A stretch of DNA of 64,000 bases from Accumulibacter sp. (GTDB taxonomy: Bacteria; Pseudomonadota; Gammaproteobacteria; Burkholderiales; Rhodocyclaceae). Position numbers and translations under genes: made by a program. Positions 1 through 64,000 of this stretch are shown piece by piece. The stretch lies in NCBI GenBank assembly GCA_020049495.1, contig JAIFKU010000088.1:1-64000 (forward strand), read 5' to 3'. Numbering within the stretch: the stretch's first letter is position 1; each line of letters begins with the position of its first letter. A model generated the notes under the pieces. The model saw only the letters and a list, made by a program, of their open reading frames with translations. It was not told where the DNA came from and did no database searches.

Positions 1-2
1 CC

Positions 3-494
3 CTGGCGATCATGGTCGGCGGCGACGAAAAGGCATTCGCCACGGTCAAGCCGATCCTCGAGAAAATGGGCTCATCAGCCGTCCATGTCGGTGATATCGG
101 CGCCGGCAACGTCACCAAGCTGGCCAACCAGATCATCGTTGCGCTCAACATCGCCGCCGTCTCCGAAGCCTTCGTCCTGGCCACCAAGGCCGGCGTCAAT
201 CCCGAAGCCGTGTTCAACGCCATCAAGGGCGGACTCGCCGGATCGACGGTGATGAACGCCAAGGTACCGATGATACTCGACGGCAACTTCAAGCCCGGCT
301 TCCGCATCGAGCTGCACATCAAGGATCTGCAGAACGCGCTCGACACGGCGCACGCCCTGAATGTCCCGGTCCCGCTCACGGCCAACATCATGGAAACGAT
401 GCAGGCCCTGAAAACCGACGGCATGGCGGTCAACGACCATAGCGCCATCGTCCGCTACTACGAGAAGCTGGCCAAGGTCGAGGTGCGGAAATGA
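3..494 (+). CDS. 2-hydroxy-3-oxopropionate (tartronate semialdehyde) reductase, C-terminal part
   Basis: The frame is open to the left edge, so the N-terminal Rossmann domain lies outside the window. What remains is the helical C-terminal domain of the beta-hydroxyacid dehydrogenase family. It carries the GNVTKLANQ segment, whose Lys is the family's catalytic residue, and the late segments PGFRIELHIKDLQNAL and NVPVPLTANIMETMQAL typical of GarR/GlxR. These enzymes reduce tartronate semialdehyde to D-glycerate with NAD(P)H in the cytoplasm. 3-Hydroxyisobutyrate dehydrogenase is the alternative; the KDLQNALDTA helix favours GarR/GlxR. The stop is followed by about 240 bases without a gene. Confidence 0.85.
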   Translation: MAIMVGGDEKAFATVKPILEKMGSSAVHVGDIGAGNVTKLANQIIVALNIAAVSEAFVLATKAGVNPEAVFNAIKGGLAGSTVMNAKVPMILDGNFKPGFRIELHIKDLQNALDTAHALNVPVPLTANIMETMQALKTDGMAVNDHSAIVRYYEKLAKVEVRK

Positions 495-510
495 TCTACT
501 TAACATGATC

Positions 511-567
511 CCTGCGTTGAACTGAATGACGCCCTGACAAAGACCGCTCAGTTCAATTCCCCGCAGG
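511..567. terminator. Imperfect hairpin downstream of the reductase gene
   Basis: TTGAACTGA (517-525) pairs exactly with TCAGTTCAA (548-556), and CCTGCG (511-516) pairs with CGCAGG (562-567) across a short internal bulge. It begins 16 bases after the stop codon and no clear T run follows. It could be a factor-assisted 3' end or an mRNA-stabilising structure. A second small hairpin, GCCTCTT...AAGAGGC, lies near 595-615. The rest of 495-738 shows nothing else. Confidence 0.4.
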
Positions 568-738
568 TAAATTCAATTCGGGTTGTGCTCCCGGGCCTCT
601 TTTTTGAAGAGGCGTGGGGAGTGTTTTAAACATTTTGCTGGAGTTGGCGTAAGTGGAAGTCGCATAAGCCTCATGTTTCGGGGTTGTTTTTTTTGAGTTT
701 CGTTTCTAACAGTTTCTAACATTTAGGGAGTGCTCAGC

Positions 739-1929
739 ATGAAAGTAAGAACTTCAGTAATTGCGTTGCTTGGCGTACTGTCCGTTATCGCCGGTTGTGC
801 CAGCATGCCTGATTCAACATCCGGAAAGCGCTCGTTGATGATCACGGGCAATGACGAAAAAGTCAGCTGGAACGATGTCGGGCAGGTTCTCAAGCCGGAC
901 GCCAAACACTCGGTGTCCATCGTGGACATCGGTACGAATCCGCTGGCGCCGAAGATCATCGTCGACCTCACGCTAGACAATACGATCATGGGACCACCGA
1001 CCAATCTGGCGATTTCGCCGGATGAAAGCATTGCCGTGGTGGCCAATTCCGTCAATGTCATCATGAAAGACGGAAAACCCGCACTCCAGCCCGATGACCG
1101 TCTGTGGGTTATTGATCTGACCACCAATCCGCCCAGGCTGATCGATACAGTAAAAGTTGGCAAGCAGCCTTCCGGCCTTTCCTTCAATCGCGCCGGCAAC
1201 CTCCTGCTGATCGCCAACCGTAACAGCAACGACATCAGCGTACTGCGCGTTGCCGGCAAGAAAGTCACTCTGATTGACACGGTCGCCATCGGTGAGCAGG
1301 TTGCACACGTTCGCTTTACGCCGGACGGCAAACGCGCGCTAGCCGCAAAATTCCCCGGGCACAAGGTTGCTTTCCTTGACGTTAATGGTGAGAAAGTCAC
1401 CTACAACAAGCTCGATGTGCCTGTTGGTTTCTGGCCGTACAACCTCGACGTGACGCCGGACGGAAAAATCGCGCTGACTGCTGATAATGGATTCTCCGGT
1501 GCCGCGGATGGCAATACCGATACGGTGAGCGTGATCGATATCGAAGCCAACCCGCCGCGCGTCATCGACAAGGTGGTTGTTGGCGATGCGCCGGAAGGTC
1601 TGGCGATCAGCCCGACCGGCAAGATGGCCGTCGTGGCTCTGATTGCGGGCAGCAATTCGCCGCACAAAGCCTTCTTCTATAACCGCGATGCCTATGTTGT
1701 GGCACTGAAGATCGACGGCAAGAAGGTGACACGCACGAATGAAGTCAAAGTGCGCGGTCTGCCTGAAGGCGTGGTGTTCAGCGATGACGGCCGTTACGTC
1801 TATGTCGGAAACTACAACGACCGCGACGTTTCCATCCTGCGCGTCGAGGGCGATCAACTAATCAATACCGGAAAATCGCTAACCTTGCCAGGGCAGCCCG
1901 GTTCCATGCGCGGCAAAACCTTGTTCTAA
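739..1929 (+). CDS. Beta-propeller lipoprotein (YncE/lactonase-like)
   Basis: The protein has 396 residues when started at ATG 739, which has AGGGAG at good spacing; an in-frame GTG at 730 overlaps that ribosome site. The N-terminus has a lipoprotein signal ending in VIAGC, so the mature protein is probably lipid-anchored and extracytoplasmic. The remainder is repeated blades such as PSGLSFNRAGNLLLIANRN, PYNLDVTPDGKIALTADNG and LPEGVVFSDDGRYVYVGNY, the pattern of YVTN/YncE and lactonase-type seven-bladed propellers. The ligand or activity cannot be read from the sequence. It sits alone between hairpins, upstream of ridA. Confidence 0.75.
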   Translation: MKVRTSVIALLGVLSVIAGCASMPDSTSGKRSLMITGNDEKVSWNDVGQVLKPDAKHSVSIVDIGTNPLAPKIIVDLTLDNTIMGPPTNLAISPDESIAVVANSVNVIMKDGKPALQPDDRLWVIDLTTNPPRLIDTVKVGKQPSGLSFNRAGNLLLIANRNSNDISVLRVAGKKVTLIDTVAIGEQVAHVRFTPDGKRALAAKFPGHKVAFLDVNGEKVTYNKLDVPVGFWPYNLDVTPDGKIALTADNGFSGAADGNTDTVSVIDIEANPPRVIDKVVVGDAPEGLAISPTGKMAVVALIAGSNSPHKAFFYNRDAYVVALKIDGKKVTRTNEVKVRGLPEGVVFSDDGRYVYVGNYNDRDVSILRVEGDQLINTGKSLTLPGQPGSMRGKTLF

Positions 1930-1942
1930 AACGCAGAGAGTA

Positions 1943-1968
1943 GACCCCAGGCTCAGTTGCCTGGGGTC
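1943..1968 (+). terminator. Perfect 10-bp hairpin after the propeller gene
   Basis: GACCCCAGGC and GCCTGGGGTC pair perfectly around a 6-base loop, 13 bases after the stop codon. Only two T residues follow, so it is a weak intrinsic terminator at best. Confidence 0.5.
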
Positions 1969-2003
1969 TTGCCGAAAAATATGGCCATCAGGAGAGAAAC
2001 GAC

Positions 2004-2390
2004 ATGAATAACACAATCATAACGACCGACAAGTCGTCGCCCGCATTCGGGCCATTTTCACAAGCCGTGGTGAAAGACGGCTTTCTTTACACCTCCGGTC
2101 TGATGCCCTTTTTGCCCGGAAGCGGCGATCTGGTCAGTAACGACCTAGAAGAGCAGATGCACCAGTGCATGCGCAACATGAAGGCTATCCTTGCGGCTGC
2201 GGATATGAAAATGGAAGATCTGATCATGGTGACTATCTTCACCACCGATATGCAGGAATTCGCCAACCTCAACAAGGTTTATGGTTCCTATTTTGAAGGA
2301 ATTTCTGCCTACCCGGGCCGGGCTGCTGTTGGCATCACTGCGCTGGCCAAGGGTGCGAGAGTTGAACTGACAGCGATTGCAAAGAAATAG
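2004..2390 (+). CDS. ridA: RidA family enamine/imine deaminase
   Basis: At 128 residues this is the normal size for the RidA/YjgF/TdcF family. It has the N-terminal FGPFSQAV segment, the FTTDMQEFANLN core and the C-terminal PGRAAVGITALAKGARVELTAIA block with the conserved Arg and late Glu that shape the active site. RidA proteins hydrolyse reactive 2-aminoacrylate-type enamines made by PLP enzymes, and relatives act in catabolic pathways. The ribosome site is AGGAG about 9 bases before ATG. It converges with the LysR gene; the exact substrate is unknown. Confidence 0.9.
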   Translation: MNNTIITTDKSSPAFGPFSQAVVKDGFLYTSGLMPFLPGSGDLVSNDLEEQMHQCMRNMKAILAAADMKMEDLIMVTIFTTDMQEFANLNKVYGSYFEGISAYPGRAAVGITALAKGARVELTAIAKK

Positions 2391-2425
2391 ACGTTAAGCA
2401 AGGCCCGTTTGATGTGAGGTATCGA

Positions 2426-2457
2426 TCCCGCCAGAAATCCTGATGGAACTGGCGGGA
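2426..2457. terminator. Hairpin between convergent ridA and lysR
   Basis: TCCCGCCAG (2426-2434) and CTGGCGGGA (2449-2457) form a 9-bp stem with a 14-base loop, 35 bases after the ridA stop and before the convergent LysR gene. There is no long T run. A bidirectional 3'-end structure is plausible. The rest of 2391-2658 shows no gene. Confidence 0.45.
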
Positions 2458-2658
2458 CTTGTATATCGAGTACGAAGTGGGCTTTATTCCTGACGTGGGT
2501 CATTTGCTCTCGCGTAGATACATGAGCCCTATCGTAGCGGCCTTCAGGGCCGCAAATCAACAATCCATGTATCTCGTTTTGGCGACTTGACGCCCGGTAA
2601 CTCGCCCTGTTGCTGGGGGTTAGTAAGAAATGTGCCTCGAAAGTATCAAACTCGGGTT

Positions 2659-3561
2659 TTATGGAATCCGGCTTTCAAGAGCGCATTGGTTTTTCGCCTG
2701 ATACTCGCGGACTGTTTCCAGCAACGCCTTGAGCAAGGGAGATCGTTCATCTGTGCGGTATGCGCAATGCAACTCGATCGATATGTCTGCATTCGTAATC
2801 AGCGGTCGATAAACCACATTCGGCAATTGTAGAGTCTGCAAGGAATCTGGCACGATAGCTGTGCCGAAGCCCCCGGCCACCATGACGACAGCGGAAATCA
2901 TGTCGGTGGCCTTTTGAACAAAAAGAGGCTCAAAATTGTGTTGGCTAAAGAGATTCCTTATGGCCGCGCTCGGATCCACTTCGCCGATTATCAGTTCGTC
3001 GCGCAGTTGGTCCACATGGATGAACGGCTGAGCTGCAAGCGGGTTGCGTTTATTGAATGCAACCCGCAGCGGTTCCTTGCTAACCAGTTCAATCTGCAGG
3101 CCCGGGGATTCCGCTATGTATCTTTCAAACGCGATCAGTATTCGCCCTTGATGCAGGGCTTCAATTTGGGGTCCTTTCCTCAACGTATGCAATACCACTT
3201 TTACATCAGGATGACCTGCCACAAAGGAATTGAGAATTTGCGGAACGATATTGAGCATTGCCGAGCCGTACATGCCAACATCAATTCGCCCGATCTGGCC
3301 ATTGCCTGCTCGTTGAGCGTATTCCTTGGCCAGGTCCACATGAGCTCTGATGTTGCGTGCGTGTTCGAGTAAAGACTCTCCTGCTTGCGTAAGCTTGACC
3401 CCCCAGTGGGTTCTGGTAAATAACAGTACCCCAAGTTCTTCTTCGAGGGCTTTGATTTGTCGTGTCAGTGGCGGCTGTGAAACATGCAGGCGCACAGCAG
3501 CACGGCCAATATTCTGCTCTTCGGCTACAGTGATGAAATACTTGAGTTGACGTATATCCAT
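2659..3561 (-). CDS. LysR family transcriptional regulator
   Basis: This 300-residue protein has a standard N-terminal winged helix-turn-helix (about residues 1-60, MDIRQLKYF through SQPPLTRQIKALEEELG) and a periplasmic-binding-like effector domain. It resembles the CbnR/CatR-type LysR regulators that control catabolic genes. It lies downstream of and in line with the minus-strand cluster at 4.0-8.6 kb, which suggests local control, but no T-N11-A operator could be fixed. The effector is unknown. Confidence 0.9.
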   Translation of the reverse strand: MDIRQLKYFITVAEEQNIGRAAVRLHVSQPPLTRQIKALEEELGVLLFTRTHWGVKLTQAGESLLEHARNIRAHVDLAKEYAQRAGNGQIGRIDVGMYGSAMLNIVPQILNSFVAGHPDVKVVLHTLRKGPQIEALHQGRILIAFERYIAESPGLQIELVSKEPLRVAFNKRNPLAAQPFIHVDQLRDELIIGEVDPSAAIRNLFSQHNFEPLFVQKATDMISAVVMVAGGFGTAIVPDSLQTLQLPNVVYRPLITNADISIELHCAYRTDERSPLLKALLETVREYQAKNQCALESRIP

Positions 3562-3772
3562 GTGATGCTTCGCTCAAACACGCCATAGTCAGGGCAGATC
3601 GCTCAGAGCGGGCTCGAAGCGTGAGATTTTTCTTGAACATCAAGACTGCATGGGGAAATCCTACACGACTTTCTTGCCATCATGTACCAAGAGCATCATC
3701 ACTGCAGGGCAATTGCATGAATGTTTTGTCATGCCGACATGGTTCCATATGGCAAATTTATCCAAAGCAAGT

Positions 3773-3870
3773 GTCGTCCCGGCGAAAGCGCCCCGCAGGA
3801 GGAGCCCTTGGGGTGCCGGGACCCAGTTTGCGCTGCAAAAACCTGGATTCCGGCTTTCGCCGGAATGACG
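3773..3870. repeat. Palindromic intergenic repeat element (CCGGCGAAAGC-type)
   Basis: The right arm contains a perfect stem-loop ATTCCGGC-TTTC-GCCGGAAT (3847-3866) followed by GACG. The left arm, CGTCCCGGCGAAAGCG, is close to its reverse complement, so the whole 98 bases is an inverted repeat. The arms match the dispersed motif, common in betaproteobacterial genomes, whose core is a GGCTTTCGCC-like palindrome flanked by CTGGATTCC and ATGACG. The element is non-coding and is the only notable content of the 496-base gap 3562-4057. Confidence 0.6.
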
Positions 3871-4057
3871 ATGCAAAATTTTGCAGACTGATGATGATTC
3901 TATTGGCATTCATGCAACCGCCCTGATCATCAATGCGCCACTAGCGCGAGGAACGACTGAATTACCGTAACCAAAACCCGGGAACAGGCTGGCTGATAGC
4001 CCTTTCATCTATCCTCTGGAGCTTCATGGACCTCGTGTCTGAACGACAAAAGCTGGC

Positions 4058-5032
4058 TTACTTGGTGTTGACAACCTTCTGAACAATGGCCTTCAGATCC
4101 GGGGCCGGAGAATATTTGTCCCAGACCGGCTTCATCGCAGCAACAAATTCTGCCTTGTTGACATCGGTTATGAATGTCGCGCCAGCTTTCTTGGCAATTT
4201 CCTTGGAAGCAGCCTCCTTTGCGATCCACAGCTTCGTAAAATACGGAACGGAATCTTTTGCTGCTTTGCGGATAATTGCCTGCTCTTCCTTCGTGAGGGT
4301 GTCCCATACTTTCTTGGAAAAGACGACAACGTCCGGAGCCATTACATGCTGGGTTTCGCTATAGACCGGTGCTGCTTCATAATGTTTCGAGGTTTCATAT
4401 GAGGGATAGTTGTTCTCGGCTGCATCAACCAGCCCCGTCTTCAACGCGGTATAAACTTCGGCGTACGGAATCGGAGTCGCAGTCATGCCCATTGCACTGG
4501 CAATACCCACCCATAAATCTGAAGGCTGCACGCGAATTTTCATTCCTTTCGCATCGGCCAGGGTGCGAACCGGTTTCTTTGCATAGACTGAACGTGCGCC
4601 GGCTTCATACATGCACAATCCGATGAAGCCATGTTTTTCGAAGGCGGCAAGTATTTCGTCGCCTACGGATCCGTACATCGCGTTGCGGAAATGATTGATG
4701 TCCCGGAAGATAAACGGGAACGACGGAATCAGGGTTTCCGGGATGATGCCATGAAATTCAGAAGTTGAAACACGGGTCATATCCAGCGCGCCAATCTTGA
4801 CTTGCTCGATTGCATCTTTTCCGGAACCCAATACGCTATTGCCAAAAACCTTGACGTTGTATTTTCCTTTGGTTGCTGCAGATACCTGATCTCCGATGAA
4901 TTTCTGGGCCAGTACAGTCGGATAATCCATCGGCTGGTTATCCGCAGCACGGAAATCACGCGCTATTGTTGCCGAGCCAAACACGGACAAGAACACTGTA
5001 ACAATGATTCCAGATACTTTTCTAATTCGCAT
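4058..5032 (-). CDS. TRAP transporter substrate-binding protein, DctP family
   Basis: The 324-residue protein has a clear signal peptide (MRIRKVSGIIVTVFLSVFGSATIA). The start at 5032 has a strong GGAGG; a longer frame to 5140 lacks one. DctP/SiaP-type features include the GMKIRVQPSDLW segment with the Arg that binds the ligand carboxylate, PIPYAEVYTALKTGLVDAAENNYPSY, and a long C-terminal helix. It would bind an organic acid or sugar acid in the periplasm. No DctQ or DctM membrane subunit lies within the window, so it is an orphan binding protein here. Its neighbours suggest a sugar-acid ligand. Confidence 0.9.
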   Translation of the reverse strand: MRIRKVSGIIVTVFLSVFGSATIARDFRAADNQPMDYPTVLAQKFIGDQVSAATKGKYNVKVFGNSVLGSGKDAIEQVKIGALDMTRVSTSEFHGIIPETLIPSFPFIFRDINHFRNAMYGSVGDEILAAFEKHGFIGLCMYEAGARSVYAKKPVRTLADAKGMKIRVQPSDLWVGIASAMGMTATPIPYAEVYTALKTGLVDAAENNYPSYETSKHYEAAPVYSETQHVMAPDVVVFSKKVWDTLTKEEQAIIRKAAKDSVPYFTKLWIAKEAASKEIAKKAGATFITDVNKAEFVAAMKPVWDKYSPAPDLKAIVQKVVNTK

Positions 5033-5278
5033 AGTGCCTCCAGAAAAAATTAAGAAATGGGATATAACAACCTTCAGGATTTGTATCAGAGATAAACAAC
5101 AGTCTTCATCTTGATAACCGGCGAATTCTTGCATTCGCAAAATGGCGCAAGATATTTATTCCCCACGTTCCTCACGGAGGGGTTTGCCATGGTGAACGTC
5201 GAACCGTTTGATTTCCTAAGCAAACGTATTCTTGATTTTTATTCCGTAACAAATCAAATACCATTTATGCTGCAACGC

Positions 5279-5295
5279 CATACCTGCAAGGTATG
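5279..5295. promoter_or_regulatory. Palindrome in the leader of the TRAP binding-protein gene
   Basis: CATACC-TGCAA-GGTATG is a perfect 6-bp inverted repeat about 250 bases upstream of the dctP-like start. It could be a repressor operator or a small hairpin behind the epimerase gene. It is the only distinct element in 5033-5352; no gene is supported there. Confidence 0.25.
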
Positions 5296-5352
5296 AAAGT
5301 AGTGCGCCCTGAACACCTTCTTCGGGGATTTGAACCGGAATCACCCGCGTGA

Positions 5353-6072
5353 TCAGGACTGTGCAATCGTTGAATCCCCGATTTGAGTTTTCAACACGTC
5401 GCTCAGAGTTTTTTCAAAGCGTCGGCAAGCGGCCGTGATTCCATCTTCTTGCTGAAATACGGTATAGATTCCTGTGACATAAACCTCGGCGCCTCTTCGG
5501 GCGCACTCGATGGCATTGGGGTAATCTACTCCGCCATCGATCGAAATGAGGAAATTGACGTCATGTTTCTTGCGCAGCCGGTCAAGTTCGGTGACGCGCG
5601 GCAGACTGTCAACCATGAACTTCTGGCCAGCATAGCCCGGCTCCACCGTCATCAAAACGACATAGTCGAGAAACCTGATAAAGGGCTCGATCACCGATAT
5701 GGACTGGCTGGGATTGATGACCACGCCGGCTTTCATTCCCAGTTCCCGAATGCTCACCAGGGTCCGGCGTGTAAAGTTGGTTGAGTCCACATGGAAACTA
5801 ACCCAGTCGGCTTTGTTTTGCTTCAGTAAAGGCAGGTAACTCATGGGGTCGGTGACCATGAGATGCACATCGATATCGATCGCGGGATATTTTTGCTTCA
5901 GTTCTCCCACTATCCTTACCGGGAAGCAGAGATTGGGGACATAGTGGCCATCCATGATATCGACGTGAAACCAGTGTGCGCCGCCTTGTACCAGTTCTTC
6001 GACTTGTTGCCCCATATCCATAAAACTGCAATTCGCCAGGGACGGTGCATTGATAATCCGGGTTGCGTTCAT
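5353..6072 (-). CDS. Ribulose-phosphate 3-epimerase family protein (Rpe/AlsE-like)
   Basis: The protein has 239 residues and a TIM-barrel epimerase layout. HVDIMDGHYVPN supplies a metal His and Asp plus the catalytic Asp. DVHLMV supplies another metal His, MTVEPGYAGQKF is the phosphate loop, and SIDGGVD supplies the second catalytic Asp. The MTVEPGYAG form and overall divergence recall AlsE (D-allulose-6-phosphate 3-epimerase) as much as Rpe. Its place beside an IolB-like isomerase and a TRAP binding protein argues for a catabolic sugar-phosphate substrate rather than the Calvin or pentose pathway. It follows the IolB-like gene by 6 bases, so the two probably share an operon. Confidence 0.85.
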   Translation of the reverse strand: MNATRIINAPSLANCSFMDMGQQVEELVQGGAHWFHVDIMDGHYVPNLCFPVRIVGELKQKYPAIDIDVHLMVTDPMSYLPLLKQNKADWVSFHVDSTNFTRRTLVSIRELGMKAGVVINPSQSISVIEPFIRFLDYVVLMTVEPGYAGQKFMVDSLPRVTELDRLRKKHDVNFLISIDGGVDYPNAIECARRGAEVYVTGIYTVFQQEDGITAACRRFEKTLSDVLKTQIGDSTIAQS

Positions 6073-6078
6073 AGGTCC

Positions 6079-6834
6079 TTACTCCAACTTGTCGCCGTAG
6101 ATCGCCTGCGTGTGCAAGTCCATGAATTTTCGATCTTCGGCGGTGGTGCTAACCATGCAATAAACGTAGCGAATGCCAGTTTTCGGGCAACCCACGTTGG
6201 GATGATAACCTGAAGGAATGGCAATCAAATGGCCATTCTGAACCAAGGCAATGGCGTCCGGATTTTGCATGTCTTCGTAAACGCACTGCAGAGCAAAGCC
6301 GTCGTCCATATTGAAATAGATATACACCTCTTCCCGCTTCACTCCATGCTCATGTGGCGGCCAGGCCGTCCAGCCACCGGGGGCACCGTAGCAAATCCCC
6401 ATGAGCAGGCGGCTTGAATCAAAACTTTCGTCAATAAAATTCCATACATCGCGACGCGTTCCCGATTCGACCTTTCCATACACTTTGTGGCGCTCGTCGG
6501 CATCGACATCCTTGAAGGCGATGTGAGCAAATGAGGTTTGACGTTTGCACGGCGCGCCGTAGCGGATCACAATCGCCGGGCCGTTGGTGAGGTCTATGGC
6601 GCTTTCAATGGGCAGATAGAGCATGTCTCCAAGGCCTGCGACCCCTGATCTGTCCTTGAAGCGGTAAGACACTTCGCCCTCGATAACCACGAGACAAAGC
6701 TCATTGCCCCCGCTCTTGACGGAGACAGTCGCCCCATTGATTTCCAGACGCTGCAAACTGGTGTACACAAGCCCAAGATCGCCTGGTTCGAGGAGCTTTA
6801 GCGTTTCACCCGGCTTGAAATGGTATTTCGACAT
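6079..6834 (-). CDS. IolB/KduI-like isomerase (5-deoxy-glucuronate isomerase family)
   Basis: The double-cupin protein has 251 residues from ATG 6834. GGAGG lies 11 bases upstream of it, and only 2 bases before an alternative in-frame GTG at 6843. The C-terminal half has the family signature: WPPHEHGVKREEVYIYF supplies metal-binding His, His and Glu, and IPSGYHPNVGCP supplies the last His. IolB converts 5-deoxy-D-glucuronate to 5-dehydro-2-deoxy-D-gluconate in inositol catabolism, but no other iol gene is nearby, so a related sugar acid may be the substrate. Confidence 0.8.
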   Translation of the reverse strand: MSKYHFKPGETLKLLEPGDLGLVYTSLQRLEINGATVSVKSGGNELCLVVIEGEVSYRFKDRSGVAGLGDMLYLPIESAIDLTNGPAIVIRYGAPCKRQTSFAHIAFKDVDADERHKVYGKVESGTRRDVWNFIDESFDSSRLLMGICYGAPGGWTAWPPHEHGVKREEVYIYFNMDDGFALQCVYEDMQNPDAIALVQNGHLIAIPSGYHPNVGCPKTGIRYVYCMVSTTAEDRKFMDLHTQAIYGDKLE

Positions 6835-6944
6835 TGACTGCACCGCCTCCTTTTGTACTCGGTTTTGATCTGTTCCGGCTCAATTCGCCAGCCAAGGCTC
6901 TTGAGTCTCTTCCTTGTTTCAGATTGTCGCCTGTGCCTGTCCAT

Positions 6945-7298
6945 TCACCTGGGAAAATGATAAAGAAATACATGCAAGTCTTCGCTGCCGACTTTTTTGA
7001 TGGCGTGCGGCATTCCCGCCGGGGCATACATCGCGCAACCGGGTTCCAGGTCGAATTCCTTGCCGTTTACAAGCATCTTGCCGTGGCCAGAAATGACATA
7101 AAACCCTTCGTTGTCATCGTGCACACCGGGTTGTGGATAGTCTTCACTGAAAAAGATGTTAAACATCGCGCAGCAAGCTTGTACCGGCGTATTTTCCTCA
7201 TTGAAGATGGGATAGCTGTACGCCCCCGGAAAGGTGAGGCGATTGTCTGCATCGGAGTGAGCAACATACGTCAGCGGCACTTCTTTCTCCCTGTTCAT
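6945..7298 (-). CDS. Small single-domain cupin protein
   Basis: The 117-residue protein is one cupin barrel. Its first motif is GVHDDNEGFYVISGHGKMLVNG and its second is PAGMPHAI, with a preserved His in each. The ATG at 7298 overlaps the stop of a short upstream open frame as TGATG; no strong Shine-Dalgarno is seen. Cupins of this size serve as small sugar isomerases, mutarotases or metal-binding accessory proteins. Being next to the IolB-like and SDR genes suggests a role in the same sugar-acid route. No specific function is assigned. Confidence 0.75.
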   Translation of the reverse strand: MNREKEVPLTYVAHSDADNRLTFPGAYSYPIFNEENTPVQACCAMFNIFFSEDYPQPGVHDDNEGFYVISGHGKMLVNGKEFDLEPGCAMYAPAGMPHAIKKVGSEDLHVFLYHFPR

Positions 7299-7821
7299 CA
7301 ATGACTTGCAAATAGAAGGCGAGCTTTCGAATAAACCTGGCCAAGTGCGAAAGCGCCGGGACCCCTGTCTATGGTCGTTCCCTGAAAGATGGCCATGAAA
7401 TGGTTATTGTGGATTTTGTTCTTGCCCTCATCAAATACCATTTGCACCGTTTGTCCATACCCTATAGGTATCGGACTCCCCGATGATTGGGATCCATCGG
7501 CTTGTATCAGCCCTCGATAACGGTGTCGTTGATGGCGGCTCGCCACGGTTTTCGCCAGCGGCCCCCGCTTACAGCAACGACATCAAGACGCATTCAATAC
7601 TCTTGTGCTGCCATCGACCGCTGGACCGGAAACGCCGTGAAGCGATACTGAAGCCATCTTGCAGTCATCAGGGGAAAGCGCGAATCCACCACCTTCTGCC
7701 CATTCCTTGGCGGCCAATAGCTGTTGATTGCTTTCGTTTCGGCTGCAAAGGCAGGATTTATCCACTGGAGAACCATGGCAAGGTGAAGTGGACAAAGCAT
7801 CTGTATTGATGCGAATTGGAA
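7299..7821 (-). other. Gene-poor stretch, possibly decayed coding sequence
   Basis: No gene is recognised in these 520 bases between the SDR and the cupin. On the minus strand an open frame (7546 to 7298) ends with TGATG at the cupin start and contains protein-like text such as PIPIGYGQTVQMVFDEG. A second short frame lies at 7594-7800. Neither has a ribosome site or a family I recognise. They may be remnants of a lost gene. Confidence 0.3.
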
Positions 7822-8601
7822 TTAAAGGACGCCTGGATAGGCCCCTCCATCCATAAGAAAATTCTGGCCAGTCACGTAACCCGCCTGCACGCTGCACAGG
7901 AAGGCACAGGCAGCCCCGAATTCCTCGATTCGCCCGAACCGGCCACAGGGAATGCCTTGCAACTGGCGCGCCGTCACTTCTTCGACGCTGAGATTGGAGG
8001 CTTCCGCCTGGGCGCGGGTTACTACAGCCAGACGATCGGTGGCAAACAACCCAGGCAGGATATTGTTGATCGTCACTCCGTGTGGCGCCACCTGGCGAGC
8101 CAAGCCGGCAACAAACCCGGTCAGGCCGGCGCGAGCACCGTTGGACAAACCCAGAACCCCAATCGGAGCCTTGACTGCGGCACTGGTGATATTGATGACG
8201 CGTCCGAAGCCGCGGCTCATCATCCCATCGACGGTCGCGCGAATGAGTGCGATGGGCGTCAGCATGTTGGCGCCCAGAGCCCGCTGCCAGTCCTCGTCGG
8301 TGAAATTTCGAAAATCCCCTGCCGGAGGGCCACCCGCATTGTTGATCAGGATGTCCGGCTGCGGGCAAGCTGACAAAGCCGCAACACGTCCTTCCTCCGT
8401 TGTAATGTCGCAAACGACGGTCGTGACCTTGACCGCAAACCGTTGGCGAATCTGCTCGGCCGCTTCCTCCAGTTCGACGGCACGGCGCGCAAGAATCACC
8501 AGTTCCACCCCTTCTGCGGCAAGCGCTTCGGCACAACCGCGTCCCAACCCCTTGCTGGCAGCACAGACAAGAGCCTTCTTTCCATTCAGACCTAAATTCA
8601 C
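7822..8601 (-). CDS. Divergent short-chain dehydrogenase/reductase lacking the YxxxK pair
   Basis: The SDR fold protein has 259 residues. It starts with GTG behind AAAGGA. The cofactor loop is CAASKGLGRG, followed by NNAGG and the ITS serine. At the position 13 residues after that Ser, where Tyr is expected, the sequence reads SNGAR, so Tyr is replaced by Ser and the catalytic Lys by Arg. The C-terminus has the normal FLMDGGAYPG. A recognised SDR subgroup shares the SNxxR form, so this is not simple decay. The reaction is unknown and may not follow the classical proton relay. It is first in the minus-strand sugar-acid cluster. Confidence 0.85.
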   Translation of the reverse strand: MNLGLNGKKALVCAASKGLGRGCAEALAAEGVELVILARRAVELEEAAEQIRQRFAVKVTTVVCDITTEEGRVAALSACPQPDILINNAGGPPAGDFRNFTDEDWQRALGANMLTPIALIRATVDGMMSRGFGRVINITSAAVKAPIGVLGLSNGARAGLTGFVAGLARQVAPHGVTINNILPGLFATDRLAVVTRAQAEASNLSVEEVTARQLQGIPCGRFGRIEEFGAACAFLCSVQAGYVTGQNFLMDGGAYPGVL

Positions 8602-8781
8602 AGCGTTTCCTTTCAGTAAGTCAGTGTGTGGGGCCGACCGCTGCGCGGACAGCCCGGCAAGATGTTTGCTCGCCTCACGGGATAATTTGCCAAGGCCGTC
8701 TAAATCTGGCTAACAAACGACACTGCCGACCCGGGCAGAAGTTGGACGATGCAGAACACGGACGATCGCGGTGCTGCGAGA

Positions 8782-9165
8782 TTACCGGGCCCGGGCGCCC
8801 TTGACGAACTCAAGCGAAGCCCGAAACAATTCGAGATCTTGCTCGTAGTCCGCAGCGTCGGCCCGATCGATCTGAATCCATTCCCTCGTACTGGCCATCC
8901 CGCCGGGTTGAAATGGAACGACGTCGTTTCTCGAGAATTGCAACTCGGACGCAGTAGAGGCAGGCAAGCGCAGTCCAACGCCGTTTCCGCTTATACAGGC
9001 GAACATCTTGTCGCTGACGAAAAAGGCGTCAAGGTCGCTGATTTTTCTTGCGCTGACGCCTGGAAGTTTAAGGAGAAGAGCATCGATTTGCGCCTTGCGG
9101 CTTGACTTTTGGATAAGGGTATTCAAGTGGGCTCCATGGAGTGTGTCATGCCAAAGGCGATTCAA
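8782..9165 (-). CDS. TfoX/Sxy N-terminal-domain-like small protein
   Basis: The frame is 127 residues. The core MFACISGNGVGLRLP, then VPFQPGG, EWIQIDRADAADYEQDLELFRASLEFV, follows the TfoX N-terminal / MmcQ-YjbR-like pattern, though the usual RKMFG segment is altered to RKISD. The only start in this register is TTG at 9165 with no ribosome site; the frame stays open further upstream, so the N-terminus is uncertain. It follows the fusion gene by about 45 bases on the same strand. Function unknown. Confidence 0.55.
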   Translation of the reverse strand: MNRLWHDTLHGAHLNTLIQKSSRKAQIDALLLKLPGVSARKISDLDAFFVSDKMFACISGNGVGLRLPASTASELQFSRNDVVPFQPGGMASTREWIQIDRADAADYEQDLELFRASLEFVKGARAR

Positions 9166-9208
9166 TTTTGTAGCGGAATACGCCGGAAAAATCGAGGCTG
9201 CGAGAGAA

Positions 9209-11974
9209 TCAAGTTGGCGGCAGCAGCGTCAACGACGCCGACTGACGCGGGTCCTTATTCAAGAACCGCTCAACCCAGAACTGGCCGGAACGCGAACTGG
9301 TGACTGCGCCAAACAATCGCGCATCATTTTCAAGGCCCGCCGCAAACCCGCCGGCGTAGCCGGCTTGCATCGCCTCCAGAGCGACCCGACCCGCGTAGGC
9401 GCGCGCGGCTTTCAGGTCGCCAGCCGTGCCTTCATCAGGGGCGGGTGCGGCGAGCAGCCACGCGGTCTTTTTCGAGGACAGCAGTTCCGAAAGCTCGCCC
9501 ATTTGAGCGGCCGACAGACGATCCCAATCACGGCACGGAAGATCGATTTCACCCTCCGCAATCCGAAGCGCGGTTATGAACGCCAAACGCAAGGCGCTTG
9601 CCGCCGGACAGAACGCATCCGCCAGCCCGACAGAAACAGCGCGATGGCCATCGATCGGCTCTCCGTTCAGGGCGAGTTCAGCCGCCTTCCGGGGTCCGAT
9701 CAGTCTGGGCAGGCGCTGCATGCCGCCGTAACCTGGCATGATGCCCAGCTTGATTTCAGGCTGCCCCAACAGCGCATTCTCGGTAACAATCCGATAGTGA
9801 GCGCTCATCGCAAATTCGTTTCCGCCACCCAGGGCGACGCCATCGACCAGCGCAACGACAGGGACGCGTAAGCGCTCCATACGGCCAAAGACTTCGATGA
9901 CTTTCGCCGCGAGCCCGCCAACAACGTGTGCACTTGCCCCGAGGAATCCGGCGATGTCGGCGCCGGCCATGAACGCGCGGCCATACCCTCGAAGTACGAT
10001 GGCGCGGACCGGATTCCCTTTTATTGTTCCAGCAATTTCGACCTCGGCAACGATCTCCTCGAGTTGCGCTAGCAAGCTTTCACTCAGCGCATTCAGAGCA
10101 TCGGGCCGAGTGATCGTGACGATCGCCACGTCCTCGCACAGGCCCACCGACAGATTGCGCCCCTGACCCGGATCGGCGACCAGAAGAGACTTTCCGAGAT
10201 AATCCACTTCGTACTCGGCAATCGCGCGACCGGCGCAGTCAGCCTGAATCAAGGCGACGCCTTTGGGCTTGCTCATCTTGCCGTCCAGCATCTTTTGCTG
10301 GATTTCAGGCAGACCGGCTAGGCTTGTTATCTCCAGGTCGCTCTGGTCCATCACAATGCGCTTGTCCGCGAGCAGTCGGAGCACCTCCTGGGCTTGCCCG
10401 GCGCGGTACATGTGCGACCCGCATATGGAAAGGTTGAAGTCGCCTTTCACAATGATCCAGCTGGACGGCATTTCGTCCCGTTCGTTGTAGTCGCGGGCGA
10501 GGAAGGCAGACAGATGAAGGGTGCTCTGATCCGGCCGGTCAACGACGAAGTCGGGGCTGATGCCCGGACCGAACACCTGACGCACCGCAACGGCCAGTTC
10601 TCGCGCCGACTGCATGAAGTCCGGCCAATACTCCGGGTTCGGTGCGCCGGCGTCGGTAAGGGGATCCGGCATATCGTCGAGCAAGGAAAATTGATCCCGG
10701 TCGATAAGGTGTGTTTCCGCAATGCCCAGTTTCAGTAGATTCTGGATGCCTTTGGCGTCCTGTTTCCTGGAGGCAATGACGACGATCTCGGCACCACGCT
10801 GTAATGCCGCCCGGACAAATTCGGCCGCGTACGCGTCGGCACCCCAGACCAGTCCTCTGCGTCCGGGCAATAGCGACATTTCGTCAAAGATCGTCTCGGG
10901 CGAACCGTTGCGGAAAGCGATCTGCTTTTGCCGCATCCACACCCAGCGTGCATCGAAAACGTAGCGATTCTTTCCGTAGAAGAACGTCTCCTTGTATTCC
11001 CCTTTGAGGCCACTCCCCGTTGCTCCGAAGAACGCCAGATGTCCGCCATCGGCAAGCGCGGAAACCAGGAGCGGAAAATTCCGGCCGCCCGTATGCTCAA
11101 AAACCTTATCGATAAGTCGTCCTTTGTTGGCCACACAGACCGCTTGCCGAAAAGGCTCCGTAAGCTGACGCCAGGCGCTGAAGTCCTCGTCCGGCGACAA
11201 GACTCTGAACATCTCTGCAGGCAAGGTGCGACGATCAATAAAGGCGTCGGCGATGCCACGCTCGATCAGCGACTTTGCAAGTTCCGGACTGGATCCGAAA
11301 AGGATGACGCGCGCACCGAGAAGCTTGGCGATCTGTGCGCCGGGAAAGCTTGTACCTCTACCGCCACCCATCAGGAGAATGGAATCGCCGGGGCGAACCG
11401 CCAGCAATTGCACGACCGCGCGATACGCCGTGCCATAAGTCAGAAGCATCGCGGCAAGCTGCTCGGGGGAATGCTGCTTAAGTGCCTCTGGAATCAGAAT
11501 CGCATGTTGCTGGTCGATGGCCACGAACTGACCGTTGAAGCCATCATGCGTCTCGTAACCACGGATGTTCTGCTGCAACGTCCATGCATCGAGGATAACG
11601 GCTTGACCAAGACGAGGCGATTTCACCGCCGGTCCGGCATCAACCACGATGCCTAATGCATCGCTCCCCGGAATGTGGATCGTCGCCGGGTCCACCCGCC
11701 CGAACACCGGAACGGGCAAGCCGAGGGCAGCAAAATTCGTGTTGAAATTGGGTCCCGAGGCGAGAACGCTGACCAGCACCTTGTTGGCATCTTCGGGCCG
11801 CAATCTGGGCGTTGGAACCGATTCCATGCCAATCACTTCCGCGGGTGCGCCATAGCGGTCGCGATGTATGGTCAAGGCCTCCATGCGATCGGGAATTGCC
11901 ATCGCAATTGTGGGCGACTGACCGAGCAACCACTGGTCAGTCGAACGAGTTTCCATGATGTTTTCCTCTCCCAT
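9209..11974 (-). CDS. Fusion: crotonyl-CoA-reductase-like MDR (two nucleotide-binding regions) plus enoyl-CoA hydratase
   Basis: The protein has 921 residues; ATG 11974 has AGGAG 6 bases upstream. Residues about 30-390 resemble crotonyl-CoA carboxylase/reductase: GPNFNTNFAALG, IPGSDALGIV, the RGYETHDG loop, TAYRAVV, and WVWMRQKQI. No zinc-binding Cys is seen. Residues about 390-625 hold a second Rossmann-like segment (GLVWGADAYAAEF) and a GSHMYRAGQAQEVLRLL tail like the end of Ccr. Residues about 635-880 are a crotonase with GRAFMAGAD, GGGNEFAM and GQPEIKLGIMPGYGG. Both catalytic Glu residues (NEF, PEI) are present, so hydratase activity is expected. A joint hydratase/reductase acting on a 3-hydroxyacyl-CoA or enoyl-CoA is my inference; propionyl-CoA synthase combines the same activities in another order. 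Confidence 0.8.
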   Translation of the reverse strand: MGEENIMETRSTDQWLLGQSPTIAMAIPDRMEALTIHRDRYGAPAEVIGMESVPTPRLRPEDANKVLVSVLASGPNFNTNFAALGLPVPVFGRVDPATIHIPGSDALGIVVDAGPAVKSPRLGQAVILDAWTLQQNIRGYETHDGFNGQFVAIDQQHAILIPEALKQHSPEQLAAMLLTYGTAYRAVVQLLAVRPGDSILLMGGGRGTSFPGAQIAKLLGARVILFGSSPELAKSLIERGIADAFIDRRTLPAEMFRVLSPDEDFSAWRQLTEPFRQAVCVANKGRLIDKVFEHTGGRNFPLLVSALADGGHLAFFGATGSGLKGEYKETFFYGKNRYVFDARWVWMRQKQIAFRNGSPETIFDEMSLLPGRRGLVWGADAYAAEFVRAALQRGAEIVVIASRKQDAKGIQNLLKLGIAETHLIDRDQFSLLDDMPDPLTDAGAPNPEYWPDFMQSARELAVAVRQVFGPGISPDFVVDRPDQSTLHLSAFLARDYNERDEMPSSWIIVKGDFNLSICGSHMYRAGQAQEVLRLLADKRIVMDQSDLEITSLAGLPEIQQKMLDGKMSKPKGVALIQADCAGRAIAEYEVDYLGKSLLVADPGQGRNLSVGLCEDVAIVTITRPDALNALSESLLAQLEEIVAEVEIAGTIKGNPVRAIVLRGYGRAFMAGADIAGFLGASAHVVGGLAAKVIEVFGRMERLRVPVVALVDGVALGGGNEFAMSAHYRIVTENALLGQPEIKLGIMPGYGGMQRLPRLIGPRKAAELALNGEPIDGHRAVSVGLADAFCPAASALRLAFITALRIAEGEIDLPCRDWDRLSAAQMGELSELLSSKKTAWLLAAPAPDEGTAGDLKAARAYAGRVALEAMQAGYAGGFAAGLENDARLFGAVTSSRSGQFWVERFLNKDPRQSASLTLLPPT

Positions 11975-12535
11975 GTTTAGCTCCTGCCGCAGCTTGCGGA
12001 ACAGACGCTGACACAGACTTGGCGAAATATGCCCGCCCGTCCGGCATCCTGTGTTGAAATTTGATGACTGCTTTTACAAGTCGCCACGATTGGGCACGCG
12101 TTCGGGAGGAAGGGCGTGTCTGGAATTTTGTGCAAACGGGGCTGGGTTAAAGCGTGGTCATCCGTGAATTAAACCGGATAGTAAAGCAATTCAGAGCGGC
12201 TTTCCAATCGCGAATAGACATCGCGAATGGGCATCGTCCATTTCTGACCGATGTTTCATGACGCCAGGACTGGCTGATCGGTAGAGAGCAGTCATCCCAC
12301 TTATCTTCGAACTCGCTGAGCCTCTGTTCTGCTTCGTCAACGGTGCTGCAGGAATAAATCTGCCTCTATAATCTCTGGGAACACCTTCGGACAATCAACG
12401 CAGGCAAGCAGGATATTCTGTGCGCCACGGCTTTTCGGTTTGATGACAAATAAATAATAACTAGACCACTGCGTTTGCATCCGGTCATTCAACACCCCGA
12501 TGGGTCCATGGCAGGTATTTGTATCAAACAGCCAT
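11975..12535. other. Intergenic stretch with no supported gene
   Basis: About 560 bases between two minus-strand genes. Composition is lower in GC than the neighbours in its right half (an AT-rich run near 12440-12475). A 67-codon minus-strand frame at 12191-12394 lacks a ribosome site and any recognisable family. No promoter or terminator could be fixed with confidence. Confidence 0.4.
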
Positions 12536-15217
12536 TCAATTACCGCGCTTCTCCAACCACCCCAGTATAGTTTTATACAGTCTCTCCGAATCGACTGGCT
12601 TGCTGATGTAGTCGTTTATTTTAGCGTTAAGGCAGACGTCGCGATCCTCTTCAAAGTCGTTGGCGGTCATGACCAGGATCGGGGTGGTCGTGTTGAGCGA
12701 GGCGGCGCGAATGGCTTGAGTTGTCTCCACCCCGTTCATCACCGGCATCTGCATGTCCATCAAGATCAGGGCGTAACGGTTCTGCCGCGCCAGTTCCAGC
12801 GCCTGTTGGCCGTCCTCGGCGACATCGACCAGCAAGCCGGCATACCCAAGGTGGAAATTCGCGAATTCGCGGTTGGCCGGCTCGTCTTCCGCTAGCAGGA
12901 TGCGCGTGCCGGCGTATTCGGCTTGCAGACGTTGTTTGGCCGTGAGTGCCATAAAAGTTGGCGCTGGCGCGACGGCATCTTGTTTCCGTTTCTTCAGCGG
13001 AACGACGAACCAGAATGTACTGCCTTGTCCGGGGGTGCTGTCCACGCCGATTTCGCCATCCATGTGCTGCACGATATGCTTACAGATCGCCAGCCCGAGT
13101 CCGGTGCCGCCGTATTTGCGGGTCATGCTGTTGTCGGCCTGCTCGAAGGACTGGAATAGCCGCGTCTGCGCCTCAGGCTCGATGCCGATGCCGGTGTCGC
13201 TGACGTCGAAGCGCACTTGCACGGCCTCGGGGGTTTCGCCGACTGCACGGGCGCGCAGGGTGACTTCGCCCTGCTTGGTGAATTTGATGGCGTTGCCGAC
13301 GAGGTTGAAGAGGATTTGACTCAGCCGCAGCGGATCGCCCTTGAGGGGTGCATGAGCGAGTTCAGCGGGCAGATCGGTTGCCAGCCGCAGGCCTTTCTCG
13401 GTGGCTTTATGGCCGAGTGTGCTGGTGAGATTCTCGACGACAACGGAGATCTGCAAGGGGATGTTCTCGACGACCATTCGCTCGGCTTCGATCTTCGAGA
13501 TCTCGAGGATGTCGTTGATAACGCCGAGCAAGTTGTTGGCCGCTCCCTTGGCCTTGTCGAGATACTCGAGCCCCTTGGGATCGGCCATGCGCCGCCTGGC
13601 TATTTCGACCATGCCCATCACACCGTTCATTGGCGTCCGGAGTTCGTGGCTCATGTTGGCCAGGAAGGCGCTCTTGGCACGGTTGGCAGCTTCTGCGGCA
13701 TCCTTCGCGGTGACAAGTTCAACGGTACGCATATCGACCAGTTGTTCAAGGTGGTGTCGATGACTGTCGAGTTCGGCTTCGGCCCGTTTTCGCTCGGTGA
13801 TGTCCATGATGTTGCCAATGACCCTCACTATCTTTCCATTCTCAAGCACCGGATGGGCAGTTGTGCGAATCCAAAGTCGGCGCCCCTTGGCGGTTGTGAA
13901 AGGAAACTCCAGATCATAGGGTTCCCCCTCCTCCATGCACCGTTGGAAGGCGGCCATGACCTTAGGGCGATCCTCTGGCCCATAGCATTCCGCACTCCTG
14001 TTGATGTGTTCCGTAGATCCCGGCTCAATCTCCCCCCACATGAGATCATGGATCCGATACGTTTCTTTCGTCCAATACATGGTTTGTGTTTCAACGTTCC
14101 ACACCCAACCACCAACCATGCTCAGGTGCTGACTTGCATTCAACAAATCCTCACTCTCCCGCAACAAATCCGCACTGCGCCGGATCTCTTTGGCCTGGGT
14201 ATCGGCGATTTCCCTGGCGCGGACCTGACGAGCCAAGGCGAGCATCAACCCGCAAAGCAGGCTGCTGAGCACAATGCCACCGGCCAGAGTTGCCCAGGCG
14301 CTCGCATGGCTGATGGGAACCACGTTCTCACCGGCATGGAATGCCAGTAACCAGCGCTGACCATTGAAATCAATGGTTCGCTGCTGGTAGAAGAGCGGAT
14401 CGATCTTATGGGTGCGGGATGGGTGGCTGTCATAGAGATGGTTATCGGCCTTAACTTCAAGGCCTGCGTAGATTTGCAGATGCACACGCTTGGTTTTGTT
14501 GTCATCCCAATTGGTAAGAATACCTTCCAACAGATCCTTCATCCGATAGGGGCTGTAAGCCCAACCGATCAGCGCGGCTTGACGTTGCTCGACCGTGTCT
14601 GTCGGTGCGCCATTGCGATAGACCGGGACGTACATCAGCGTTCCCGCCTGCACCTCCGTACCAGTCTCTTGAACAAGCTCGACCTTGCCAGACAATGCGG
14701 GCGCTCCGCTATCGCGCGCCTGTTCCATGGCGGCACGGCGCACCGGTTCAGAGAACATGTCGAACCCGAAGGCGCGCAGATTGCGATCGCTAAAAGGTTC
14801 CAGATAGATGATGGAGGTGTAGAGGGCTCTCTCTCCCGCCGGGCGCACCGTGTAGTCGGGAAAGCCTTCGGCGCGAATTCTGGCGACATGGCCAGCCAAC
14901 TGATGCGGTGGAATCACTTGCGAAAAACCGATGCCCTGAACCCCGGGAACGCTGTCTTGGGAACGAAGTTTCTTAACGTAGGCTTGCCACTCGCGGCGAC
15001 TAACCGCATTGGATGCAGCAAAGAGACCCGCTCCGCCCTTGAGAGTGAGCGCGTAGGCATCAAGGCGTTCCCGAATTTTGAGCGTGACCTGATCGCTGGT
15101 AAACGCGAATTCGTCCGCCGCATCCTGTTCAATGGCCTTCTTGACCTCAAGGCTTGCAATACTCGTCAATGCAAGCCCAGCGACAAGTGCAATCCAGGCT
15201 GACAAATACCGCTTCAT
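12536..15217 (-). CDS. CHASE-domain hybrid sensor histidine kinase with receiver
   Basis: The protein has 893 residues; ATG 15217 has AAGGA at 7 bases. Order of domains: a transmembrane helix (about 8-25), a CHASE sensor (GIGFSQVIPP, GFPDYTVRP, YLEPFSDRN) in the periplasm, a second helix (about 310-335), a PAS/PAC region ending at ITERKRAE, and HisKA with [15 protein letters not shown] (His is the phosphorylation site). An HATPase with [16 protein letters not shown] and GTGLGLAI follows, then a C-terminal receiver with LILMDMQMP (Asp acceptor) and SKPVD. The output partner is not nearby; phosphotransfer to an Hpt protein is expected. CHASE ligands are small molecules such as cytokinin-like compounds or peptides. 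Confidence 0.93.
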   Translation of the reverse strand: MKRYLSAWIALVAGLALTSIASLEVKKAIEQDAADEFAFTSDQVTLKIRERLDAYALTLKGGAGLFAASNAVSRREWQAYVKKLRSQDSVPGVQGIGFSQVIPPHQLAGHVARIRAEGFPDYTVRPAGERALYTSIIYLEPFSDRNLRAFGFDMFSEPVRRAAMEQARDSGAPALSGKVELVQETGTEVQAGTLMYVPVYRNGAPTDTVEQRQAALIGWAYSPYRMKDLLEGILTNWDDNKTKRVHLQIYAGLEVKADNHLYDSHPSRTHKIDPLFYQQRTIDFNGQRWLLAFHAGENVVPISHASAWATLAGGIVLSSLLCGLMLALARQVRAREIADTQAKEIRRSADLLRESEDLLNASQHLSMVGGWVWNVETQTMYWTKETYRIHDLMWGEIEPGSTEHINRSAECYGPEDRPKVMAAFQRCMEEGEPYDLEFPFTTAKGRRLWIRTTAHPVLENGKIVRVIGNIMDITERKRAEAELDSHRHHLEQLVDMRTVELVTAKDAAEAANRAKSAFLANMSHELRTPMNGVMGMVEIARRRMADPKGLEYLDKAKGAANNLLGVINDILEISKIEAERMVVENIPLQISVVVENLTSTLGHKATEKGLRLATDLPAELAHAPLKGDPLRLSQILFNLVGNAIKFTKQGEVTLRARAVGETPEAVQVRFDVSDTGIGIEPEAQTRLFQSFEQADNSMTRKYGGTGLGLAICKHIVQHMDGEIGVDSTPGQGSTFWFVVPLKKRKQDAVAPAPTFMALTAKQRLQAEYAGTRILLAEDEPANREFANFHLGYAGLLVDVAEDGQQALELARQNRYALILMDMQMPVMNGVETTQAIRAASLNTTTPILVMTANDFEEDRDVCLNAKINDYISKPVDSERLYKTILGWLEKRGN

Positions 15218-15429
15218 ATGCAATTCCTTTACCGAGAGCTAGGTCAGCTATCCGGCCGCCCCAGCCTCTTCAGCAGCATTCCCCTTGCGCCAGAGGGGGC
15301 ATATATTGTCATATTATCCTAAAACATCGACTCTCGATGAGAAAAAAATAACCGTTCCCGAAAAGATCACCCTCCGCCATTCAAGTATAAAAGTAAATTT
15401 GTCCTCTTGTCGTCACTGTCGGAATGTTG

Positions 15430-16449
15430 TTAATCCGTGCCCTCCGTCAAAGCTGCGAACTCGACGCAGATCGGATCGCGTCCGGTAGGATGGTTCTGCC
15501 GGGCGTTCAGGTGGCCAGTGGTCGGGTCGATGGCGTAGACGGTCAGGCTGTGGGACAGTTGTCCGGCGGCGATCAGCCAGCGTCCCGAAGGATCGATGCC
15601 CATGCCGCGCGGCTGCGTTTCCGTCGGGTAATGATCGATCAGCGTCAGCCGGCCGCTCTGCAGGTCAACCGCAAACGCGGCAATGACACTCGTTGTACGA
15701 TCCGTGGCATACAGGAAGCGGCCATCGGGCGTGGCACGCAGTTCAGCCGCCCACGCCTTGCCGGAAAAACCGGGCGGCAACAAGCTCTGCGACTGTTTCA
15801 GCGTCAGCGTGCCGGCATCGGCCGCGAAATCGAACAGGTCGATGCTGCCGTCAAGTTCGTTCAGGCAATGCACATGGCGGTTGTCGGGAGAAAAGACCAG
15901 ATGGCGCGGCCCGCTGCCGGGGCGTACATGGGTCATCGCCGGGTCGTTCGGCGTGATACGTCCGTCATTTTCAAGACGGTAGATCCGGAGCGCATCTGCA
16001 CCGAGTACCGGTACCAGCAGCCAGCGATTACTTGCATCCATCAGCGCCGCATGGACGTGCGGCAGATCCGATTCGGTCTGGCTGGCCGGCAACGCCGCGC
16101 AGTTCGCATCAAGCGGGAAAACGCTCAGGCAGTTACCGCCATAGGAGGCGAAAAACGCAACGCGCATCGCCTGGTCGCAGGACACATAGGTCGGGCCTGT
16201 AGCTGCCGGAGTGCTGCCCAGCAGGGTCAGTTCGCCATTGCTTGAGTCGATGGCGAAAGCCAGCAGGGCGTTCTCCGTGCGCGTTCCGACATACAGGACA
16301 CGCTGATCCTGGCGTACCTTCATCGGCAGCGGCGCATTGGTCATGCCCAGCCGCTGGCGCAAGCGTACTTCGCCTGAATGCGGGTCAAGCGAAAGAACGT
16401 GGATTTCCCGACTTTCAGCGCAGGAAACATAGACAACGGTCTGATTCAT
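15430..16449 (-). CDS. pgl: Lactonase family beta-propeller, 6-phosphogluconolactonase type
   Basis: The 339-residue protein has the seven-bladed YbhE/Pgl pattern: an N-terminal VYVSCAESREIHVLSLD blade, then PTYVSCDQAM, PHVHAALMDASNRWLLVP, GSGPRHLVFSPDNRHVHCLNEL, ATPDGRFLYATDRT and PRGMGIDPSGRWLIAAGQ. The conserved His, Arg and Glu of these blades match E. coli Pgl. It hydrolyses 6-phosphogluconolactone to 6-phosphogluconate in the cytoplasm; no signal peptide is present. ATG 16449 is preferred over TTG 16455. It stands alone, with no zwf or edd nearby. Confidence 0.8.
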   Translation of the reverse strand: MNQTVVYVSCAESREIHVLSLDPHSGEVRLRQRLGMTNAPLPMKVRQDQRVLYVGTRTENALLAFAIDSSNGELTLLGSTPAATGPTYVSCDQAMRVAFFASYGGNCLSVFPLDANCAALPASQTESDLPHVHAALMDASNRWLLVPVLGADALRIYRLENDGRITPNDPAMTHVRPGSGPRHLVFSPDNRHVHCLNELDGSIDLFDFAADAGTLTLKQSQSLLPPGFSGKAWAAELRATPDGRFLYATDRTTSVIAAFAVDLQSGRLTLIDHYPTETQPRGMGIDPSGRWLIAAGQLSHSLTVYAIDPTTGHLNARQNHPTGRDPICVEFAALTEGTD

Positions 16450-16602
16450 GATCAATGGGCCCCGAAGGAAAAAAGTGCAGCGGGTGGGTAAGCCTTCATT
16501 CGTAACGAACAGAGAACGACAGTGTGTACGAAAAATGAATGATCTTGCCAGTGTTTTGAAACTGCATTGCTGCGCAAGCCCGTGTCACGGTGGAAAACCG
16601 AT

Positions 16603-17124
16603 TCAGCGATAGCCAATGAAACGCGCCGGATAACGCGCAGTCAGCCAGGCCAGAAAGACGTACTTCACAGCCTTGCCGATGCCGACGGCGATCAGCACGC
16701 CGAGTGTTGATGGATTGGCCAGGGAATAGAATAGAATCGCCGGCGTCTGCGGCAGGGGCGACCCGGCGATGACCGCCAGGGCGAACAGGCCGTAATCCTG
16801 CAGCCAGGCACTGGCAAGTTGCCAGCTTGCAGATTCGACCAGTTGCGGGAAGCGGGCGATAACAAGCTCCTGTCCCATGAAATGGAATATATTGACCAGC
16901 ACGGCGCCGCCTGCGCCACTGGCCATTCCGGTCAGCAGCCCGAGCATCAGCCAGTGGTGCGGTGCGAGGAGAACGGCGGGAATCAGTACCAGCGTAAAAG
17001 GAAAGGCGAAGGTCGCAGTCGAGACAAAAGCGATCAGGATTACCACCAGTACGTAGTAACGGTGTCCGGCGCTGGCATCGAGTATCTTGCGGATCCTGGC
17101 GGGGAGTCGTGGCGTGCTGAGCAT
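16603..17124 (-). CDS. VTT/DedA-like small membrane protein
   Basis: The 173-residue protein has several hydrophobic segments: HRYYVLVVILIAFVSTATFAFPF, LIPAVLLAP, and a C-terminal GVLIAVGIGKAVKYVFLAWL. The pattern matches the VTT (formerly SNARE-associated/YqaA) family of inner-membrane proteins, in shortened form. Such proteins are linked to lipid scrambling or undecaprenyl-phosphate recycling in larger DedA members; this one is not assigned a substrate. It is divergent from the DUF4197 gene. Confidence 0.65.
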   Translation of the reverse strand: MLSTPRLPARIRKILDASAGHRYYVLVVILIAFVSTATFAFPFTLVLIPAVLLAPHHWLMLGLLTGMASGAGGAVLVNIFHFMGQELVIARFPQLVESASWQLASAWLQDYGLFALAVIAGSPLPQTPAILFYSLANPSTLGVLIAVGIGKAVKYVFLAWLTARYPARFIGYR

Positions 17125-17234
17125 TGTATTTTTTACCTTTACGTGACGAGATCACGCTGTTTTACTTGCCGGCAGGGCGAGCGCAGGATAGTCTCGTTTC
17201 TCGCACCGGGCGGCTGTTTTTCAGGGAGATACAC

Positions 17235-17945
17235 ATGGCTCATGATTCGAAGGTATTCAAGGCATTCAACATTCTGTGGATTGTATGCGCTTTGCTGTTC
17301 TGTGCGCAGGCATCGGCTGTCGGGATCAATGACCTGACAAGCAAGGATACAGCTTCCGGGCTCAAGGAGGCGCTGACCCGGGGCGCCGAACTGGCGGTCG
17401 GCCAGCTCGGCAAGCCGAACGGATTCCTGGGCGATGCACGAGTGAAAATCCCGCTGCCCGAGTCGGCCCGCGCCGCCGAGAAACTGATGCGTACCTTTGG
17501 CATGAAACAGCAGGCCGACGAGCTGATCGAGACGATCAACCGCGCGGCTGAAATGGCCGTTGTCGAGGCCAAGCCGATCTTGATCGGCGCGGTGAAGAGC
17601 ATGAGCTTTACCGACGCGCGCGGCATCCTCACCGGGGGCGAAGACTCGGCAACGCAGTATTTCAAGCGGACGACCTCGGGCGCCATCGGCGCCAGGTTCC
17701 TGCCCATCGTCAAAAAATCGACGGCCAAGGTCAATCTGGCCGGACAGTACAACCAGTATGCGGGCCAGGCCGCAAAACTCGGCTTGCTCAACAGGGAGGA
17801 CGCCGATCTTGACAGCTATGTGACGCAAAAGGCGATGGACGGTCTCTTCCTGATGATCGCCGAACAGGAAAAAGCGATTCGCAAGGATCCGATCGGCACG
17901 GGTTCGAGCATGCTGCAGAAGGTTTTTGGCGCGCTCGGAAAATAG
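17235..17945 (+). CDS. DUF4197 secreted protein
   Basis: The protein has 236 residues from ATG 17235, which has AGGGAGA upstream; the longer frame from 17124 has no ribosome site. A signal peptide (about 1-28, ending AQASA) precedes a helical domain with the DUF4197 signatures ASGLKEALTRGAELAVGQLGK, FLGDARVKIPLPES, GILTGGEDSATQYFKRTTS and ALDGLF-like MDGLFLMIAEQEKAIRKDP. Function of the family is unknown; the protein is predicted periplasmic. It is monocistronic here. Confidence 0.9.
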   Translation: MAHDSKVFKAFNILWIVCALLFCAQASAVGINDLTSKDTASGLKEALTRGAELAVGQLGKPNGFLGDARVKIPLPESARAAEKLMRTFGMKQQADELIETINRAAEMAVVEAKPILIGAVKSMSFTDARGILTGGEDSATQYFKRTTSGAIGARFLPIVKKSTAKVNLAGQYNQYAGQAAKLGLLNREDADLDSYVTQKAMDGLFLMIAEQEKAIRKDPIGTGSSMLQKVFGALGK

Positions 17946-18188
17946 GAGTCAGGCAGAGGATGCCTGTTCGGTGACGGTCACGCATCTTTCGGGGCGTCTC
18001 TGCGGTGGGTGTCATGGCGGCAATGCAATCGCCCTGATCTTTCCTTGAGCCTCTGGCGATCCATGATAAAAACCATGTACACTTCACAACCAGCGTCACC
18101 AGTCTGAAAGGCGTGCCGGATTGTTGATTCAGATTCAATCCGTAGCGCCCGATGATCCGAACAAATATCCCATCAGGAGCCTGAGCTA

Positions 18189-19133
18189 ATGAAACCCCTT
18201 GTCTTGTCCTTTGATCAATTTGCCCCATTTTTGACCGATCCACTGAATGCTCACTTCGATTTTCACCACGCGGTGGACAAGAACGATACGGCTGCACTGG
18301 AAAAACTGTCCGCAGAAACCCGCGCCTTCGTCGGCAGGGGCGAAACCATCCTGACCCGCGAGCAGATGCTGCGTTTTCCAAAGCTGGAAATCATTGCGAT
18401 CAATGGCGTCGGTTATGACGGCATCGATGTCGCGGCGGCCCGTGATCTTGGTATTGCAGTGACTCATACCCCGAACGTATTGACCGATGACGTAGCCGAT
18501 CTGGCCATGGCGCTGATGCTTGCGGTATCCCGCCGTGTGGTTTTCGCCGATCAGCATGTGCGCACACAGTCCTGGCTCAAGGGTGCTTTCCCATTAGGCC
18601 GCAAGCTCAGCGGTAGCCGTCTGGGCATTGTCGGGCTGGGGCGCATCGGCAAGGCGATTGCCCGGCGTGCCGTAGCCTTTGACATGTCGATTGCCTATAC
18701 TGATATTGCGCGCAGCGTGGATCCCGATCTGCCCTACGCCTTCTATCCCTCGCCCAAGACCCTGGCTGGTGAAGTCGATTTTCTGGTGGTGGCTGCTTAC
18801 GGCGGCCCCACTACGCGCGGGCTGATCAACAGCGAAGTCCTCAATGCGTTGGGACCGAATGGCTACCTGATCAATATTGCCCGCGGCTCGGTGGTCGACG
18901 AACCCGCCCTGGTTGCCGCCTTGCAGGAAAAGCGCATTGCCGGCGCTGCACTTGACGTGTTTGTCGATGAACCCAACGTCCCCGTCGAGTTGTTCGCCAT
19001 GGACAATGTCGTGCTGACGCCGCACATAGCCAGCGGAACGCTGCAGACCCGCACCGCCATGGCCAATCTGGCCGTTGCCAACCTGGTGGCGCATTTTGCC
19101 GGACAGCCGTTGCCGACGCCGATACCTCGCTGA
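18189..19133 (+). CDS. D-2-hydroxyacid dehydrogenase (hydroxypyruvate/glyoxylate reductase-like)
   Basis: The 314-residue protein has a GLGRIGKAIARR nucleotide-binding loop. Its catalytic residues are in order: Arg in NIARGSVVD, Glu in DVFVDEP and His in LTPHIASGT. The pattern is closest to GhrB/hydroxypyruvate reductase members that act on small 2-oxoacids. An acidic residue (TDIAR) follows strand 2, so NAD use cannot be excluded, while GhrB uses NADPH. AGGAG lies 10 bases before ATG. The GarR/GlxR-type reductase at the window's left edge acts on related substrates but is 18 kb away. Confidence 0.85.
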   Translation: MKPLVLSFDQFAPFLTDPLNAHFDFHHAVDKNDTAALEKLSAETRAFVGRGETILTREQMLRFPKLEIIAINGVGYDGIDVAAARDLGIAVTHTPNVLTDDVADLAMALMLAVSRRVVFADQHVRTQSWLKGAFPLGRKLSGSRLGIVGLGRIGKAIARRAVAFDMSIAYTDIARSVDPDLPYAFYPSPKTLAGEVDFLVVAAYGGPTTRGLINSEVLNALGPNGYLINIARGSVVDEPALVAALQEKRIAGAALDVFVDEPNVPVELFAMDNVVLTPHIASGTLQTRTAMANLAVANLVAHFAGQPLPTPIPR

Positions 19134-19210
19134 TCGTGAGACTGCTGCCGCGCCGGCCTGGTTTGACGAGTCTGCCCGGTACGGCGGCAGTGCGCTGAGG
19201 GCAACTGGGA

Positions 19211-19684
19211 GTGCTCTCCACCTTGATTTCCGGCCTGCGGGCGGCTTTTCTGCCGGCCTTTGACGGCATCAATCTGGGCAAACTGAAGCCCGGCGTCTCG
19301 ACGCTGCACGAGGTGCGCAAGATCATGGGAGCGCCGGCCATGGAGTGGCAGGATGCGGATGGAACGCTGACCTGGGAATATCCGCGCACGCCGCAAGGCG
19401 TGGTCAATTACATGATCGACTTCGGCGCGGACAAACTGCTGCGCGAAGTTCGTCAGACATTGACCGGGGAGAATTTTTCCCGGGTCAGACCCGGAATGCG
19501 CAAGGATGATATCCGCCGTCTGCTCGGACAACCGGCGCATGAAGTGTATTTTTCCCTCAGCAAGGAACACGTCTGGGATTGGAAGACCCGGCTCGAAGCC
19601 GGCATGGACGGGTACTTCAACGTGCATTTCGACGAAGCCGGGTACGTGCTGCGGACAAGCACCAATCCGGATACCAGGAATTGA
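19211..19684 (+). CDS. BamE/SmpA-like protein with two tandem repeats and no lipobox
   Basis: The 157-residue protein starts with GTG 19211 (a stop lies 12 bases upstream in frame). Two successive SmpA-type units are visible: LGKLKPGVSTLHEVRKIMGAP...WEYP and FSRVRPGMRKDDIRRLLGQP...WDWK. BamE is an outer-membrane lipoprotein of the barrel-assembly machine, but this protein has no Cys lipobox and only a weak hydrophobic N-terminus (LISGLRAAFLPAF). Its role may therefore differ. It lies just upstream of the metH promoter. Confidence 0.7.
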   Translation: MLSTLISGLRAAFLPAFDGINLGKLKPGVSTLHEVRKIMGAPAMEWQDADGTLTWEYPRTPQGVVNYMIDFGADKLLREVRQTLTGENFSRVRPGMRKDDIRRLLGQPAHEVYFSLSKEHVWDWKTRLEAGMDGYFNVHFDEAGYVLRTSTNPDTRN

Positions 19685-19740
19685 GTCCGCTCAGAGAGTG
19701 CTTGCGCGGGCCTGTCATGTGCTGAACAAGGCTTTGTGGC

Positions 19741-19769
19741 TTGACAATCAAGGGCTTGCCGCGTAGATT
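19741..19769 (+). promoter_or_regulatory. Sigma-70-type promoter for metH
   Basis: TTGACA (19741-19746) and TAGATT (19764-19769) are separated by exactly 17 bases. This predicts a start near 19776 and a leader of about 140 bases before metH. Confidence 0.6.
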
Positions 19770-19775
19770 CACGCC

Positions 19776-19917
19776 CTCGACCGGCCTCATTGTCCGGCTC
19801 GCGCCGATTTGAAGTTCAGCTTGCGGGCGCGTAACAAATGCGGCTAAAGCGGGCGCGATTCGAAGCTTTTTCCGAAACCCGTTCGTCTGAACGGGTTTTT
19901 CATTTCTGAGGTTTCAA
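19776..19917 (+). promoter_or_regulatory. metH leader ending in an intrinsic terminator, candidate attenuator or riboswitch
   Basis: The terminator is AAACCCGTTC-GTCT-GAACGGGTTT followed by TT (19875-19900). It ends 17 bases before the metH ATG, with the GAGG ribosome site in between, so there is no room for a second promoter and metH transcripts must read through it. Upstream, CGCGCC (19800-19805) can pair with either of two GGCGCG copies (19826-19831 or 19852-19857), which allows alternative folds. I do not recognise a SAH, SAM or cobalamin aptamer consensus. Confidence 0.55.
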
Positions 19918-22900
19918 ATGCAGCCTGACCGTAGCGCCGAACTCTCCACCCTGTTGCAACAGCGCATCCTCATCCTCGACGGGGCGATGGGGACGATGAT
20001 CCAGCGGCACAAGCTGCTGGAAGCCGACTATCGCGGTACGCGCTTTGCCGACCACGCGCATGACCTGAAGGGCAACAATGATCTGCTGCTGCTGACGCGG
20101 CCCGATATCATCCGCGGGATTCACAGCGAGTATCTGGCGGCTGGTGCCGACATCCTTGAAACCAATACCTTCAATGCCACTGCTGTTTCGCAGGCCGATT
20201 ACAAGCTTGAAAACATCGTCTATGAGCTGAACTTCGCCGGAGCAAAGATTGCCCGTGAGGCATGCGACGAATTCACCGCCAGGGACCCGGCCCAGCCACG
20301 CTTTGTCGCCGGCGTGCTCGGCCCGACCTCGCGTACGGCGTCGATTTCACCCGACGTGAACGATCCAGGCTACCGAAATACAAGCTTTGACGAGTTAGTG
20401 GGCACTTACACCGAAGCTATTCGCGGACTGACCGACGGCGGTGCCGACATGTTGCTGGTCGAGACCATCTTCGACACGCTCAACGCCAAGGCCGCGTTAT
20501 TCTCGATCGAGCAGTTCTTCGAAAAGACTGGCCGACGCTGGCCGGTGATGATTTCGGGTACGATCACCGACGCCTCCGGGCGCACCCTCTCCGGACAGAC
20601 GGCCGAGGCCTTCTGGAACTCGCTCAGCCACATCCGGCCATTGTCCTTCGGCCTCAACTGCGCGCTCGGCGCGGCCGAACTGCGCCAGTACGTCGAAGAG
20701 CTCTCGCGCATTAGCGATTGCTTTGTTTCTGCACATCCGAATGCCGGCCTGCCCAATCCGCTATCGCCTACGGGTTACGATGAAACGCCCGAGCAACTGG
20801 CGAAAGAAATCGTCGACTGGGCCCGGAACGGTTTTGTGAATATCGTCGGCGGTTGCTGCGGTACTACGCCAGCGCATATTGCGGCGATTGCCCGTGGGGT
20901 TGCCGGCATCGTGCCGCGCGCCATCCCCGATGTCGAAAAGAAGCTGCGCCTGTCCGGCCTGGAACCCTTCAATGTCGGCAAGGAATCGCTTTTTGTGAAC
21001 GTCGGCGAGCGCACCAACGTCACCGGATCGAAGGCCTTTGCGCGCATGATTCTTGAAGGCCGGTTTGACGACGCGTTGGCGGTTGCCCGCCAGCAGGTCG
21101 AGAACGGTGCGCAACTGATCGACATCAACATGGACGAGGCGATGCTCGACTCGCAAGCGGCGATGGAGCGCTTTCTCAAGTTGATCGCCTCCGAGCCGGA
21201 CATCTCACGCGTGCCGATCATGATCGACTCGTCGAAGTGGGAAATCATCGAGACCGGCCTCAAGTGCATCCAGGGCAAGGGCATCGTCAACTCGATCTCG
21301 ATGAAGGAAGGCGAAGCCAGGTTTGTCGAGCAGGCGAAACTCGCGCGCCGTTACGGTGCTGCGGTCATTGTCATGGCTTTCGACGAAGACGGGCAGGCCG
21401 ACACCTATGCACGCAAGACCGAAATCTGCAAGCGCGCCTACGAATTGCTGATGAGCATCGGCTTTCCTCCCGAAGATATTATTTTCGATCCGAATATCTT
21501 CGCCATCGCCACCGGCATCGAAGAGCACAACAACTACGCCGTCGACTTCATCGAGGCCTGCCGCTGGATTCGCGCCAATTTGCCGTTCGCGCAGATTTCC
21601 GGCGGCGTCTCCAACGTGTCCTTCAGCTTCCGCGGCAACGATGCGGTGCGCGAGGCGATCCACACCGTTTTTCTCTATCACGCGGTCAGGGCCGGACTGT
21701 CGATGGGCATCGTCAACGCCGGCATGGTCGGCATCTACGACGACCTCGAACCGGCGCTGCGCGACAAGGTCGAGGATGTGGTGCTCAACCGCCATCCGGA
21801 AGCCGGCGAAGCCCTGGTCGAGTTCGCGCAGACGGTCAAGGAAGGCAAGGCGAAAGACACCGGCCCCGATCTTTCCTGGCGCGACTTGTCGGTCGAAGCG
21901 CGGCTCTCGCACGCGCTGGTCAAGGGCATTACCGACTTCGTCGTCACCGATACCGAGGAATGCCGCGCCGCGCTGGAGGCGGCCGGCCAGCCGCCGCTGG
22001 CAGTCATCGAAGGCCCGCTGATGAGCGGCATGAACGTCGTCGGCGACCTCTTCGGCGCCGGCAAGATGTTCCTGCCGCAGGTGGTCAAGTCGGCACGCGT
22101 GATGAAGCAGGCGGTGGCGCACCTGATCCCCTATGTCGAAGCCGAGAAGCTGCGCACCGGCGCCACCAGCAAGGGCAGGATCATCATGGCCACGGTCAAG
22201 GGCGACGTGCACGACATCGGCAAGAATATCGTCGGCGTCGTGCTCGGCTGCAACGGCTACGACGTGATCGACCTCGGCGTCATGGTGTCTTGCGACAAAA
22301 TTTTGCACGCAGCCAGAGAGCACGGCGCGCAGGCCATCGGGCTGTCCGGTCTGATCACGCCGTCGCTTGAGGAAATGAGCCATGTGGCCAGCGAAATGCA
22401 GCGCCTCGGTTTTGCCGGCGGTCACAGTGGCGAGGCCATTCCGTTGCTGATCGGCGGCGCGACGACCAGCCGTACCCATACCGCCATCAAGATCGCGCCA
22501 CATTTTTCCGGCCCGGTGGTCTACGTGCCGGATGCCTCGCGTGCCGTCGGTGTGGTCACCAAGCTGCTGTCTATTGACAACGCCGCCGGGTTTAAGGACG
22601 AAATAGCCGCCGACTACACCCGAGTACGCGAACAGCATGCGCACAAGAAAGGCGTGCCTCTCGTATCGCTGGCTGACGCGCGCCGCAACCGTTTTGTCTG
22701 GAATGCCGATCCCGCTTACCGCCCGCTGGCGCCGAACAAACCCGGCCTGCACGTGCTGCGCAATGTCGATCTGGCGACGCTGGCCGAGTACATCGACTGG
22801 GGACCATTCTTCCAGACCTGGGATCTGGCCGGCAGTTTCCCGAAGATTCTCGACGACGCTGTGGTCGGCGAATCGGCACGCTCGGTGTTTGCCGACGGCC

Positions 22901-23637
22901 AGGCCATGCTGCAGCAAATCATTGCGGAAAAGTGGATCACCGCCAATGCCGTCTTCGGTCTCTATCCGGCCAATGCCGTCGGCGATGACATCGAGATTTA
23001 CGCCGACGAAACACGCAGCGAAAAATGCATGACCTGGCACAACCTGCGCCAGCAGCACGAACGCCCGTCAGGTAAAGCGCACTACTGTCTGAGCGATTTC
23101 GTTGCCGAGAGGGAAGACAAAGGCGGAACTTCCGACTGGATCGGTGTTTTCGCCGTCAGCGCCGGTCACGGCATCGAGAAGAAACTTGCCGGATTCGATG
23201 CGGCGCACGACGACTACCGCGCCATCCTGCTCAAGTCGCTCGCCGATCGCCTCGCCGAGGCTTGCGCCGAATGGCTGCACGCCCGGGTGCGCCGCGATTA
23301 CTGGGCTTATGCCGCAGACGAGTCGCTGGACAAGGGCGCGCTGATCCGCGAAGAATACTGCGGCATCCGGCCGGCCCCCGGCTATCCGGCGTGCCCCGAT
23401 CACACCGCCAAGGGTCCGCTGTTCGCCCTGCTCGATGCCCCGGCCAACGCCGGCATGGGCATCACCGAATCTTTCGCCATGACGCCCGCAGCAGCGGTTT
23501 CCGGTTTCTATCTGGCGCACCCGCAGGCGCACTACTTCGCCGTCAGCAAGATCGGTCGCGACCAGCTTGAAGACTGGGCGCAGCGTGCCGGAATGAGCGT
23601 TGCCGAAGGCGAACGCTGGCTGGCGCCGGTACTCTAG
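19918..23637 (+). CDS. metH: Cobalamin-dependent methionine synthase
   Basis: The protein is full length at 1239 residues. Domain 1 (homocysteine, about 1-330) has [10 protein letters not shown] and zinc ligands in NCALG and GGCCGTTP. Domain 2 (methyltetrahydrofolate, about 350-630) has [11 protein letters not shown] and [10 protein letters not shown]. Domain 3 (B12, about 650-900) has the cap and [14 protein letters not shown], whose His replaces the lower cobalamin ligand, then GLSGLITPS and [11 protein letters not shown]. Domain 4 (reactivation, about 920-1239) has [13 protein letters not shown] for SAM binding. It transfers a methyl group from 5-methyl-THF to homocysteine. The leader suggests transcriptional attenuation. 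Confidence 0.98.
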
Positions 23638-23641
23638 GGCG

Positions 23642-24688
23642 ATGGCCGCGGGCCGACTGATGACACCAAGTCCTCTGATCGAACGCGACGTCGATCTGTC
23701 GACACGTACCACGCTGGCCCTGCCCGGCCATGCGGCACGCTTTGCTGAAATCAACTCGGCCGATCAGTTGCGCTCGCTTGCCGATGACCGCTATACGCCG
23801 CGTTTCGTCCTCGGCGGCGGCAGCAATCTGGTGCTGACCGGCGATTTCGACGGCCTCATGCTGCACATGGCGATGCGCGGGCGCGAACGGGTCGGTGACG
23901 ATGCCGGGGCCTGGTACGTGCGCGCCGGAGCCGGCGAGAACTGGCATGACTTCGTGCTCTGGACGCTGGCGCAAGGCTGGCCGGGACTGGAAAACCTGTC
24001 GCTGATTCCCGGCACGGTCGGCGCCGCGCCGATCCAGAATATCGGCGCCTACGGCCTGGAAGTGGCCGAACGCTTCCATTCGCTGAGCGCCTGCGACATG
24101 CGCAGCGGTGAGTTCGTGCGTTTCGACCGCGAAGCCTGCCGCTTTGGCTACCGCGACAGCGTGTTCAAGCAGGAAGGCTGGCATGTGGACGGGCGCTTTG
24201 TCATCACGGAAGTGACTTTCCGTTTGCCCAAGGCGTGGACGCCACTTGCCTGCTACGCCGATGTGGCCAGCGAACTCGACGCCCGGGGAATTGCGGCTCC
24301 TGATGCGCAGCAAGTGGCCGCAGCCATCATCGCCGTGCGCCAGCGCAAGCTGCCCGACCCGGCGCAACTGCCCAACGCCGGCAGTTTCTTCCATAACCCG
24401 ATCGTTGATGCGGCGACGGCAGATCGCCTGCGGGCAACTCATCCCGGATTGCCGTGCTACGCGCAGCCCGATGGCCGGGTGAAACTCGCTGCCGGCTGGC
24501 TGATCGAGCAGGCCGGCTGGAAGGGCAGGAATTTGGGCACGGCGGGGATGTACGAAAAACAGGCGCTGGTGCTGGTCAATCGCGGCGGCGCCACGGGCGC
24601 CGACGTGCTGGAACTGATGCAGGCCGTACAGCGCGATGTGCACGCCGGATTCGGCGTCGCCCTGACGCCGGAACCCATATTTCCCTAA
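23642..24688 (+). CDS. murB: UDP-N-acetylenolpyruvoylglucosamine reductase
   Basis: The protein is 348 residues from ATG 23642, 4 bases after the metH stop; ATG 23660 ([10 protein letters not shown]) is an equally plausible start. Type I MurB features are present: LGGGSNLVL and [15 protein letters not shown] bind FAD, the catalytic Ser is in NAGSFFHNP, and the terminal Glu is in LTPEPIF. It reduces the enolpyruvyl group with NADPH in the second committed step of peptidoglycan precursor synthesis. The tight spacing suggests co-transcription with metH, which is unusual for mur genes. Confidence 0.95.
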
Positions 24689-24697
24689 GTCAGTACC

Positions 24698-25531
24698 CTA
24701 CTCGACGCGCTCGAAACTCATCTGCCCGTACATTTCCGGGTGCGTGCTGGCAATCCAGTAATCGGCTTCCGACTCGGCGCGTTCCCAGGTGGCGGCGCGC
24801 AACGGGATGGACTGCGCCTTGCCGTCGTCCTGTGGCCATTCGAGGGTGTAACTGCGGAAGCCGCCGCGTTCCTGCGAGAGTATCCGGCGTGTCCAGCGCG
24901 GCTCCTCGCGGCGCAGGGTGATGACGCCCGGCGCGAATTGCAGCCTGAAAAACGGTCCTTTGCCGCGATGCTGGACGAGGTATTCGTGGTCGATCTCGAT
25001 TTCGTCGACGATATTCCAGTTGGCACAGCCGTCGATGATGGCGCCGATGGCCTGGTGCTGACTGTCGCATACGATCTCGGCATGGACGGCGTGCGTTTCG
25101 TCCTGGCTCTCAAGCAGGTCGTGCCAGGGCAGGCCATGCCGGGTGGGCGGCGGGAAGGGCAGCGGCCGCTTGCCTTGCCGGATGCGGGCAAAGAGTGCCG
25201 ATTTGAGCACGTCTTCGAGTTCGACCAACGGGAAGGCCGAACGGGGTTGCGAGGGGAAACTGCCGGCCCCCATGTAGCCGACGTTCCACAAGGTTTTCAG
25301 CCACTCCGCCGCGTCCAGTGCCACCTGGGCAAGTTGGGCTTCGATCGTATTGCCGTTGCTGCCGGCGTCGCCCTCGACTGACCCGGACATCAGTTCGGCC
25401 TCATGCGTGCGCGCGCGCAGACACTCCACAAACAGGCGTGCCGCCCATTCGGCGTCAGCGGGGGGCAACTGTTCGATGCGATCGGCAATGTTCATCAAGT
25501 CGTCGGCGTCGAGCGGCGTTTCGTCATTCAT
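24698..25531 (-). CDS. Hypothetical protein
   Basis: The 277-residue protein starts at ATG 25531 with AGGAA upstream; a longer frame to 25627 lacks a ribosome site. The N-terminal third is acidic and helical (LDADDLMNIADRIEQLPPADAEW). The C-terminal half is beta-rich with VITLRREEPRWTRRILSQERGGFRSYTLEWP. No signal peptide, membrane segment or known family motif is recognised. It is convergent with murB (9 bases apart) and divergent from the pteridine-reductase gene. Expression as a soluble cytoplasmic protein is likely. Confidence 0.6.
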   Translation of the reverse strand: MNDETPLDADDLMNIADRIEQLPPADAEWAARLFVECLRARTHEAELMSGSVEGDAGSNGNTIEAQLAQVALDAAEWLKTLWNVGYMGAGSFPSQPRSAFPLVELEDVLKSALFARIRQGKRPLPFPPPTRHGLPWHDLLESQDETHAVHAEIVCDSQHQAIGAIIDGCANWNIVDEIEIDHEYLVQHRGKGPFFRLQFAPGVITLRREEPRWTRRILSQERGGFRSYTLEWPQDDGKAQSIPLRAATWERAESEADYWIASTHPEMYGQMSFERVE

Positions 25532-25783
25532 GATGAGTTTCCTGGCCCGTTGGAGGACTATTAGTGTAACGATAAATAGGGCTTCGGGACAGCGCCAGCC
25601 CCGATCAGGTGTAAAGGGCAATTGCATTCGGTCACCTCTGCGGTGGGTTTTTGAAGTCAGATGAGATCACCTTGCCCAGAGGATAATGTAGAGAATTCGG
25701 GAATTACCCTGATCGGGCGGCGAAGCGGGAAATCCGTTAAAATCCCTCTCCTTGTATTCGGCAGTAAGACTCGGGAGTCGGGT

Positions 25784-26521
25784 GTGATCGGCAAAACGGT
25801 ATTGGTGACCGGGGCGGCAAAGCGGGTGGGGCGATCGATCGCCCGCGAGTTGCATGCGGCGGGGGCCAACATCATGGTGCACTACCGAACGGCGGCGGAA
25901 GCGGCCGAAGCGATTGCCGCCGAACTGAACGCCGTACGACCGGGTTCTGCCCTCTGCCGGCAGGCCGATCTGCTGGACATTGAAGCGCTCTCTGCTCTGG
26001 TCGCCGCTACGGTGGTGCATTTCGGCCGGCTGGATGCGCTGGTCAATAACGCATCGAGTTTTTTTGCCACGCCGCTCGGCAAGATTACTCTGGCAGACTG
26101 GGACGATCTGCTGGGCAGCAATCTGAAAGCGCCGCTGTTCCTGATACAGGCGGCCGCGCCACATCTGAAGGCGGCACATGGCGCGGTGGTCAATATCACC
26201 GATATCCACGCCGAGCGCCCGCTGGCCGGATATCCGCTGTACTGTGCGGCCAAGGCCGGTCTGCTCGGGCTGACCCGGGCGCTGGCCATCGAACTGGCAC
26301 CGGAGGTACGGGTCAATGCCGTGGCGCCGGGGCCGATCCTGTGGCCCGACGATAGTGCCTTTGATGGCCAAGCGCGCGAGCGTATCGTGGCGCATACGCT
26401 GCTCAAGCACGCCGGAAGTCCGCAGGACATTGCTCTTGCCGTGCGCTTTCTGCTCAATGACGCGCCCTACGTCACCGGGCAGGTGATCAACGTCGATGGG
26501 GGGCGCACGGCGCATCTGTAA
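25784..26521 (+). CDS. Pteridine reductase-type SDR (FolM/PTR1-like)
   Basis: The protein is 245 residues from GTG 25784, which has GGGAG 6 bases upstream; the longer frame is unsupported. PTR1-type features set it apart from FabG: the cofactor motif is TGAAKRVG (TGxxxRxG), and the catalytic Ser is replaced by Asp in NITDIHAE, followed 13 residues later by Tyr in LYCAAK. NNASSFF is also typical. Such enzymes reduce dihydropterins and dihydrofolate with NADPH. It precedes ttcA by 32 bases, in the same direction. Confidence 0.85.
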
Positions 26522-26553
26522 TCGATCCAAGCGAAACAATCCGTAGAGGTCTG

Positions 26554-27420
26554 GTGGAAAATTCAAAGAATCTTCAGCGCTTGAAAAAGCGGCTCGAAAG
26601 CGACGTCGGCAAGGCTATCGCCGATTACAACATGATCGAGGATGGCGATACCGTTATGGTTTGCATCTCCGGCGGCAAGGATTCCTGCGCCATGCTGTCG
26701 ATTCTGATGGCGATGCAGAAGCGGGCACCGGTCGACTTCCGGCTGATTGCCATGAATCTGGATCAGAAGCAACCGGGCTTTCCCGCTGACGTGCTGCCGG
26801 CGTATCTTTCCGGTCTCGGTGTCGAGTACCGCATCGTCGAGCAGGATACGTATTCGATCGTCCGGGAGAAGATCCCCGAAGGCAAGACGACGTGCTCGCT
26901 CTGCTCACGCTTGCGGCGCGGCGTCATCTACCGCACGGCCAAGGAACTCGGGGCCAACAAGATCGCCCTCGGCCACCATCGCGATGACATTGTACACACC
27001 CTGTTCCTCAATCTTCTGTTCGGCGGCAAGCTCAAGGCCATGCCGCCCAAACTAGTCACCGATGACGGTGCGCATGTGGTGATTCGTCCGCTGGCCTACT
27101 CCAGCGAGAGCGACATCGCCCGTTTTGCCCGGGGCATGGCCTTCCCGATCATTCCCTGCAATCTTTGCGGGTCGCAGAACAACCTGCAGCGCCAGAAGAT
27201 TCGCGAGATGATGGCCGACTGGGATCGCCGTTATCCGGGACGTACCGAGTCGGTGTTTTCTGCCCTGCAGAATGTTGTCCCTTCACATCTGGCCGACAAC
27301 GCCCTGTTCGACTTCAAGGGTTTGCTCGTCGGCGCTGCACTGGCCGAACTCGATGGCGGCGACACGGTATTTGATGTCCCGCAGTTCGCTGTTGGATTGT
27401 CGCTGCCGGGACCCGTATGA
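26554..27420 (+). CDS. ttcA: tRNA 2-thiocytidine(32) synthetase TtcA
   Basis: The 288-residue protein starts with GTG behind AGAGG. The PP-loop is [12 protein letters not shown], and two CxxC motifs ([10 protein letters not shown] and [10 protein letters not shown]) hold the Fe-S cluster needed for thiolation of C32 in a subset of tRNAs. [19 protein letters not shown] is typical of the family. The last four bases overlap the start of the cyclase-FHA gene (ATGA), so the two are translationally coupled. Confidence 0.96.
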
Positions 27421-28307
27421 AAGATCCGGCTTTTCTGTGCTCAGTGCTTTGCGTCGCCGTATCGGGAAGCGAACAACTGCACGCCAAGCTCGGCAGTCGC
27501 GAAGCACTGCGCGCTGTCGAACGCTGTCTGAAGCGGATCGAGCGAACGGTAGAGGCTGGCGGCGGGCGCGTCATCAAAACCGCCGGCGATCAACTGCTGG
27601 CGGAGTTTGAGCTTGCCGACAGGGCCTTTCAGGCGAGCATCGAGATGCAGCAACGGGTGGCTGACCTGCCGCCGGTATCGGGAGTCAAGCTGGCACTGTG
27701 TGTCGGTTTTGCGCAGGGTCCGGTCAGCATTGAAGACGGAGCCGTCTTTGGCGAAAGCGTCGATGCCGCCGCCCGGCTTGCCGGTCTGGCCCGGACCGGA
27801 CAGGTGTTGATCAATGCTCAGGCGCACGCGGCGCTGTCACCGGCGCTAAGGAACATGACACGTGGCCCCGGCCTGGCTGGCGCCAGGGAAAGATCTTCAG
27901 GGACGCCGGTGTTCGAGCTTTTCTCGCTGGATTCGTCGTCGGCATTGAGCAATCCAGACAAGAGCGGGAAAGACGGTCTGCCGGATACCCGGCTTATGCT
28001 TCGTTATTCGGGCAAGGTCATCCTGCTTGAAGAGCGCAATCCGCTCATCCGACTGGGGCGAGAGGATGATAGTGATGTACTTATCCACGGTCGCCGGGTG
28101 TCACGCAACCATGCCCGGATTGAACGGCGGGGTAAGTGCTTCGTCATCACCGACACCAGTGCCAACGGCACCTACGTCACCCTGAATGACGGGACAGAGT
28201 CATTCTTGCACGGGCAGGAGTGCGTTCTTCACGGCCGGGGCGTACTCAGTTTTGCCGCTCCGGCAAGCAGTCCGGATGCCGACTGTGCGGAATTCGAGTT
28301 GCTCTGA
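27417..28307 (+). CDS. Degenerate class III nucleotide cyclase domain fused to an FHA domain
   Basis: In this 296-residue protein, residues about 5-165 align with class III adenylate/guanylate cyclases ([37 protein letters not shown]). The first metal Asp of the usual ADISGST motif is Ala14 (VAVSGSE). The second, Asp58, is kept, and the Asn of the usual NxAAR motif is Asp (VDAAARL). Catalysis is therefore doubtful. Residues about 195-290 form an FHA domain with [22 protein letters not shown] and TSANGTYV, which binds phosphothreonine peptides. It is coupled to ttcA by a 4-base overlap. A sensing or scaffold role is inferred. Confidence 0.8.
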
Positions 28308-28359
28308 GCGGTCCGGAAAATAACGGCGGTGTGAAAACACCGCCGATGCCCGGCTTCGC

Positions 28360-28566
28360 TTATTTCTTGTCAGCCTTGAGGCACTCGCTCATGAACTTCT
28401 TGCGTTCGTCACCCTTGAGTTCCTTTTTTCGGGCATCGGCATTACAGGATTTCATTTTTTCCTGTTGCGCCTGCTGTGCGGGTGATGGAGCTTTTTTCTC
28501 CTGGTCTGCAGCCATGGCATTGCCAGCAGCAAAAGCAAAAGCAACAAGAGCGATCGCGATTTTCAT
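28360..28566 (-). CDS. PsiF-like small secreted protein
   Basis: The 68-residue protein has a signal peptide (MKIAIALVAFAFAAGNAMA) and a short charged domain, MKSCNADARKKELKGDERKKFMSECLK, which is the PsiF repeat with two Cys. PsiF was named from phosphate starvation in E. coli; the molecular role is unknown. It lies 50 bases after hprK on the same strand, where many betaproteobacteria carry rapZ. Confidence 0.85.
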   Translation of the reverse strand: MKIAIALVAFAFAAGNAMAADQEKKAPSPAQQAQQEKMKSCNADARKKELKGDERKKFMSECLKADKK

Positions 28567-28616
28567 CAGGTACTCCTTGACAGGGTTTGGGAAGGTTCGA
28601 TGATTATAGGCGGGAA

Positions 28617-29561
28617 TCAGACCTCGTCGTCAAGCACGGCCTGTTGCTGGCGATTGATGAACTCGCTCATGCTGTCGATGCCGCGCAACTGCAGGATGCT
28701 GTTGCGGACGGCTGCTTCGAGCAGAACGGCGAGGTTGCGCCCGGGCGCGACATGGAAGATCACCCTGCGCACCGGGATGCCAAGTATTTCCTGCGCCTGG
28801 GAATCGAGCGGAAGGCGTGGCGTGTCGTCTCCGATGGTTTGCTTCTGCAGGTGGACAACCAGCTTGAGTTTCATTTTCCGCCGTGCCGCCGTTTCACCGA
28901 AGATGGTCCGGATGTTGAGCAGGCCGAGACCGCGGACTTCAAGGTAATCCCGCAACATGCCGGGGCACCGCCCCTCGATGGTCGTCGGCGCGATGCGTGC
29001 GAGTTCGACCACATCGTCGGCAACCAGCCCATGCCCGCGCGAAACCAGTTCAAGCGCCAGTTCGCTTTTTCCGACACCGGAATCGCCGGTAATCAGGACG
29101 CCCATGCCGAACACGTCCATGAACACGCCGTGCACCGATACCGTATCGGCGAACCGGCGGGCAAGGTAGAGGTGAAGAATGTCGATCACCGCCGAGCAGG
29201 CTTTCGGACTGACAAAGAGCGGCGTTCGCGTCGCTTCGCAGATCTCGCGGACGCCGGGCGGGATGTCCAGACCGTCGGCAATGATCAGAGCCGGTGGTTT
29301 TGATGCCATCAGATCATCGATCTGGCGGCACCAGCGTTCCACTCCGGCGTCTTCCAGCCAGCGCTGTTCGGCTTTGCCGATGACCTGCACGCGATGGCTA
29401 TAAATCAGATTGAGGTGACCGACGACATCGGGACCGAAAACTTCCTGATCCTTGAGTTCGACATGGCGCTCGACGCCCTCTGCAGCAACCCAGGTGAGTT
29501 TGAGCTTCTCGATATGGTCTTCGTAAAGCTGGGTAATGCTCAGGGTACGGGGAGTGTTCAT
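28617..29561 (-). CDS. hprK: HPr(Ser) kinase/phosphorylase
   Basis: The protein is 314 residues from ATG 29561 (GAGG upstream; the longer frame is not supported). The Walker A motif is GDSGVGKSE and the HprK signature LEVRGLGLLNIRTIFG is complete. It phosphorylates and dephosphorylates a Ser of HPr-type proteins and in proteobacteria is tied to the nitrogen-related PTS. It follows ptsN by 13 bases, in the rpoN-hpf-ptsN-hprK order usual for this group. Confidence 0.96.
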   Translation of the reverse strand: MNTPRTLSITQLYEDHIEKLKLTWVAAEGVERHVELKDQEVFGPDVVGHLNLIYSHRVQVIGKAEQRWLEDAGVERWCRQIDDLMASKPPALIIADGLDIPPGVREICEATRTPLFVSPKACSAVIDILHLYLARRFADTVSVHGVFMDVFGMGVLITGDSGVGKSELALELVSRGHGLVADDVVELARIAPTTIEGRCPGMLRDYLEVRGLGLLNIRTIFGETAARRKMKLKLVVHLQKQTIGDDTPRLPLDSQAQEILGIPVRRVIFHVAPGRNLAVLLEAAVRNSILQLRGIDSMSEFINRQQQAVLDDEV

Positions 29562-29574
29562 GCTGGCGGTCCTC

Positions 29575-30021
29575 TCAGTGGGCAAATATCTGGCGGATGG
29601 CGTCTGCACTGTCTGCAGTGCTCAACGCTTCACGGCAGCTACGATCAGAGAATCGTTCGGCGAGTTCGGACAGAATCTGCAGATGCTGCTCGGTAGCCTG
29701 TTCAGGACAAAGCAACACGAAAAGGAGAGTCACCGGTTTGCCGTCCGGCGAGTCAAACGGAACGGGCGCAGCAAGACGTACAAAGGCGGCCCGGGCCTCC
29801 TTCAGACCCTTGATGCGACCGTGAGGAATGGCGACACCCTGGCCGAGACCGGTCGAGCCGAGTTTTTCGCGGGCGAAAAGACTGTCGAACACCAGGCTGC
29901 GAGCAATGCCCTGATTGTTTTCGAACAGCAGGCCGACGGTTTCGAAAATGCGTTTCTTGCTGCTGACATCAAGATCAAGGACGATATTTTCAGTGGCTAA
30001 TAGTTGAGTGATCTGGCTCAT
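29575..30021 (-). CDS. ptsN: Nitrogen PTS EIIA protein
   Basis: The 148-residue protein is a single EIIA-Ntr/fructose domain. The phosphorylated His is in GVAIPHGRIKG, and LLFVLLCPEQATEQHLQILSELA is typical. EIIA-Ntr relays phosphorylation state to potassium transport, phosphate and sigma-54-linked regulation. It lies between hpf and hprK and is probably co-transcribed with rpoN. Confidence 0.95.
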   Translation of the reverse strand: MSQITQLLATENIVLDLDVSSKKRIFETVGLLFENNQGIARSLVFDSLFAREKLGSTGLGQGVAIPHGRIKGLKEARAAFVRLAAPVPFDSPDGKPVTLLFVLLCPEQATEQHLQILSELAERFSDRSCREALSTADSADAIRQIFAH

Positions 30022-30119
30022 ACAGGGTTAACAATGCGGTGAACGGGCAATGGAAGAAGGGAATATGGGTTTCACGGGCGGGTTTGACCAGAAAGGTGAA
30101 ACCCGTCGCTCGCGGTTTG

Positions 30120-30443
30120 TCAGTCCTTGACGATATGGCTGATCTTCTGTCCGCGGTGATGATCCTGGAGTTTCTGCTTGTGTTTCTGGACCTGGCGGTC
30201 GAGTTTGTCGACCAGGCTATCCACGGCGGCGTAGAGATCTTCGTCAATGGCTTCGACGAAAACGTCCTTGCCGGAGAGGTGGACAGTGACCTCGGCCTTC
30301 TGCTTCAGTTTGTCCACCGACAAAATCACGTTCACGTCGATGACGTTATCGAAGTGGCGTGTGACGCGCTCAAGTTTCCCGGTGACGTAGGCATGAATTG
30401 CCGGGGTGATCTCGAGATGGTGTCCACTGATTTGCAGGTTCAT
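30120..30443 (-). CDS. hpf: Ribosome hibernation-promoting factor
   Basis: The protein is 107 residues from ATG 30443 with AAGGAG 7 bases upstream. The sequence [20 protein letters not shown] through [23 protein letters not shown] is the short HPF/YfiA beta-alpha-beta-beta-beta-alpha fold. It binds the 30S decoding region and helps dimerise or inactivate 70S ribosomes in stationary phase. The adjacent 30022-30119 contains no gene. Confidence 0.93.
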
Positions 30444-30584
30444 GGTGTGGCTCCTTCTTAACAAGGTGATAGTCGCGACGGCGACTGTCGAATCTCCCTT
30501 TGCCCACTCGTGAGGGAAGGCGCGGGGGTGAGGGTGGCGGGCTTGGCTTTGATCATTGCAGAGATGTGATTTTGGCAATGCCCG

Positions 30585-31997
30585 TTAGATGGTTTTGCGC
30601 AGCTTTACCGGCGGAATGTTGAGCGCTTCCCGGTATTTGGCAATGGTTCGCCGGGCGACCATAATGCCCTGCTGACCAAGAATCTCGGAGATCTGGCTAT
30701 CCGAAAGCGGCGTCTTCGGGTCTTCCGCACCAATCAACTGCCTGATCAGTGCACGGATGGCTGTTGCCGAACAGGCGCCACCCGCTTCAGTGGCCACGTG
30801 GCTGCCGAAGAAATACTTCAATTCGAAAATTCCGCGCGGTGTCGCCATGTATTTCTGCGTCGTCACCCGCGACACCGTTGATTCATGCAGACCCAGAATG
30901 TCGGCGATTTCGCGTAGCACCAGCGGTCTCATGGCGACTTCGCCGTGATCAAAAAACTGGCGCTGCCGGTCGACAATGGATTGCGCCACGCGCAGGATGG
31001 TGTCGAAGCGCTGCTGCACATTCTTTATCAGCCAGCGCGCTTCCTGTAAGTGGCCGGCGAGTCCAGATCCGCGCTGTTTGGAAAGAATCTGGGCGTACAG
31101 GCTGTTGATGCGCAAGCGGGGAAAGGCGTCTGAATTGACGTTGACCGTCCACTGGCCGCGAATTTTGCGGACGACGACGTCGGGGGTTATGTAGCGGGCG
31201 TCAAGTGCCGCATATTTTGCGCCGGGCCGGGGATTCAGGCTGCGGATGAGGAATTGGGCTGCACGCAACTGGTCGTCGTCGCACTCGATGAATTTCTTGA
31301 TTTTCACGAAATCACGACCGGCGAGAAGGTCGAGGTGATTGCGCACTATTTGCAAGGCCAGGACCTGGGTGTCATCCGCCGGCAAGACTTCCAGTTGCAA
31401 GGCCAGGCACTCCTGTGCATTGCGCGCGCCGACACCGGTCGGGTCAAAATACTGCAGGTGCCTGAGCGCGATCTGCAGTTCCTCGGGTTCGATTTCCAGT
31501 TCGGGCGGCAGCGTTTCGGCGAGATCTTCGAGGGTCTGGGTCAGGTAGCCATCATCGTCGAGCGCTTCAATCAGACATTGCACCAGCGTCCGGTCGCGCT
31601 CGGGAATGTTCATCAGCCCGAGTTGCCACGACAGGTGCTCGCGCAACGAGGTGGTTGCAGCCTGCACGTCCTGAAAGTCGCTGTCATCGTCGTCGAACGA
31701 TCCGGAAGAGCTTGAGTAGCTGCTTTCTTCGCCTAGCCAACTCTCGTCATCAGCCGAGGAGGGAGGGGCTGGCTCGCTTTCGGGTTTTTCGGCCGTTTCG
31801 GCTTCGACCTCGCTGCTGGCGGCTTGCTGTGGGGCGTATTCCTCTTCCTCGCGTTCGAGCAAGGGATTTTCCTGCAGATATTTTTCCAGCTCCTGTTCAA
31901 GCTCGAGCGTCGACAGTTGCAGCAGACGTATCGACTGCTGCAACTGAGGGGTCAGTGCCAGATGCTGAGAAAGCTTGAGTTGGAGGGATGGTTTCAT
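30585..31997 (-). CDS. rpoN: RNA polymerase sigma-54 factor
   Basis: The 470-residue protein has a Gln/Leu-rich activator-responsive region I ([33 protein letters not shown]), an acidic region II (about 50-120), a core-binding region and a DNA-binding C-terminus. That ends with the RpoN box [17 protein letters not shown], which reads the -24 element. Transcription by this sigma needs bacterial enhancer-binding ATPases. It lies downstream of lptB, in the usual order. Confidence 0.97.
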
Positions 31998-32077
31998 TTG
32001 CGGAGCCTGACCGGCCGCCGGAGTGGGGGAGAGTTTGCCCGCCTTGTTCTTGACATCTCGAAATGAAAGTACAGGGT

Positions 32078-32824
32078 TTAGAGGCGGAAATTTTCGCCCA
32101 GGTAAACTTTACGAACGTTTTCATTATAAATGATTTCGTCGGGTCGACCAGAGGCGAGAACACTGCCTTCGTTGAGGATGTAGGCGTGATCACAAATGCC
32201 CAGCGTTTCGCGTACATTATGATCAGTGATCAGGACGCCAATATGGCGTTCCTTGAGGAAACGGATGATTTTCTGGATATCGAGCACGGCAATCGGATCG
32301 ATGCCGGCAAAAGGCTCATCGAGCAGGATGAAACGCGGCTCGGTCGACAGGGCGCGGGCAATCTCGACCCGCCGGCGTTCCCCGCCCGAAAGCGCGGCGG
32401 CCGAACTGTTGCGGATATGGGCAATATGAAGTTCTTCGAGCAGTTGTTCGGCCCGCCGGTCAACCTCGTCAGGCTCAAGATTCTGCAGTTCCAGCACCGC
32501 CTTGATGTTTTCGATGACGCTCAGCTTGCGGAAGACGGAAGCCTCCTGCGGCAGGTAAGAAACGCCGAGTCGCGCGCGCTGATGGATGGGCAGATGGGTG
32601 ATCCTTTGCTCGTCGATATGAACTTCGCCGCCATCGCAGGCGACCAGACCGACGACCATGTAGAAACAGGTCGTTTTCCCCGCGCCGTTCGGGCCGAGCA
32701 GGCCGACCACTTCGCCGCTGCTGACCTCGATGGAGACGTCCTGTACGACCGTGCGCTTCTTGTAGCGCTTCTTCAGATTGTGCGTGGACAGCGTGTTCTT
32801 GCCGCTTCTGTTTTCGGACATCAT
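32078..32824 (-). CDS. lptB: LPS export ABC transporter ATP-binding protein
   Basis: The 248-residue protein has Walker [10 protein letters not shown], the Q-loop YLPQEASVF, signature ALSGGERRR and Walker [14 protein letters not shown]. These are the LptB forms, as is YLGENFRL at the C-terminus. It powers LPS extraction from the inner membrane with LptF/G. The start abuts the recX stop. lptC and lptA, which usually precede lptB, are absent at this position. Confidence 0.95.
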
Positions 32825-33271
32825 TCAATCGTCTTCAAAATTGCCGCGCAGGACGCGGCGGATGGTCTCGCCGGAAAATCCCCGGCTCATCAGAAATCGG
32901 GTCTGGCGGGCGCGTTCGGCGGCATCACCGCCCCCGGTCTTGTCACCAAACTTGCGCTGCCAGACCTGACGCGCCCGTGTCAGTTCATCCTCGCCGGCGG
33001 CCAGTGCGCCGGCTACCAGCGCTTCGGAAACGCCCTGGGTACGCAGTTCATGCGCCAGACGAGCGTTGCCAAAGCGTGCGCCGCGAGCGTTCATACGCAT
33101 CTCGACATAGCGTTCGTCAGAAAGCAGGCGACGTTCGCTCAGTTCATCCAGCAGCGCTTCAAGTGCTTCGGCCGACTCGGCGTACGGCGCCAGTTTCCGG
33201 GCCAGCTCGACCCGCGCGTGTTCGCGGCGCGCCAGCAGCCGCAATGCACGCTCGCGCAGCGAGCCGTTCAT
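32825..33271 (-). CDS. recX: RecA regulatory protein RecX
   Basis: The 148-residue helical protein has RALRLLARREHARVELARKL, a LDELSERRLLSDERYVEMRM block and the C-terminal RFLMSRGFSGETIRRVL, all RecX signatures. It modulates RecA filaments. It starts 6 bases after the recA stop, so it belongs to the SOS transcript. Confidence 0.93.
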   Translation of the reverse strand: MNGSLRERALRLLARREHARVELARKLAPYAESAEALEALLDELSERRLLSDERYVEMRMNARGARFGNARLAHELRTQGVSEALVAGALAAGEDELTRARQVWQRKFGDKTGGGDAAERARQTRFLMSRGFSGETIRRVLRGNFEDD

Positions 33272-33277
33272 CTCCGC

Positions 33278-34297
33278 TTACTCGACGGGATTGAGCGCTT
33301 GCGGCGATGGTACATTCACCGCCGTACGAATCCTGGCTTCAATCTCCTCGGCGATTTGCGCATTGGCTTTCAGGTATTCGCGGGCGTTGTCCTTGCCCTG
33401 GCCGATTTTCTCGCCATTGTAGGCGTACCAGGAGCCGGATTTCTCGACCAGTTTATGAATCACGCCCAGTTCGACGATTTCGCCTTCGCGCGACGTGCCT
33501 TCGCCGTAAAGAATATCGAAAATGGCTTCGCGGAAAGGCGGTGCCACCTTGTTCTTGACGACCTTGACGCGGGTTTCATTGCCCACCACCTCGTCACCCT
33601 TCTTGATGCTGCCGATGCGGCGGATATCCAGGCGCACCGAGGCGTAGAACTTGAGCGCGTTGCCTCCGGTCGTGGTTTCCGGACTGCCGAACATGACGCC
33701 GATCTTCATGCGGATCTGGTTGATGAAGATGACCAGCGTGTTCGTCCGGTTGATGTTGGCCGTCAGTTTGCGCAGCGCCTGACTCATCAGGCGGGCTTGC
33801 AGGCCGGGCAGCGAATCGCCCATCTCGCCCTCGATTTCGGCTTTCGGCACGAGCGCGGCGACCGAGTCGATGACGACCACGTCCACACTCGCCGAACGCA
33901 CCAGCATGTCGGTGATTTCAAGCGCCTGTTCGCCGGTATCCGGCTGCGAAATGAGCAGATCATCAAGATTGACACCCAGCTTCTGGGCGTAAGTCGGATC
34001 AAGTGCGTGCTCGGCATCGATGAAAGCCGCGGTCCCGCCGAGCTTTTGCATCTCGGCGATGACTTGCAGCGCCAGCGTCGTCTTGCCTGAAGATTCCGGG
34101 CCGTAGATTTCAACGACGCGGCCTCGCGGCAAGCCGCCGATACCCAGGGCGATATCCAGTCCGAGCGAGCCGGTGGAAACGACCTGAATGTCCTTGACGA
34201 CACTGCCGTCCCCCATTTTCATGATCGAGCCCTTGCCAAACTGCTTTTCGATCTGAGCCAGTGCGGCGGCTAGTGCTTTTGCCTTGTTGTCGTCCAT
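33278..34297 (-). CDS. recA: Recombinase RecA
   Basis: The protein is 339 residues from ATG 34297 (AAGGA at 7 bases); the longer frame runs through the promoter and is not real. The Walker A motif is GPESSGKTT, with [40 protein letters not shown] (loop 2 region) and [15 protein letters not shown]. It is the strand-exchange and LexA co-protease protein. A LexA-type box lies 81 bases upstream. Confidence 0.99.
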
Positions 34298-34377
34298 AGC
34301 GTGTCCTTTATTCTGAGTGGCGGGAATTATCTCATGTTCGACGTCGTAGAACCCGTAGCCTGCACCAGCGCCGAATA

Positions 34378-34393
34378 CTGTAATTATATACAG
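34378..34393 (-). promoter_or_regulatory. LexA (SOS) box of recA with embedded -10
   Basis: CTGTAATTATATACAG has the CTGT-N8-ACAG form of the LexA operator. On the minus strand it overlaps a perfect TATAAT -10 hexamer, so LexA would block polymerase directly. Confidence 0.85.
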
Positions 34394-34445
34394 CATTCAG
34401 CAAAAGGCGAATACTTCCGGAATCCAGGCTGCGCGAATTACATTT

Positions 34446-34955
34446 TCAGGCCGTCATTGTGACGCAACGCTCCAGCAGGCCTGCCAGGGCGTAGGCGACC
34501 GATTGCGCGCGAATCTCCTCGCGGCTGCCTGCGAAGCGGCAGCTTTCAACCGCGATGCACCCATCCGGCCCGGCCCAGCCGAAGCAGACGGATCCGACCG
34601 GCTTATCCGCCGAACCGCCTCCCGGGCCGGCAATGCCGGTGATCGCCAACGCCCAGTCGGCGTGACTGTGGCGCAGGGCGCCGGCGGCCATCGCCACCGC
34701 CGTCGCTTCACTGACCGCGCCGTGCATGGTCAGTGTCGCGGGCAGGACGCCGAGCATTTCCTGCTTGGCCGCATTCGAATAGGTGACAAAACCGCGCTCG
34801 AACCAGTCCGAACTGCCGGCAATGGCCGTAAGGCTTTGTGCCACCCAGCCGCCGGTGCACGATTCTGCCGTCGCCAGCCGCTGGCCGGTGCCGAGCAGCG
34901 CAGCGCCGACTGCAGCGGCGAGGGCTTCCAGCGCCTTCTGGTCGTAATCGCTCAT
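34446..34955 (-). CDS. pncC: Nicotinamide-nucleotide amidase (CinA C-terminal type)
   Basis: The 169-residue protein has the PncC signatures LATAESCTGGWVA, FVTYSNAAKQEMLGV and ALAITGIAGPGGGSADKPVG. It deamidates NMN to nicotinate mononucleotide. It overlaps the 3' end of pgpA by 4 bases (ATGA), so it is coupled to it, and it lies just upstream of recA, as cinA does in many bacteria. Confidence 0.94.
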   Translation of the reverse strand: MSDYDQKALEALAAAVGAALLGTGQRLATAESCTGGWVAQSLTAIAGSSDWFERGFVTYSNAAKQEMLGVLPATLTMHGAVSEATAVAMAAGALRHSHADWALAITGIAGPGGGSADKPVGSVCFGWAGPDGCIAVESCRFAGSREEIRAQSVAYALAGLLERCVTMTA

Positions 34956-35497
34956 GACAGAATGAAGCGCAGCAGCGCCAGCACCAGCAGGGTGTAGAGC
35001 GCGGCGAAAAAGTCATCGGTCATGACGCCGAAACCGTTCTTCACCTGTTCGTCAAAATAGCGCGCCGGCTGCGGCTTGACGATATCGAAAAAACGGAAAA
35101 GCAGAAAGGCCGTGCCCTGCCACAGCCAGCCCGGAGGACAGAACACCAGCACCAGCCAGAAGGGAACGATCTCGTCCCAGACGATGCTGCCATGATCGAC
35201 GACGCCGAGGTCGGCGCCTGTCCGCTGTGCGGCCAGCACGCCGCCGATGAAGCAGACAAGAAGAAAACCGAGCAGTTCGAGGTCACTCATCCATGGTCTG
35301 AGCAGCGGAAGCGTGGCCCAGGCGAACATGGTTCCGACGGTGCCCGGGGCAAACGGTGAAAGACCGCTGCCGAAGCCACAGGCGATCAGATGCGCCGGAT
35401 GCGAGAAGAGAAAGGCAAGCGAAGGCGATTTACTGAATATCTTGAGCAAAATGATCGAATCCTTTGCGCGTGACCGGCAAAACTTCTCCGTTTTCAT
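34952..35497 (-). CDS. pgpA: Phosphatidylglycerophosphatase A
   Basis: The frame is 181 residues. The PgpA motifs are GFGSGLSPFAPGTVGT, SIVWDEIVPFW and a C-terminal VMTDDFFAALYTLL with several membrane helices. It removes phosphate from PG-phosphate in phospholipid synthesis. ATG 35497 lies 68 bases inside thiL without a well-placed ribosome site; a TTG near 35450 would give a shorter, more usual N-terminus. It is coupled to thiL. Confidence 0.93.
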   Translation of the reverse strand: MKTEKFCRSRAKDSIILLKIFSKSPSLAFLFSHPAHLIACGFGSGLSPFAPGTVGTMFAWATLPLLRPWMSDLELLGFLLVCFIGGVLAAQRTGADLGVVDHGSIVWDEIVPFWLVLVFCPPGWLWQGTAFLLFRFFDIVKPQPARYFDEQVKNGFGVMTDDFFAALYTLLVLALLRFILS

Positions 35498-36398
35498 CGA
35501 GCAGGCGAACCTCGCCCCGGCCCTCCACCATGCGCCCGATGCGCCACAGCGGCAGATCGAGACGGATGGCCAGTTCGGCCAGCTCGCGGCGCTTGCCGGG
35601 CGAGGCGGTAAATATCAATTCGTAATCGTCGCCGCCGGCCAATTGACAGTGGCGTGCCAGCAATGGTTCGGCGCCGGCAGGCAAAGACGGCATCTGTGCC
35701 AGGAAAACTTCGCCATCGACGTCCGAGCGTTCGGCAATATGGCCAAGATCAGCGAGCAGGCCGTCCGAAACGTCGATGGCCGCGTGGGCAAGTTTCCCGT
35801 TCAGCAGGGCCTGTCCGAGTTCGACCCGCGGCAGCGGCTGCTGCAGGGCGAAAATGCAGCGGCTGGCAAGGGTTTCCGGCAACTGCGTCCGGCCTTGCAA
35901 CTGCGCCAGGCCAAGGGCGGCCAATCCGGGCTGGCCTGAAATCCAGAGGTCATCGCCGTCCTGCGCCTGGTCGCGGCGCAGCGCGCTACCGGCCGCTACC
36001 TCGCCCAGCGCGGTCAGGCACAGATTGAGTGGTCCGCGCGTGGTATCGCCGCCGACCAGGTCAACACCATAGCGTCCGGCGCAGGCAAAGAGACCGTCGG
36101 CGAAGGCGGCAATCCAGCTCTCGTCAGCCTGTGGCAGGCTGCCGGCGAGCAAAATCCAGCGCGGTCTGGCGCCCATCGCGGCAAGGTCGGAAAGATTGAC
36201 TGCCAGTGCTTTCCAGCCCAACTGGTAGGGGTCGGTGTCCGGCAGAAAATGGGTGCCGGAAACGAGCATGTCGGTGGTGATGGCCAGCTCCATGCCCGGC
36301 GAAGGTGCCAGTAGCGCGCAGTCGTCACCGGGGCCGAGGACGCTTTGCGGCGTCGGTCGCGCGAAGTAGCGGGCGATCAGGTCGAATTCGGAGGGCAT
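35430..36398 (-). CDS. thiL: Thiamine-monophosphate kinase
   Basis: The protein is 322 residues from ATG 36398 with GAGG 8 bases upstream; the longer frame reads through an intergenic repeat. ThiL motifs are GPGDDCALL, LAVNLSDLAAMGARP, VGGDTTRG and AIDVSDGLLADLGHI, which bind ATP, Mg and TMP. It makes thiamine diphosphate. It sits between nusB and pgpA, the usual order. Confidence 0.96.
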   Translation of the reverse strand: MPSEFDLIARYFARPTPQSVLGPGDDCALLAPSPGMELAITTDMLVSGTHFLPDTDPYQLGWKALAVNLSDLAAMGARPRWILLAGSLPQADESWIAAFADGLFACAGRYGVDLVGGDTTRGPLNLCLTALGEVAAGSALRRDQAQDGDDLWISGQPGLAALGLAQLQGRTQLPETLASRCIFALQQPLPRVELGQALLNGKLAHAAIDVSDGLLADLGHIAERSDVDGEVFLAQMPSLPAGAEPLLARHCQLAGGDDYELIFTASPGKRRELAELAIRLDLPLWRIGRMVEGRGEVRLLDENGEVLPVTRKGFDHFAQDIQ

Positions 36399-36416
36399 GT
36401 CAAGAACCTCTTTCAA

Positions 36417-36491
36417 CGCAGAGAGCGCAGAGGCGCAGAGGTCGCGGAGAAAAACAAATAGATTGAATAGTTCATCTCTGCGCGCTCTGCG
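36417..36491. repeat. Inverted repeat with CGCAGAG units between nusB and thiL
   Basis: CGCAGAGAGCGCAGAG (36417-36432) and CTCTGCGCGCTCTGCG (36476-36491) are inverted copies differing at one position, about 43 bases apart. The left arm also continues with further GCGCAGAGG units. The ACGCAGAGAG motif recurs at 1931-1940. It could fold the nusB-thiL mRNA or be a dispersed repeat. Confidence 0.6.
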
Positions 36492-36501
36492 TCGAAGGCG
36501 C

Positions 36502-37008
36502 TTAGCCCCCGGCGCGCGCCGCGCGCTTGGCCTCGACTTCGACCGGGCGCAGCTTGGCGGCCAGCTTGTCGAGCACGCCGTTGACGTATTTGTGGCCGTC
36601 GGTACCACCAAAGCCCTTGGTTAGTTCAATGGCTTCGTTGATGATGACGCGATAGGGGGTTTGCGGATAGCTGGCGAGCTCATAGGCACCGGCCAGCAAA
36701 ACACTGGCCTCGACAGGGGAAAGTTCGGAGAACGGACGGTCGAGGTACACCTGAAGCTGTTCCTGCAGCAACGCATGCTGGGCCAGCACGCCGTGCAACA
36801 GGCCGACAAAGAACTCGCGGTCGGCCTTGTCAAAGCCGGAGCTGTCGCGCAGGTGCGCTTCAATGGCGGCCTCGTCGTTGCCGCTCAACTGCCACTGATA
36901 AAGACCCTGCAGTGCAAATTCGCGGGCTCTGCGGCGCGGTGACTTGGCCGCTGGCTTGGCTGGGGACTTGAGCGCATTGGCGGCGGGGGTTTCCGGCTTG
37001 ATGCTCAT
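36502..37008 (-). CDS. nusB: Transcription antitermination factor NusB
   Basis: The 168-residue protein has a basic disordered N-terminus (about 1-25), then [45 protein letters not shown] and [32 protein letters not shown], the NusB fold. It joins the rRNA antitermination complex at boxA. It overlaps ribH by 4 bases, in the ribBA-ribH-nusB order. Confidence 0.97.
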
Positions 37009-37487
37009 GCTGGTTTTTCTCCAATGGCGCGCAGCAGATTGACCATTTCGACCACCGCACGGGCGCAGTCCGTTCCCTTTTCCTGACTGCGTGCCAGCGC
37101 CTGATCGTCGCTTTCGCAGGTCAGGATACCATTGGCGACGGGAATGCCGGTATCCAGTTGCACCTCCATCACGGCGCGGCAGGAGTCGTTGGAAACCACC
37201 TCGAAGTGATAGGTTTCACCGCGGATGACGGCACCGAGGGCAACCAGCGCATCGAAACGGTCGCTTTGCGCCATCGTCTGCAGCACCAGTGGTATTTCCA
37301 GTGCGCCGGGGACCGTGGCAATCTCGATATCGCCTTCGGCGACGCCCAGTTGCCGAAGTTCGGCGACGCAGGCGGTGAGCAGACCTTCGCCGATCTGTTG
37401 ATTGAAACGGCTCATGACAATGCCGACGTTCAGGCCCTTACCGGCCAGAGAGGTTTCGTACTCGAAAATGTTTGCGTAATGGGCCAT
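37005..37487 (-). CDS. ribH: 6,7-dimethyl-8-ribityllumazine synthase
   Basis: The protein is 160 residues from ATG 37487 with AAGGCG upstream. Motifs are [44 protein letters not shown] (His general acid) and [15 protein letters not shown]. It condenses ArP with dihydroxybutanone phosphate in riboflavin synthesis. It is coupled to nusB and follows ribBA by about 30 bases. Confidence 0.97.
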
Positions 37488-37518
37488 GTCAGCGCCTTGG
37501 TAATTAGTGCGGGTTGGC

Positions 37519-38646
37519 TTATTCGAGTTCGGCGGGTGTGGCAATGTAGCCGGTCACCTCAAGGTCGAAGCCGGTCATGCTCGGCATGCGGCGCGGACTG
37601 GAGAGCAGCTTCATCTTGCGTACCCCGAGATCGCGCAGGATCTGTGCCCCGATGCCGTAGATGCGTGGGTCCCATTTTTTTGTGTGGGGCTTGTCCGCAT
37701 TGGGCGCGCTGAGTGCCGCGAGAATGTCCTGGCCAGTTTCGCTGCGCCGCAGCAGCACAATGACGCCGGATTCGGCACGCGCCAGCGCCTGCTGGGCGAG
37801 ATCAAGCGAAAACGTGTGGCGGCCGCTGGCCAAGTCGAGAAAATCGAGCACCGACAAGGGTTCGTGCACGCGCACCAGCGTTTCCCTGTCCGCGCAAATC
37901 TCGCCCTTGGTCAGTGCCAGATGGACTTCATTCGATGAGCGGTCGGTGTAGGCGTGCAGCAGAAACTCGCCATGTACCGACCTGACCGGTTTGGAGAAGG
38001 CCCGCTCGACCAGGGTTTCGTTACGGCTGCGGAAGTGGATGAGGTCGGCAATGGTACCGATCTTCAGACCATGCTCGCGTGCAAACTCGATGAGATCGGG
38101 CAGGCGGGCCATAGTGCCGTCGTCCTTGAGGACTTCGCAAATGACCGACGCGGGTTCGAGTCCAGCGATCTGGGCAAGATCGCAACCCGCTTCGGTGTGT
38201 CCGGCGCGCACCAGCACGCCGCCGTCCTTGGCGGTGATCGGAAAAATGTGTCCGGGCTGAACGATGTCCTCCGGCCGTGCGTCGCAGGCGACCGCCGCCT
38301 GGATGGTGCGTGCCCTGTCCTGTGCCGAAATGCCGGTGGTGACCCCGCTGGCGGCTTCGATCGAGACCGTGAAGGCGGTGTTGTACGGACTCTTGTTGTC
38401 GCGCGCCATCTGCGTCAGGCCGAGTTGTTTGCCGCGCGCTTCGCTGATGGTCAGGCAAACCAGGCCGCGCGCATGCTTGACCATGAAATTGATCGCGTCG
38501 GGCGTAACCATTTCGGCGGCCAGGACAAGATCGCCTTCATTTTCGCGATCTTCTTCATCGACCAGGATGACCATGCGTCCGGCACGCATCTCGACAATGA
38601 TCTCCTCGATCGGCGAGATTGCGGGTGAAGTACTTTGCGGTGCCAT
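37519..38646 (-). CDS. ribBA: 3,4-dihydroxy-2-butanone 4-phosphate synthase with degenerate GTP cyclohydrolase II domain
   Basis: In this 375-residue protein, residues about 10-210 are RibB, with [20 protein letters not shown], and [22 protein letters not shown] holding the catalytic acidic and His residues. Residues about 215-375 have the RibA fold, but the zinc Cys cluster (expected as GDxxxSxxCDC) is replaced by [15 protein letters not shown] cyclohydrolase activity is therefore not expected and a separate ribA is needed. This arrangement is common in betaproteobacteria. GGAGG lies 9 bases upstream, inside the preceding small frame. No FMN riboswitch is seen. Confidence 0.95.
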
Positions 38647-38889
38647 TTATGCGGCCTCCGGAGTGTCGGGATTGAGTATGTGCTCGGCGTAAAGTGCGCG
38701 GAGATCGAATAGCGTCATGAGAGATCCGCAGCTTGAATCGAATGAGCAGTAAAAAGTACTGCCACCGAACTGTTTAGGCTGAGCCACAAGAGTAAGCATG
38801 TATTTTCGCACGCCGACGCCCTGGGCGCCAGCATTACCGCTCCTCGAAGCATGCAACATTCTGATTATTTGAAAGTTATCTAACGCCAT
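38647..38889 (-). CDS. Possible small protein encoded just upstream of ribBA
   Basis: An 80-codon frame starts at ATG 38889 with AGGA 6 bases upstream and ends with TAA directly abutting the ribBA ATG, a layout that suggests translational coupling. The product ([12 protein letters not shown]...[15 protein letters not shown]) has no family that I recognise and no signal peptide. It may equally be an untranslated leader. Confidence 0.35.
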
Positions 38890-39046
38890 TGAGATCCTGG
38901 ATGCTTGCTCTACAGGTTGTTGCGAAATGCGCCCGCTCAATGAGTACACACCTTGGACTGTCGGCCTCCCGGCAAGCATTGACCGGTGGGGTGCGGTCGA
39001 CGATACTTCTCGGCTTTCTGTAGAGCTTTCCATTTCCGAGGCCATC

Positions 39047-40447
39047 ATGACCGTACTGAGCGTCAAACAAATCCTTGCAGCCCTCGCGCCTGCCGACATG
39101 TCGGTCACGGTCAGGGGCTGGGTACGCACGCGGCGCGATTCCAAGGCCGGCGTGTCGTTCGTTAACATTTCGGATGGTTCATGCTTCCAGCCGATACAGG
39201 TTGTGGCGCCCGAGACGCTGGAAAATTACGCTGCGCAGATACGACATCTCACCGCCGGGTGTTCGGTCGTGGCGACCGGCCTGATCGTGCCGTCGCCAGC
39301 CAAGGGACAACCCTTTGAGATGCAGGCGACGGCAATCGAAGTAATCGGCCGTGTGGATGACCCGGACAGCTATCCGATCCAGCCCAAGGCGCACAGCATG
39401 GAATACCTGCGCGAAGTGGCGCATCTGCGGGCGCGAACCAATGTAATCGGCGCCGTCACGCGCGTCCGCCACACCATCGCGCAGGCGATTCACCGCTTTT
39501 TCAACGAGCAGGATTTCTTCTGGATCAATACGCCGATCATCACCGCCTCCGATGCCGAAGGCGCCGGCGAACTGTTCCGCGTATCGACTCTGGACCTGGC
39601 TAACCTGCCGCGAAGCGAAACCGGCAAGGTGGATTTCTCGAAGGAATTCTTCGGCAACGAGGCCTTCCTCACGGTTTCCGGGCAATTGAACGTCGAGACC
39701 TACTGCATGGCGATGTCGAAGGTCTACACCTTCGGCCCGACCTTCCGTGCCGAAAACTCCAACACCAGTCGCCATCTTGCGGAATTCTGGATGATCGAGC
39801 CGGAAATCGCTTTTGCCGACCTCTCGGATGATGCCGCACTGGCCGAAGCATTGCTCAAATACGTGTTCAAGGCGGTGCTCAGCGAGCGCCCGGATGACAT
39901 GGAGTTTTTCGAGGAACGCATCGAAAAGGGCGTGATCGCCAAGTTGCAAGCCATGATTGACTGCCAGTTCGTGCGCATGGACTACACCGACGCAGTCAGG
40001 ATTCTCGAAAACAGCAAGGTAAAATTCGACTACCCGGTGAAATGGGGCACGGATCTGCAAAGCGAGCACGAGCGCTTCCTGGCTGAAACACACGTCAAGG
40101 CCCCGCTGGTCCTGATGAACTATCCGAAGGAGATCAAGGCGTTTTACATGCGTCTCAACGATGACGGGAAAACGGTCGCCGCCATGGATGTACTGGCTCC
40201 CGGCATCGGCGAAATCATTGGGGGTTCGCAACGCGAAGAGCGGCTCGAAGTTCTCGACAGGCGCATGATCGAAGTCGGTGTCTCCCCGGCACATTACGGC
40301 TGGTACCGCGACCTGCGCCGTTACGGCACCGTGCCGCATGCCGGTTTTGGCCTGGGCTTCGAGCGCACCATTTCGTACATCACCGGTCTGGCCAACGTGC
40401 GCGACGTGATTCCCTTCCCGCGTACGCCCGGCAACGCTAAGTATTAA
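39047..40447 (+). CDS. asnS: Asparaginyl-tRNA synthetase
   Basis: The 466-residue protein starts at ATG 39047 with GAGG 5 bases upstream; the longer frame is not supported. It has an N-terminal OB-fold ([26 protein letters not shown]) and a class II core. Motif 2 is [26 protein letters not shown] and motif 3 is [29 protein letters not shown]. These are AsnRS-specific forms. It charges tRNA-Asn, so the organism need not rely only on GatCAB for Asn-tRNA. Confidence 0.98.
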
Positions 40448-40463
40448 ACGATAGTCCTGACCC

Positions 40464-40976
40464 ATGTCTTTGCGAATCATCATTACCGGAGGTACATTCG
40501 ACAAGCGCTACGATGCCATCCGCGGCCAGTTGACCTTCAAGGATACGCATCTTCCCGATATCATCGAGCAGGTGCGCACCTGTCTTCCGATCGCGCTTGA
40601 ATTGAACCAGATGGTGGACAGCCTGGACATGCAGGACGTTAACCGCCAGTCCATCCTTGGCGCCTGCCGTAATGCCGGAGAAGAACAGATCGTCATTACC
40701 CACGGAACCGACACCATGGCGGAAACGGCGACTGTTCTCGGGCAGGCCTTCTGCACGGGCGAACCGGCTCTCGCCGGAAAGCGCATCGTCCTGACCGGAG
40801 CCATGGTGCCGTATTCGGTTTCAGGTAGCGATGCCATGTTCAACCTCGGTAGCGCCATCATGGCGGCGCAACTGGTTGAAGCCGGTGTTTACATCGCCAT
40901 GAATGGCCGTTGCTTTCCCTGGCGCAGCGTACGGAAAAACCGCGTGCTTGGCGTTTTCGAAGGCGAAGCGCTGTGA
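40464..40976 (+). CDS. Short asparaginase-domain protein
   Basis: At 170 residues it is about half the length of a normal L-asparaginase. The N-terminal domain motifs are kept: IIITGGTFDK (nucleophile Thr) and ITHGTDTMAETA (second Thr and Asp), then VLTGAMVP and GSDAMFNLGSA. The C-terminal domain is missing. N-domain-only proteins of this type exist as a family; whether they hydrolyse asparagine is unclear. It follows asnS by 16 bases and is likely co-transcribed with it. Confidence 0.8.
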   Translation: MSLRIIITGGTFDKRYDAIRGQLTFKDTHLPDIIEQVRTCLPIALELNQMVDSLDMQDVNRQSILGACRNAGEEQIVITHGTDTMAETATVLGQAFCTGEPALAGKRIVLTGAMVPYSVSGSDAMFNLGSAIMAAQLVEAGVYIAMNGRCFPWRSVRKNRVLGVFEGEAL

Positions 40977-41009
40977 TTGCCGGCTGCAGGTCCGGAATTA
41001 TCTTTGTCC

Positions 41010-41038
41010 TTGACGGCAGAAAACGCGGTCTGTAGCAT
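41010..41038 (+). promoter_or_regulatory. Sigma-70-type promoter of the liv operon
   Basis: TTGACG (41010-41015) and TAGCAT (41033-41038) with a 17-base spacer, ending 25 bases before the binding-protein ATG. Confidence 0.55.
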
Positions 41039-41063
41039 TGGCCGATTTATTTAAGGGGTTTTC

Positions 41064-42212
41064 ATGAAAAAGATTGCGTCTGCTCTGACGCTGGTTGCCG
41101 CGCTGGTGTCCGCTGCAGCCATTGTGTCCTGCTCCACTTCCAGTTCTGATAGCGATGTCATCAAGATTGGCGTATTCGAGCCACTTACCGGCGCCAACGG
41201 TGCCGGTGGCGCTGACGAAGTCGATGGCATCAAGCTGGCCAACAAGCTTTTCCCGAAGGTGTTGGGCAAGACGGTGCAACTGGTCGTCGTAGACAACAAG
41301 TCGGACAAGGTCGAAGCTGCCAATGCCGCTACCGTCCTCGTACAAAAAGAAAAAGTCAAAGCCGTTATCGGTTCCTGGGGCAGCTCGTTGTCGATGTCCG
41401 GCGGCCCGATCTTCGCCGAAGCCAAGGTTCCGGCAGTCGCCGTTTCAGCGACCAACCCGAACGTGACCAAGGGTAACGAATATTATTTCCGCGTCTGCTT
41501 CCTCGATCCATTCCAGGGCACCGTCAATGCGGCTTATGCGTTCAATACGCTGAAGGCCAAAAAAGTCGCCATCATCCGCGAAGTGTCCAATGACTATTCC
41601 GTTGGTTTGGCCAAGTTCTTTGTCGATGGCTTCGTCAAGCTGTCTGGCGATCCGGCATCTATCGTCGCAACGTCCGACTACAACACCGGCGATCAGGACT
41701 TCTCGGCGCAACTGACCAATATCAAGCAGTTCAACCCCGACGTGATTTTTGCTCCGGGCAACTACACCGAATCGGCCCTGATCATCAAACAGGCGCGCGC
41801 CCTCGGCATGACCGCACAGTTCCTCGGCGGCGACACCTGGGACTTCAATGCTTTCCTGGAAATCGGCGGCGCCGCGGTTGAGGGGGCGACCTTCTCGACC
41901 TTCTTCGCCAATGACGTGCCGATCAACAAGACGTCCGAAACTTTCCTCAAGGCTTTCCGTGAAGAGTACAAGAAGGAACCGGCTGCCGTTGCCGCCCTCG
42001 GTTACGATGCCTACATGGTGATCATGGACGCCATCACGCGTGCCAATTCGGCCGATTCGCAAAAGATTCGCGATGCCTTGACGCAGACCAAGAACTTTGA
42101 AGGTTCGGCGGGATCGATCACCATCAATGCCGAGCGCAATGCCGACAAGGATGCCGTGTTCAAGACCGTGAAGGGCGGGAAGTTCGTCTTCCTGACCACC
42201 GTCAAGCCCTGA
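41064..42212 (+). CDS. livK: Branched-chain amino acid-type ABC transporter substrate-binding protein (lipoprotein)
   Basis: The 382-residue protein has a lipoprotein-like signal (ALVSAAAIVSCS), so it is probably anchored although the host is Gram-negative. The mature part has the LivK/Leu-Ile-Val-binding fold: IKIGVFEPLTGANGAGG, VVDNKSDKVEAANAATVLV, AVIGSWGSSLSMS, VPAVAVSATNPNVT and DVIFAPGNYTESALIIKQARALG. The ligand may be a branched-chain amino acid, an amide or urea-like compound. It is the first gene of the livKHMGF operon and is separated from livH by a terminator-like hairpin. Confidence 0.93.
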   Translation: MKKIASALTLVAALVSAAAIVSCSTSSSDSDVIKIGVFEPLTGANGAGGADEVDGIKLANKLFPKVLGKTVQLVVVDNKSDKVEAANAATVLVQKEKVKAVIGSWGSSLSMSGGPIFAEAKVPAVAVSATNPNVTKGNEYYFRVCFLDPFQGTVNAAYAFNTLKAKKVAIIREVSNDYSVGLAKFFVDGFVKLSGDPASIVATSDYNTGDQDFSAQLTNIKQFNPDVIFAPGNYTESALIIKQARALGMTAQFLGGDTWDFNAFLEIGGAAVEGATFSTFFANDVPINKTSETFLKAFREEYKKEPAAVAALGYDAYMVIMDAITRANSADSQKIRDALTQTKNFEGSAGSITINAERNADKDAVFKTVKGGKFVFLTTVKP

Positions 42213-42253
42213 CTGAAAGAGCTGCGGAGAGAACTTGCTTCGCGGTGACCCGA

Positions 42254-42300
42254 AATCCGGATGTGCTATAGCTGCCGCTGCTGTCGCATTCGGATTTTTT
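42254..42300 (+). terminator. Internal terminator/attenuator between livK and livH
   Basis: AATCCGGATG (42254-42263) pairs with CATTCGGATT (42287-42296), with one G-U wobble, followed by TTTT. Its place 41 bases after livK suggests partial termination, giving more binding protein than permease. Confidence 0.6.
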
Positions 42301-42399
42301 CTTGCCTGCACCTGGCGTTCTTCATGCTTGGCCAGGGCGCGGTCGCGCAGCCTGGCCAATCTGGCTGATTGACTTGGACGGCAGTTCCAGAAGGAAGAC

Positions 42400-43293
42400 A
42401 TGGATTTTCAGACTTTTCTGCAACAGTTCGTCAACGCCCTGTCGCTGGGCAGTCTGTACGCCCTGATCGCCATCGGTTACACGATGGTGTACGGGATCCT
42501 GCGCCTGATCAATTTCGCCCATGGCGACATTTTCATGGTCGGCGGGTATCTCGCCTTTTATGGCGTCAGCACTTTTCTCATGCCGTGGTGGCTGGCGGTC
42601 ATCGTGGCCATTGCGCTGACCACCATTTTCGGCGTCGGGCTTGAACGCGTTGCCTATCGGCCGCTACGCGATTCGCCGCGCATCTCGATCATGATCAGCG
42701 CCATCGGCGCGTCGTTCCTGCTCGAGAATCTGGCGATCGTGCTTTTCGACGCGCGCCCCAAGGCCTTTCACGTTCCCGAATTCTTCGCCACGAATTTCAT
42801 TCTCGGCGGTGTGCACATCGCCAGCGTCAGCCTGGTCATTCCCGTGGTGACTGCGGTCATCCTCGCCGTCCTGCTGTGGGTCGTCCACAGCACCCGCGTC
42901 GGCATGGCGATGCGCGCCGTGTCCACCGATATCGAGGCGGCGCGCCTGATGGCCATCGACGTGGACCGGATCGTCTCGATCACCTTCGCCATCGGTAGCG
43001 CGCTGGCCGCCATCGGCGGCATCATGTATGCGCTCAAGTATCCGCGCCTCGAACCGCTGATGGGCATCATGCCCGGACTCAAATGCTTTATTGCCGCGGT
43101 CATCGGCGGTATCGGCAGCATCGGCGGCGCGGTGCTCGGCGGGCTCCTGCTGGGCATCATCGAACTGATGACGGTGGCTTTCCTGCCGGAACTGACCGGT
43201 TACAAGGATGCCTTCGCCTTCGTCCTGCTGATTGTCGTTCTGCTCGTCAAGCCGACCGGTCTGCTCGGCAAGAACCAGGGAGAAAAGGTCTGA
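42400..43293 (+). CDS. livH: Branched-chain amino acid ABC transporter permease LivH
   Basis: The 297-residue protein has about eight hydrophobic segments. LivH features are SLGSLYALIAIGYTMVYGILRLINFAHGDIFMVG and AVIGGIGSIGGAVLGGLLLGIIE, the coupling region for the ATPase. It forms the inner-membrane channel with LivM. The stop overlaps the livM start (TGATG). Confidence 0.96.
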   Translation: MDFQTFLQQFVNALSLGSLYALIAIGYTMVYGILRLINFAHGDIFMVGGYLAFYGVSTFLMPWWLAVIVAIALTTIFGVGLERVAYRPLRDSPRISIMISAIGASFLLENLAIVLFDARPKAFHVPEFFATNFILGGVHIASVSLVIPVVTAVILAVLLWVVHSTRVGMAMRAVSTDIEAARLMAIDVDRIVSITFAIGSALAAIGGIMYALKYPRLEPLMGIMPGLKCFIAAVIGGIGSIGGAVLGGLLLGIIELMTVAFLPELTGYKDAFAFVLLIVVLLVKPTGLLGKNQGEKV

Positions 43294-44390
43294 TGAACCC
43301 AGGTCTGATCAACACCGGCAAGAAACTGCCCATGAGCCGAAATCAGATGCTCACTTTCGCGGCGGCCTGCATCGGTCTCGCCCTGCTCTTTGTTTTCGAC
43401 GCAACGTTCGACAGTTTTACCATGCAGATCTTCAAACTTTGCGCGATCAACATCATCCTGGCCCTATCGCTTAACCTGATCAACGGCTTTACCGGTCTGT
43501 TCAGTCTCGGACATGCCGGTTTCATGGCGGTCGGAGCCTATACCTGCGCGATTCTCACCATGTCGCCCGAGCAGAAGGAAGTCAATTACGTGCTGCAGCC
43601 CATCGTCCCCTGGCTGGCGCACGTGCAGTTGCCCTTCCTGCCGGGATTGCTGATCGGCGGCTTCCTTGCCGGTTTCATCGGCTGGTTGCTCGGCGTAATC
43701 TCGCTGCGCCTGCGCGATGACTACCTGGCCATCGCCACGCTGGGATTTTCGGAAATCATCCGGGTGCTGCTGACCAATGCCCAGACGGTGACCAATGGGG
43801 CGCTGGGCTTGAAGGGTCTGCCGCGCTTCACCACCATGTGGTGGGCCTGGGGTTCGGCCATCCTGATTACCGTGTTTCTGGTGTTCCTGATCAAGTCGAG
43901 TTATGGACGGGCGTTCAAATCGATCCGCGACAACGAGATCGCCGCCGAGTCCATGGGCGTCGATGTCTTTGGCATGAAGGTGCTATCCTTCACCATATCG
44001 AGCTTCCTCGCCGGAATTGCCGGTGGGCTGCTGGCGCATTATCTGACGACCATCGATCCCAAGCAGTTCATCTTCCTGAAGACTTTCGACATCCTGCTGA
44101 TCGTCGTGCTGGGTGGCGTCGGCTCGATCACCGGTTCGGTGATTGCGGCGATCGCCGTCACCATCTCGATGGAAGCGCTGCGCTTCCTCGACGGGCCGCT
44201 CAACCTAGGATTCGTCGCCACCACCGGCATACCCGGGCTGCGCATGGTCTTCTTCTCGGCCTTGCTGATGGTCGTGGTCATTTACCGCCAACAGGGACTG
44301 ATGGGCAAGGCTGAATTCAGTTGGGATGCACTGGCCAGAATCGGCCTGCTGCCGCGCCGCGGGCCGAAGTCCGGGAAAGGGGGTCGGTGA
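43293..44390 (+). CDS. livM: Branched-chain amino acid ABC transporter permease LivM
   Basis: The protein is 365 residues from ATG 43293, overlapping the livH stop; the longer frame lies inside livH. LivM features: [49 protein letters not shown] and [16 protein letters not shown]. It pairs with LivH in the membrane. The stop overlaps livG (TGATG). Confidence 0.96.
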
Positions 44391-45154
44391 TGGACGCCCT
44401 GTTGCGCACCACCGGCGTCGACAAATACTTTGGCGGACTGGCCGCCGTCAGCGCTTTCAACATCGACGTCCATGCCGGCGAGATCGTCGGACTGATCGGG
44501 CCCAATGGCGCCGGCAAGACTACCTCGTTCAACCTGATCACCGGCGTCTACACGCCAACCAGCGGACGCATCCAGTTCGAGGGCAAGGACATTGCCGGCA
44601 TGAAACCGCACGCGATTACCCGTCTGGGTGTGGCGCGCACTTTCCAGAACATCCGCCTGTTCAAGGAAATGAGTGTACTCGACAATATCCTGGTCGCCGA
44701 GCACATGCGCATGGGGACCAATCTGCTCGAAGCCACGCTGCGCCTGCCGTCCTACATGAGAAAGGAAAGGCACGTCCACGAGCGCGCCCGCGCCCTGCTC
44801 GATGAAGTCGGCCTCTCCGCCCATGAACAGGCCAGTGCGACCAGCCTGCCGTACGGTAAACAACGCCGCCTGGAAATCGCGCGCGCCCTGGCTACCGAAC
44901 CCAAGCTGCTGTTTCTCGATGAACCGGCGGCCGGGATGAATCCCCAGGAATCGGTCGAACTGATGAACTTCATCCTGAAGATTCGTGACCAGTTCAAGCT
45001 GACCATCGTGCTCATCGAACACCATATGCAAGTGGTCATGGGCGTCTGCAAGCGCATGTATGTGCTCGATTACGGTGTGACCATCGCGCAGGGAACACCT
45101 GAGGAAATACAGAATAATCCTGCCGTCATTGAAGCCTACCTGGGGGTGGGATAA
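44390..45154 (+). CDS. livG: Branched-chain amino acid ABC transporter ATPase LivG
   Basis: The 254-residue protein has Walker [10 protein letters not shown], the LivG-type [19 protein letters not shown] stretch, an altered signature [13 protein letters not shown] (typical for LivG) and Walker [14 protein letters not shown]. It energises uptake together with LivF. Its TAA overlaps the livF ATG. Confidence 0.97.
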
Positions 45155-45861
45155 TGCTGTCGATAAAGAACCTCTCCGTCCATTACGGTGGAATTCATGC
45201 GCTGCGCGGCATCAGTCTCGATGTTCCGGCCGGCAAGATCGTTACCCTGATCGGGGCCAACGGCGCCGGCAAGAGCACGACGCTCAATTCGATCATCGGA
45301 CTGGTCAAGGCGGGTTCGGGATCGGTCAACTGGAATGGCCGGGACCTCTTCGGCGCCAGGACCAAGACCATCGTCGAATCCGGCATCGTGCTGGTGCCGG
45401 AAGGCCGGCGGGTGTTCCCCAACCTCACTGTGGACGAAAACCTGACGCTCGGCGCCTATGCCCGCAACAATCGGACGGAGATCGAAGAGGACCGGCAGCG
45501 CATCTTCGGCCTGTTCCCGCGCTTGAAGGAACGTCACAAACAGAAAGCCGGAACCTTTTCCGGTGGCGAACAGCAGATGCTGGCCGTCGGTCGCGCGCTG
45601 ATGTCCAAACCGACGGTGCTGATGATGGACGAGCCGTCGCTGGGGCTCTCGCCGATTTTTGTCGGGATGATCTTTGACATCATCCGCGAGATCAACGCGA
45701 CCGGGGTCACGGTCCTGCTCGTCGAGCAAAACGCCAAAGCCGCGCTGAGCGTCGCCGACACCGGTTACGTCATGGAAACCGGCACCATAAGCTTCTCGGG
45801 CAGTGGCAAGGAGTTATTGGCCGACGACCGGGTGCGCCGGGCCTATCTCGGCGAAACTTGA
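45154..45861 (+). CDS. livF: Branched-chain amino acid ABC transporter ATPase LivF
   Basis: The 235-residue protein has Walker A GANGAGKSTTL, the VPEGRRVFPNLTVDENL stretch, signature FSGGEQQMLAVGRAL and Walker B VLMMDEPSLGLSP, all LivF forms. It is the last gene of the operon and converges with ribE across a 96-base gap. Confidence 0.97.
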   Translation: MLSIKNLSVHYGGIHALRGISLDVPAGKIVTLIGANGAGKSTTLNSIIGLVKAGSGSVNWNGRDLFGARTKTIVESGIVLVPEGRRVFPNLTVDENLTLGAYARNNRTEIEEDRQRIFGLFPRLKERHKQKAGTFSGGEQQMLAVGRALMSKPTVLMMDEPSLGLSPIFVGMIFDIIREINATGVTVLLVEQNAKAALSVADTGYVMETGTISFSGSGKELLADDRVRRAYLGET

Positions 45862-45957
45862 GGCTAGAGCGGATTACTCAACAGACAAGCCGATTAGGCC
45901 GTTACCGGAGACCCCGGCTGTACCGTTAACCGCAGAAGCCTGACTCTGGCGGGAACT

Positions 45958-46566
45958 TCATTCGATGGTATCCGACGCCGATAACATCCGCTCGACATAG
46001 CGCGCGATCAGGTCAATTTCCAGGTTGACCGCGCTTCCCGCCTGTAGCGAGCCCAGCGTCGTTGCTTCCAGTGTGTGCGGAATCAGGTTGATGGAAAAAC
46101 AGTCAGCGTTGACCGAATTGGTGGTCAGGCTCACCCCATTGACGGTAATCGAGCCCTTGCGGGCGATGTATCTGGACAGGGAGTGCGGGGCGCGGATTTC
46201 GAGCAGGCGGTTATCGCCAACCGGGTCGAAACGCAAGACTTCGCCAACGCCGTCGACGTGGCCGGAAACGAGATGGCCACCGAGACGATCAGCTAGGCGT
46301 AGCGCCTTTTCCAGATTGATCGCACCCGGTTGGTTCAGGCCGACGGTGCACGACAGCGTCTCCGGCGAGACGTCGACCGAAAACCGGCTGTCCTGCTTGT
46401 CGACCACGGTCAGACAGACCCCGTTGCAGGCGATCGAATCGCCCTTGGCCACATCGTCAAGGCCAAGACCTCCGGCCTCGACCGTCAGGCGAACCGTTGG
46501 CGTGCCATCGTGACGCGGCGTCAGTTCAGTGATCTGGCCAACGGCGGCAATGATTCCTGAGAACAT
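45958..46566 (-). CDS. ribE: Riboflavin synthase alpha chain
   Basis: The protein is 202 residues from ATG 46566 (MFSGII, the usual start). Two lumazine-binding repeats are visible, each with GDSIACNGVCLTV-like and GSITVNGVSLTTN-like signatures. The repeats carry LGGHLVSGHVDGVGEV and the late FSINLIPHTLEATTLG. It dismutates two lumazines to riboflavin. It is 7 kb from ribBA-ribH, not in the same operon. The E. coli name is ribC. Confidence 0.96.
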   Translation of the reverse strand: MFSGIIAAVGQITELTPRHDGTPTVRLTVEAGGLGLDDVAKGDSIACNGVCLTVVDKQDSRFSVDVSPETLSCTVGLNQPGAINLEKALRLADRLGGHLVSGHVDGVGEVLRFDPVGDNRLLEIRAPHSLSRYIARKGSITVNGVSLTTNSVNADCFSINLIPHTLEATTLGSLQAGSAVNLEIDLIARYVERMLSASDTIE

Positions 46567-46654
46567 AATGAAGATCAACCGGATAGGAATGGGCAGAGGA
46601 CATCATTCTATCACGTTGCCGTAATGCCCCCCGCCGATCTCCCTGCTGCATCGC

Positions 46655-48334
46655 TCAGGCCGCCCTGACCGTCGCTCCGTTCACGCTCAGACGGTTGACC
46701 CCGCTCATCAGCGCCTTGATCGAGGCCGTGACGATATTGGCGTCCATGCCCACCCCATAGCATTCGCGCTCGTTGCCGGTCTGCGTCACTTCCATGAAGG
46801 CACACGCCTTCGCGTCGCCGCCTTTGCCCATCGAGCGTTCCTCGTAGCTGCGCACCTGCAGGACGATGCCGAGTTTGCGCAAGGCATGGACAGCGGCATC
46901 AATCGGGCCGTTGCCTTCGCCAGATAAGACATGCGTTTCGCCGCTCATGCTCACCGTGAGGTGGATGCCTTGCGCCTGGCCGTCTTCAAAGAGATGGTGT
47001 TCGACGTAGCTCACGGAATTGCCGGTATCGAGATAGGTCTGAGCGAAAAGCGCCCAGATGTCGGTGGCCTCCATCTCGCCGCCGTGTTTGTCGGTGTAGC
47101 GCTGCACTTCGCCGGAAAACTCGACCTGCAGGCGACGCGGCATGACGACGCCGTATTCCGTTTCCAGCAGATAGGCCACGCCACCCTTGCCGGACTGGCT
47201 GTTGATGCGGATCACCGAATCGTAGCTGCGGCCGAGATCGGCCGGGTCGATCGGCAGATACGGCAGATTCCACAGGGCATCGGCTTCCTGTGCGGAAAAG
47301 CCTTTCTTGATGGCGTCCTGGTGCGAACCGGAGAAGGCCGTGAACACTAGGTCGCCGACGTAGGGATGGCGCGGGTGAATGGGCATTTGCGTGCAGTACT
47401 CGAAGTGCCGCGCGACGGCGTTGATGTCCGAGAAATCGAGATTCGGTGAAACGCCCTGCGTATAGAGGTTGAGCGCCAGCGTGACCAGGTCAACGTTGCC
47501 GGTGCGCTCGCCGCTGCCGAAGAGGCAGCCTTCGACGCGATCGGCACCGGCCATCAGGGCCAGTTCAGCGGCAGCGACTGCCGTCCCCCGGTCATTGTGC
47601 GGATGCAGGCTGACGATGATGCTGTCGCGATGCGCCAGATGGCGGTGCATCCATTCGATCTGGTCGGCGTAGATGTTGGGCGTGGCCATTTCAACCGTGG
47701 TCGGCAGATTGAGGATGATCTTGTTGTCCGGCGTGGCACCCCAGGCTTCGGTCACGGCGTTGCATACCTCCAACGCGAAGTCGAGTTCGGTCGCGGTAAA
47801 GTTCTCCGGGCTGTATTCAAGCACCCATTCCGTCTCTGGATTCTCCGTGCAGAGCTGCTTGACGAGTTTGACGGCGCTTACGGCCATGTCCACCACTTCG
47901 GCCTTGCTCATGCCGAAGACAATCTCGCGAAACGGTTTCGAGGTCGCGTTGTAGATATGCACGATGGCGCGGCGAGCACCCTTGAGCGCCTCGAAGGTGC
48001 GGCGGATGAGTGCTTCCCGCGCCGGTGCGAGCACCTCGATCGTCACGTCATCGGGAATGTGCCGGCCAGTGATCAGCTTGCGCACGAAGTCGAAATCGGT
48101 TTGCGAGGCCGACGGGAAGGCGACTTCGATTTCCTTGAAGCCGACCTGGCACAAGGTCTTGAACATGCGCATCTTGCGCTCGGCGTTCATCGGTTCGAAC
48201 AATGCCTGGTTGCCATCGCGCAGGTCAGTGCTCATCCACACCGGAGCATGGGTGATGGTGCGGCCTGGCCATTGACGATCGGCAATGCCGACCGGCGGGA
48301 AGGCGGTATATTTGCTGGCTGGATTCTTCAACAT
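46655..48334 (-). CDS. leuA: 2-isopropylmalate synthase, type 2 (LeuA2)
   Basis: The protein is 559 residues from ATG 48334 with AGGAG upstream. The type 2 form is recognised by [10 protein letters not shown], the [40 protein letters not shown] metal-binding stretch and its length. The C-terminal LeuA allosteric domain follows ([39 protein letters not shown]). It makes 2-isopropylmalate from acetyl-CoA and 2-oxoisovalerate, the first step of leucine synthesis. It is divergent from an Lrp-type regulator, which may control it. Confidence 0.96.
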
Positions 48335-48452
48335 GGTGGCTGACTCCTGGTCTCGGGGCGAATGCTTGTTCGGTATAGGGATCATAGCCGAAGCTGTACG
48401 GCAGGTGCTTGCGTTTTCAGGCGATAAAGTCAAATAAACAAGCATATAATTG

Positions 48453-48464
48453 CTATAAATATAG
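48453..48464. promoter_or_regulatory. AT-rich palindrome between leuA and lrp
   Basis: CTATA-AA-TATAG inside an AT-rich intergenic stretch (48420-48490), about 46 bases upstream of the Lrp gene. Lrp-family proteins bind AT-rich inverted repeats near their own promoter, so an auto-operator is plausible. Confidence 0.3.
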
Positions 48465-48510
48465 TAAATGAGAAAATATATGGCTAATAAAGTGAAACAG
48501 GAGGAATAAC

Positions 48511-48972
48511 ATGGAAATCGATCGTTTTGACCGGCAGATACTGCAGGTGCTGCAGGACGACGGACGCATCAGCAATCAGGATCTGGCCGACCGCATCGGT
48601 CTTTCTCCTTCGCCCTGCCTGAGGCGGATGCGTACGCTCGAAGAAGCGGGAATCATTACCGGCTACCGTGCGTTGCTCGATGCCAAGTCACTCGGCTATA
48701 CCCTGATTGCGCTGATTTATATCTCGATGGACAAACACACGCCCGAGCGCTTTGAGCACTTCGAAAAGGAAATCAGAAAAATCCCCGAAGTACTCGAATG
48801 CCTGCTCATTACCGGGCAGGATGCCGACTATCAGATGAAGGTATTCGTCAAGGACATGGACGCTTTCCAGGAACTTCTGCTCAACCGCATCACGCGCATC
48901 CAGGGCGTGACCGGCGTGCATTCGAGCTTCGTGCTGCGCCGGGTGGTCGACAAGACGGCATTGCCGGTGTGA
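48511..48972 (+). CDS. lrp: Lrp/AsnC family transcriptional regulator
   Basis: The 153-residue protein has the winged helix-turn-helix ([46 protein letters not shown]) and the RAM ligand-binding domain ([29 protein letters not shown]). It has a strong AGGAGG ribosome site. It is divergent from leuA, which suggests leucine-responsive control. Confidence 0.93.
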
Positions 48973-48978
48973 TGCGGC

Positions 48979-49191
48979 TCACTGTTGCCTGACTACATCG
49001 AGTATCAGATAGGCCTTGCCGTCGAGAAACAGGGTGTGCCGGTAAAGCGAAATTTCCTGGGCGCGAACCGTTAGGGTCGTACGCGAGGACAACTCGCGTA
49101 CATCAAGCCATTCCTCTCCATCGTACGTGTACCGGCAGATCGGACCGCTGCTACCTTCTTCCCTGATCAGCAGTTGATATTGTGTGCTCAT
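48979..49191 (-). CDS. Small hypothetical protein
   Basis: The protein is 70 residues from ATG 49191 with AGGAAG upstream. The sequence (MSTQYQLLIREEG...ICRYTYDGEEWLDV...LYRHTLFLDGKAYLILDVV) looks like a compact beta-rich soluble domain. No known family is recognised. It converges with lrp, 6 bases apart. Confidence 0.5.
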   Translation of the reverse strand: MSTQYQLLIREEGSSGPICRYTYDGEEWLDVRELSSRTTLTVRAQEISLYRHTLFLDGKAYLILDVVRQQ

Positions 49192-49383
49192 GGCGGGCTT
49201 CCTCTGAACGTCTGCGTCCATCACGGCAGACAGAGATCAGCCTACGCGAAAGGTGTAAATGAACAGGTAAGCGTTGGTAAGCAAATGTAAGCGCGACCCT
49301 ATGCCGGAAAGCCTGATCGAACAGGCAGGCGGATGTGGAAGATGAACTACTGGAACAACTGCGCGAGTAAGCGACCCGTAGCG

Positions 49384-50910
49384 TCAGTCAGCGGTCTTTT
49401 TCAGCCACTTGAGCAAGGTCGCAAAGAGGATGTCCGGATTGACCGGCTTACTGATGAAGTCGTTCATCCCGACCGCGAAGCAGCGCTCGCTATCCTTGGT
49501 AAACACGCTGGCGGTCAGGGCCAGGATCGGGGTCTGGGATTTGCCGGGAAGTGCACGGATCGCGCGCGTGGCTTCAATCCCATTGAGCCTGGGCATACGC
49601 AGATCCATAACAATCAGGTCATAGTCTTTGCGTTTCACCATTTCCACCGCCGCATCGCCATCGTCGGCCAGGTCGACCCACAGACCGGCTTCCTCCATCA
49701 GAAACTTGGTTACCTCCTGGTTGATCGGTTCATCCTCGGCCAGCAGGATCCAGGCCCCTGAATGGCGGGTTTTCAGTTCTTCTTCGGCCGACAGCGCGAC
49801 GTTCGGTGACAACGGTTTCCCGCGGCCTGCGCTCTTGCCCAGGCGGGCGGTGAACCAGAAGAGGCTGCCGGCACAGGGCTGGCTTTCGACCCCGATGCTG
49901 CCTCCCATGGCCTGCGCCAGCCGCTTGCTGATCGCCAGTCCCAGTCCGGTTCCTCCATGCTTGCGGGTCATTGAACTGTCTGCCTGTTCGAAAGCACTGA
50001 AGAGACGCTTTTGATTCTCCGTCGAAATACCGATGCCGGTATCGCTCACTTCGAAGCGTAACAGGACATCGTCCGGGGATTCCTCGGCCACCCGAACGCG
50101 TATGCTGACTGAACCGCAGGCCGTGAACTTGAGGGCGTTATCGGTCAAGTGGGCCAGCAGGTGTCGCAAGTGCAGTGCGTCGCCGTGCAGTGTCATTGCG
50201 GATAATTCAGGGGGTATAGCGATGACGAGTTGCAGCCCTTTCTCATGGGCCTGTTGTCGCAGCAGACCGAGCAGATCCTCCAGGGCAGCGTCAAGCTCGA
50301 AGTCTGTGAACGACAGGTTGAAACGCTCGGATTCAACCCAGGAGATGTCGAGAATCTTGTTGATGACGGAGAGCAAATGCTGAGCCGACTGCGCAACCTT
50401 GCTCAACTGGCTTTTCAGCAGCGGATCGTTGGTACCGCGCAGCGCTATCGCTGTCATGCCCATGATGCCGTTCATCGGTGTGCGCAATTCGTGGCTCATG
50501 TTGGCCAGGAAGGTGGTTTTTGCCCGGTTGGCCGCTTCCGCGGCATCCTTGGCGATGGACAGGGCGGCAGTACGTTCTTCGACCAGTTGTTGCAGATGGT
50601 GCCTGTGCTGTTCAAGCTCTGCTTGAACGAGTTTGCGCTCGGTAATGTCCTGCACGGAACCGCGCAGTTTCACAATGTGGCCGTCGTGATCTTTCACACC
50701 CTCACCAAAAATGCTGATCCAGCGGTGGTTTCCGTCGGGACGTATCAGTTCCGCATCACATTCATAAGCAACCCCGTCGACCAAGCACTTTTCTACGGTT
50801 GTGCACAGCAAACTCCTGCTTTCTTGGGTGAAGTGTTTCTGAATTTCGGGGTAATGGACTGGACCGAGGGCGGGTGGAAGGCCGAAGATGGTAAAACTTC
50901 GTCTGACCAT
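49384..50910 (-). CDS. Hybrid kinase, C-terminal catalytic half (frameshifted)
   Basis: The 508-residue frame begins with the rest of a PAS/PAC domain (to [10 protein letters not shown]), then HisKA with [15 protein letters not shown], HATPase ([24 protein letters not shown]) and a receiver with LIVMDLRMP as the Asp site and SKPVN. ATG 50910 lies inside the original gene and has no proper ribosome site. The layout matches the intact CHASE hybrid kinase at 12.5 kb, with which it shares many identical stretches in HisKA. Confidence 0.85.
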
Positions 50911-52355
50911 TCGTGTGTATCGGTACGTATATCCCAGGCCCAGTTGCCGACATGAGCCAGATGCTGCAAAGCCGCCACTTCTAGCTGCGCCTTCTGCAAT
51001 GCTATTTCGGCATTTTTGCGCACAGTGATATCAAATGCGATGCCCATAATGCGCAGCGGGTTGTTTTCGCTGTCCCTATCGACAACCCTGCCCTGGCTTT
51101 GAATCCACACCCAGTGGCCATTCTTGTGACGTATTCGGTATTCGGCTTCATAAAGCGGGGTTTCACCCCGGTAGTTGCGCGCGAGCTTTTCCCTGAACTG
51201 CGGCAGATCCTCCGGAAAAATGTACGCTTCAAAGCTTTCGATGCGCCGGGGTAGTTCCGCCGGCGTAACCCCCATCATTTCTGCCCAGCGCTCGCTGAAA
51301 TGCAAGGCACCACTTGGAATATGACGATCCCAGGTGGCCATTGCGGCGCCGGACAGCGCCAGCTTGAGCCGCGATTCACTCTCGTGCAATAACTTTTCGT
51401 AAGCGTTACGCCGCCGCCTGATGCGTTGTCCCACGATACCGGTCAGGATCAGCGCGAAGGTTATTAATGCTCCGCCCGCCAGTGCCAGATGGGTCAGCGT
51501 GCGACGAATCGGTCCATTCACCTCCGCTGCGGGGACGCCAATGGCCACCGACCAGCCCGTCATCAGGGAGCGGCTGAAAACCGTATAGACCGTGTCCCCC
51601 TCCTGATTCAGCGCCTCGAACATTCCGCTTTCGCTGGCACTGATGGCATCGGCGAGTGTCGGCGTGGCCCGCCGGCCGACGAAACGCTCCGGTTCGCGGG
51701 ATCGACCGGCCAGCCGCATCTGGCTGTCGAGAATGGCACCAGTCCAGGACGTGGCCAGTTGCTGCTCGGTGAAGAGCCTGCTCAGCGTCTTCGTATCCAT
51801 GACCACCGCAAGCACATAGCGCACCTCGTTGTTGCGCATCACCGGCGCCAGGATACGGATAGTCGGTTCCCTGGTAATCCTGCCGGCAGGGAGCACGCCG
51901 ATAATCATCGGCTTGCGCGTCCGCGCGACTTCGTCCACCTCGGCCGGCGATGAGGTGGTTGGGGCTGGCGTAGCCAGCGGCAAGCTGCTGGCAATGATGA
52001 CATGCGATTGCGGATCGATGAGAACCACGTTGCGCCAGTCAACGCGTGCCTTGAGTGCCCGTTGAACACGGTCATTGAAGGCCGGCAGGTCGCCGGTGTC
52101 GAGGCCGGCATCGGTTAACAGAACGTCGATCGAGGCCAACTGGCTGGACAATTCGCGGTCGACGGCAACCTGCAGCGCGCGTGCCGTACCCATCAATCCA
52201 GCAGCCAGCGCCGCCTTTTCCTGGTGCACGGCCAGCCAGGCAACACCGCCGCCGAAGACCAGCACGGGAAGTACCGCAACCAGCACCAGGATTCCCAGAG
52301 AGAGTCCAACGCTTGCTTTCCCGGTATTGCCCTTCTCAGGAATAAACCAATACAT
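50793..52355 (-). CDS. Hybrid kinase, N-terminal sensor half (frameshifted)
   Basis: The frame is about 520 residues from ATG 52355 (AAGGGG upstream). It has a transmembrane helix (about 19-45, [23 protein letters not shown]), a periplasmic Cache-like sensor (about 50-270) with [12 protein letters not shown] and [12 protein letters not shown], and a second helix (about 280-305, [19 protein letters not shown]). A PAS/PAC unit follows ([24 protein letters not shown] to ITVRKNAEI), then the start of a second PAS. The last 25 residues or so after HEWSDE are out of frame. As it stands, this product lacks any kinase domain. Confidence 0.8.
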
Positions 52356-52444
52356 GCGCACCGCCCCTTATTAGAGCTTTGCGGGATTGTAGGCGCAATT
52401 CAAAGCAGGTGTGTCTTATTCCGGCTCAAGGCCGGAGTTCCGGG

Positions 52445-53725
52445 TCAGAAGCGTTCGTTCTCGTGCAGGTAGCGCCATTGTCCGGCCGGGAGTTTGCCGA
52501 GCGACACGCTGCCGATGCGTATACGCTTGATACCGGTCACGCGCAGCCCGACCAGTTCGCACATGCGCTGAATCTGCTGCTTTCTGCTTTCGTGCAGGAC
52601 AAAGCGCAATTGCTCTTCACTTTGCCAGGAGACCTGCACCGGCTTGAGCTTGACGTCGTCGAGCGTGAGGCCGTGGTTGAGCAGCCTAAGGCCGTCCGGC
52701 GCCAGTTCGCCTTGCACGCGTACCAGGTATTCCTTTTCCAGTCGCGTTTCGTCGCCGTTAATACGGCGGGCAACACTGCCCTCCTGGGTAAACACCAGCA
52801 TGCCCGTCGCTTCGGCGTCGAGTTTGCCGGCCTGGACCAGACCACGCAAGTGGGTGGCCTTGAATGTAAGCCGTGATTCGTCTTCCGCCCAGTGATTTTC
52901 CGGGCTGATCTGCGGCAGTAAGGCGACAACGCCTTCCTCGGCCTGTCCGGCCGGTGAGTCGAGTGGCTTGTTGAAGACGATGGTCACGCTCTCCGTCCGG
53001 TGCTGGCGCGCCTCCTTGCTGATCTCGATGCGTGCGTCGGGATGTGCCCGCGTGCCGAGCGTGGCCAGTACCACGCCATCGACGCGTACCCAGCCGTTCT
53101 CAATCCATTCATCCGCCTCGCGCCGCGAACACTGAGCCATCTCGCTGATGCGCTTGGCCAGTCGCGGCGGTTCATTGAGCGGGCGGCGCGGTACGTTCGC
53201 CCCGGTCACCGGTGACGCGGGTGGTGCCTGGTGGCGGGGCACGGAAGCCGACACCGGGGGGGGCGACGGTGGTACGGCACGGCTTTCCCCGGGAGCCTGT
53301 CGAGATGACGCAATACCCGCGCTATCGGTGCGGGAAGGCGGGAAGGCGCGTGCGCCTGTGCTGCGTGCAATACCACGCTTGGGATAGGCTTTTGGGGTGG
53401 GGGTCTCTGTGCCACCTGCTGCCCGCGCGGGTGGCGCTTCCTTTTTCAATGCCGCAGTTTGTACACTTGCGCGGAACGGTGGACGGGAGACCTCCCGCTC
53501 GCGACGTGGCCGCTCGTCAGCTATATGCATTTTGTTCGTTTTCACCGCTTCGGCAGATGCGGCTTTGGTCGCGAGGCTGTTGGCGCGCTGGGCGACAGAC
53601 TGTTTTGCCGCCTTGAATCCGCCGCGTACCGGCTTGCGTGATGGTGATCTGGAGTGCTCGGCAGCGCTTTCCGTGGCCGGTTTGGCGGGCAATTTCAGGG
53701 TAGGACGGGACGGGGAGCGAGGCAT
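52445..53725 (-). CDS. RluF-type 23S rRNA pseudouridine synthase with long basic N-terminal extension
   Basis: In this 426-residue protein, residues 1-180 or so are low-complexity, rich in Arg, Pro, Ala and Ser, and predicted disordered. The S4 domain follows (RLAKRISEMAQCSRREADEWIENGWVRVDG), then the RluB/E/F catalytic domain with AGKLDAEATGMLVFTQEG (catalytic Asp) and QIQRMCELVGLRVTGIKRIRIGSVSLG. The QWRYLHENE ending and the catalytic form favour RluF (uridine 2604). The extension probably contacts RNA. Length is well above the usual 240-300 residues. Confidence 0.85.
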   Translation of the reverse strand: MPRSPSRPTLKLPAKPATESAAEHSRSPSRKPVRGGFKAAKQSVAQRANSLATKAASAEAVKTNKMHIADERPRREREVSRPPFRASVQTAALKKEAPPARAAGGTETPTPKAYPKRGIARSTGARAFPPSRTDSAGIASSRQAPGESRAVPPSPPPVSASVPRHQAPPASPVTGANVPRRPLNEPPRLAKRISEMAQCSRREADEWIENGWVRVDGVVLATLGTRAHPDARIEISKEARQHRTESVTIVFNKPLDSPAGQAEEGVVALLPQISPENHWAEDESRLTFKATHLRGLVQAGKLDAEATGMLVFTQEGSVARRINGDETRLEKEYLVRVQGELAPDGLRLLNHGLTLDDVKLKPVQVSWQSEEQLRFVLHESRKQQIQRMCELVGLRVTGIKRIRIGSVSLGKLPAGQWRYLHENERF

Positions 53726-53884
53726 GGCGGCAGACTTTCCGGTTCAATAGCCCGCCAGTTTACGCCAGTCGGCACGCGCAGCGGCATCAATTCGCTGATT
53801 AACTCCCGCAACGGAGGCTGTCAGGGCTGGTCCTTCGCCATCCTCATTGAAGTATGCCCGCCTTCGACAAGCCTGACTACGCAC

Positions 53885-56107
53885 TCACCAAATGCCCGGA
53901 GACACATCCTGCATCGCTTGTTTTTGCCGGGGAATCAAAATGGAATCCGGTTTGACACGAGCCGTGAGCGCGGCACTGGTTTTTAGCAACTCTATTGCAT
54001 CGCCGATGATATTGACGGCTTCATCCAGAAAGATGTCTTTGGCTTTCCTGCGCGATTTTTCGGCGGCCAGTTCACTATTCAGATTGCGTTCGGCCGCCTG
54101 CAGACCATCGTCCATGAGCGCGGGTTTTATTGCCGATCCGGTCTCTTGGGTGAGGTTAGTTTCATCGGCACTTTTCCCTTCTTTCCTCAGTACTTCACGG
54201 GAGACCTGCCGGGCCTCCTGAATCTGACGCTCCTTCTGTCGTTCGGCTGCGTTCAGCGAAACCTGGTTTTTCCTGCGTTGCAGTTTCAATTCGGCGAGAT
54301 CTTCCTGGAGAAACTGGAAATCCCTGTCCTTCTTCACGCGCTCCTCATGGCGGACCAGCAGCGTCGGCAGTAGATGTTTCAGGTTTGCGCTCGGCGTATA
54401 GCCAGCGGCCTTGATCTGCATCCAGGGGAGTGCATTGTCGTAACTTGATTCGCCAAGATTCTCTTCATCAGGAACCGTGGGGAAAAGGATGTCAGGCCTT
54501 ACGCCGCGCAGTTGTGTCGTTCCGCCATTGATGCGAAAAAACTGGGCAATGGTCATTTTCAGTTCGCCGAATTGTGGTTTGTCGTTTTTGACCAGTTGAT
54601 CGAGATTGATCATGGTTTGTACCGTGCCTTTACCAAAGCTCGGCTCGCCGATCACCAGTCCCCGACCGTAATCCTGAATGGCGGCGGCAAAGATCTCTGA
54701 CGCGGATGCCGAGCCGCGGTTGATCAGGACGCCAAGAGGGCCTGCCCACAGAGCCTTGGTCGTCGAGTCGTTTTCCACCGTGATCTTGCCCCGGGCGTTG
54801 CGTTGCTGAACAACCGGCCCCTTGCCGATAAACAAGCCGGTGAGTTCAATTGCTTCGCTCAATGAACCGCCGCCGTTATTGCGCAAGTCGATCAGTACGC
54901 CGTCGACCTTCTCCTGCTTCAACTCCCCTAGCAGGCGTGCCACATCCCGGGTGGCGCTCTTGAATTCCGGGTCGCCCTTTTGCCTGGCGTCGAAATCCTG
55001 GTAGAACGAGGGAAGCGATATCACGCCGACGTGACGGGTCGCTTTTCCGTCCATGACGGAGAGGACAGATTTCCTGGCTGCCTGCTCTTCGATCGTGATT
55101 TTTTTCCGGATCAGCGAAACCTGTTTAGGTCGGTCATTCGGGCCGGCCTCCGCCGGCAGTACGTCAAGCAGGACGACCGAATCGGACGCACCACGAATCA
55201 GGGTGACCGAGTCGTCCAGACGCCAGCCCAGGATGTCCGTCATGGCGCCGTTTGCCCCCTGGGCAACGCCGAGAATGCGGTCCCCGACTTTCACCTGGCC
55301 CGAAAGGGCCGCGGGACCTCCCGGTATCAGTTCCCGAATCGTGGTGTATTCGTCTTTCTCCATCAGTACCGCGCCTATCCCGACCAGTGAGAGTTTCATC
55401 GCAATGTCGAAATCTTCAGCCGCCCGCACGCCCATGTAATTGGTGTGCGGTTCGATGGCCATGGTATAGGCGTTCATGAAGGCCTGAAAGGCATCTTCAC
55501 TCTTTAACCGGGCATTGCGCTTCAGGGCGTGCTGGTAACGAGCGTCAAGCGTAGCGACGATACTCTTGTCGTCTTTCCCAGAGAGCTTGAGCTGCAGCCA
55601 GTCGTTCTTGACCCGTTTATGCCACAACTCGCGCATTTCGTCATCGGACCTTGCCCAGGCCGCTTTCCTGCGTTCGAACTGATAGCTTTCCTGCTGCTGG
55701 AAATCAAATCCATCCCTGAGCAAGCGGCGGGCATAAGTGAAACGCTCTGACACGCGCTGGGCGTAGAGATTGAAAATGACGAAGGGAGCGCCAAGGTTTT
55801 CTTCAAGAATGGCGTCGTCGAGCTTGCTGCGAAACGCAGTCAATCGGTCGATATCGGACTGAACAAAAAAAAGCTTTTCGGAATCAAGCAGCTTCAGATA
55901 GTTATCGAATATCTTTCCGGACAGGGCGTCGTCGAGAGGTTTCGGCTTGTAGTGGTAGCGGGTCAGTACTTCGGTCGCCAGGAATGCCGCCTGCGCCTGC
56001 TGCTGCTCCGGCCTCAGCTCCGGGGGGCGTGGCATCCCCGAGTCGGGAATCGCGGCCTGCACCGTCGTCGTCAGTGCAAACACGATCCATAGCAGTTTGT
56101 TTTTCAT
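53885..56107 (-). CDS. prc: Carboxy-terminal processing protease Prc (tail-specific protease)
   Basis: The 740-residue protein has a signal peptide (MKNKLLWIVFALTTTVQA). It has the Prc N-terminal helical domain, a PDZ domain (about 240-320, GIGAVLMEKDEYTTIRELIPGGPA) and an S41 protease core. The catalytic dyad is Ser468 (INRGSASASEIFAAA) and Lys493 (GEPSFGKGTVQT), 25 residues apart as in E. coli Prc. A charged C-terminal helical domain follows. It trims lipoproteins and cell-wall hydrolases in the periplasm. It is monocistronic. Confidence 0.96.
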   Translation of the reverse strand: MKNKLLWIVFALTTTVQAAIPDSGMPRPPELRPEQQQAQAAFLATEVLTRYHYKPKPLDDALSGKIFDNYLKLLDSEKLFFVQSDIDRLTAFRSKLDDAILEENLGAPFVIFNLYAQRVSERFTYARRLLRDGFDFQQQESYQFERRKAAWARSDDEMRELWHKRVKNDWLQLKLSGKDDKSIVATLDARYQHALKRNARLKSEDAFQAFMNAYTMAIEPHTNYMGVRAAEDFDIAMKLSLVGIGAVLMEKDEYTTIRELIPGGPAALSGQVKVGDRILGVAQGANGAMTDILGWRLDDSVTLIRGASDSVVLLDVLPAEAGPNDRPKQVSLIRKKITIEEQAARKSVLSVMDGKATRHVGVISLPSFYQDFDARQKGDPEFKSATRDVARLLGELKQEKVDGVLIDLRNNGGGSLSEAIELTGLFIGKGPVVQQRNARGKITVENDSTTKALWAGPLGVLINRGSASASEIFAAAIQDYGRGLVIGEPSFGKGTVQTMINLDQLVKNDKPQFGELKMTIAQFFRINGGTTQLRGVRPDILFPTVPDEENLGESSYDNALPWMQIKAAGYTPSANLKHLLPTLLVRHEERVKKDRDFQFLQEDLAELKLQRRKNQVSLNAAERQKERQIQEARQVSREVLRKEGKSADETNLTQETGSAIKPALMDDGLQAAERNLNSELAAEKSRRKAKDIFLDEAVNIIGDAIELLKTSAALTARVKPDSILIPRQKQAMQDVSPGIW

Positions 56108-56290
56108 GTGTTTTCCGTCACAAAGCGCTGCAATACTTTGCCGGCAGGGGTAATAGAGCGTTCAGGTATTAGCGCCGACTTGCTTATGACCACGAAGCCT
56201 GGAATTCGTTGCCCCACCATTGGCAAATACCGAATACGCTTGAGCCGATACCGAGTTGGACAAGACAGGCGGGGTGGGGCTTAAGCCGGA

Positions 56291-57127
56291 TTACATGCAC
56301 ATGCGGCGGATTTCATTTTCCCTGATGGCCCGTTCGACCTGTTGCAGAACGGCGTCGACGTCGGCGAGCCGGTCGTCAAGCGCGACCTGTCCGGTCAAGG
56401 CCTGTTCCGGGTGCAGTAGGCCCTTTTCATAGAGGCGCCAGATTTCCTTGCCGAACTGCGTCCCCTGGAGTGCCGGGGCGAAGCTGCTGAAGTAGGCTCT
56501 CAGATTGCTGACATCACGTTCGAGCATTGCGGCCGCATTGCTGTTGCCGGCGGCATCGATGGCCTGCGGCAGGTCGATGATGACCGGCCCGCTTGCGCCG
56601 ACGAGGATGTTGTATTCGGAAAGGTCGCCGTGAATGACGCCGGCGCAGAGCATGCGCACCACCTGATTGACGAGCATGGCGTGATACTCCAGCGCCAGTT
56701 CTTCGGAAAGCTCGACATCGTTGAGGCGCGGTGCCGCATGGCCGTCGGCATCGAGCACCAGATCCATCAGCAGCACCCCATCGAAGCAGAGGTGCGGCTG
56801 CGGCACGCGCACTCCGGCGGCAGACAGGCGATACAGGGCATCGACCTCGGCACTCTGCCAGACCTCCTCCTGCATCTTGCGCCCATAGCGGCTGCCCTTT
56901 TCCATGGCGCGCGCCTGCCGGCTGTTCTTGACCTTGCGCCCTTCCTGATAGGAGGCATTATTGCGGAAGCTGCGCTGGCTGGCTTCCTTATAGACCTTGG
57001 CGCAACAGATGTGTTCGCCACAGCGAACGACATAGACGGTGGCTTCCTTGCCGCTCATCAACTGTCCAACCACTTCGTCAACGAGGCCTTCTGCAACGAG
57101 TCCGGCGAGTCTTTTCGGGGTTTTCAT
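56291..57127 (-). CDS. RIO-family serine protein kinase
   Basis: The protein is 278 residues from ATG 57127 (MKTPKRLAGLV, the usual start of bacterial RIO proteins). Kinase features: LMSGKEATVYVVRCG (P-loop equivalent), AKVYKEASQRSFRN (Lys), GVIHGDLSEYNILV (catalytic Asp, Asn) and VIIDLPQAID (metal Asp). RIO kinases act in ribosome assembly in eukaryotes; the bacterial role is unclear. It lies 250 bases downstream of msrA in the same direction. Confidence 0.93.
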   Translation of the reverse strand: MKTPKRLAGLVAEGLVDEVVGQLMSGKEATVYVVRCGEHICCAKVYKEASQRSFRNNASYQEGRKVKNSRQARAMEKGSRYGRKMQEEVWQSAEVDALYRLSAAGVRVPQPHLCFDGVLLMDLVLDADGHAAPRLNDVELSEELALEYHAMLVNQVVRMLCAGVIHGDLSEYNILVGASGPVIIDLPQAIDAAGNSNAAAMLERDVSNLRAYFSSFAPALQGTQFGKEIWRLYEKGLLHPEQALTGQVALDDRLADVDAVLQQVERAIRENEIRRMCM

Positions 57128-57376
57128 CGGGTGCTGGGATTTCGCTTTGTCGTACGTGAAATGCAAAAGTGATCGGCTTCCCTGCGCGAATCTCTGCGCG
57201 CTGGAATGATCGGCTTGTTTGACGAAGGTGAGCAGTTTAACCGGCATGGCGCGGCAACGCCGAAAAATAGCGAGAGCCAGGCGAGGTCGGTGACCCGCCG
57301 GGCAATCTCATTTGACTTCGAAACTCCGGGTCGCCGAAAGTCCAATGGCAGCGTGCCCGTTGATACGCGGAGGTGA

Positions 57377-58036
57377 CTATTGATACAGCCCCGGAAACTG
57401 TTTGCGCAAGTTTTCGAGTTTGGGCATGTCGTGGTAAACGATGTAGGGCTGATCAGGATGCAATGCCAGATAGTTCTGGTGATACGCTTCCGCGGGGTAG
57501 AACTCCTGCAGCGGGACCACCTGTGTCACGATCGGCCGGGGAAAGCTGCGCGCATCGGTAAGCTGCTTGATATAGCCCTGGCTCATCTTCTGTTGCTCGC
57601 TGTCGGTGAAAAAGATTGCCGAGCGATACTGGGTGCCGACATCCGGGCCCTGGCGGTTGAGCTGGGTCGGATCATGCGCCACACTGAAGAAGACCTGCAG
57701 GAGTTGCTGGTAACTGACCTGCGCCGGATTGAATTTGACGCGTACGGCTTCGGCGTGTCCGGTCGTGCCACTGGTGACTTTTTCATATGTAGCGGTGGCT
57801 GCCTTGCCGCCGGCATACCCGGACTCGACCTCGGCGACGCCCTTGACGTGCTTGAACACGGCATCGACGCCCCAGAAACAGCCTCCGGCGAAAACCGCGG
57901 TCTGGGTGCCTGTTCCCGTTGTCGTTGGCTTTCCGGGGGAGGCAGCCCCGGCGTTCAGGCACACAGCGAGTGCAATGGCAGCGAATGCCGCTTGAGTCCT
58001 GCTGATCGAAGCAGCGGAAGTTTTTTGTTCACTCAT
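57377..58036 (-). CDS. msrA: Secreted peptide-methionine (S)-S-oxide reductase MsrA
   Basis: The 219-residue protein has an N-terminal signal (about 1-32, AAFAAIALAVCLNAGAA) that normal cytoplasmic MsrA lacks. The catalytic core is AVFAGGCFWGVDAVF (nucleophile Cys53), then YAGGKAATATYEKVTSGTTGHAEAV and DPTQLNRQGPDVGTQYRS. It reduces methionine-S-sulfoxide in proteins. It is the last gene of the SigF-linked operon, 30 bases after ccdA. Its likely substrate is the Met-rich protein of the same operon, with electrons delivered via CcdA and the thioredoxin-like protein. This is inferred from context. Confidence 0.95.
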   Translation of the reverse strand: MSEQKTSAASISRTQAAFAAIALAVCLNAGAASPGKPTTTGTGTQTAVFAGGCFWGVDAVFKHVKGVAEVESGYAGGKAATATYEKVTSGTTGHAEAVRVKFNPAQVSYQQLLQVFFSVAHDPTQLNRQGPDVGTQYRSAIFFTDSEQQKMSQGYIKQLTDARSFPRPIVTQVVPLQEFYPAEAYHQNYLALHPDQPYIVYHDMPKLENLRKQFPGLYQ

Positions 58037-58066
58037 GATGACGGTCTCCTTGTTTGACCATGATGG

Positions 58067-58798
58067 TTAAAAGAGTGTTGTCGCATTGATCCAGGAATCC
58101 GGCAGCAGATCGACCACTCGGGCTTCGACCCACTTGTCGCCGCCAGTCAGTATGGCGATTCCGGTTACGAGGATCACGACGCCAAAGGCCTTCTTGATCG
58201 CGTCGATGCGCGCCAGTACCCAGCCGCGTGCGCGGGAAAACCCGCTGCGCGAAGCATAGGCCACGGCAACCAGTGGAATTGCAGCACCGATGCCGAACAG
58301 TCCGAGAATCAGCGCGCCGCGCGAGGCGCCGCCTTCGCTGGCCACCAGCGTCAGCGCCGAGGCCAGCAGCGGACCCGAGCAGGGGCTCCAGACCAGCCCG
58401 AGCACGCCGCCGAGCAGAAACGCACCGCCCAGCGAACCGCCATCGAGGCGCGAGGAAGCGGCATTGGCCGACGAGGCAATCGGCAGCATCCATTCGGAAA
58501 AACGCCGGTTGAGCAGCGGAACCAGCATGACCAGGCCAAAAACGATCAGCAGCAGCGCGCCAAATATGCGCACATTGTCCGAATCGATTCCCAGCGCCGG
58601 CCCCAGCGCGCCGATGACCAGACCGATCAGGGCAAACGAAACCGCCATCCCCGAGCCCATGGCCAGCGGCGCCAGACGGTTGCCCTGCACCGCCCCGCCC
58701 AGTACCAGCGGCAGGATCGGGAAAACGCAGGGCGAGAGCGTCGTCAGGCTGCCGGCCGCCAGACTGAGGCCGACATGGCTGAGGGAAAGCGCATCCAC
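58067..58798 (-). CDS. CcdA/DsbD-type transmembrane electron transporter
   Basis: The 243-residue protein has six or so hydrophobic segments. The two reactive Cys are in LSPCVFPILP (Cys24) and WSPCSGPLL (Cys140), the CcdA pattern. CcdA proteins carry electrons from cytoplasmic thioredoxin across the membrane to periplasmic thioredoxin-like proteins. The start is 2 bases after the stop of the thioredoxin-like gene, so the pair is coupled. Confidence 0.92.
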   Translation of the reverse strand: MDALSLSHVGLSLAAGSLTTLSPCVFPILPLVLGGAVQGNRLAPLAMGSGMAVSFALIGLVIGALGPALGIDSDNVRIFGALLLIVFGLVMLVPLLNRRFSEWMLPIASSANAASSRLDGGSLGGAFLLGGVLGLVWSPCSGPLLASALTLVASEGGASRGALILGLFGIGAAIPLVAVAYASRSGFSRARGWVLARIDAIKKAFGVVILVTGIAILTGGDKWVEARVVDLLPDSWINATTLF

Positions 58799-58800
58799 GT

Positions 58801-59178
58801 TCAGTTGGCCGAGAGTAATGCGGCGCGCAGTTTGTCGGTGTCCGTATCACCGGCCAGGCGGGCTTTCTCGACGCTGCCGTGATAGGCGATCACGGTTGAT
58901 TGCGTACGTACGCCAAGCTGTTTCTTGAGTTCCTTTTCCTTGTCGTAGTCGACGACCAGCAAGGTGCCGGGAACGCTGGCATCGCCCTTCCATTGTTGGA
59001 ATACTTTTTCCTGCGCTCGGCAGGTCGGGCACCAGTTGGCATGAAAATGCAGCGTGACCGGCTTGCCGGCCTGCTGCTCGGCACTCAGCACCTGCGCCGA
59101 GTAGGGTTTGATGTCGAGCGCGAAGGCGGTGGCGCTGGCGGTCAGTAACAGTGCGGTGGCAATAATTCTGCTGATCAT
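58801..59178 (-). CDS. Periplasmic thioredoxin-like protein
   Basis: The 125-residue protein has a signal peptide (MISRIIATALLLTASATAFA) and a thioredoxin fold with active site FHANWCPTCRAQEKVF (Cys50, Cys53). A cis-Pro equivalent is not clearly seen; QSTVIAYHG occupies that place. It probably passes electrons from CcdA to MsrA. It follows the Met-rich gene by 75 bases. Confidence 0.9.
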   Translation of the reverse strand: MISRIIATALLLTASATAFALDIKPYSAQVLSAEQQAGKPVTLHFHANWCPTCRAQEKVFQQWKGDASVPGTLLVVDYDKEKELKKQLGVRTQSTVIAYHGSVEKARLAGDTDTDKLRAALLSAN

Positions 59179-59253
59179 GATTTCTCCGGGTGGCTGGTTT
59201 TTCCGTTCCCCCGCATCGGGAAATGGGGGGTGGGCAACACAATGAGTCTGTGA

Positions 59254-59511
59254 TTATTTCTTCATTTCGTCCTTGGCCATGGCGTCCTTCTTCATGCCGC
59301 CCTTGGCCATGGTGTCTTTCTTCATTCCATCCTTGGCCATGCTGTCCTTCTTCATTCCGTCTTTGGACATGTGATCCTTGGTCATGGTTTCCTTTTTCAT
59401 GCCATCCTTGCCCATCCCGTCTTTCTTCATCTCGTCCATGGCGAGAGCGGAACCTCCGGCCAGCAGCAGGGAAAGGGCGAGCAGGCTTGAGGCAAAGGTC
59501 ATTTTGTTCAT
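59254..59511 (-). CDS. mrpX: Secreted methionine-rich pentapeptide-repeat protein (MrpX-like)
   Basis: The 85-residue protein has a 24-residue signal peptide ending SALA. The 61-residue mature part is eleven consecutive five-residue units of the form xKDxM (KKDGM, AKDGM, TKDHM and so on), so that 13 of 61 residues are Met, spaced exactly five apart. It has no Cys or aromatic residue, is rich in Lys/Asp and is probably unfolded. It matches the MrpX type described in Azospira suillum, a periplasmic peptide that scavenges hypochlorite by Met oxidation and is reduced again. Strong AAAGGAG ribosome site. It is first in the SigF-type operon. Confidence 0.88.
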   Translation of the reverse strand: MNKMTFASSLLALSLLLAGGSALAMDEMKKDGMGKDGMKKETMTKDHMSKDGMKKDSMAKDGMKKDTMAKGGMKKDAMAKDEMKK

Positions 59512-59708
59512 GGTGAGCTCCTTTGGTGGTCATTGAATGGCAGAATTGCCTTTATTCAGGGCCGACGAGCGCTTCCGCTCAACGGCCTCCGAACCAGTTG
59601 TACCCCTGGTCTTCCCAGTAGCCCCCGGGGTAGGTATCCTTTCAGTTGGCAGGTCATGTTCCGTGTGCTCTTCAGTGGCGACTGATTTCAGCGCGTTGTA
59701 CTAGGTAG

Positions 59709-59734
59709 TTCGTGCGCAAGCGGCGATCGGTTAC
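59709..59734 (-). promoter_or_regulatory. SigF-type promoter of the mrpX-trx-ccdA-msrA operon
   Basis: On the minus strand the sequence reads GTAACC (59734-59729), 16 bases, CGAA (59712-59709). The identical bipartite motif, with the same spacer length, occurs in front of sigF on the other strand. It agrees with the GTAACC-N16-CGAA consensus I recall for Caulobacter SigF. It implies a leader of nearly 190 bases before mrpX. Confidence 0.8.
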
Positions 59735-59768
59735 ACGCGCTGGCAAATAAACCTTTTTTCATTTGGCT

Positions 59769-59794
59769 GTAACCAAAGACCTCGATGCAACGAA
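59769..59794 (+). promoter_or_regulatory. SigF-type promoter of sigF-nrsF
   Basis: GTAACC (59769-59774), 16 bases, CGAA (59791-59794) on the plus strand: a copy of the mrpX-side motif, giving positive autoregulation. The -10 half overlaps the first codons of the longest sigF frame. Confidence 0.75.
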
Positions 59795-60357
59795 TAACCA
59801 GAGAAGAGGGATGGCGTGCCAAAGAGGATCGCCTTCGCACGTTATTGATCGGCGGGCTCGCCGGCGACAGTCAGGACTATCAGGTCTTCCTCAAGGAATT
59901 GAGCGCGCACCTGAGAGCCTTTCTGCGCAAGCGCCTGGCGGGCTTGCCGGATGAGGTGGAGGATCTTGTGCAGGAATCACTGATTGCGGTTCATAACCAG
60001 CGCCATACCTACGACCCCGGGCAACCGCTGTCGGCATGGGTACAGGCGATTGCCAAATACAAGCTGATCGATCTTCTGCGTCGACGTGCAGCACAGGAGC
60101 TGCTGACCGATCCTTTGGACGATGAGCCCGATTTTTTCTCGACCGCCGACGCCGACGCCGCCGAAGCGCGCCGCGACCTGAACAAGCTGCTTGATGATCT
60201 GCCTGACCAGCACCGTCTTCCGATCATCTACACCCGGCTGGAGGGCTTGTCGGTGCAGGAAGCGGCAAGGATAACGGGCATGTCCGAATCGGCCATCAAG
60301 GTCGGAGTACATCGCGGTCTCAAGGTACTGGCCGCCAGGATACGAGGTAGTACATGA
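59785..60357 (+). CDS. sigF: ECF sigma factor, SigF type
   Basis: The frame is 190 residues from ATG 59785. Sigma region 2 is [41 protein letters not shown] and region 4 is [44 protein letters not shown]. It fits the SigF-type ECF group that is controlled by NrsF-family anti-sigma factors and responds to oxidants or metals. The predicted -10 (CGAA) lies inside the first codons, so translation from the SigF promoter would have to start downstream; TTG 59845 (LIGGLAGD) is the only other in-frame candidate. The stop overlaps nrsF (ATGA). Confidence 0.93.
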
Positions 60358-60995
60358 AAACAGACGATCTGATCAGCATGCTGGCTACCGGCGCAAGCGC
60401 CGTGCCACCCCATGTGGCCGAGCGGCGCTACGCGACGGCCATCGGCGGCGGCGCGATCGGCGCGCTGGCCCTGGTGCTTTCCCTGCTGCGCATCCGTCCG
60501 GATCTTGCCGAAGCGGCCCTGCTGCCGATGTTCTGGCTAAAAATCGGATTTGTCGCCAGTCTGGTGCTTGTCAGCCTGTTCGCCGCCTTGCGTTTGTCCC
60601 GGCCGGGCGCGCGGCTCGACTGGGTGCCGGCAGTGATTGCTGCCCCGGTGCTGGTGATGTGGTGCATCGCCGCGTATGTCCTGATCCAGGCGGAACCGTC
60701 GCAACGTTCCGGCCTGTTCCTCGGATCAACGTGGAGTATCTGCCCCATCCTGATCGCCCTGATTTCGCTGCCGGTGTTTGTTGCCGTAACGTGGGCGATG
60801 AAAGGACTCGCCCCCACCCGGCCGCGCTTTGCCGGATTCGCTGCCGGGCTGCTTTCCGGAGCGACCGCCGCACTGGTGTACTGCCTGCACTGCCCGGAAC
60901 TGGACGCGCCATTCATCGGTTTCTGGTACGTGCTCGGCATGTTGATCCCGGCGGGCGCCGGTGCTCTCCTCGGGCGTACGCTCCTGCGCTGGTAA
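60354..60995 (+). CDS. nrsF: Anti-sigma factor NrsF (DUF1109)
   Basis: The 213-residue protein has six hydrophobic segments and the DUF1109/NrsF pattern, starting [20 protein letters not shown]. Cys130 (TWSICPIL) and Cys177/Cys180 (YCLHCPE) occupy the positions of the conserved cysteines that Caulobacter NrsF uses to sense the inducer. It should hold SigF at the membrane until oxidised. It is translationally coupled to sigF. Confidence 0.92.
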
Positions 60996-61123
60996 CTGGC
61001 GGTGAATCCTTGCCGTGGGCGGAGCAAACCCCTGGCCTGGGCAAAAGCCCTGTAATCCCTATGTTCCTCAGGCTTCTTGCGGGTTAAGATATCGCCTCCA
61101 GTCCATCACCATCGAGACCCGTC

Positions 61124-62782
61124 ATGCCCGTGAAAATCATCCCGTCCACGCCGTCGGCCTATGCCTATCCGCTGCTCATCAAGCAACTGCTGCACACGCC
61201 ATTGGCCATTGCTCCGGACCAGGAGATCACGTATCAGGGAAAACTGCGCTATTCCTACAGAACCCTGCGCCAACGCATCGGGCGGCTGGCCGGCGGGCTG
61301 GCCGGGCTGGGTGTGGAAGCCGGGCAAACCGTAGCCATCATGGACTGGGACAGCCACCGCTATCTGGAATGTTTCTTTGCCGTGCCGATGATGGGCGCCG
61401 TGCTGCAAACGGTCAATGTGCGCCTGAATGCCGAACAGATCCTGTACACCCTCAACCACGCCCGGGCCGATGTGCTGCTGATCAATCGCGATTTCTTCCC
61501 GCTGCTGGCGCCTATCGCCGCACGCCTGGAAAGCGTGAACCGTTTCGTGCTGATCGATGATGAACAAACGCCAATCGACAGCCCGGTCAGCTTTGCCGCC
61601 GAGTACGAAGCCCTGCTCGCCGGCGGCGATGCCAATTTCGAATTCCCGGATTTCGACGAAAACGCCCAAGCGACGGTGTTCTACACCACGGGCACGACGG
61701 GGCTGCCCAAGGGCGTGCATTTCAGCCACCGCCAACTGGTGCTGCACACCCTCGGCGTCGCCACCTGCGTTGGCACTGCCGCCGCCCACGGGCGACTGCA
61801 CCGCGAAGACGTATACATGCCGATCACGCCGATGTTTCACGTGCATGCCTGGGGCTTCCCCTACATCGCCACGCTGCTTGGCCTCAAGCAGGTCTATCCC
61901 GGCCGGTACATGCCGGGCACCCTGCTGCAATTGATCAATGACGAGAAAGTCACCTTCTCGCACTGCGTTCCCTCGATCATGCAGATGCTGCTCAGCCATC
62001 CGGGTTCCGAGAATATCGATCTTGCCGGCTGGAAAGTGCTCATCGGCGGTTCGGCCATGTCGCCGGCGCTGGCCAATGCCTCGCTCAAGCGCGGCATCGA
62101 TGTGCTGACCGGCTACGGGATGTCCGAAACCTGCCCGGTGCTGACCATCGCCCATCTCGATAGCGCGGATCTGCAGAGTTTACCCGAACAGCAGACCACG
62201 TTGCGTTGCAAGACCGGTCTGCCGCTGCCGCTGGTCGACTTGCGCATTGTCACGCCGGAGATGAGCGATGTGGCTCACGACGGCAATGCCACCGGCGAGA
62301 TGGTGGTGCGTGCGCCGTGGCTGACCCAGAGTTACCTGCAGGCGTCGCAGGCTTCCGAGGAGTTGTGGATCGGCGGCTATCTGCACACCCAGGATATCGC
62401 CAACATCGACGCGCGCGGCTATGTAAAAATCACCGACCGGATCAAGGATGTGATCAAGACGGCTGGCGAGTGGACCTCATCGCTGCAGTTGGAAGATGTG
62501 GTCTCCAGGCACGAAGCCGTGCATGAGGTGGCGGTGATCGGCTTGCCCGACGAAAAATGGGGCGAGCGCCCGCTGGCGCTGGTGGTGCTGAAACCGGAAT
62601 TCGAGGGCAAGGTAAGCGAGCATGCGATCCGCAATTTTGCTGCACACCTGGTCGATACAACCGGCATTTCGCGCCACAGCGTCCTGCTGCAGGTGCGTTT
62701 CGTCAAGGCGCTGACCAAGACCAGCGTCGGCAAGATCAACAAGCGTGAAATGCGCGAAACCCTCGGGAAGCCGGCGCTGTGA
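61124..62782 (+). CDS. Fatty acyl-CoA ligase (AMP-binding)
   Basis: The 552-residue protein has the AMP-binding motif YTTGTTGLPKGVHFSH, the substrate loop MFHVHAWGFP, GYGMSETCPV, the hinge DRIKDVIKTAGEW and the C-terminal catalytic Lys in KTSVGKINKREMR. It resembles medium or long-chain fatty acid-CoA ligases. TSS replaces ISS in the usual GEWISS. It activates a carboxylic acid with ATP. The next gene, an acetoacetate-decarboxylase-like protein, begins 55 bases later. Confidence 0.9.
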   Translation: MPVKIIPSTPSAYAYPLLIKQLLHTPLAIAPDQEITYQGKLRYSYRTLRQRIGRLAGGLAGLGVEAGQTVAIMDWDSHRYLECFFAVPMMGAVLQTVNVRLNAEQILYTLNHARADVLLINRDFFPLLAPIAARLESVNRFVLIDDEQTPIDSPVSFAAEYEALLAGGDANFEFPDFDENAQATVFYTTGTTGLPKGVHFSHRQLVLHTLGVATCVGTAAAHGRLHREDVYMPITPMFHVHAWGFPYIATLLGLKQVYPGRYMPGTLLQLINDEKVTFSHCVPSIMQMLLSHPGSENIDLAGWKVLIGGSAMSPALANASLKRGIDVLTGYGMSETCPVLTIAHLDSADLQSLPEQQTTLRCKTGLPLPLVDLRIVTPEMSDVAHDGNATGEMVVRAPWLTQSYLQASQASEELWIGGYLHTQDIANIDARGYVKITDRIKDVIKTAGEWTSSLQLEDVVSRHEAVHEVAVIGLPDEKWGERPLALVVLKPEFEGKVSEHAIRNFAAHLVDTTGISRHSVLLQVRFVKALTKTSVGKINKREMRETLGKPAL

Positions 62783-62837
62783 GCGCCATTCTTCTTCTCC
62801 TGGGAAAACGCTGAAGGCATACGCACAAGGAAGAATC

Positions 62838-63638
62838 ATGCTCAAAGGTTATACGCTTCCGCGTACCCCTCGCGGCACCTCGAGCCTGGCACCCGCTCCG
62901 CCCTGGCACTACGTCGGAACTGCCCTGGCGGTCGAATTCGACGCCGACCCGTCGGCCGCAGCGAAGTTTCTCCCGGCAGGACTGGAGCTGCATTCGGGGC
63001 GCTGCGCCGCCTATTTCATTGACTGGCAATATGCCAGCGAAAGCGGTAACGAGTACCTCGATCCCGTGCGCAGCCAGTACCGTGAAACGATCATCCTGCT
63101 TTCGGCGCAGTTTGAAGGAACGCCAGTTGCCTATTGCCCGTTCATCTGGGTCGATCAGGATGTCTCGCTGATGCGCGGCTTGGCTCAGGGCTGGCCGAAA
63201 CAGATCGGCTCGATCTGGATTACCCGGGCTTACGAGTTGCCGTCAAAAGCCGCTCCGCTGGTAGGTCCGGGCGGCCGGTTCGGGGCCACGCTGGCGGCCA
63301 AGGACAGACGCCTGATCGAAGCGCAGGTTTGTCTGCGTGAACAGACCGATACGCTGCCCTCGCCGAGTTTCGCCAAGGCGGTCAATACACGGCTTTTCCC
63401 GGAGCTGAGCGCCGGCAAGCATGAGCAGCCGGCCGTGCACGAACTGGTTCAACTGAAATCGCGCGACGTGCGCATTTCGCCGATCTGGACAGGCGAGGCC
63501 GAGATGCAGATTTTCGACCACCCCTATCTCGAACTCCCCGACCTGAAACCGCTGGCGGTGATCGCGGGTTATCGCTTCACGTTTGCGCTCACCGTCGACG
63601 ATCTGCTCTTCCTGCGCGATTTGAGAACCCCGACCTGA
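62838..63638 (+). CDS. Acetoacetate decarboxylase family protein
   Basis: The protein is 266 residues from ATG 62838 with AAGGAAG upstream. The family core is [33 protein letters not shown], whose Lys in GWPK is the position of the Schiff-base Lys. It may decarboxylate acetoacetate or act on a related 2-oxo or 3-oxo acid; many family members do not act on acetoacetate. Likely in one operon with the acyl-CoA ligase. Confidence 0.8.
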
Positions 63639-63703
63639 GCCGGTTTGTCAGGCGCCGAGTACCCTTGGGGTCAGTTTTGCATGATGGATATTCACGGGAC
63701 GTG

Positions 63704-64000
63704 ATGGTGACTGACCGGACAGAGAAAACAGGCGCCATCGTCATCGGCGCCGGCATTGTCGGGCTGGCCTGCGCCCGTGCGCTTGCCGAAAAGGGCTTCG
63801 AGACCATCATCCTCGAACGCCACGCCGCTTTCGGGCAGGAAACCAGCTCGCGCAACAGCGAAGTCATTCACGCCGGACTCTACTACCCCAGCCATTCCCT
63901 GAAAGCCGGCCTGTGTGTCGACGGCAGTCGCCGTCTCTACGAATACGCGGTGGCAAGAGGCATTGCCCATAGACGCTGCGGGAAACTGATCGTCGCCACG
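63704..64000 (+). CDS. FAD-dependent oxidoreductase, LhgO-like (5' part)
   Basis: The frame runs off the right edge; 99 residues are visible. The FAD-binding loop is [18 protein letters not shown] with an acidic end (LERH), followed by [16 protein letters not shown], typical for the L-2-hydroxyglutarate oxidase/dehydrogenase group of the DAO family. The ATG at 63704 is preceded by GGGAC. Substrate cannot be fixed from this part. Confidence 0.85.

Follow-up and report, generated by a model that had tools for sequence, protein, structure and literature searches.

A single gene of the 64,000-nt window (the whole stretch of Accumulibacter sp. DNA analysed here, to which all coordinates refer unless another contig is named) encodes a fusion in which a Ccr-type reductase, lacking zinc and containing two Rossmann units (A and B), is followed, from N to C terminus, by a crotonase. 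This protein probably works as a bifunctional 3-hydroxyacyl-CoA dehydratase and NADPH-dependent enoyl-CoA reductase, much like the back two-thirds of propionyl-CoA synthase (Pcs), with which its reductase shares a common ancestry. As read from the sequence, the C-terminal crotonase would remove water from a short 3-hydroxyacyl-CoA, for which 3-hydroxypropionyl-CoA is the most plausible candidate, to give the enoyl-CoA, and the N-terminal Ccr/Pcs-type reductase would reduce the latter to acyl-CoA (propionyl-CoA) with NADPH bound in unit A. Unit B would be a duplicated Rossmann domain whose cofactor site has been lost and which acts as a scaffold, as its Pcs counterpart appears to do; the CoA-ligase step would be left to a separate enzyme, and the reactive intermediate may be kept on the protein. 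A conversion of 3-hydroxyacyl-CoA to acyl-CoA had been proposed in a preliminary description of this region, and it gains support as a probable activity from catalytic residues that are present and, where compared, invariant.

The reading frame is a confirmed gene (Table 1), with an ATG start and an AGGAG motif 7 nt upstream. Orthologues of matching architecture occur in a Pseudomonadales MAG from the ETNP (L007, 62% identical to the window protein) and in a MAG labelled Acidimicrobiaceae (L008, 61%), and a fourth member was found in genome G497, so the fusion is not a product of chance. Third codon positions are the most variable ones in every module, which argues for purifying selection on the entire chain. 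The suggested survey of this architecture showed it to be rare, with 4 carrier genomes in about 1,570 scans of genomes from sets that overlap: the source genome is the sole carrier among 100 relatives (including 28 other congeners), 369 genomes of its class and 399 of its phylum, and in further sets, again overlapping, two carriers each turned up among the 197 and the 296 genomes around G467/G497, and one among the 198 around G468. A pattern scan of limited sensitivity across 84,980 species genomes returned two matches. No fusion was found in viral contigs, and in the phages searched the only matches were to FadB-like or MDR proteins, each on its own. The gene's patchy distribution across two labelled phyla, read from genomes that are MAGs, suggests horizontal transfer.

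Table 1. Features of the reductase-crotonase fusion, with window coordinates.
Feature	Residues	Position	Strand	Basis
Whole ORF, reductase (double Rossmann)-crotonase fusion	921 aa	9209..11974	minus	open frame with RBS; orthologues L007, L008, G497
N-terminal GroES-like catalytic lobe, Ccr/Pcs-type reductase	1-190	11405..11974	minus	Pfam ADH_N; PDB 4gi2 (Ccr) 11-353; no zinc ligands
Rossmann unit A, glycine loop GGGRGT 203-208, Ccr-like end FDARWVWMRQKQI	191-353	10916..11404	minus	Pfam ADH_zinc_N; hhalign; residue map
Inter-unit linker FRNGSPETIFDEMSLLPG	354-371	10862..10915	minus	matches Pcs linker TPSEMFDRVDL (hhalign against Pcs reductase)
Rossmann unit B, Ccr-derived, glycine loop lost (WGAD)	372-516	10427..10861	minus	tblastn; hhalign; model and Foldseek; A/B tree
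C-terminal part of catalytic lobe, GSH521	517-590	10205..10426	minus	alignment with Ccr and Pcs
Reductase-crotonase linker	591-611	10142..10204	minus	between two matched regions, without family match
Crotonase / enoyl-CoA hydratase core	612-808	9551..10141	minus	Pfam ECH_1 8e-38; PRK07658 6e-51
C-terminal helical extension of crotonase	809-910	9245..9550	minus	6eqo alignment to 908; FadB NCBIfam match 604-907; Natrinema Pcs to 909
Asn78, equivalent of Ccr N81	78	11741..11743	minus	invariant across fusion, Pcs and Ccr
Glu141, equivalent of Ccr E171	141	11552..11554	minus	invariant across fusion family
His521, equivalent of Ccr H365	521	10412..10414	minus	invariant across fusion family
Glu720 (GGGNE), first catalytic Glu of hydratase	720	9815..9817	minus	invariant
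Glu740 (GQPE), second catalytic Glu of hydratase	740	9755..9757	minus	invariant

The front part of the reductase (residues 1-353) aligns with Ccr 4gi2 at about 32% identity, and its Pfam matches are ADH_N at residues 64-162 (22.5 bits, slightly under the 23.5 cut-off) and ADH_zinc_N at residues 213-340. Residues 1-604 contain only three Cys (280, 518 and 580), so the zinc-ligand set of MDR enzymes is absent, which bears out the initial recognition of a Ccr-like MDR reductase without zinc ligands. Unit A matches Ccr with an E-value of 2e-19 (hhalign), and its glycine loop is invariant in the orthologues compared. Since this loop is present in unit A and lost from unit B, a single cofactor site is expected, and unit A is likely to hold the NADPH. 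Disappearance of the nucleotide-binding residues from both Rossmann units had been named as an observation that would overturn the initial reading; unit A retains them, and the reading withstands this check.

The origin of unit B is revealed by the segment of residues ~355-590, which on its own matches Ruegeria Ccr (E 3e-9, tblastn) and aligns with Ccr columns 223-435 (hhalign 97.8%, E 1e-12), that is, with the Rossmann and C-terminal half of Ccr. Structure prediction, one of the checks proposed earlier, was informative for unit B alone, where the model adopts a Rossmann topology (pLDDT 80-93 around residues 371-431) and retrieves Pcs (6eqo) first and Ccr next in Foldseek; the whole-chain AlphaFold model (pLDDT 40) was unusable. 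A direct profile comparison of units A and B detected no similarity (E 0.16), and their homology is demonstrated only via Ccr. The second Rossmann unit of the preliminary description thus stands as a fold, supported by tblastn, hhalign and Foldseek, and falls as a second nucleotide loop, because GGGRGT is kept in unit A only and unit B has WGAD in its place; unit B probably has a structural role. As a novelty the duplication falls too, since Pcs has it as well.

Indeed, the best PDB match of the complete fusion is Pcs of Erythrobacter sp. NAP1 (6eqo), in which both domains are matched in the opposite order. When compared with haloarchaeal Pcs (references in L015, L017 and L031), the crotonase (616-909) is 32% identical to residues 866-1162 of the Natrinema protein, and the reductase (41-574) is 26% identical to residues 1221-1777, nearly the full reductase length. 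Profile-profile alignment with the Pcs reductase runs through 504 collinear columns (E 1e-31), the inter-unit linker included. In a maximum-likelihood tree of single units, unit B of the fusion groups with unit B of Pcs (96/96) and unit A with unit A (87/91); an independent duplication within the fusion, which would place its own two units together, was rejected (p-AU 0.021). Together the tree and this rejection indicate that the duplication most likely predates the split between the two families, and that the doubled Rossmann unit is most likely a trait inherited in common with Pcs and not a new one. For this reason we regard the fusion as a rearranged relative of Pcs rather than an unrelated joining of a hydratase to a reductase.

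The likeness covers a crotonase with a C-terminal extension and a catalytic Glu pair, as well as a reductase derived from Ccr that has a second Rossmann unit, a matching linker and a glycine loop in unit A only. The differences agree with what had been noted from the outset: Pcs is built in the order ligase-hydratase-reductase, whereas in the fusion the reductase precedes the hydratase; and the AMP-forming ligase of Pcs has no equivalent, as Pfam found no ligase domain in the 921-aa chain and the ligase part of Pcs, used as a phmmer query, had no match in the 64-kb window. In addition, the Ccr strand FDAR-WMRQK closes unit A in the fusion but unit B in Pcs. Given the missing ligase and the different domain order, the fusion is not assigned to Pcs, although a relative of it. 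What is new with respect to Pcs is the reversed order and the absence of the ligase; the double-Rossmann reductase and the hydratase parts were already known.

The crotonase half itself scores well above the family threshold (Pfam ECH_1 at residues 615-807, 130.6 bits against a cut-off of 27), and the two catalytic Glu noted at the outset are both present and invariant. Its deeper ancestry is less sharply defined. The crotonase tree unites the fusion with Pcs and FadB-type proteins (91/91), but within this group the pairing of fusion and Pcs is weak (69/28) and the FadB alternatives are not rejected (p-AU 0.44), so the crotonase could have a separate origin. FadB/FadJ-type hydratase domains likewise carry a C-terminal helical extension within a multidomain chain, although their partner is a 3-hydroxyacyl-CoA dehydrogenase and not an enoyl reductase. 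Pcs-type reductases, moreover, also stand alone: a Haladaptatus protein (L016:4890-6788, 632 aa) is a double-Rossmann reductase that shares 52% identity with the reductase of Natrinema Pcs and 26% with the window fusion over 503 columns; it differs from the latter in being unfused, with separate crotonase genes nearby. It is therefore a serious possibility, although one to which we give somewhat less than even weight, that a Pcs-type reductase and a FadB-type crotonase were joined independently and that no Pcs was permuted. Against this, each half finds a Pcs partner as its match, and the crotonase extension is common to both proteins; the proposed function is compatible with either history. 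The Haladaptatus gene lies on a plasmid, with separate genes for crotonase, CoA-ligase and a BCCT transporter close by, an arrangement resembling a split Pcs.

In another reading only one half would be active, either as a hydratase carrying an inactive scaffold reductase or the converse. The lost cofactor loop of unit B could be cited in its favor, but no variation is seen in the unit A loop, in the pocket residues or in either Glu, and every segment is under purifying selection, which makes such a loss very unlikely. For the bifunctional enzyme, channelled dehydration-reduction is plausible by homology with Pcs, whose sites are described as lying within a closed, positive cavity that keeps acrylyl-CoA inside (PMC10176485).

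A further question is whether the reductase might carboxylate. The CO2 pocket of Ccr comprises N81, F170, E171 and H365 (PMC10966969), and the fusion has N78, Y140, E141 and H521 at these four positions; Tyr at the position of KsCcr F170 is also found in Methylobacterium and Ruegeria Ccr. A hydratase-carboxylase that turns 3-hydroxyacyl-CoA, CO2 and NADPH into an alkylmalonyl-CoA (methyl- or ethylmalonyl-CoA) in the manner of Ccr would agree with the invariance of N78, E141 and H521, with the Ccr-like FEH motif at residues 292-294 (VSH in Pcs), and with the top PDB match of the reductase half searched alone, which is a Ccr. Such an activity nevertheless appears improbable, as Pcs keeps the same pocket and its carboxylation is merely a latent, promiscuous side activity (PMC10176493), and as the fusion scores 162.2 bits against the Ccr family model (NCBIfam crot-CoA-red, TIGR01751), far under its cut-off of 378.55. 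The Ccr structures compared (4gi2 and 6owe) share with the fusion the N-terminal lobe and unit A, the FEH motif and the N/E/H pocket residues, but have one Rossmann unit and no crotonase. Carboxylation by the fusion is thus possible but not favored, and the bolder proposal of a permuted, ligase-free Pcs relative acting as a natural hydratase-carboxylase, in which the reactive enoyl-CoA would stay between the fused sites on its way to alkylmalonyl-CoA, seems more improbable still.

Returning to dehydration followed by plain reduction, the genomic context offers partial guidance on the substrate. Methylmalonyl-CoA mutase is encoded in all four fusion genomes, and propionyl-CoA could therefore be used through methylmalonyl-CoA. 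All four also encode a separate AcuI-type acrylyl-CoA reductase above cut-off, which would make the fusion redundant for acrylyl-CoA, even as a mere means of acrylyl-CoA detoxification; a simple replacement of AcuI was rejected on these grounds, and the G497 fusion locus itself reaches 24 bits against the AcuI model TIGR02823 (cut-off 297). No ligase, 3-HP gene or conserved neighbor in support of a 3-HP route was found around the fusion loci. With gene neighbors that differ in all four genomes, operon evidence for the substrate was discarded; together with the lack of a ligase in the window, these differences suggest that the substrate CoA ester is probably made elsewhere.

Immediately downstream of the fusion, a 127-aa ORF (8782-9165, minus) shows weak YjbR/TfoX_N similarity under Pfam cut-offs. 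It is followed by a same-strand cluster (4058-8601, minus) of an SDR, a cupin, a KduI/IolB-like isomerase, a ribulose-phosphate/allulose epimerase-like protein and a TRAP DctP protein, which looks like a system for taking up and breaking down sugar acids and has no obvious connection with acyl-CoA. The fusion might alternatively act on a 3-hydroxyacyl-CoA that is longer or branched (crotonyl-type, as in reverse beta-oxidation), and the FabG-like SDR (7822-8601) may then serve as the ketoreductase. Consistent with such substrates, the SDR scores as 3-oxoacyl reductase-like on the strand of the fusion, and the crotonase half scores highest with general enoyl-CoA hydratases; however, the YjbR/TfoX_N-like ORF separates the two genes, and the ORF lists of L007, L008 and L021 show no SDR adjacent to the orthologues. 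We consider this alternative unlikely, if still worth keeping in view beside 3-hydroxypropionyl-CoA.

Pcs is known to hold its reactive intermediate, acrylyl-CoA, within a single polypeptide, and a reversed, ligase-less relative directly poses the question whether the enclosed compartment needs the domain order and the ligase. The double-Rossmann form of the reductase, which also exists alone in Haladaptatus, would be older than the split of the fusion and Pcs families. A literature search, with most subscription journals outside its coverage, found no description of the reductase-hydratase architecture. In practical terms, the fusion would supply pathways that depend on converting 3-hydroxyacyl-CoA to acyl-CoA with a compact, naturally occurring part.

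Two minor observations concern other genes. Next to the ETNP MAG orthologue (L007:10721-13325), a flavoprotein and a membrane Fe-S protein resemble TcuA/TcuB by eye. Within the window, an Rfam SAM_alpha (SAM-II) riboswitch, of a family named after the Alphaproteobacteria, lies at 19791-19868 on the plus strand (40.3 bits), just 5' of a metH-like ORF at 19918.
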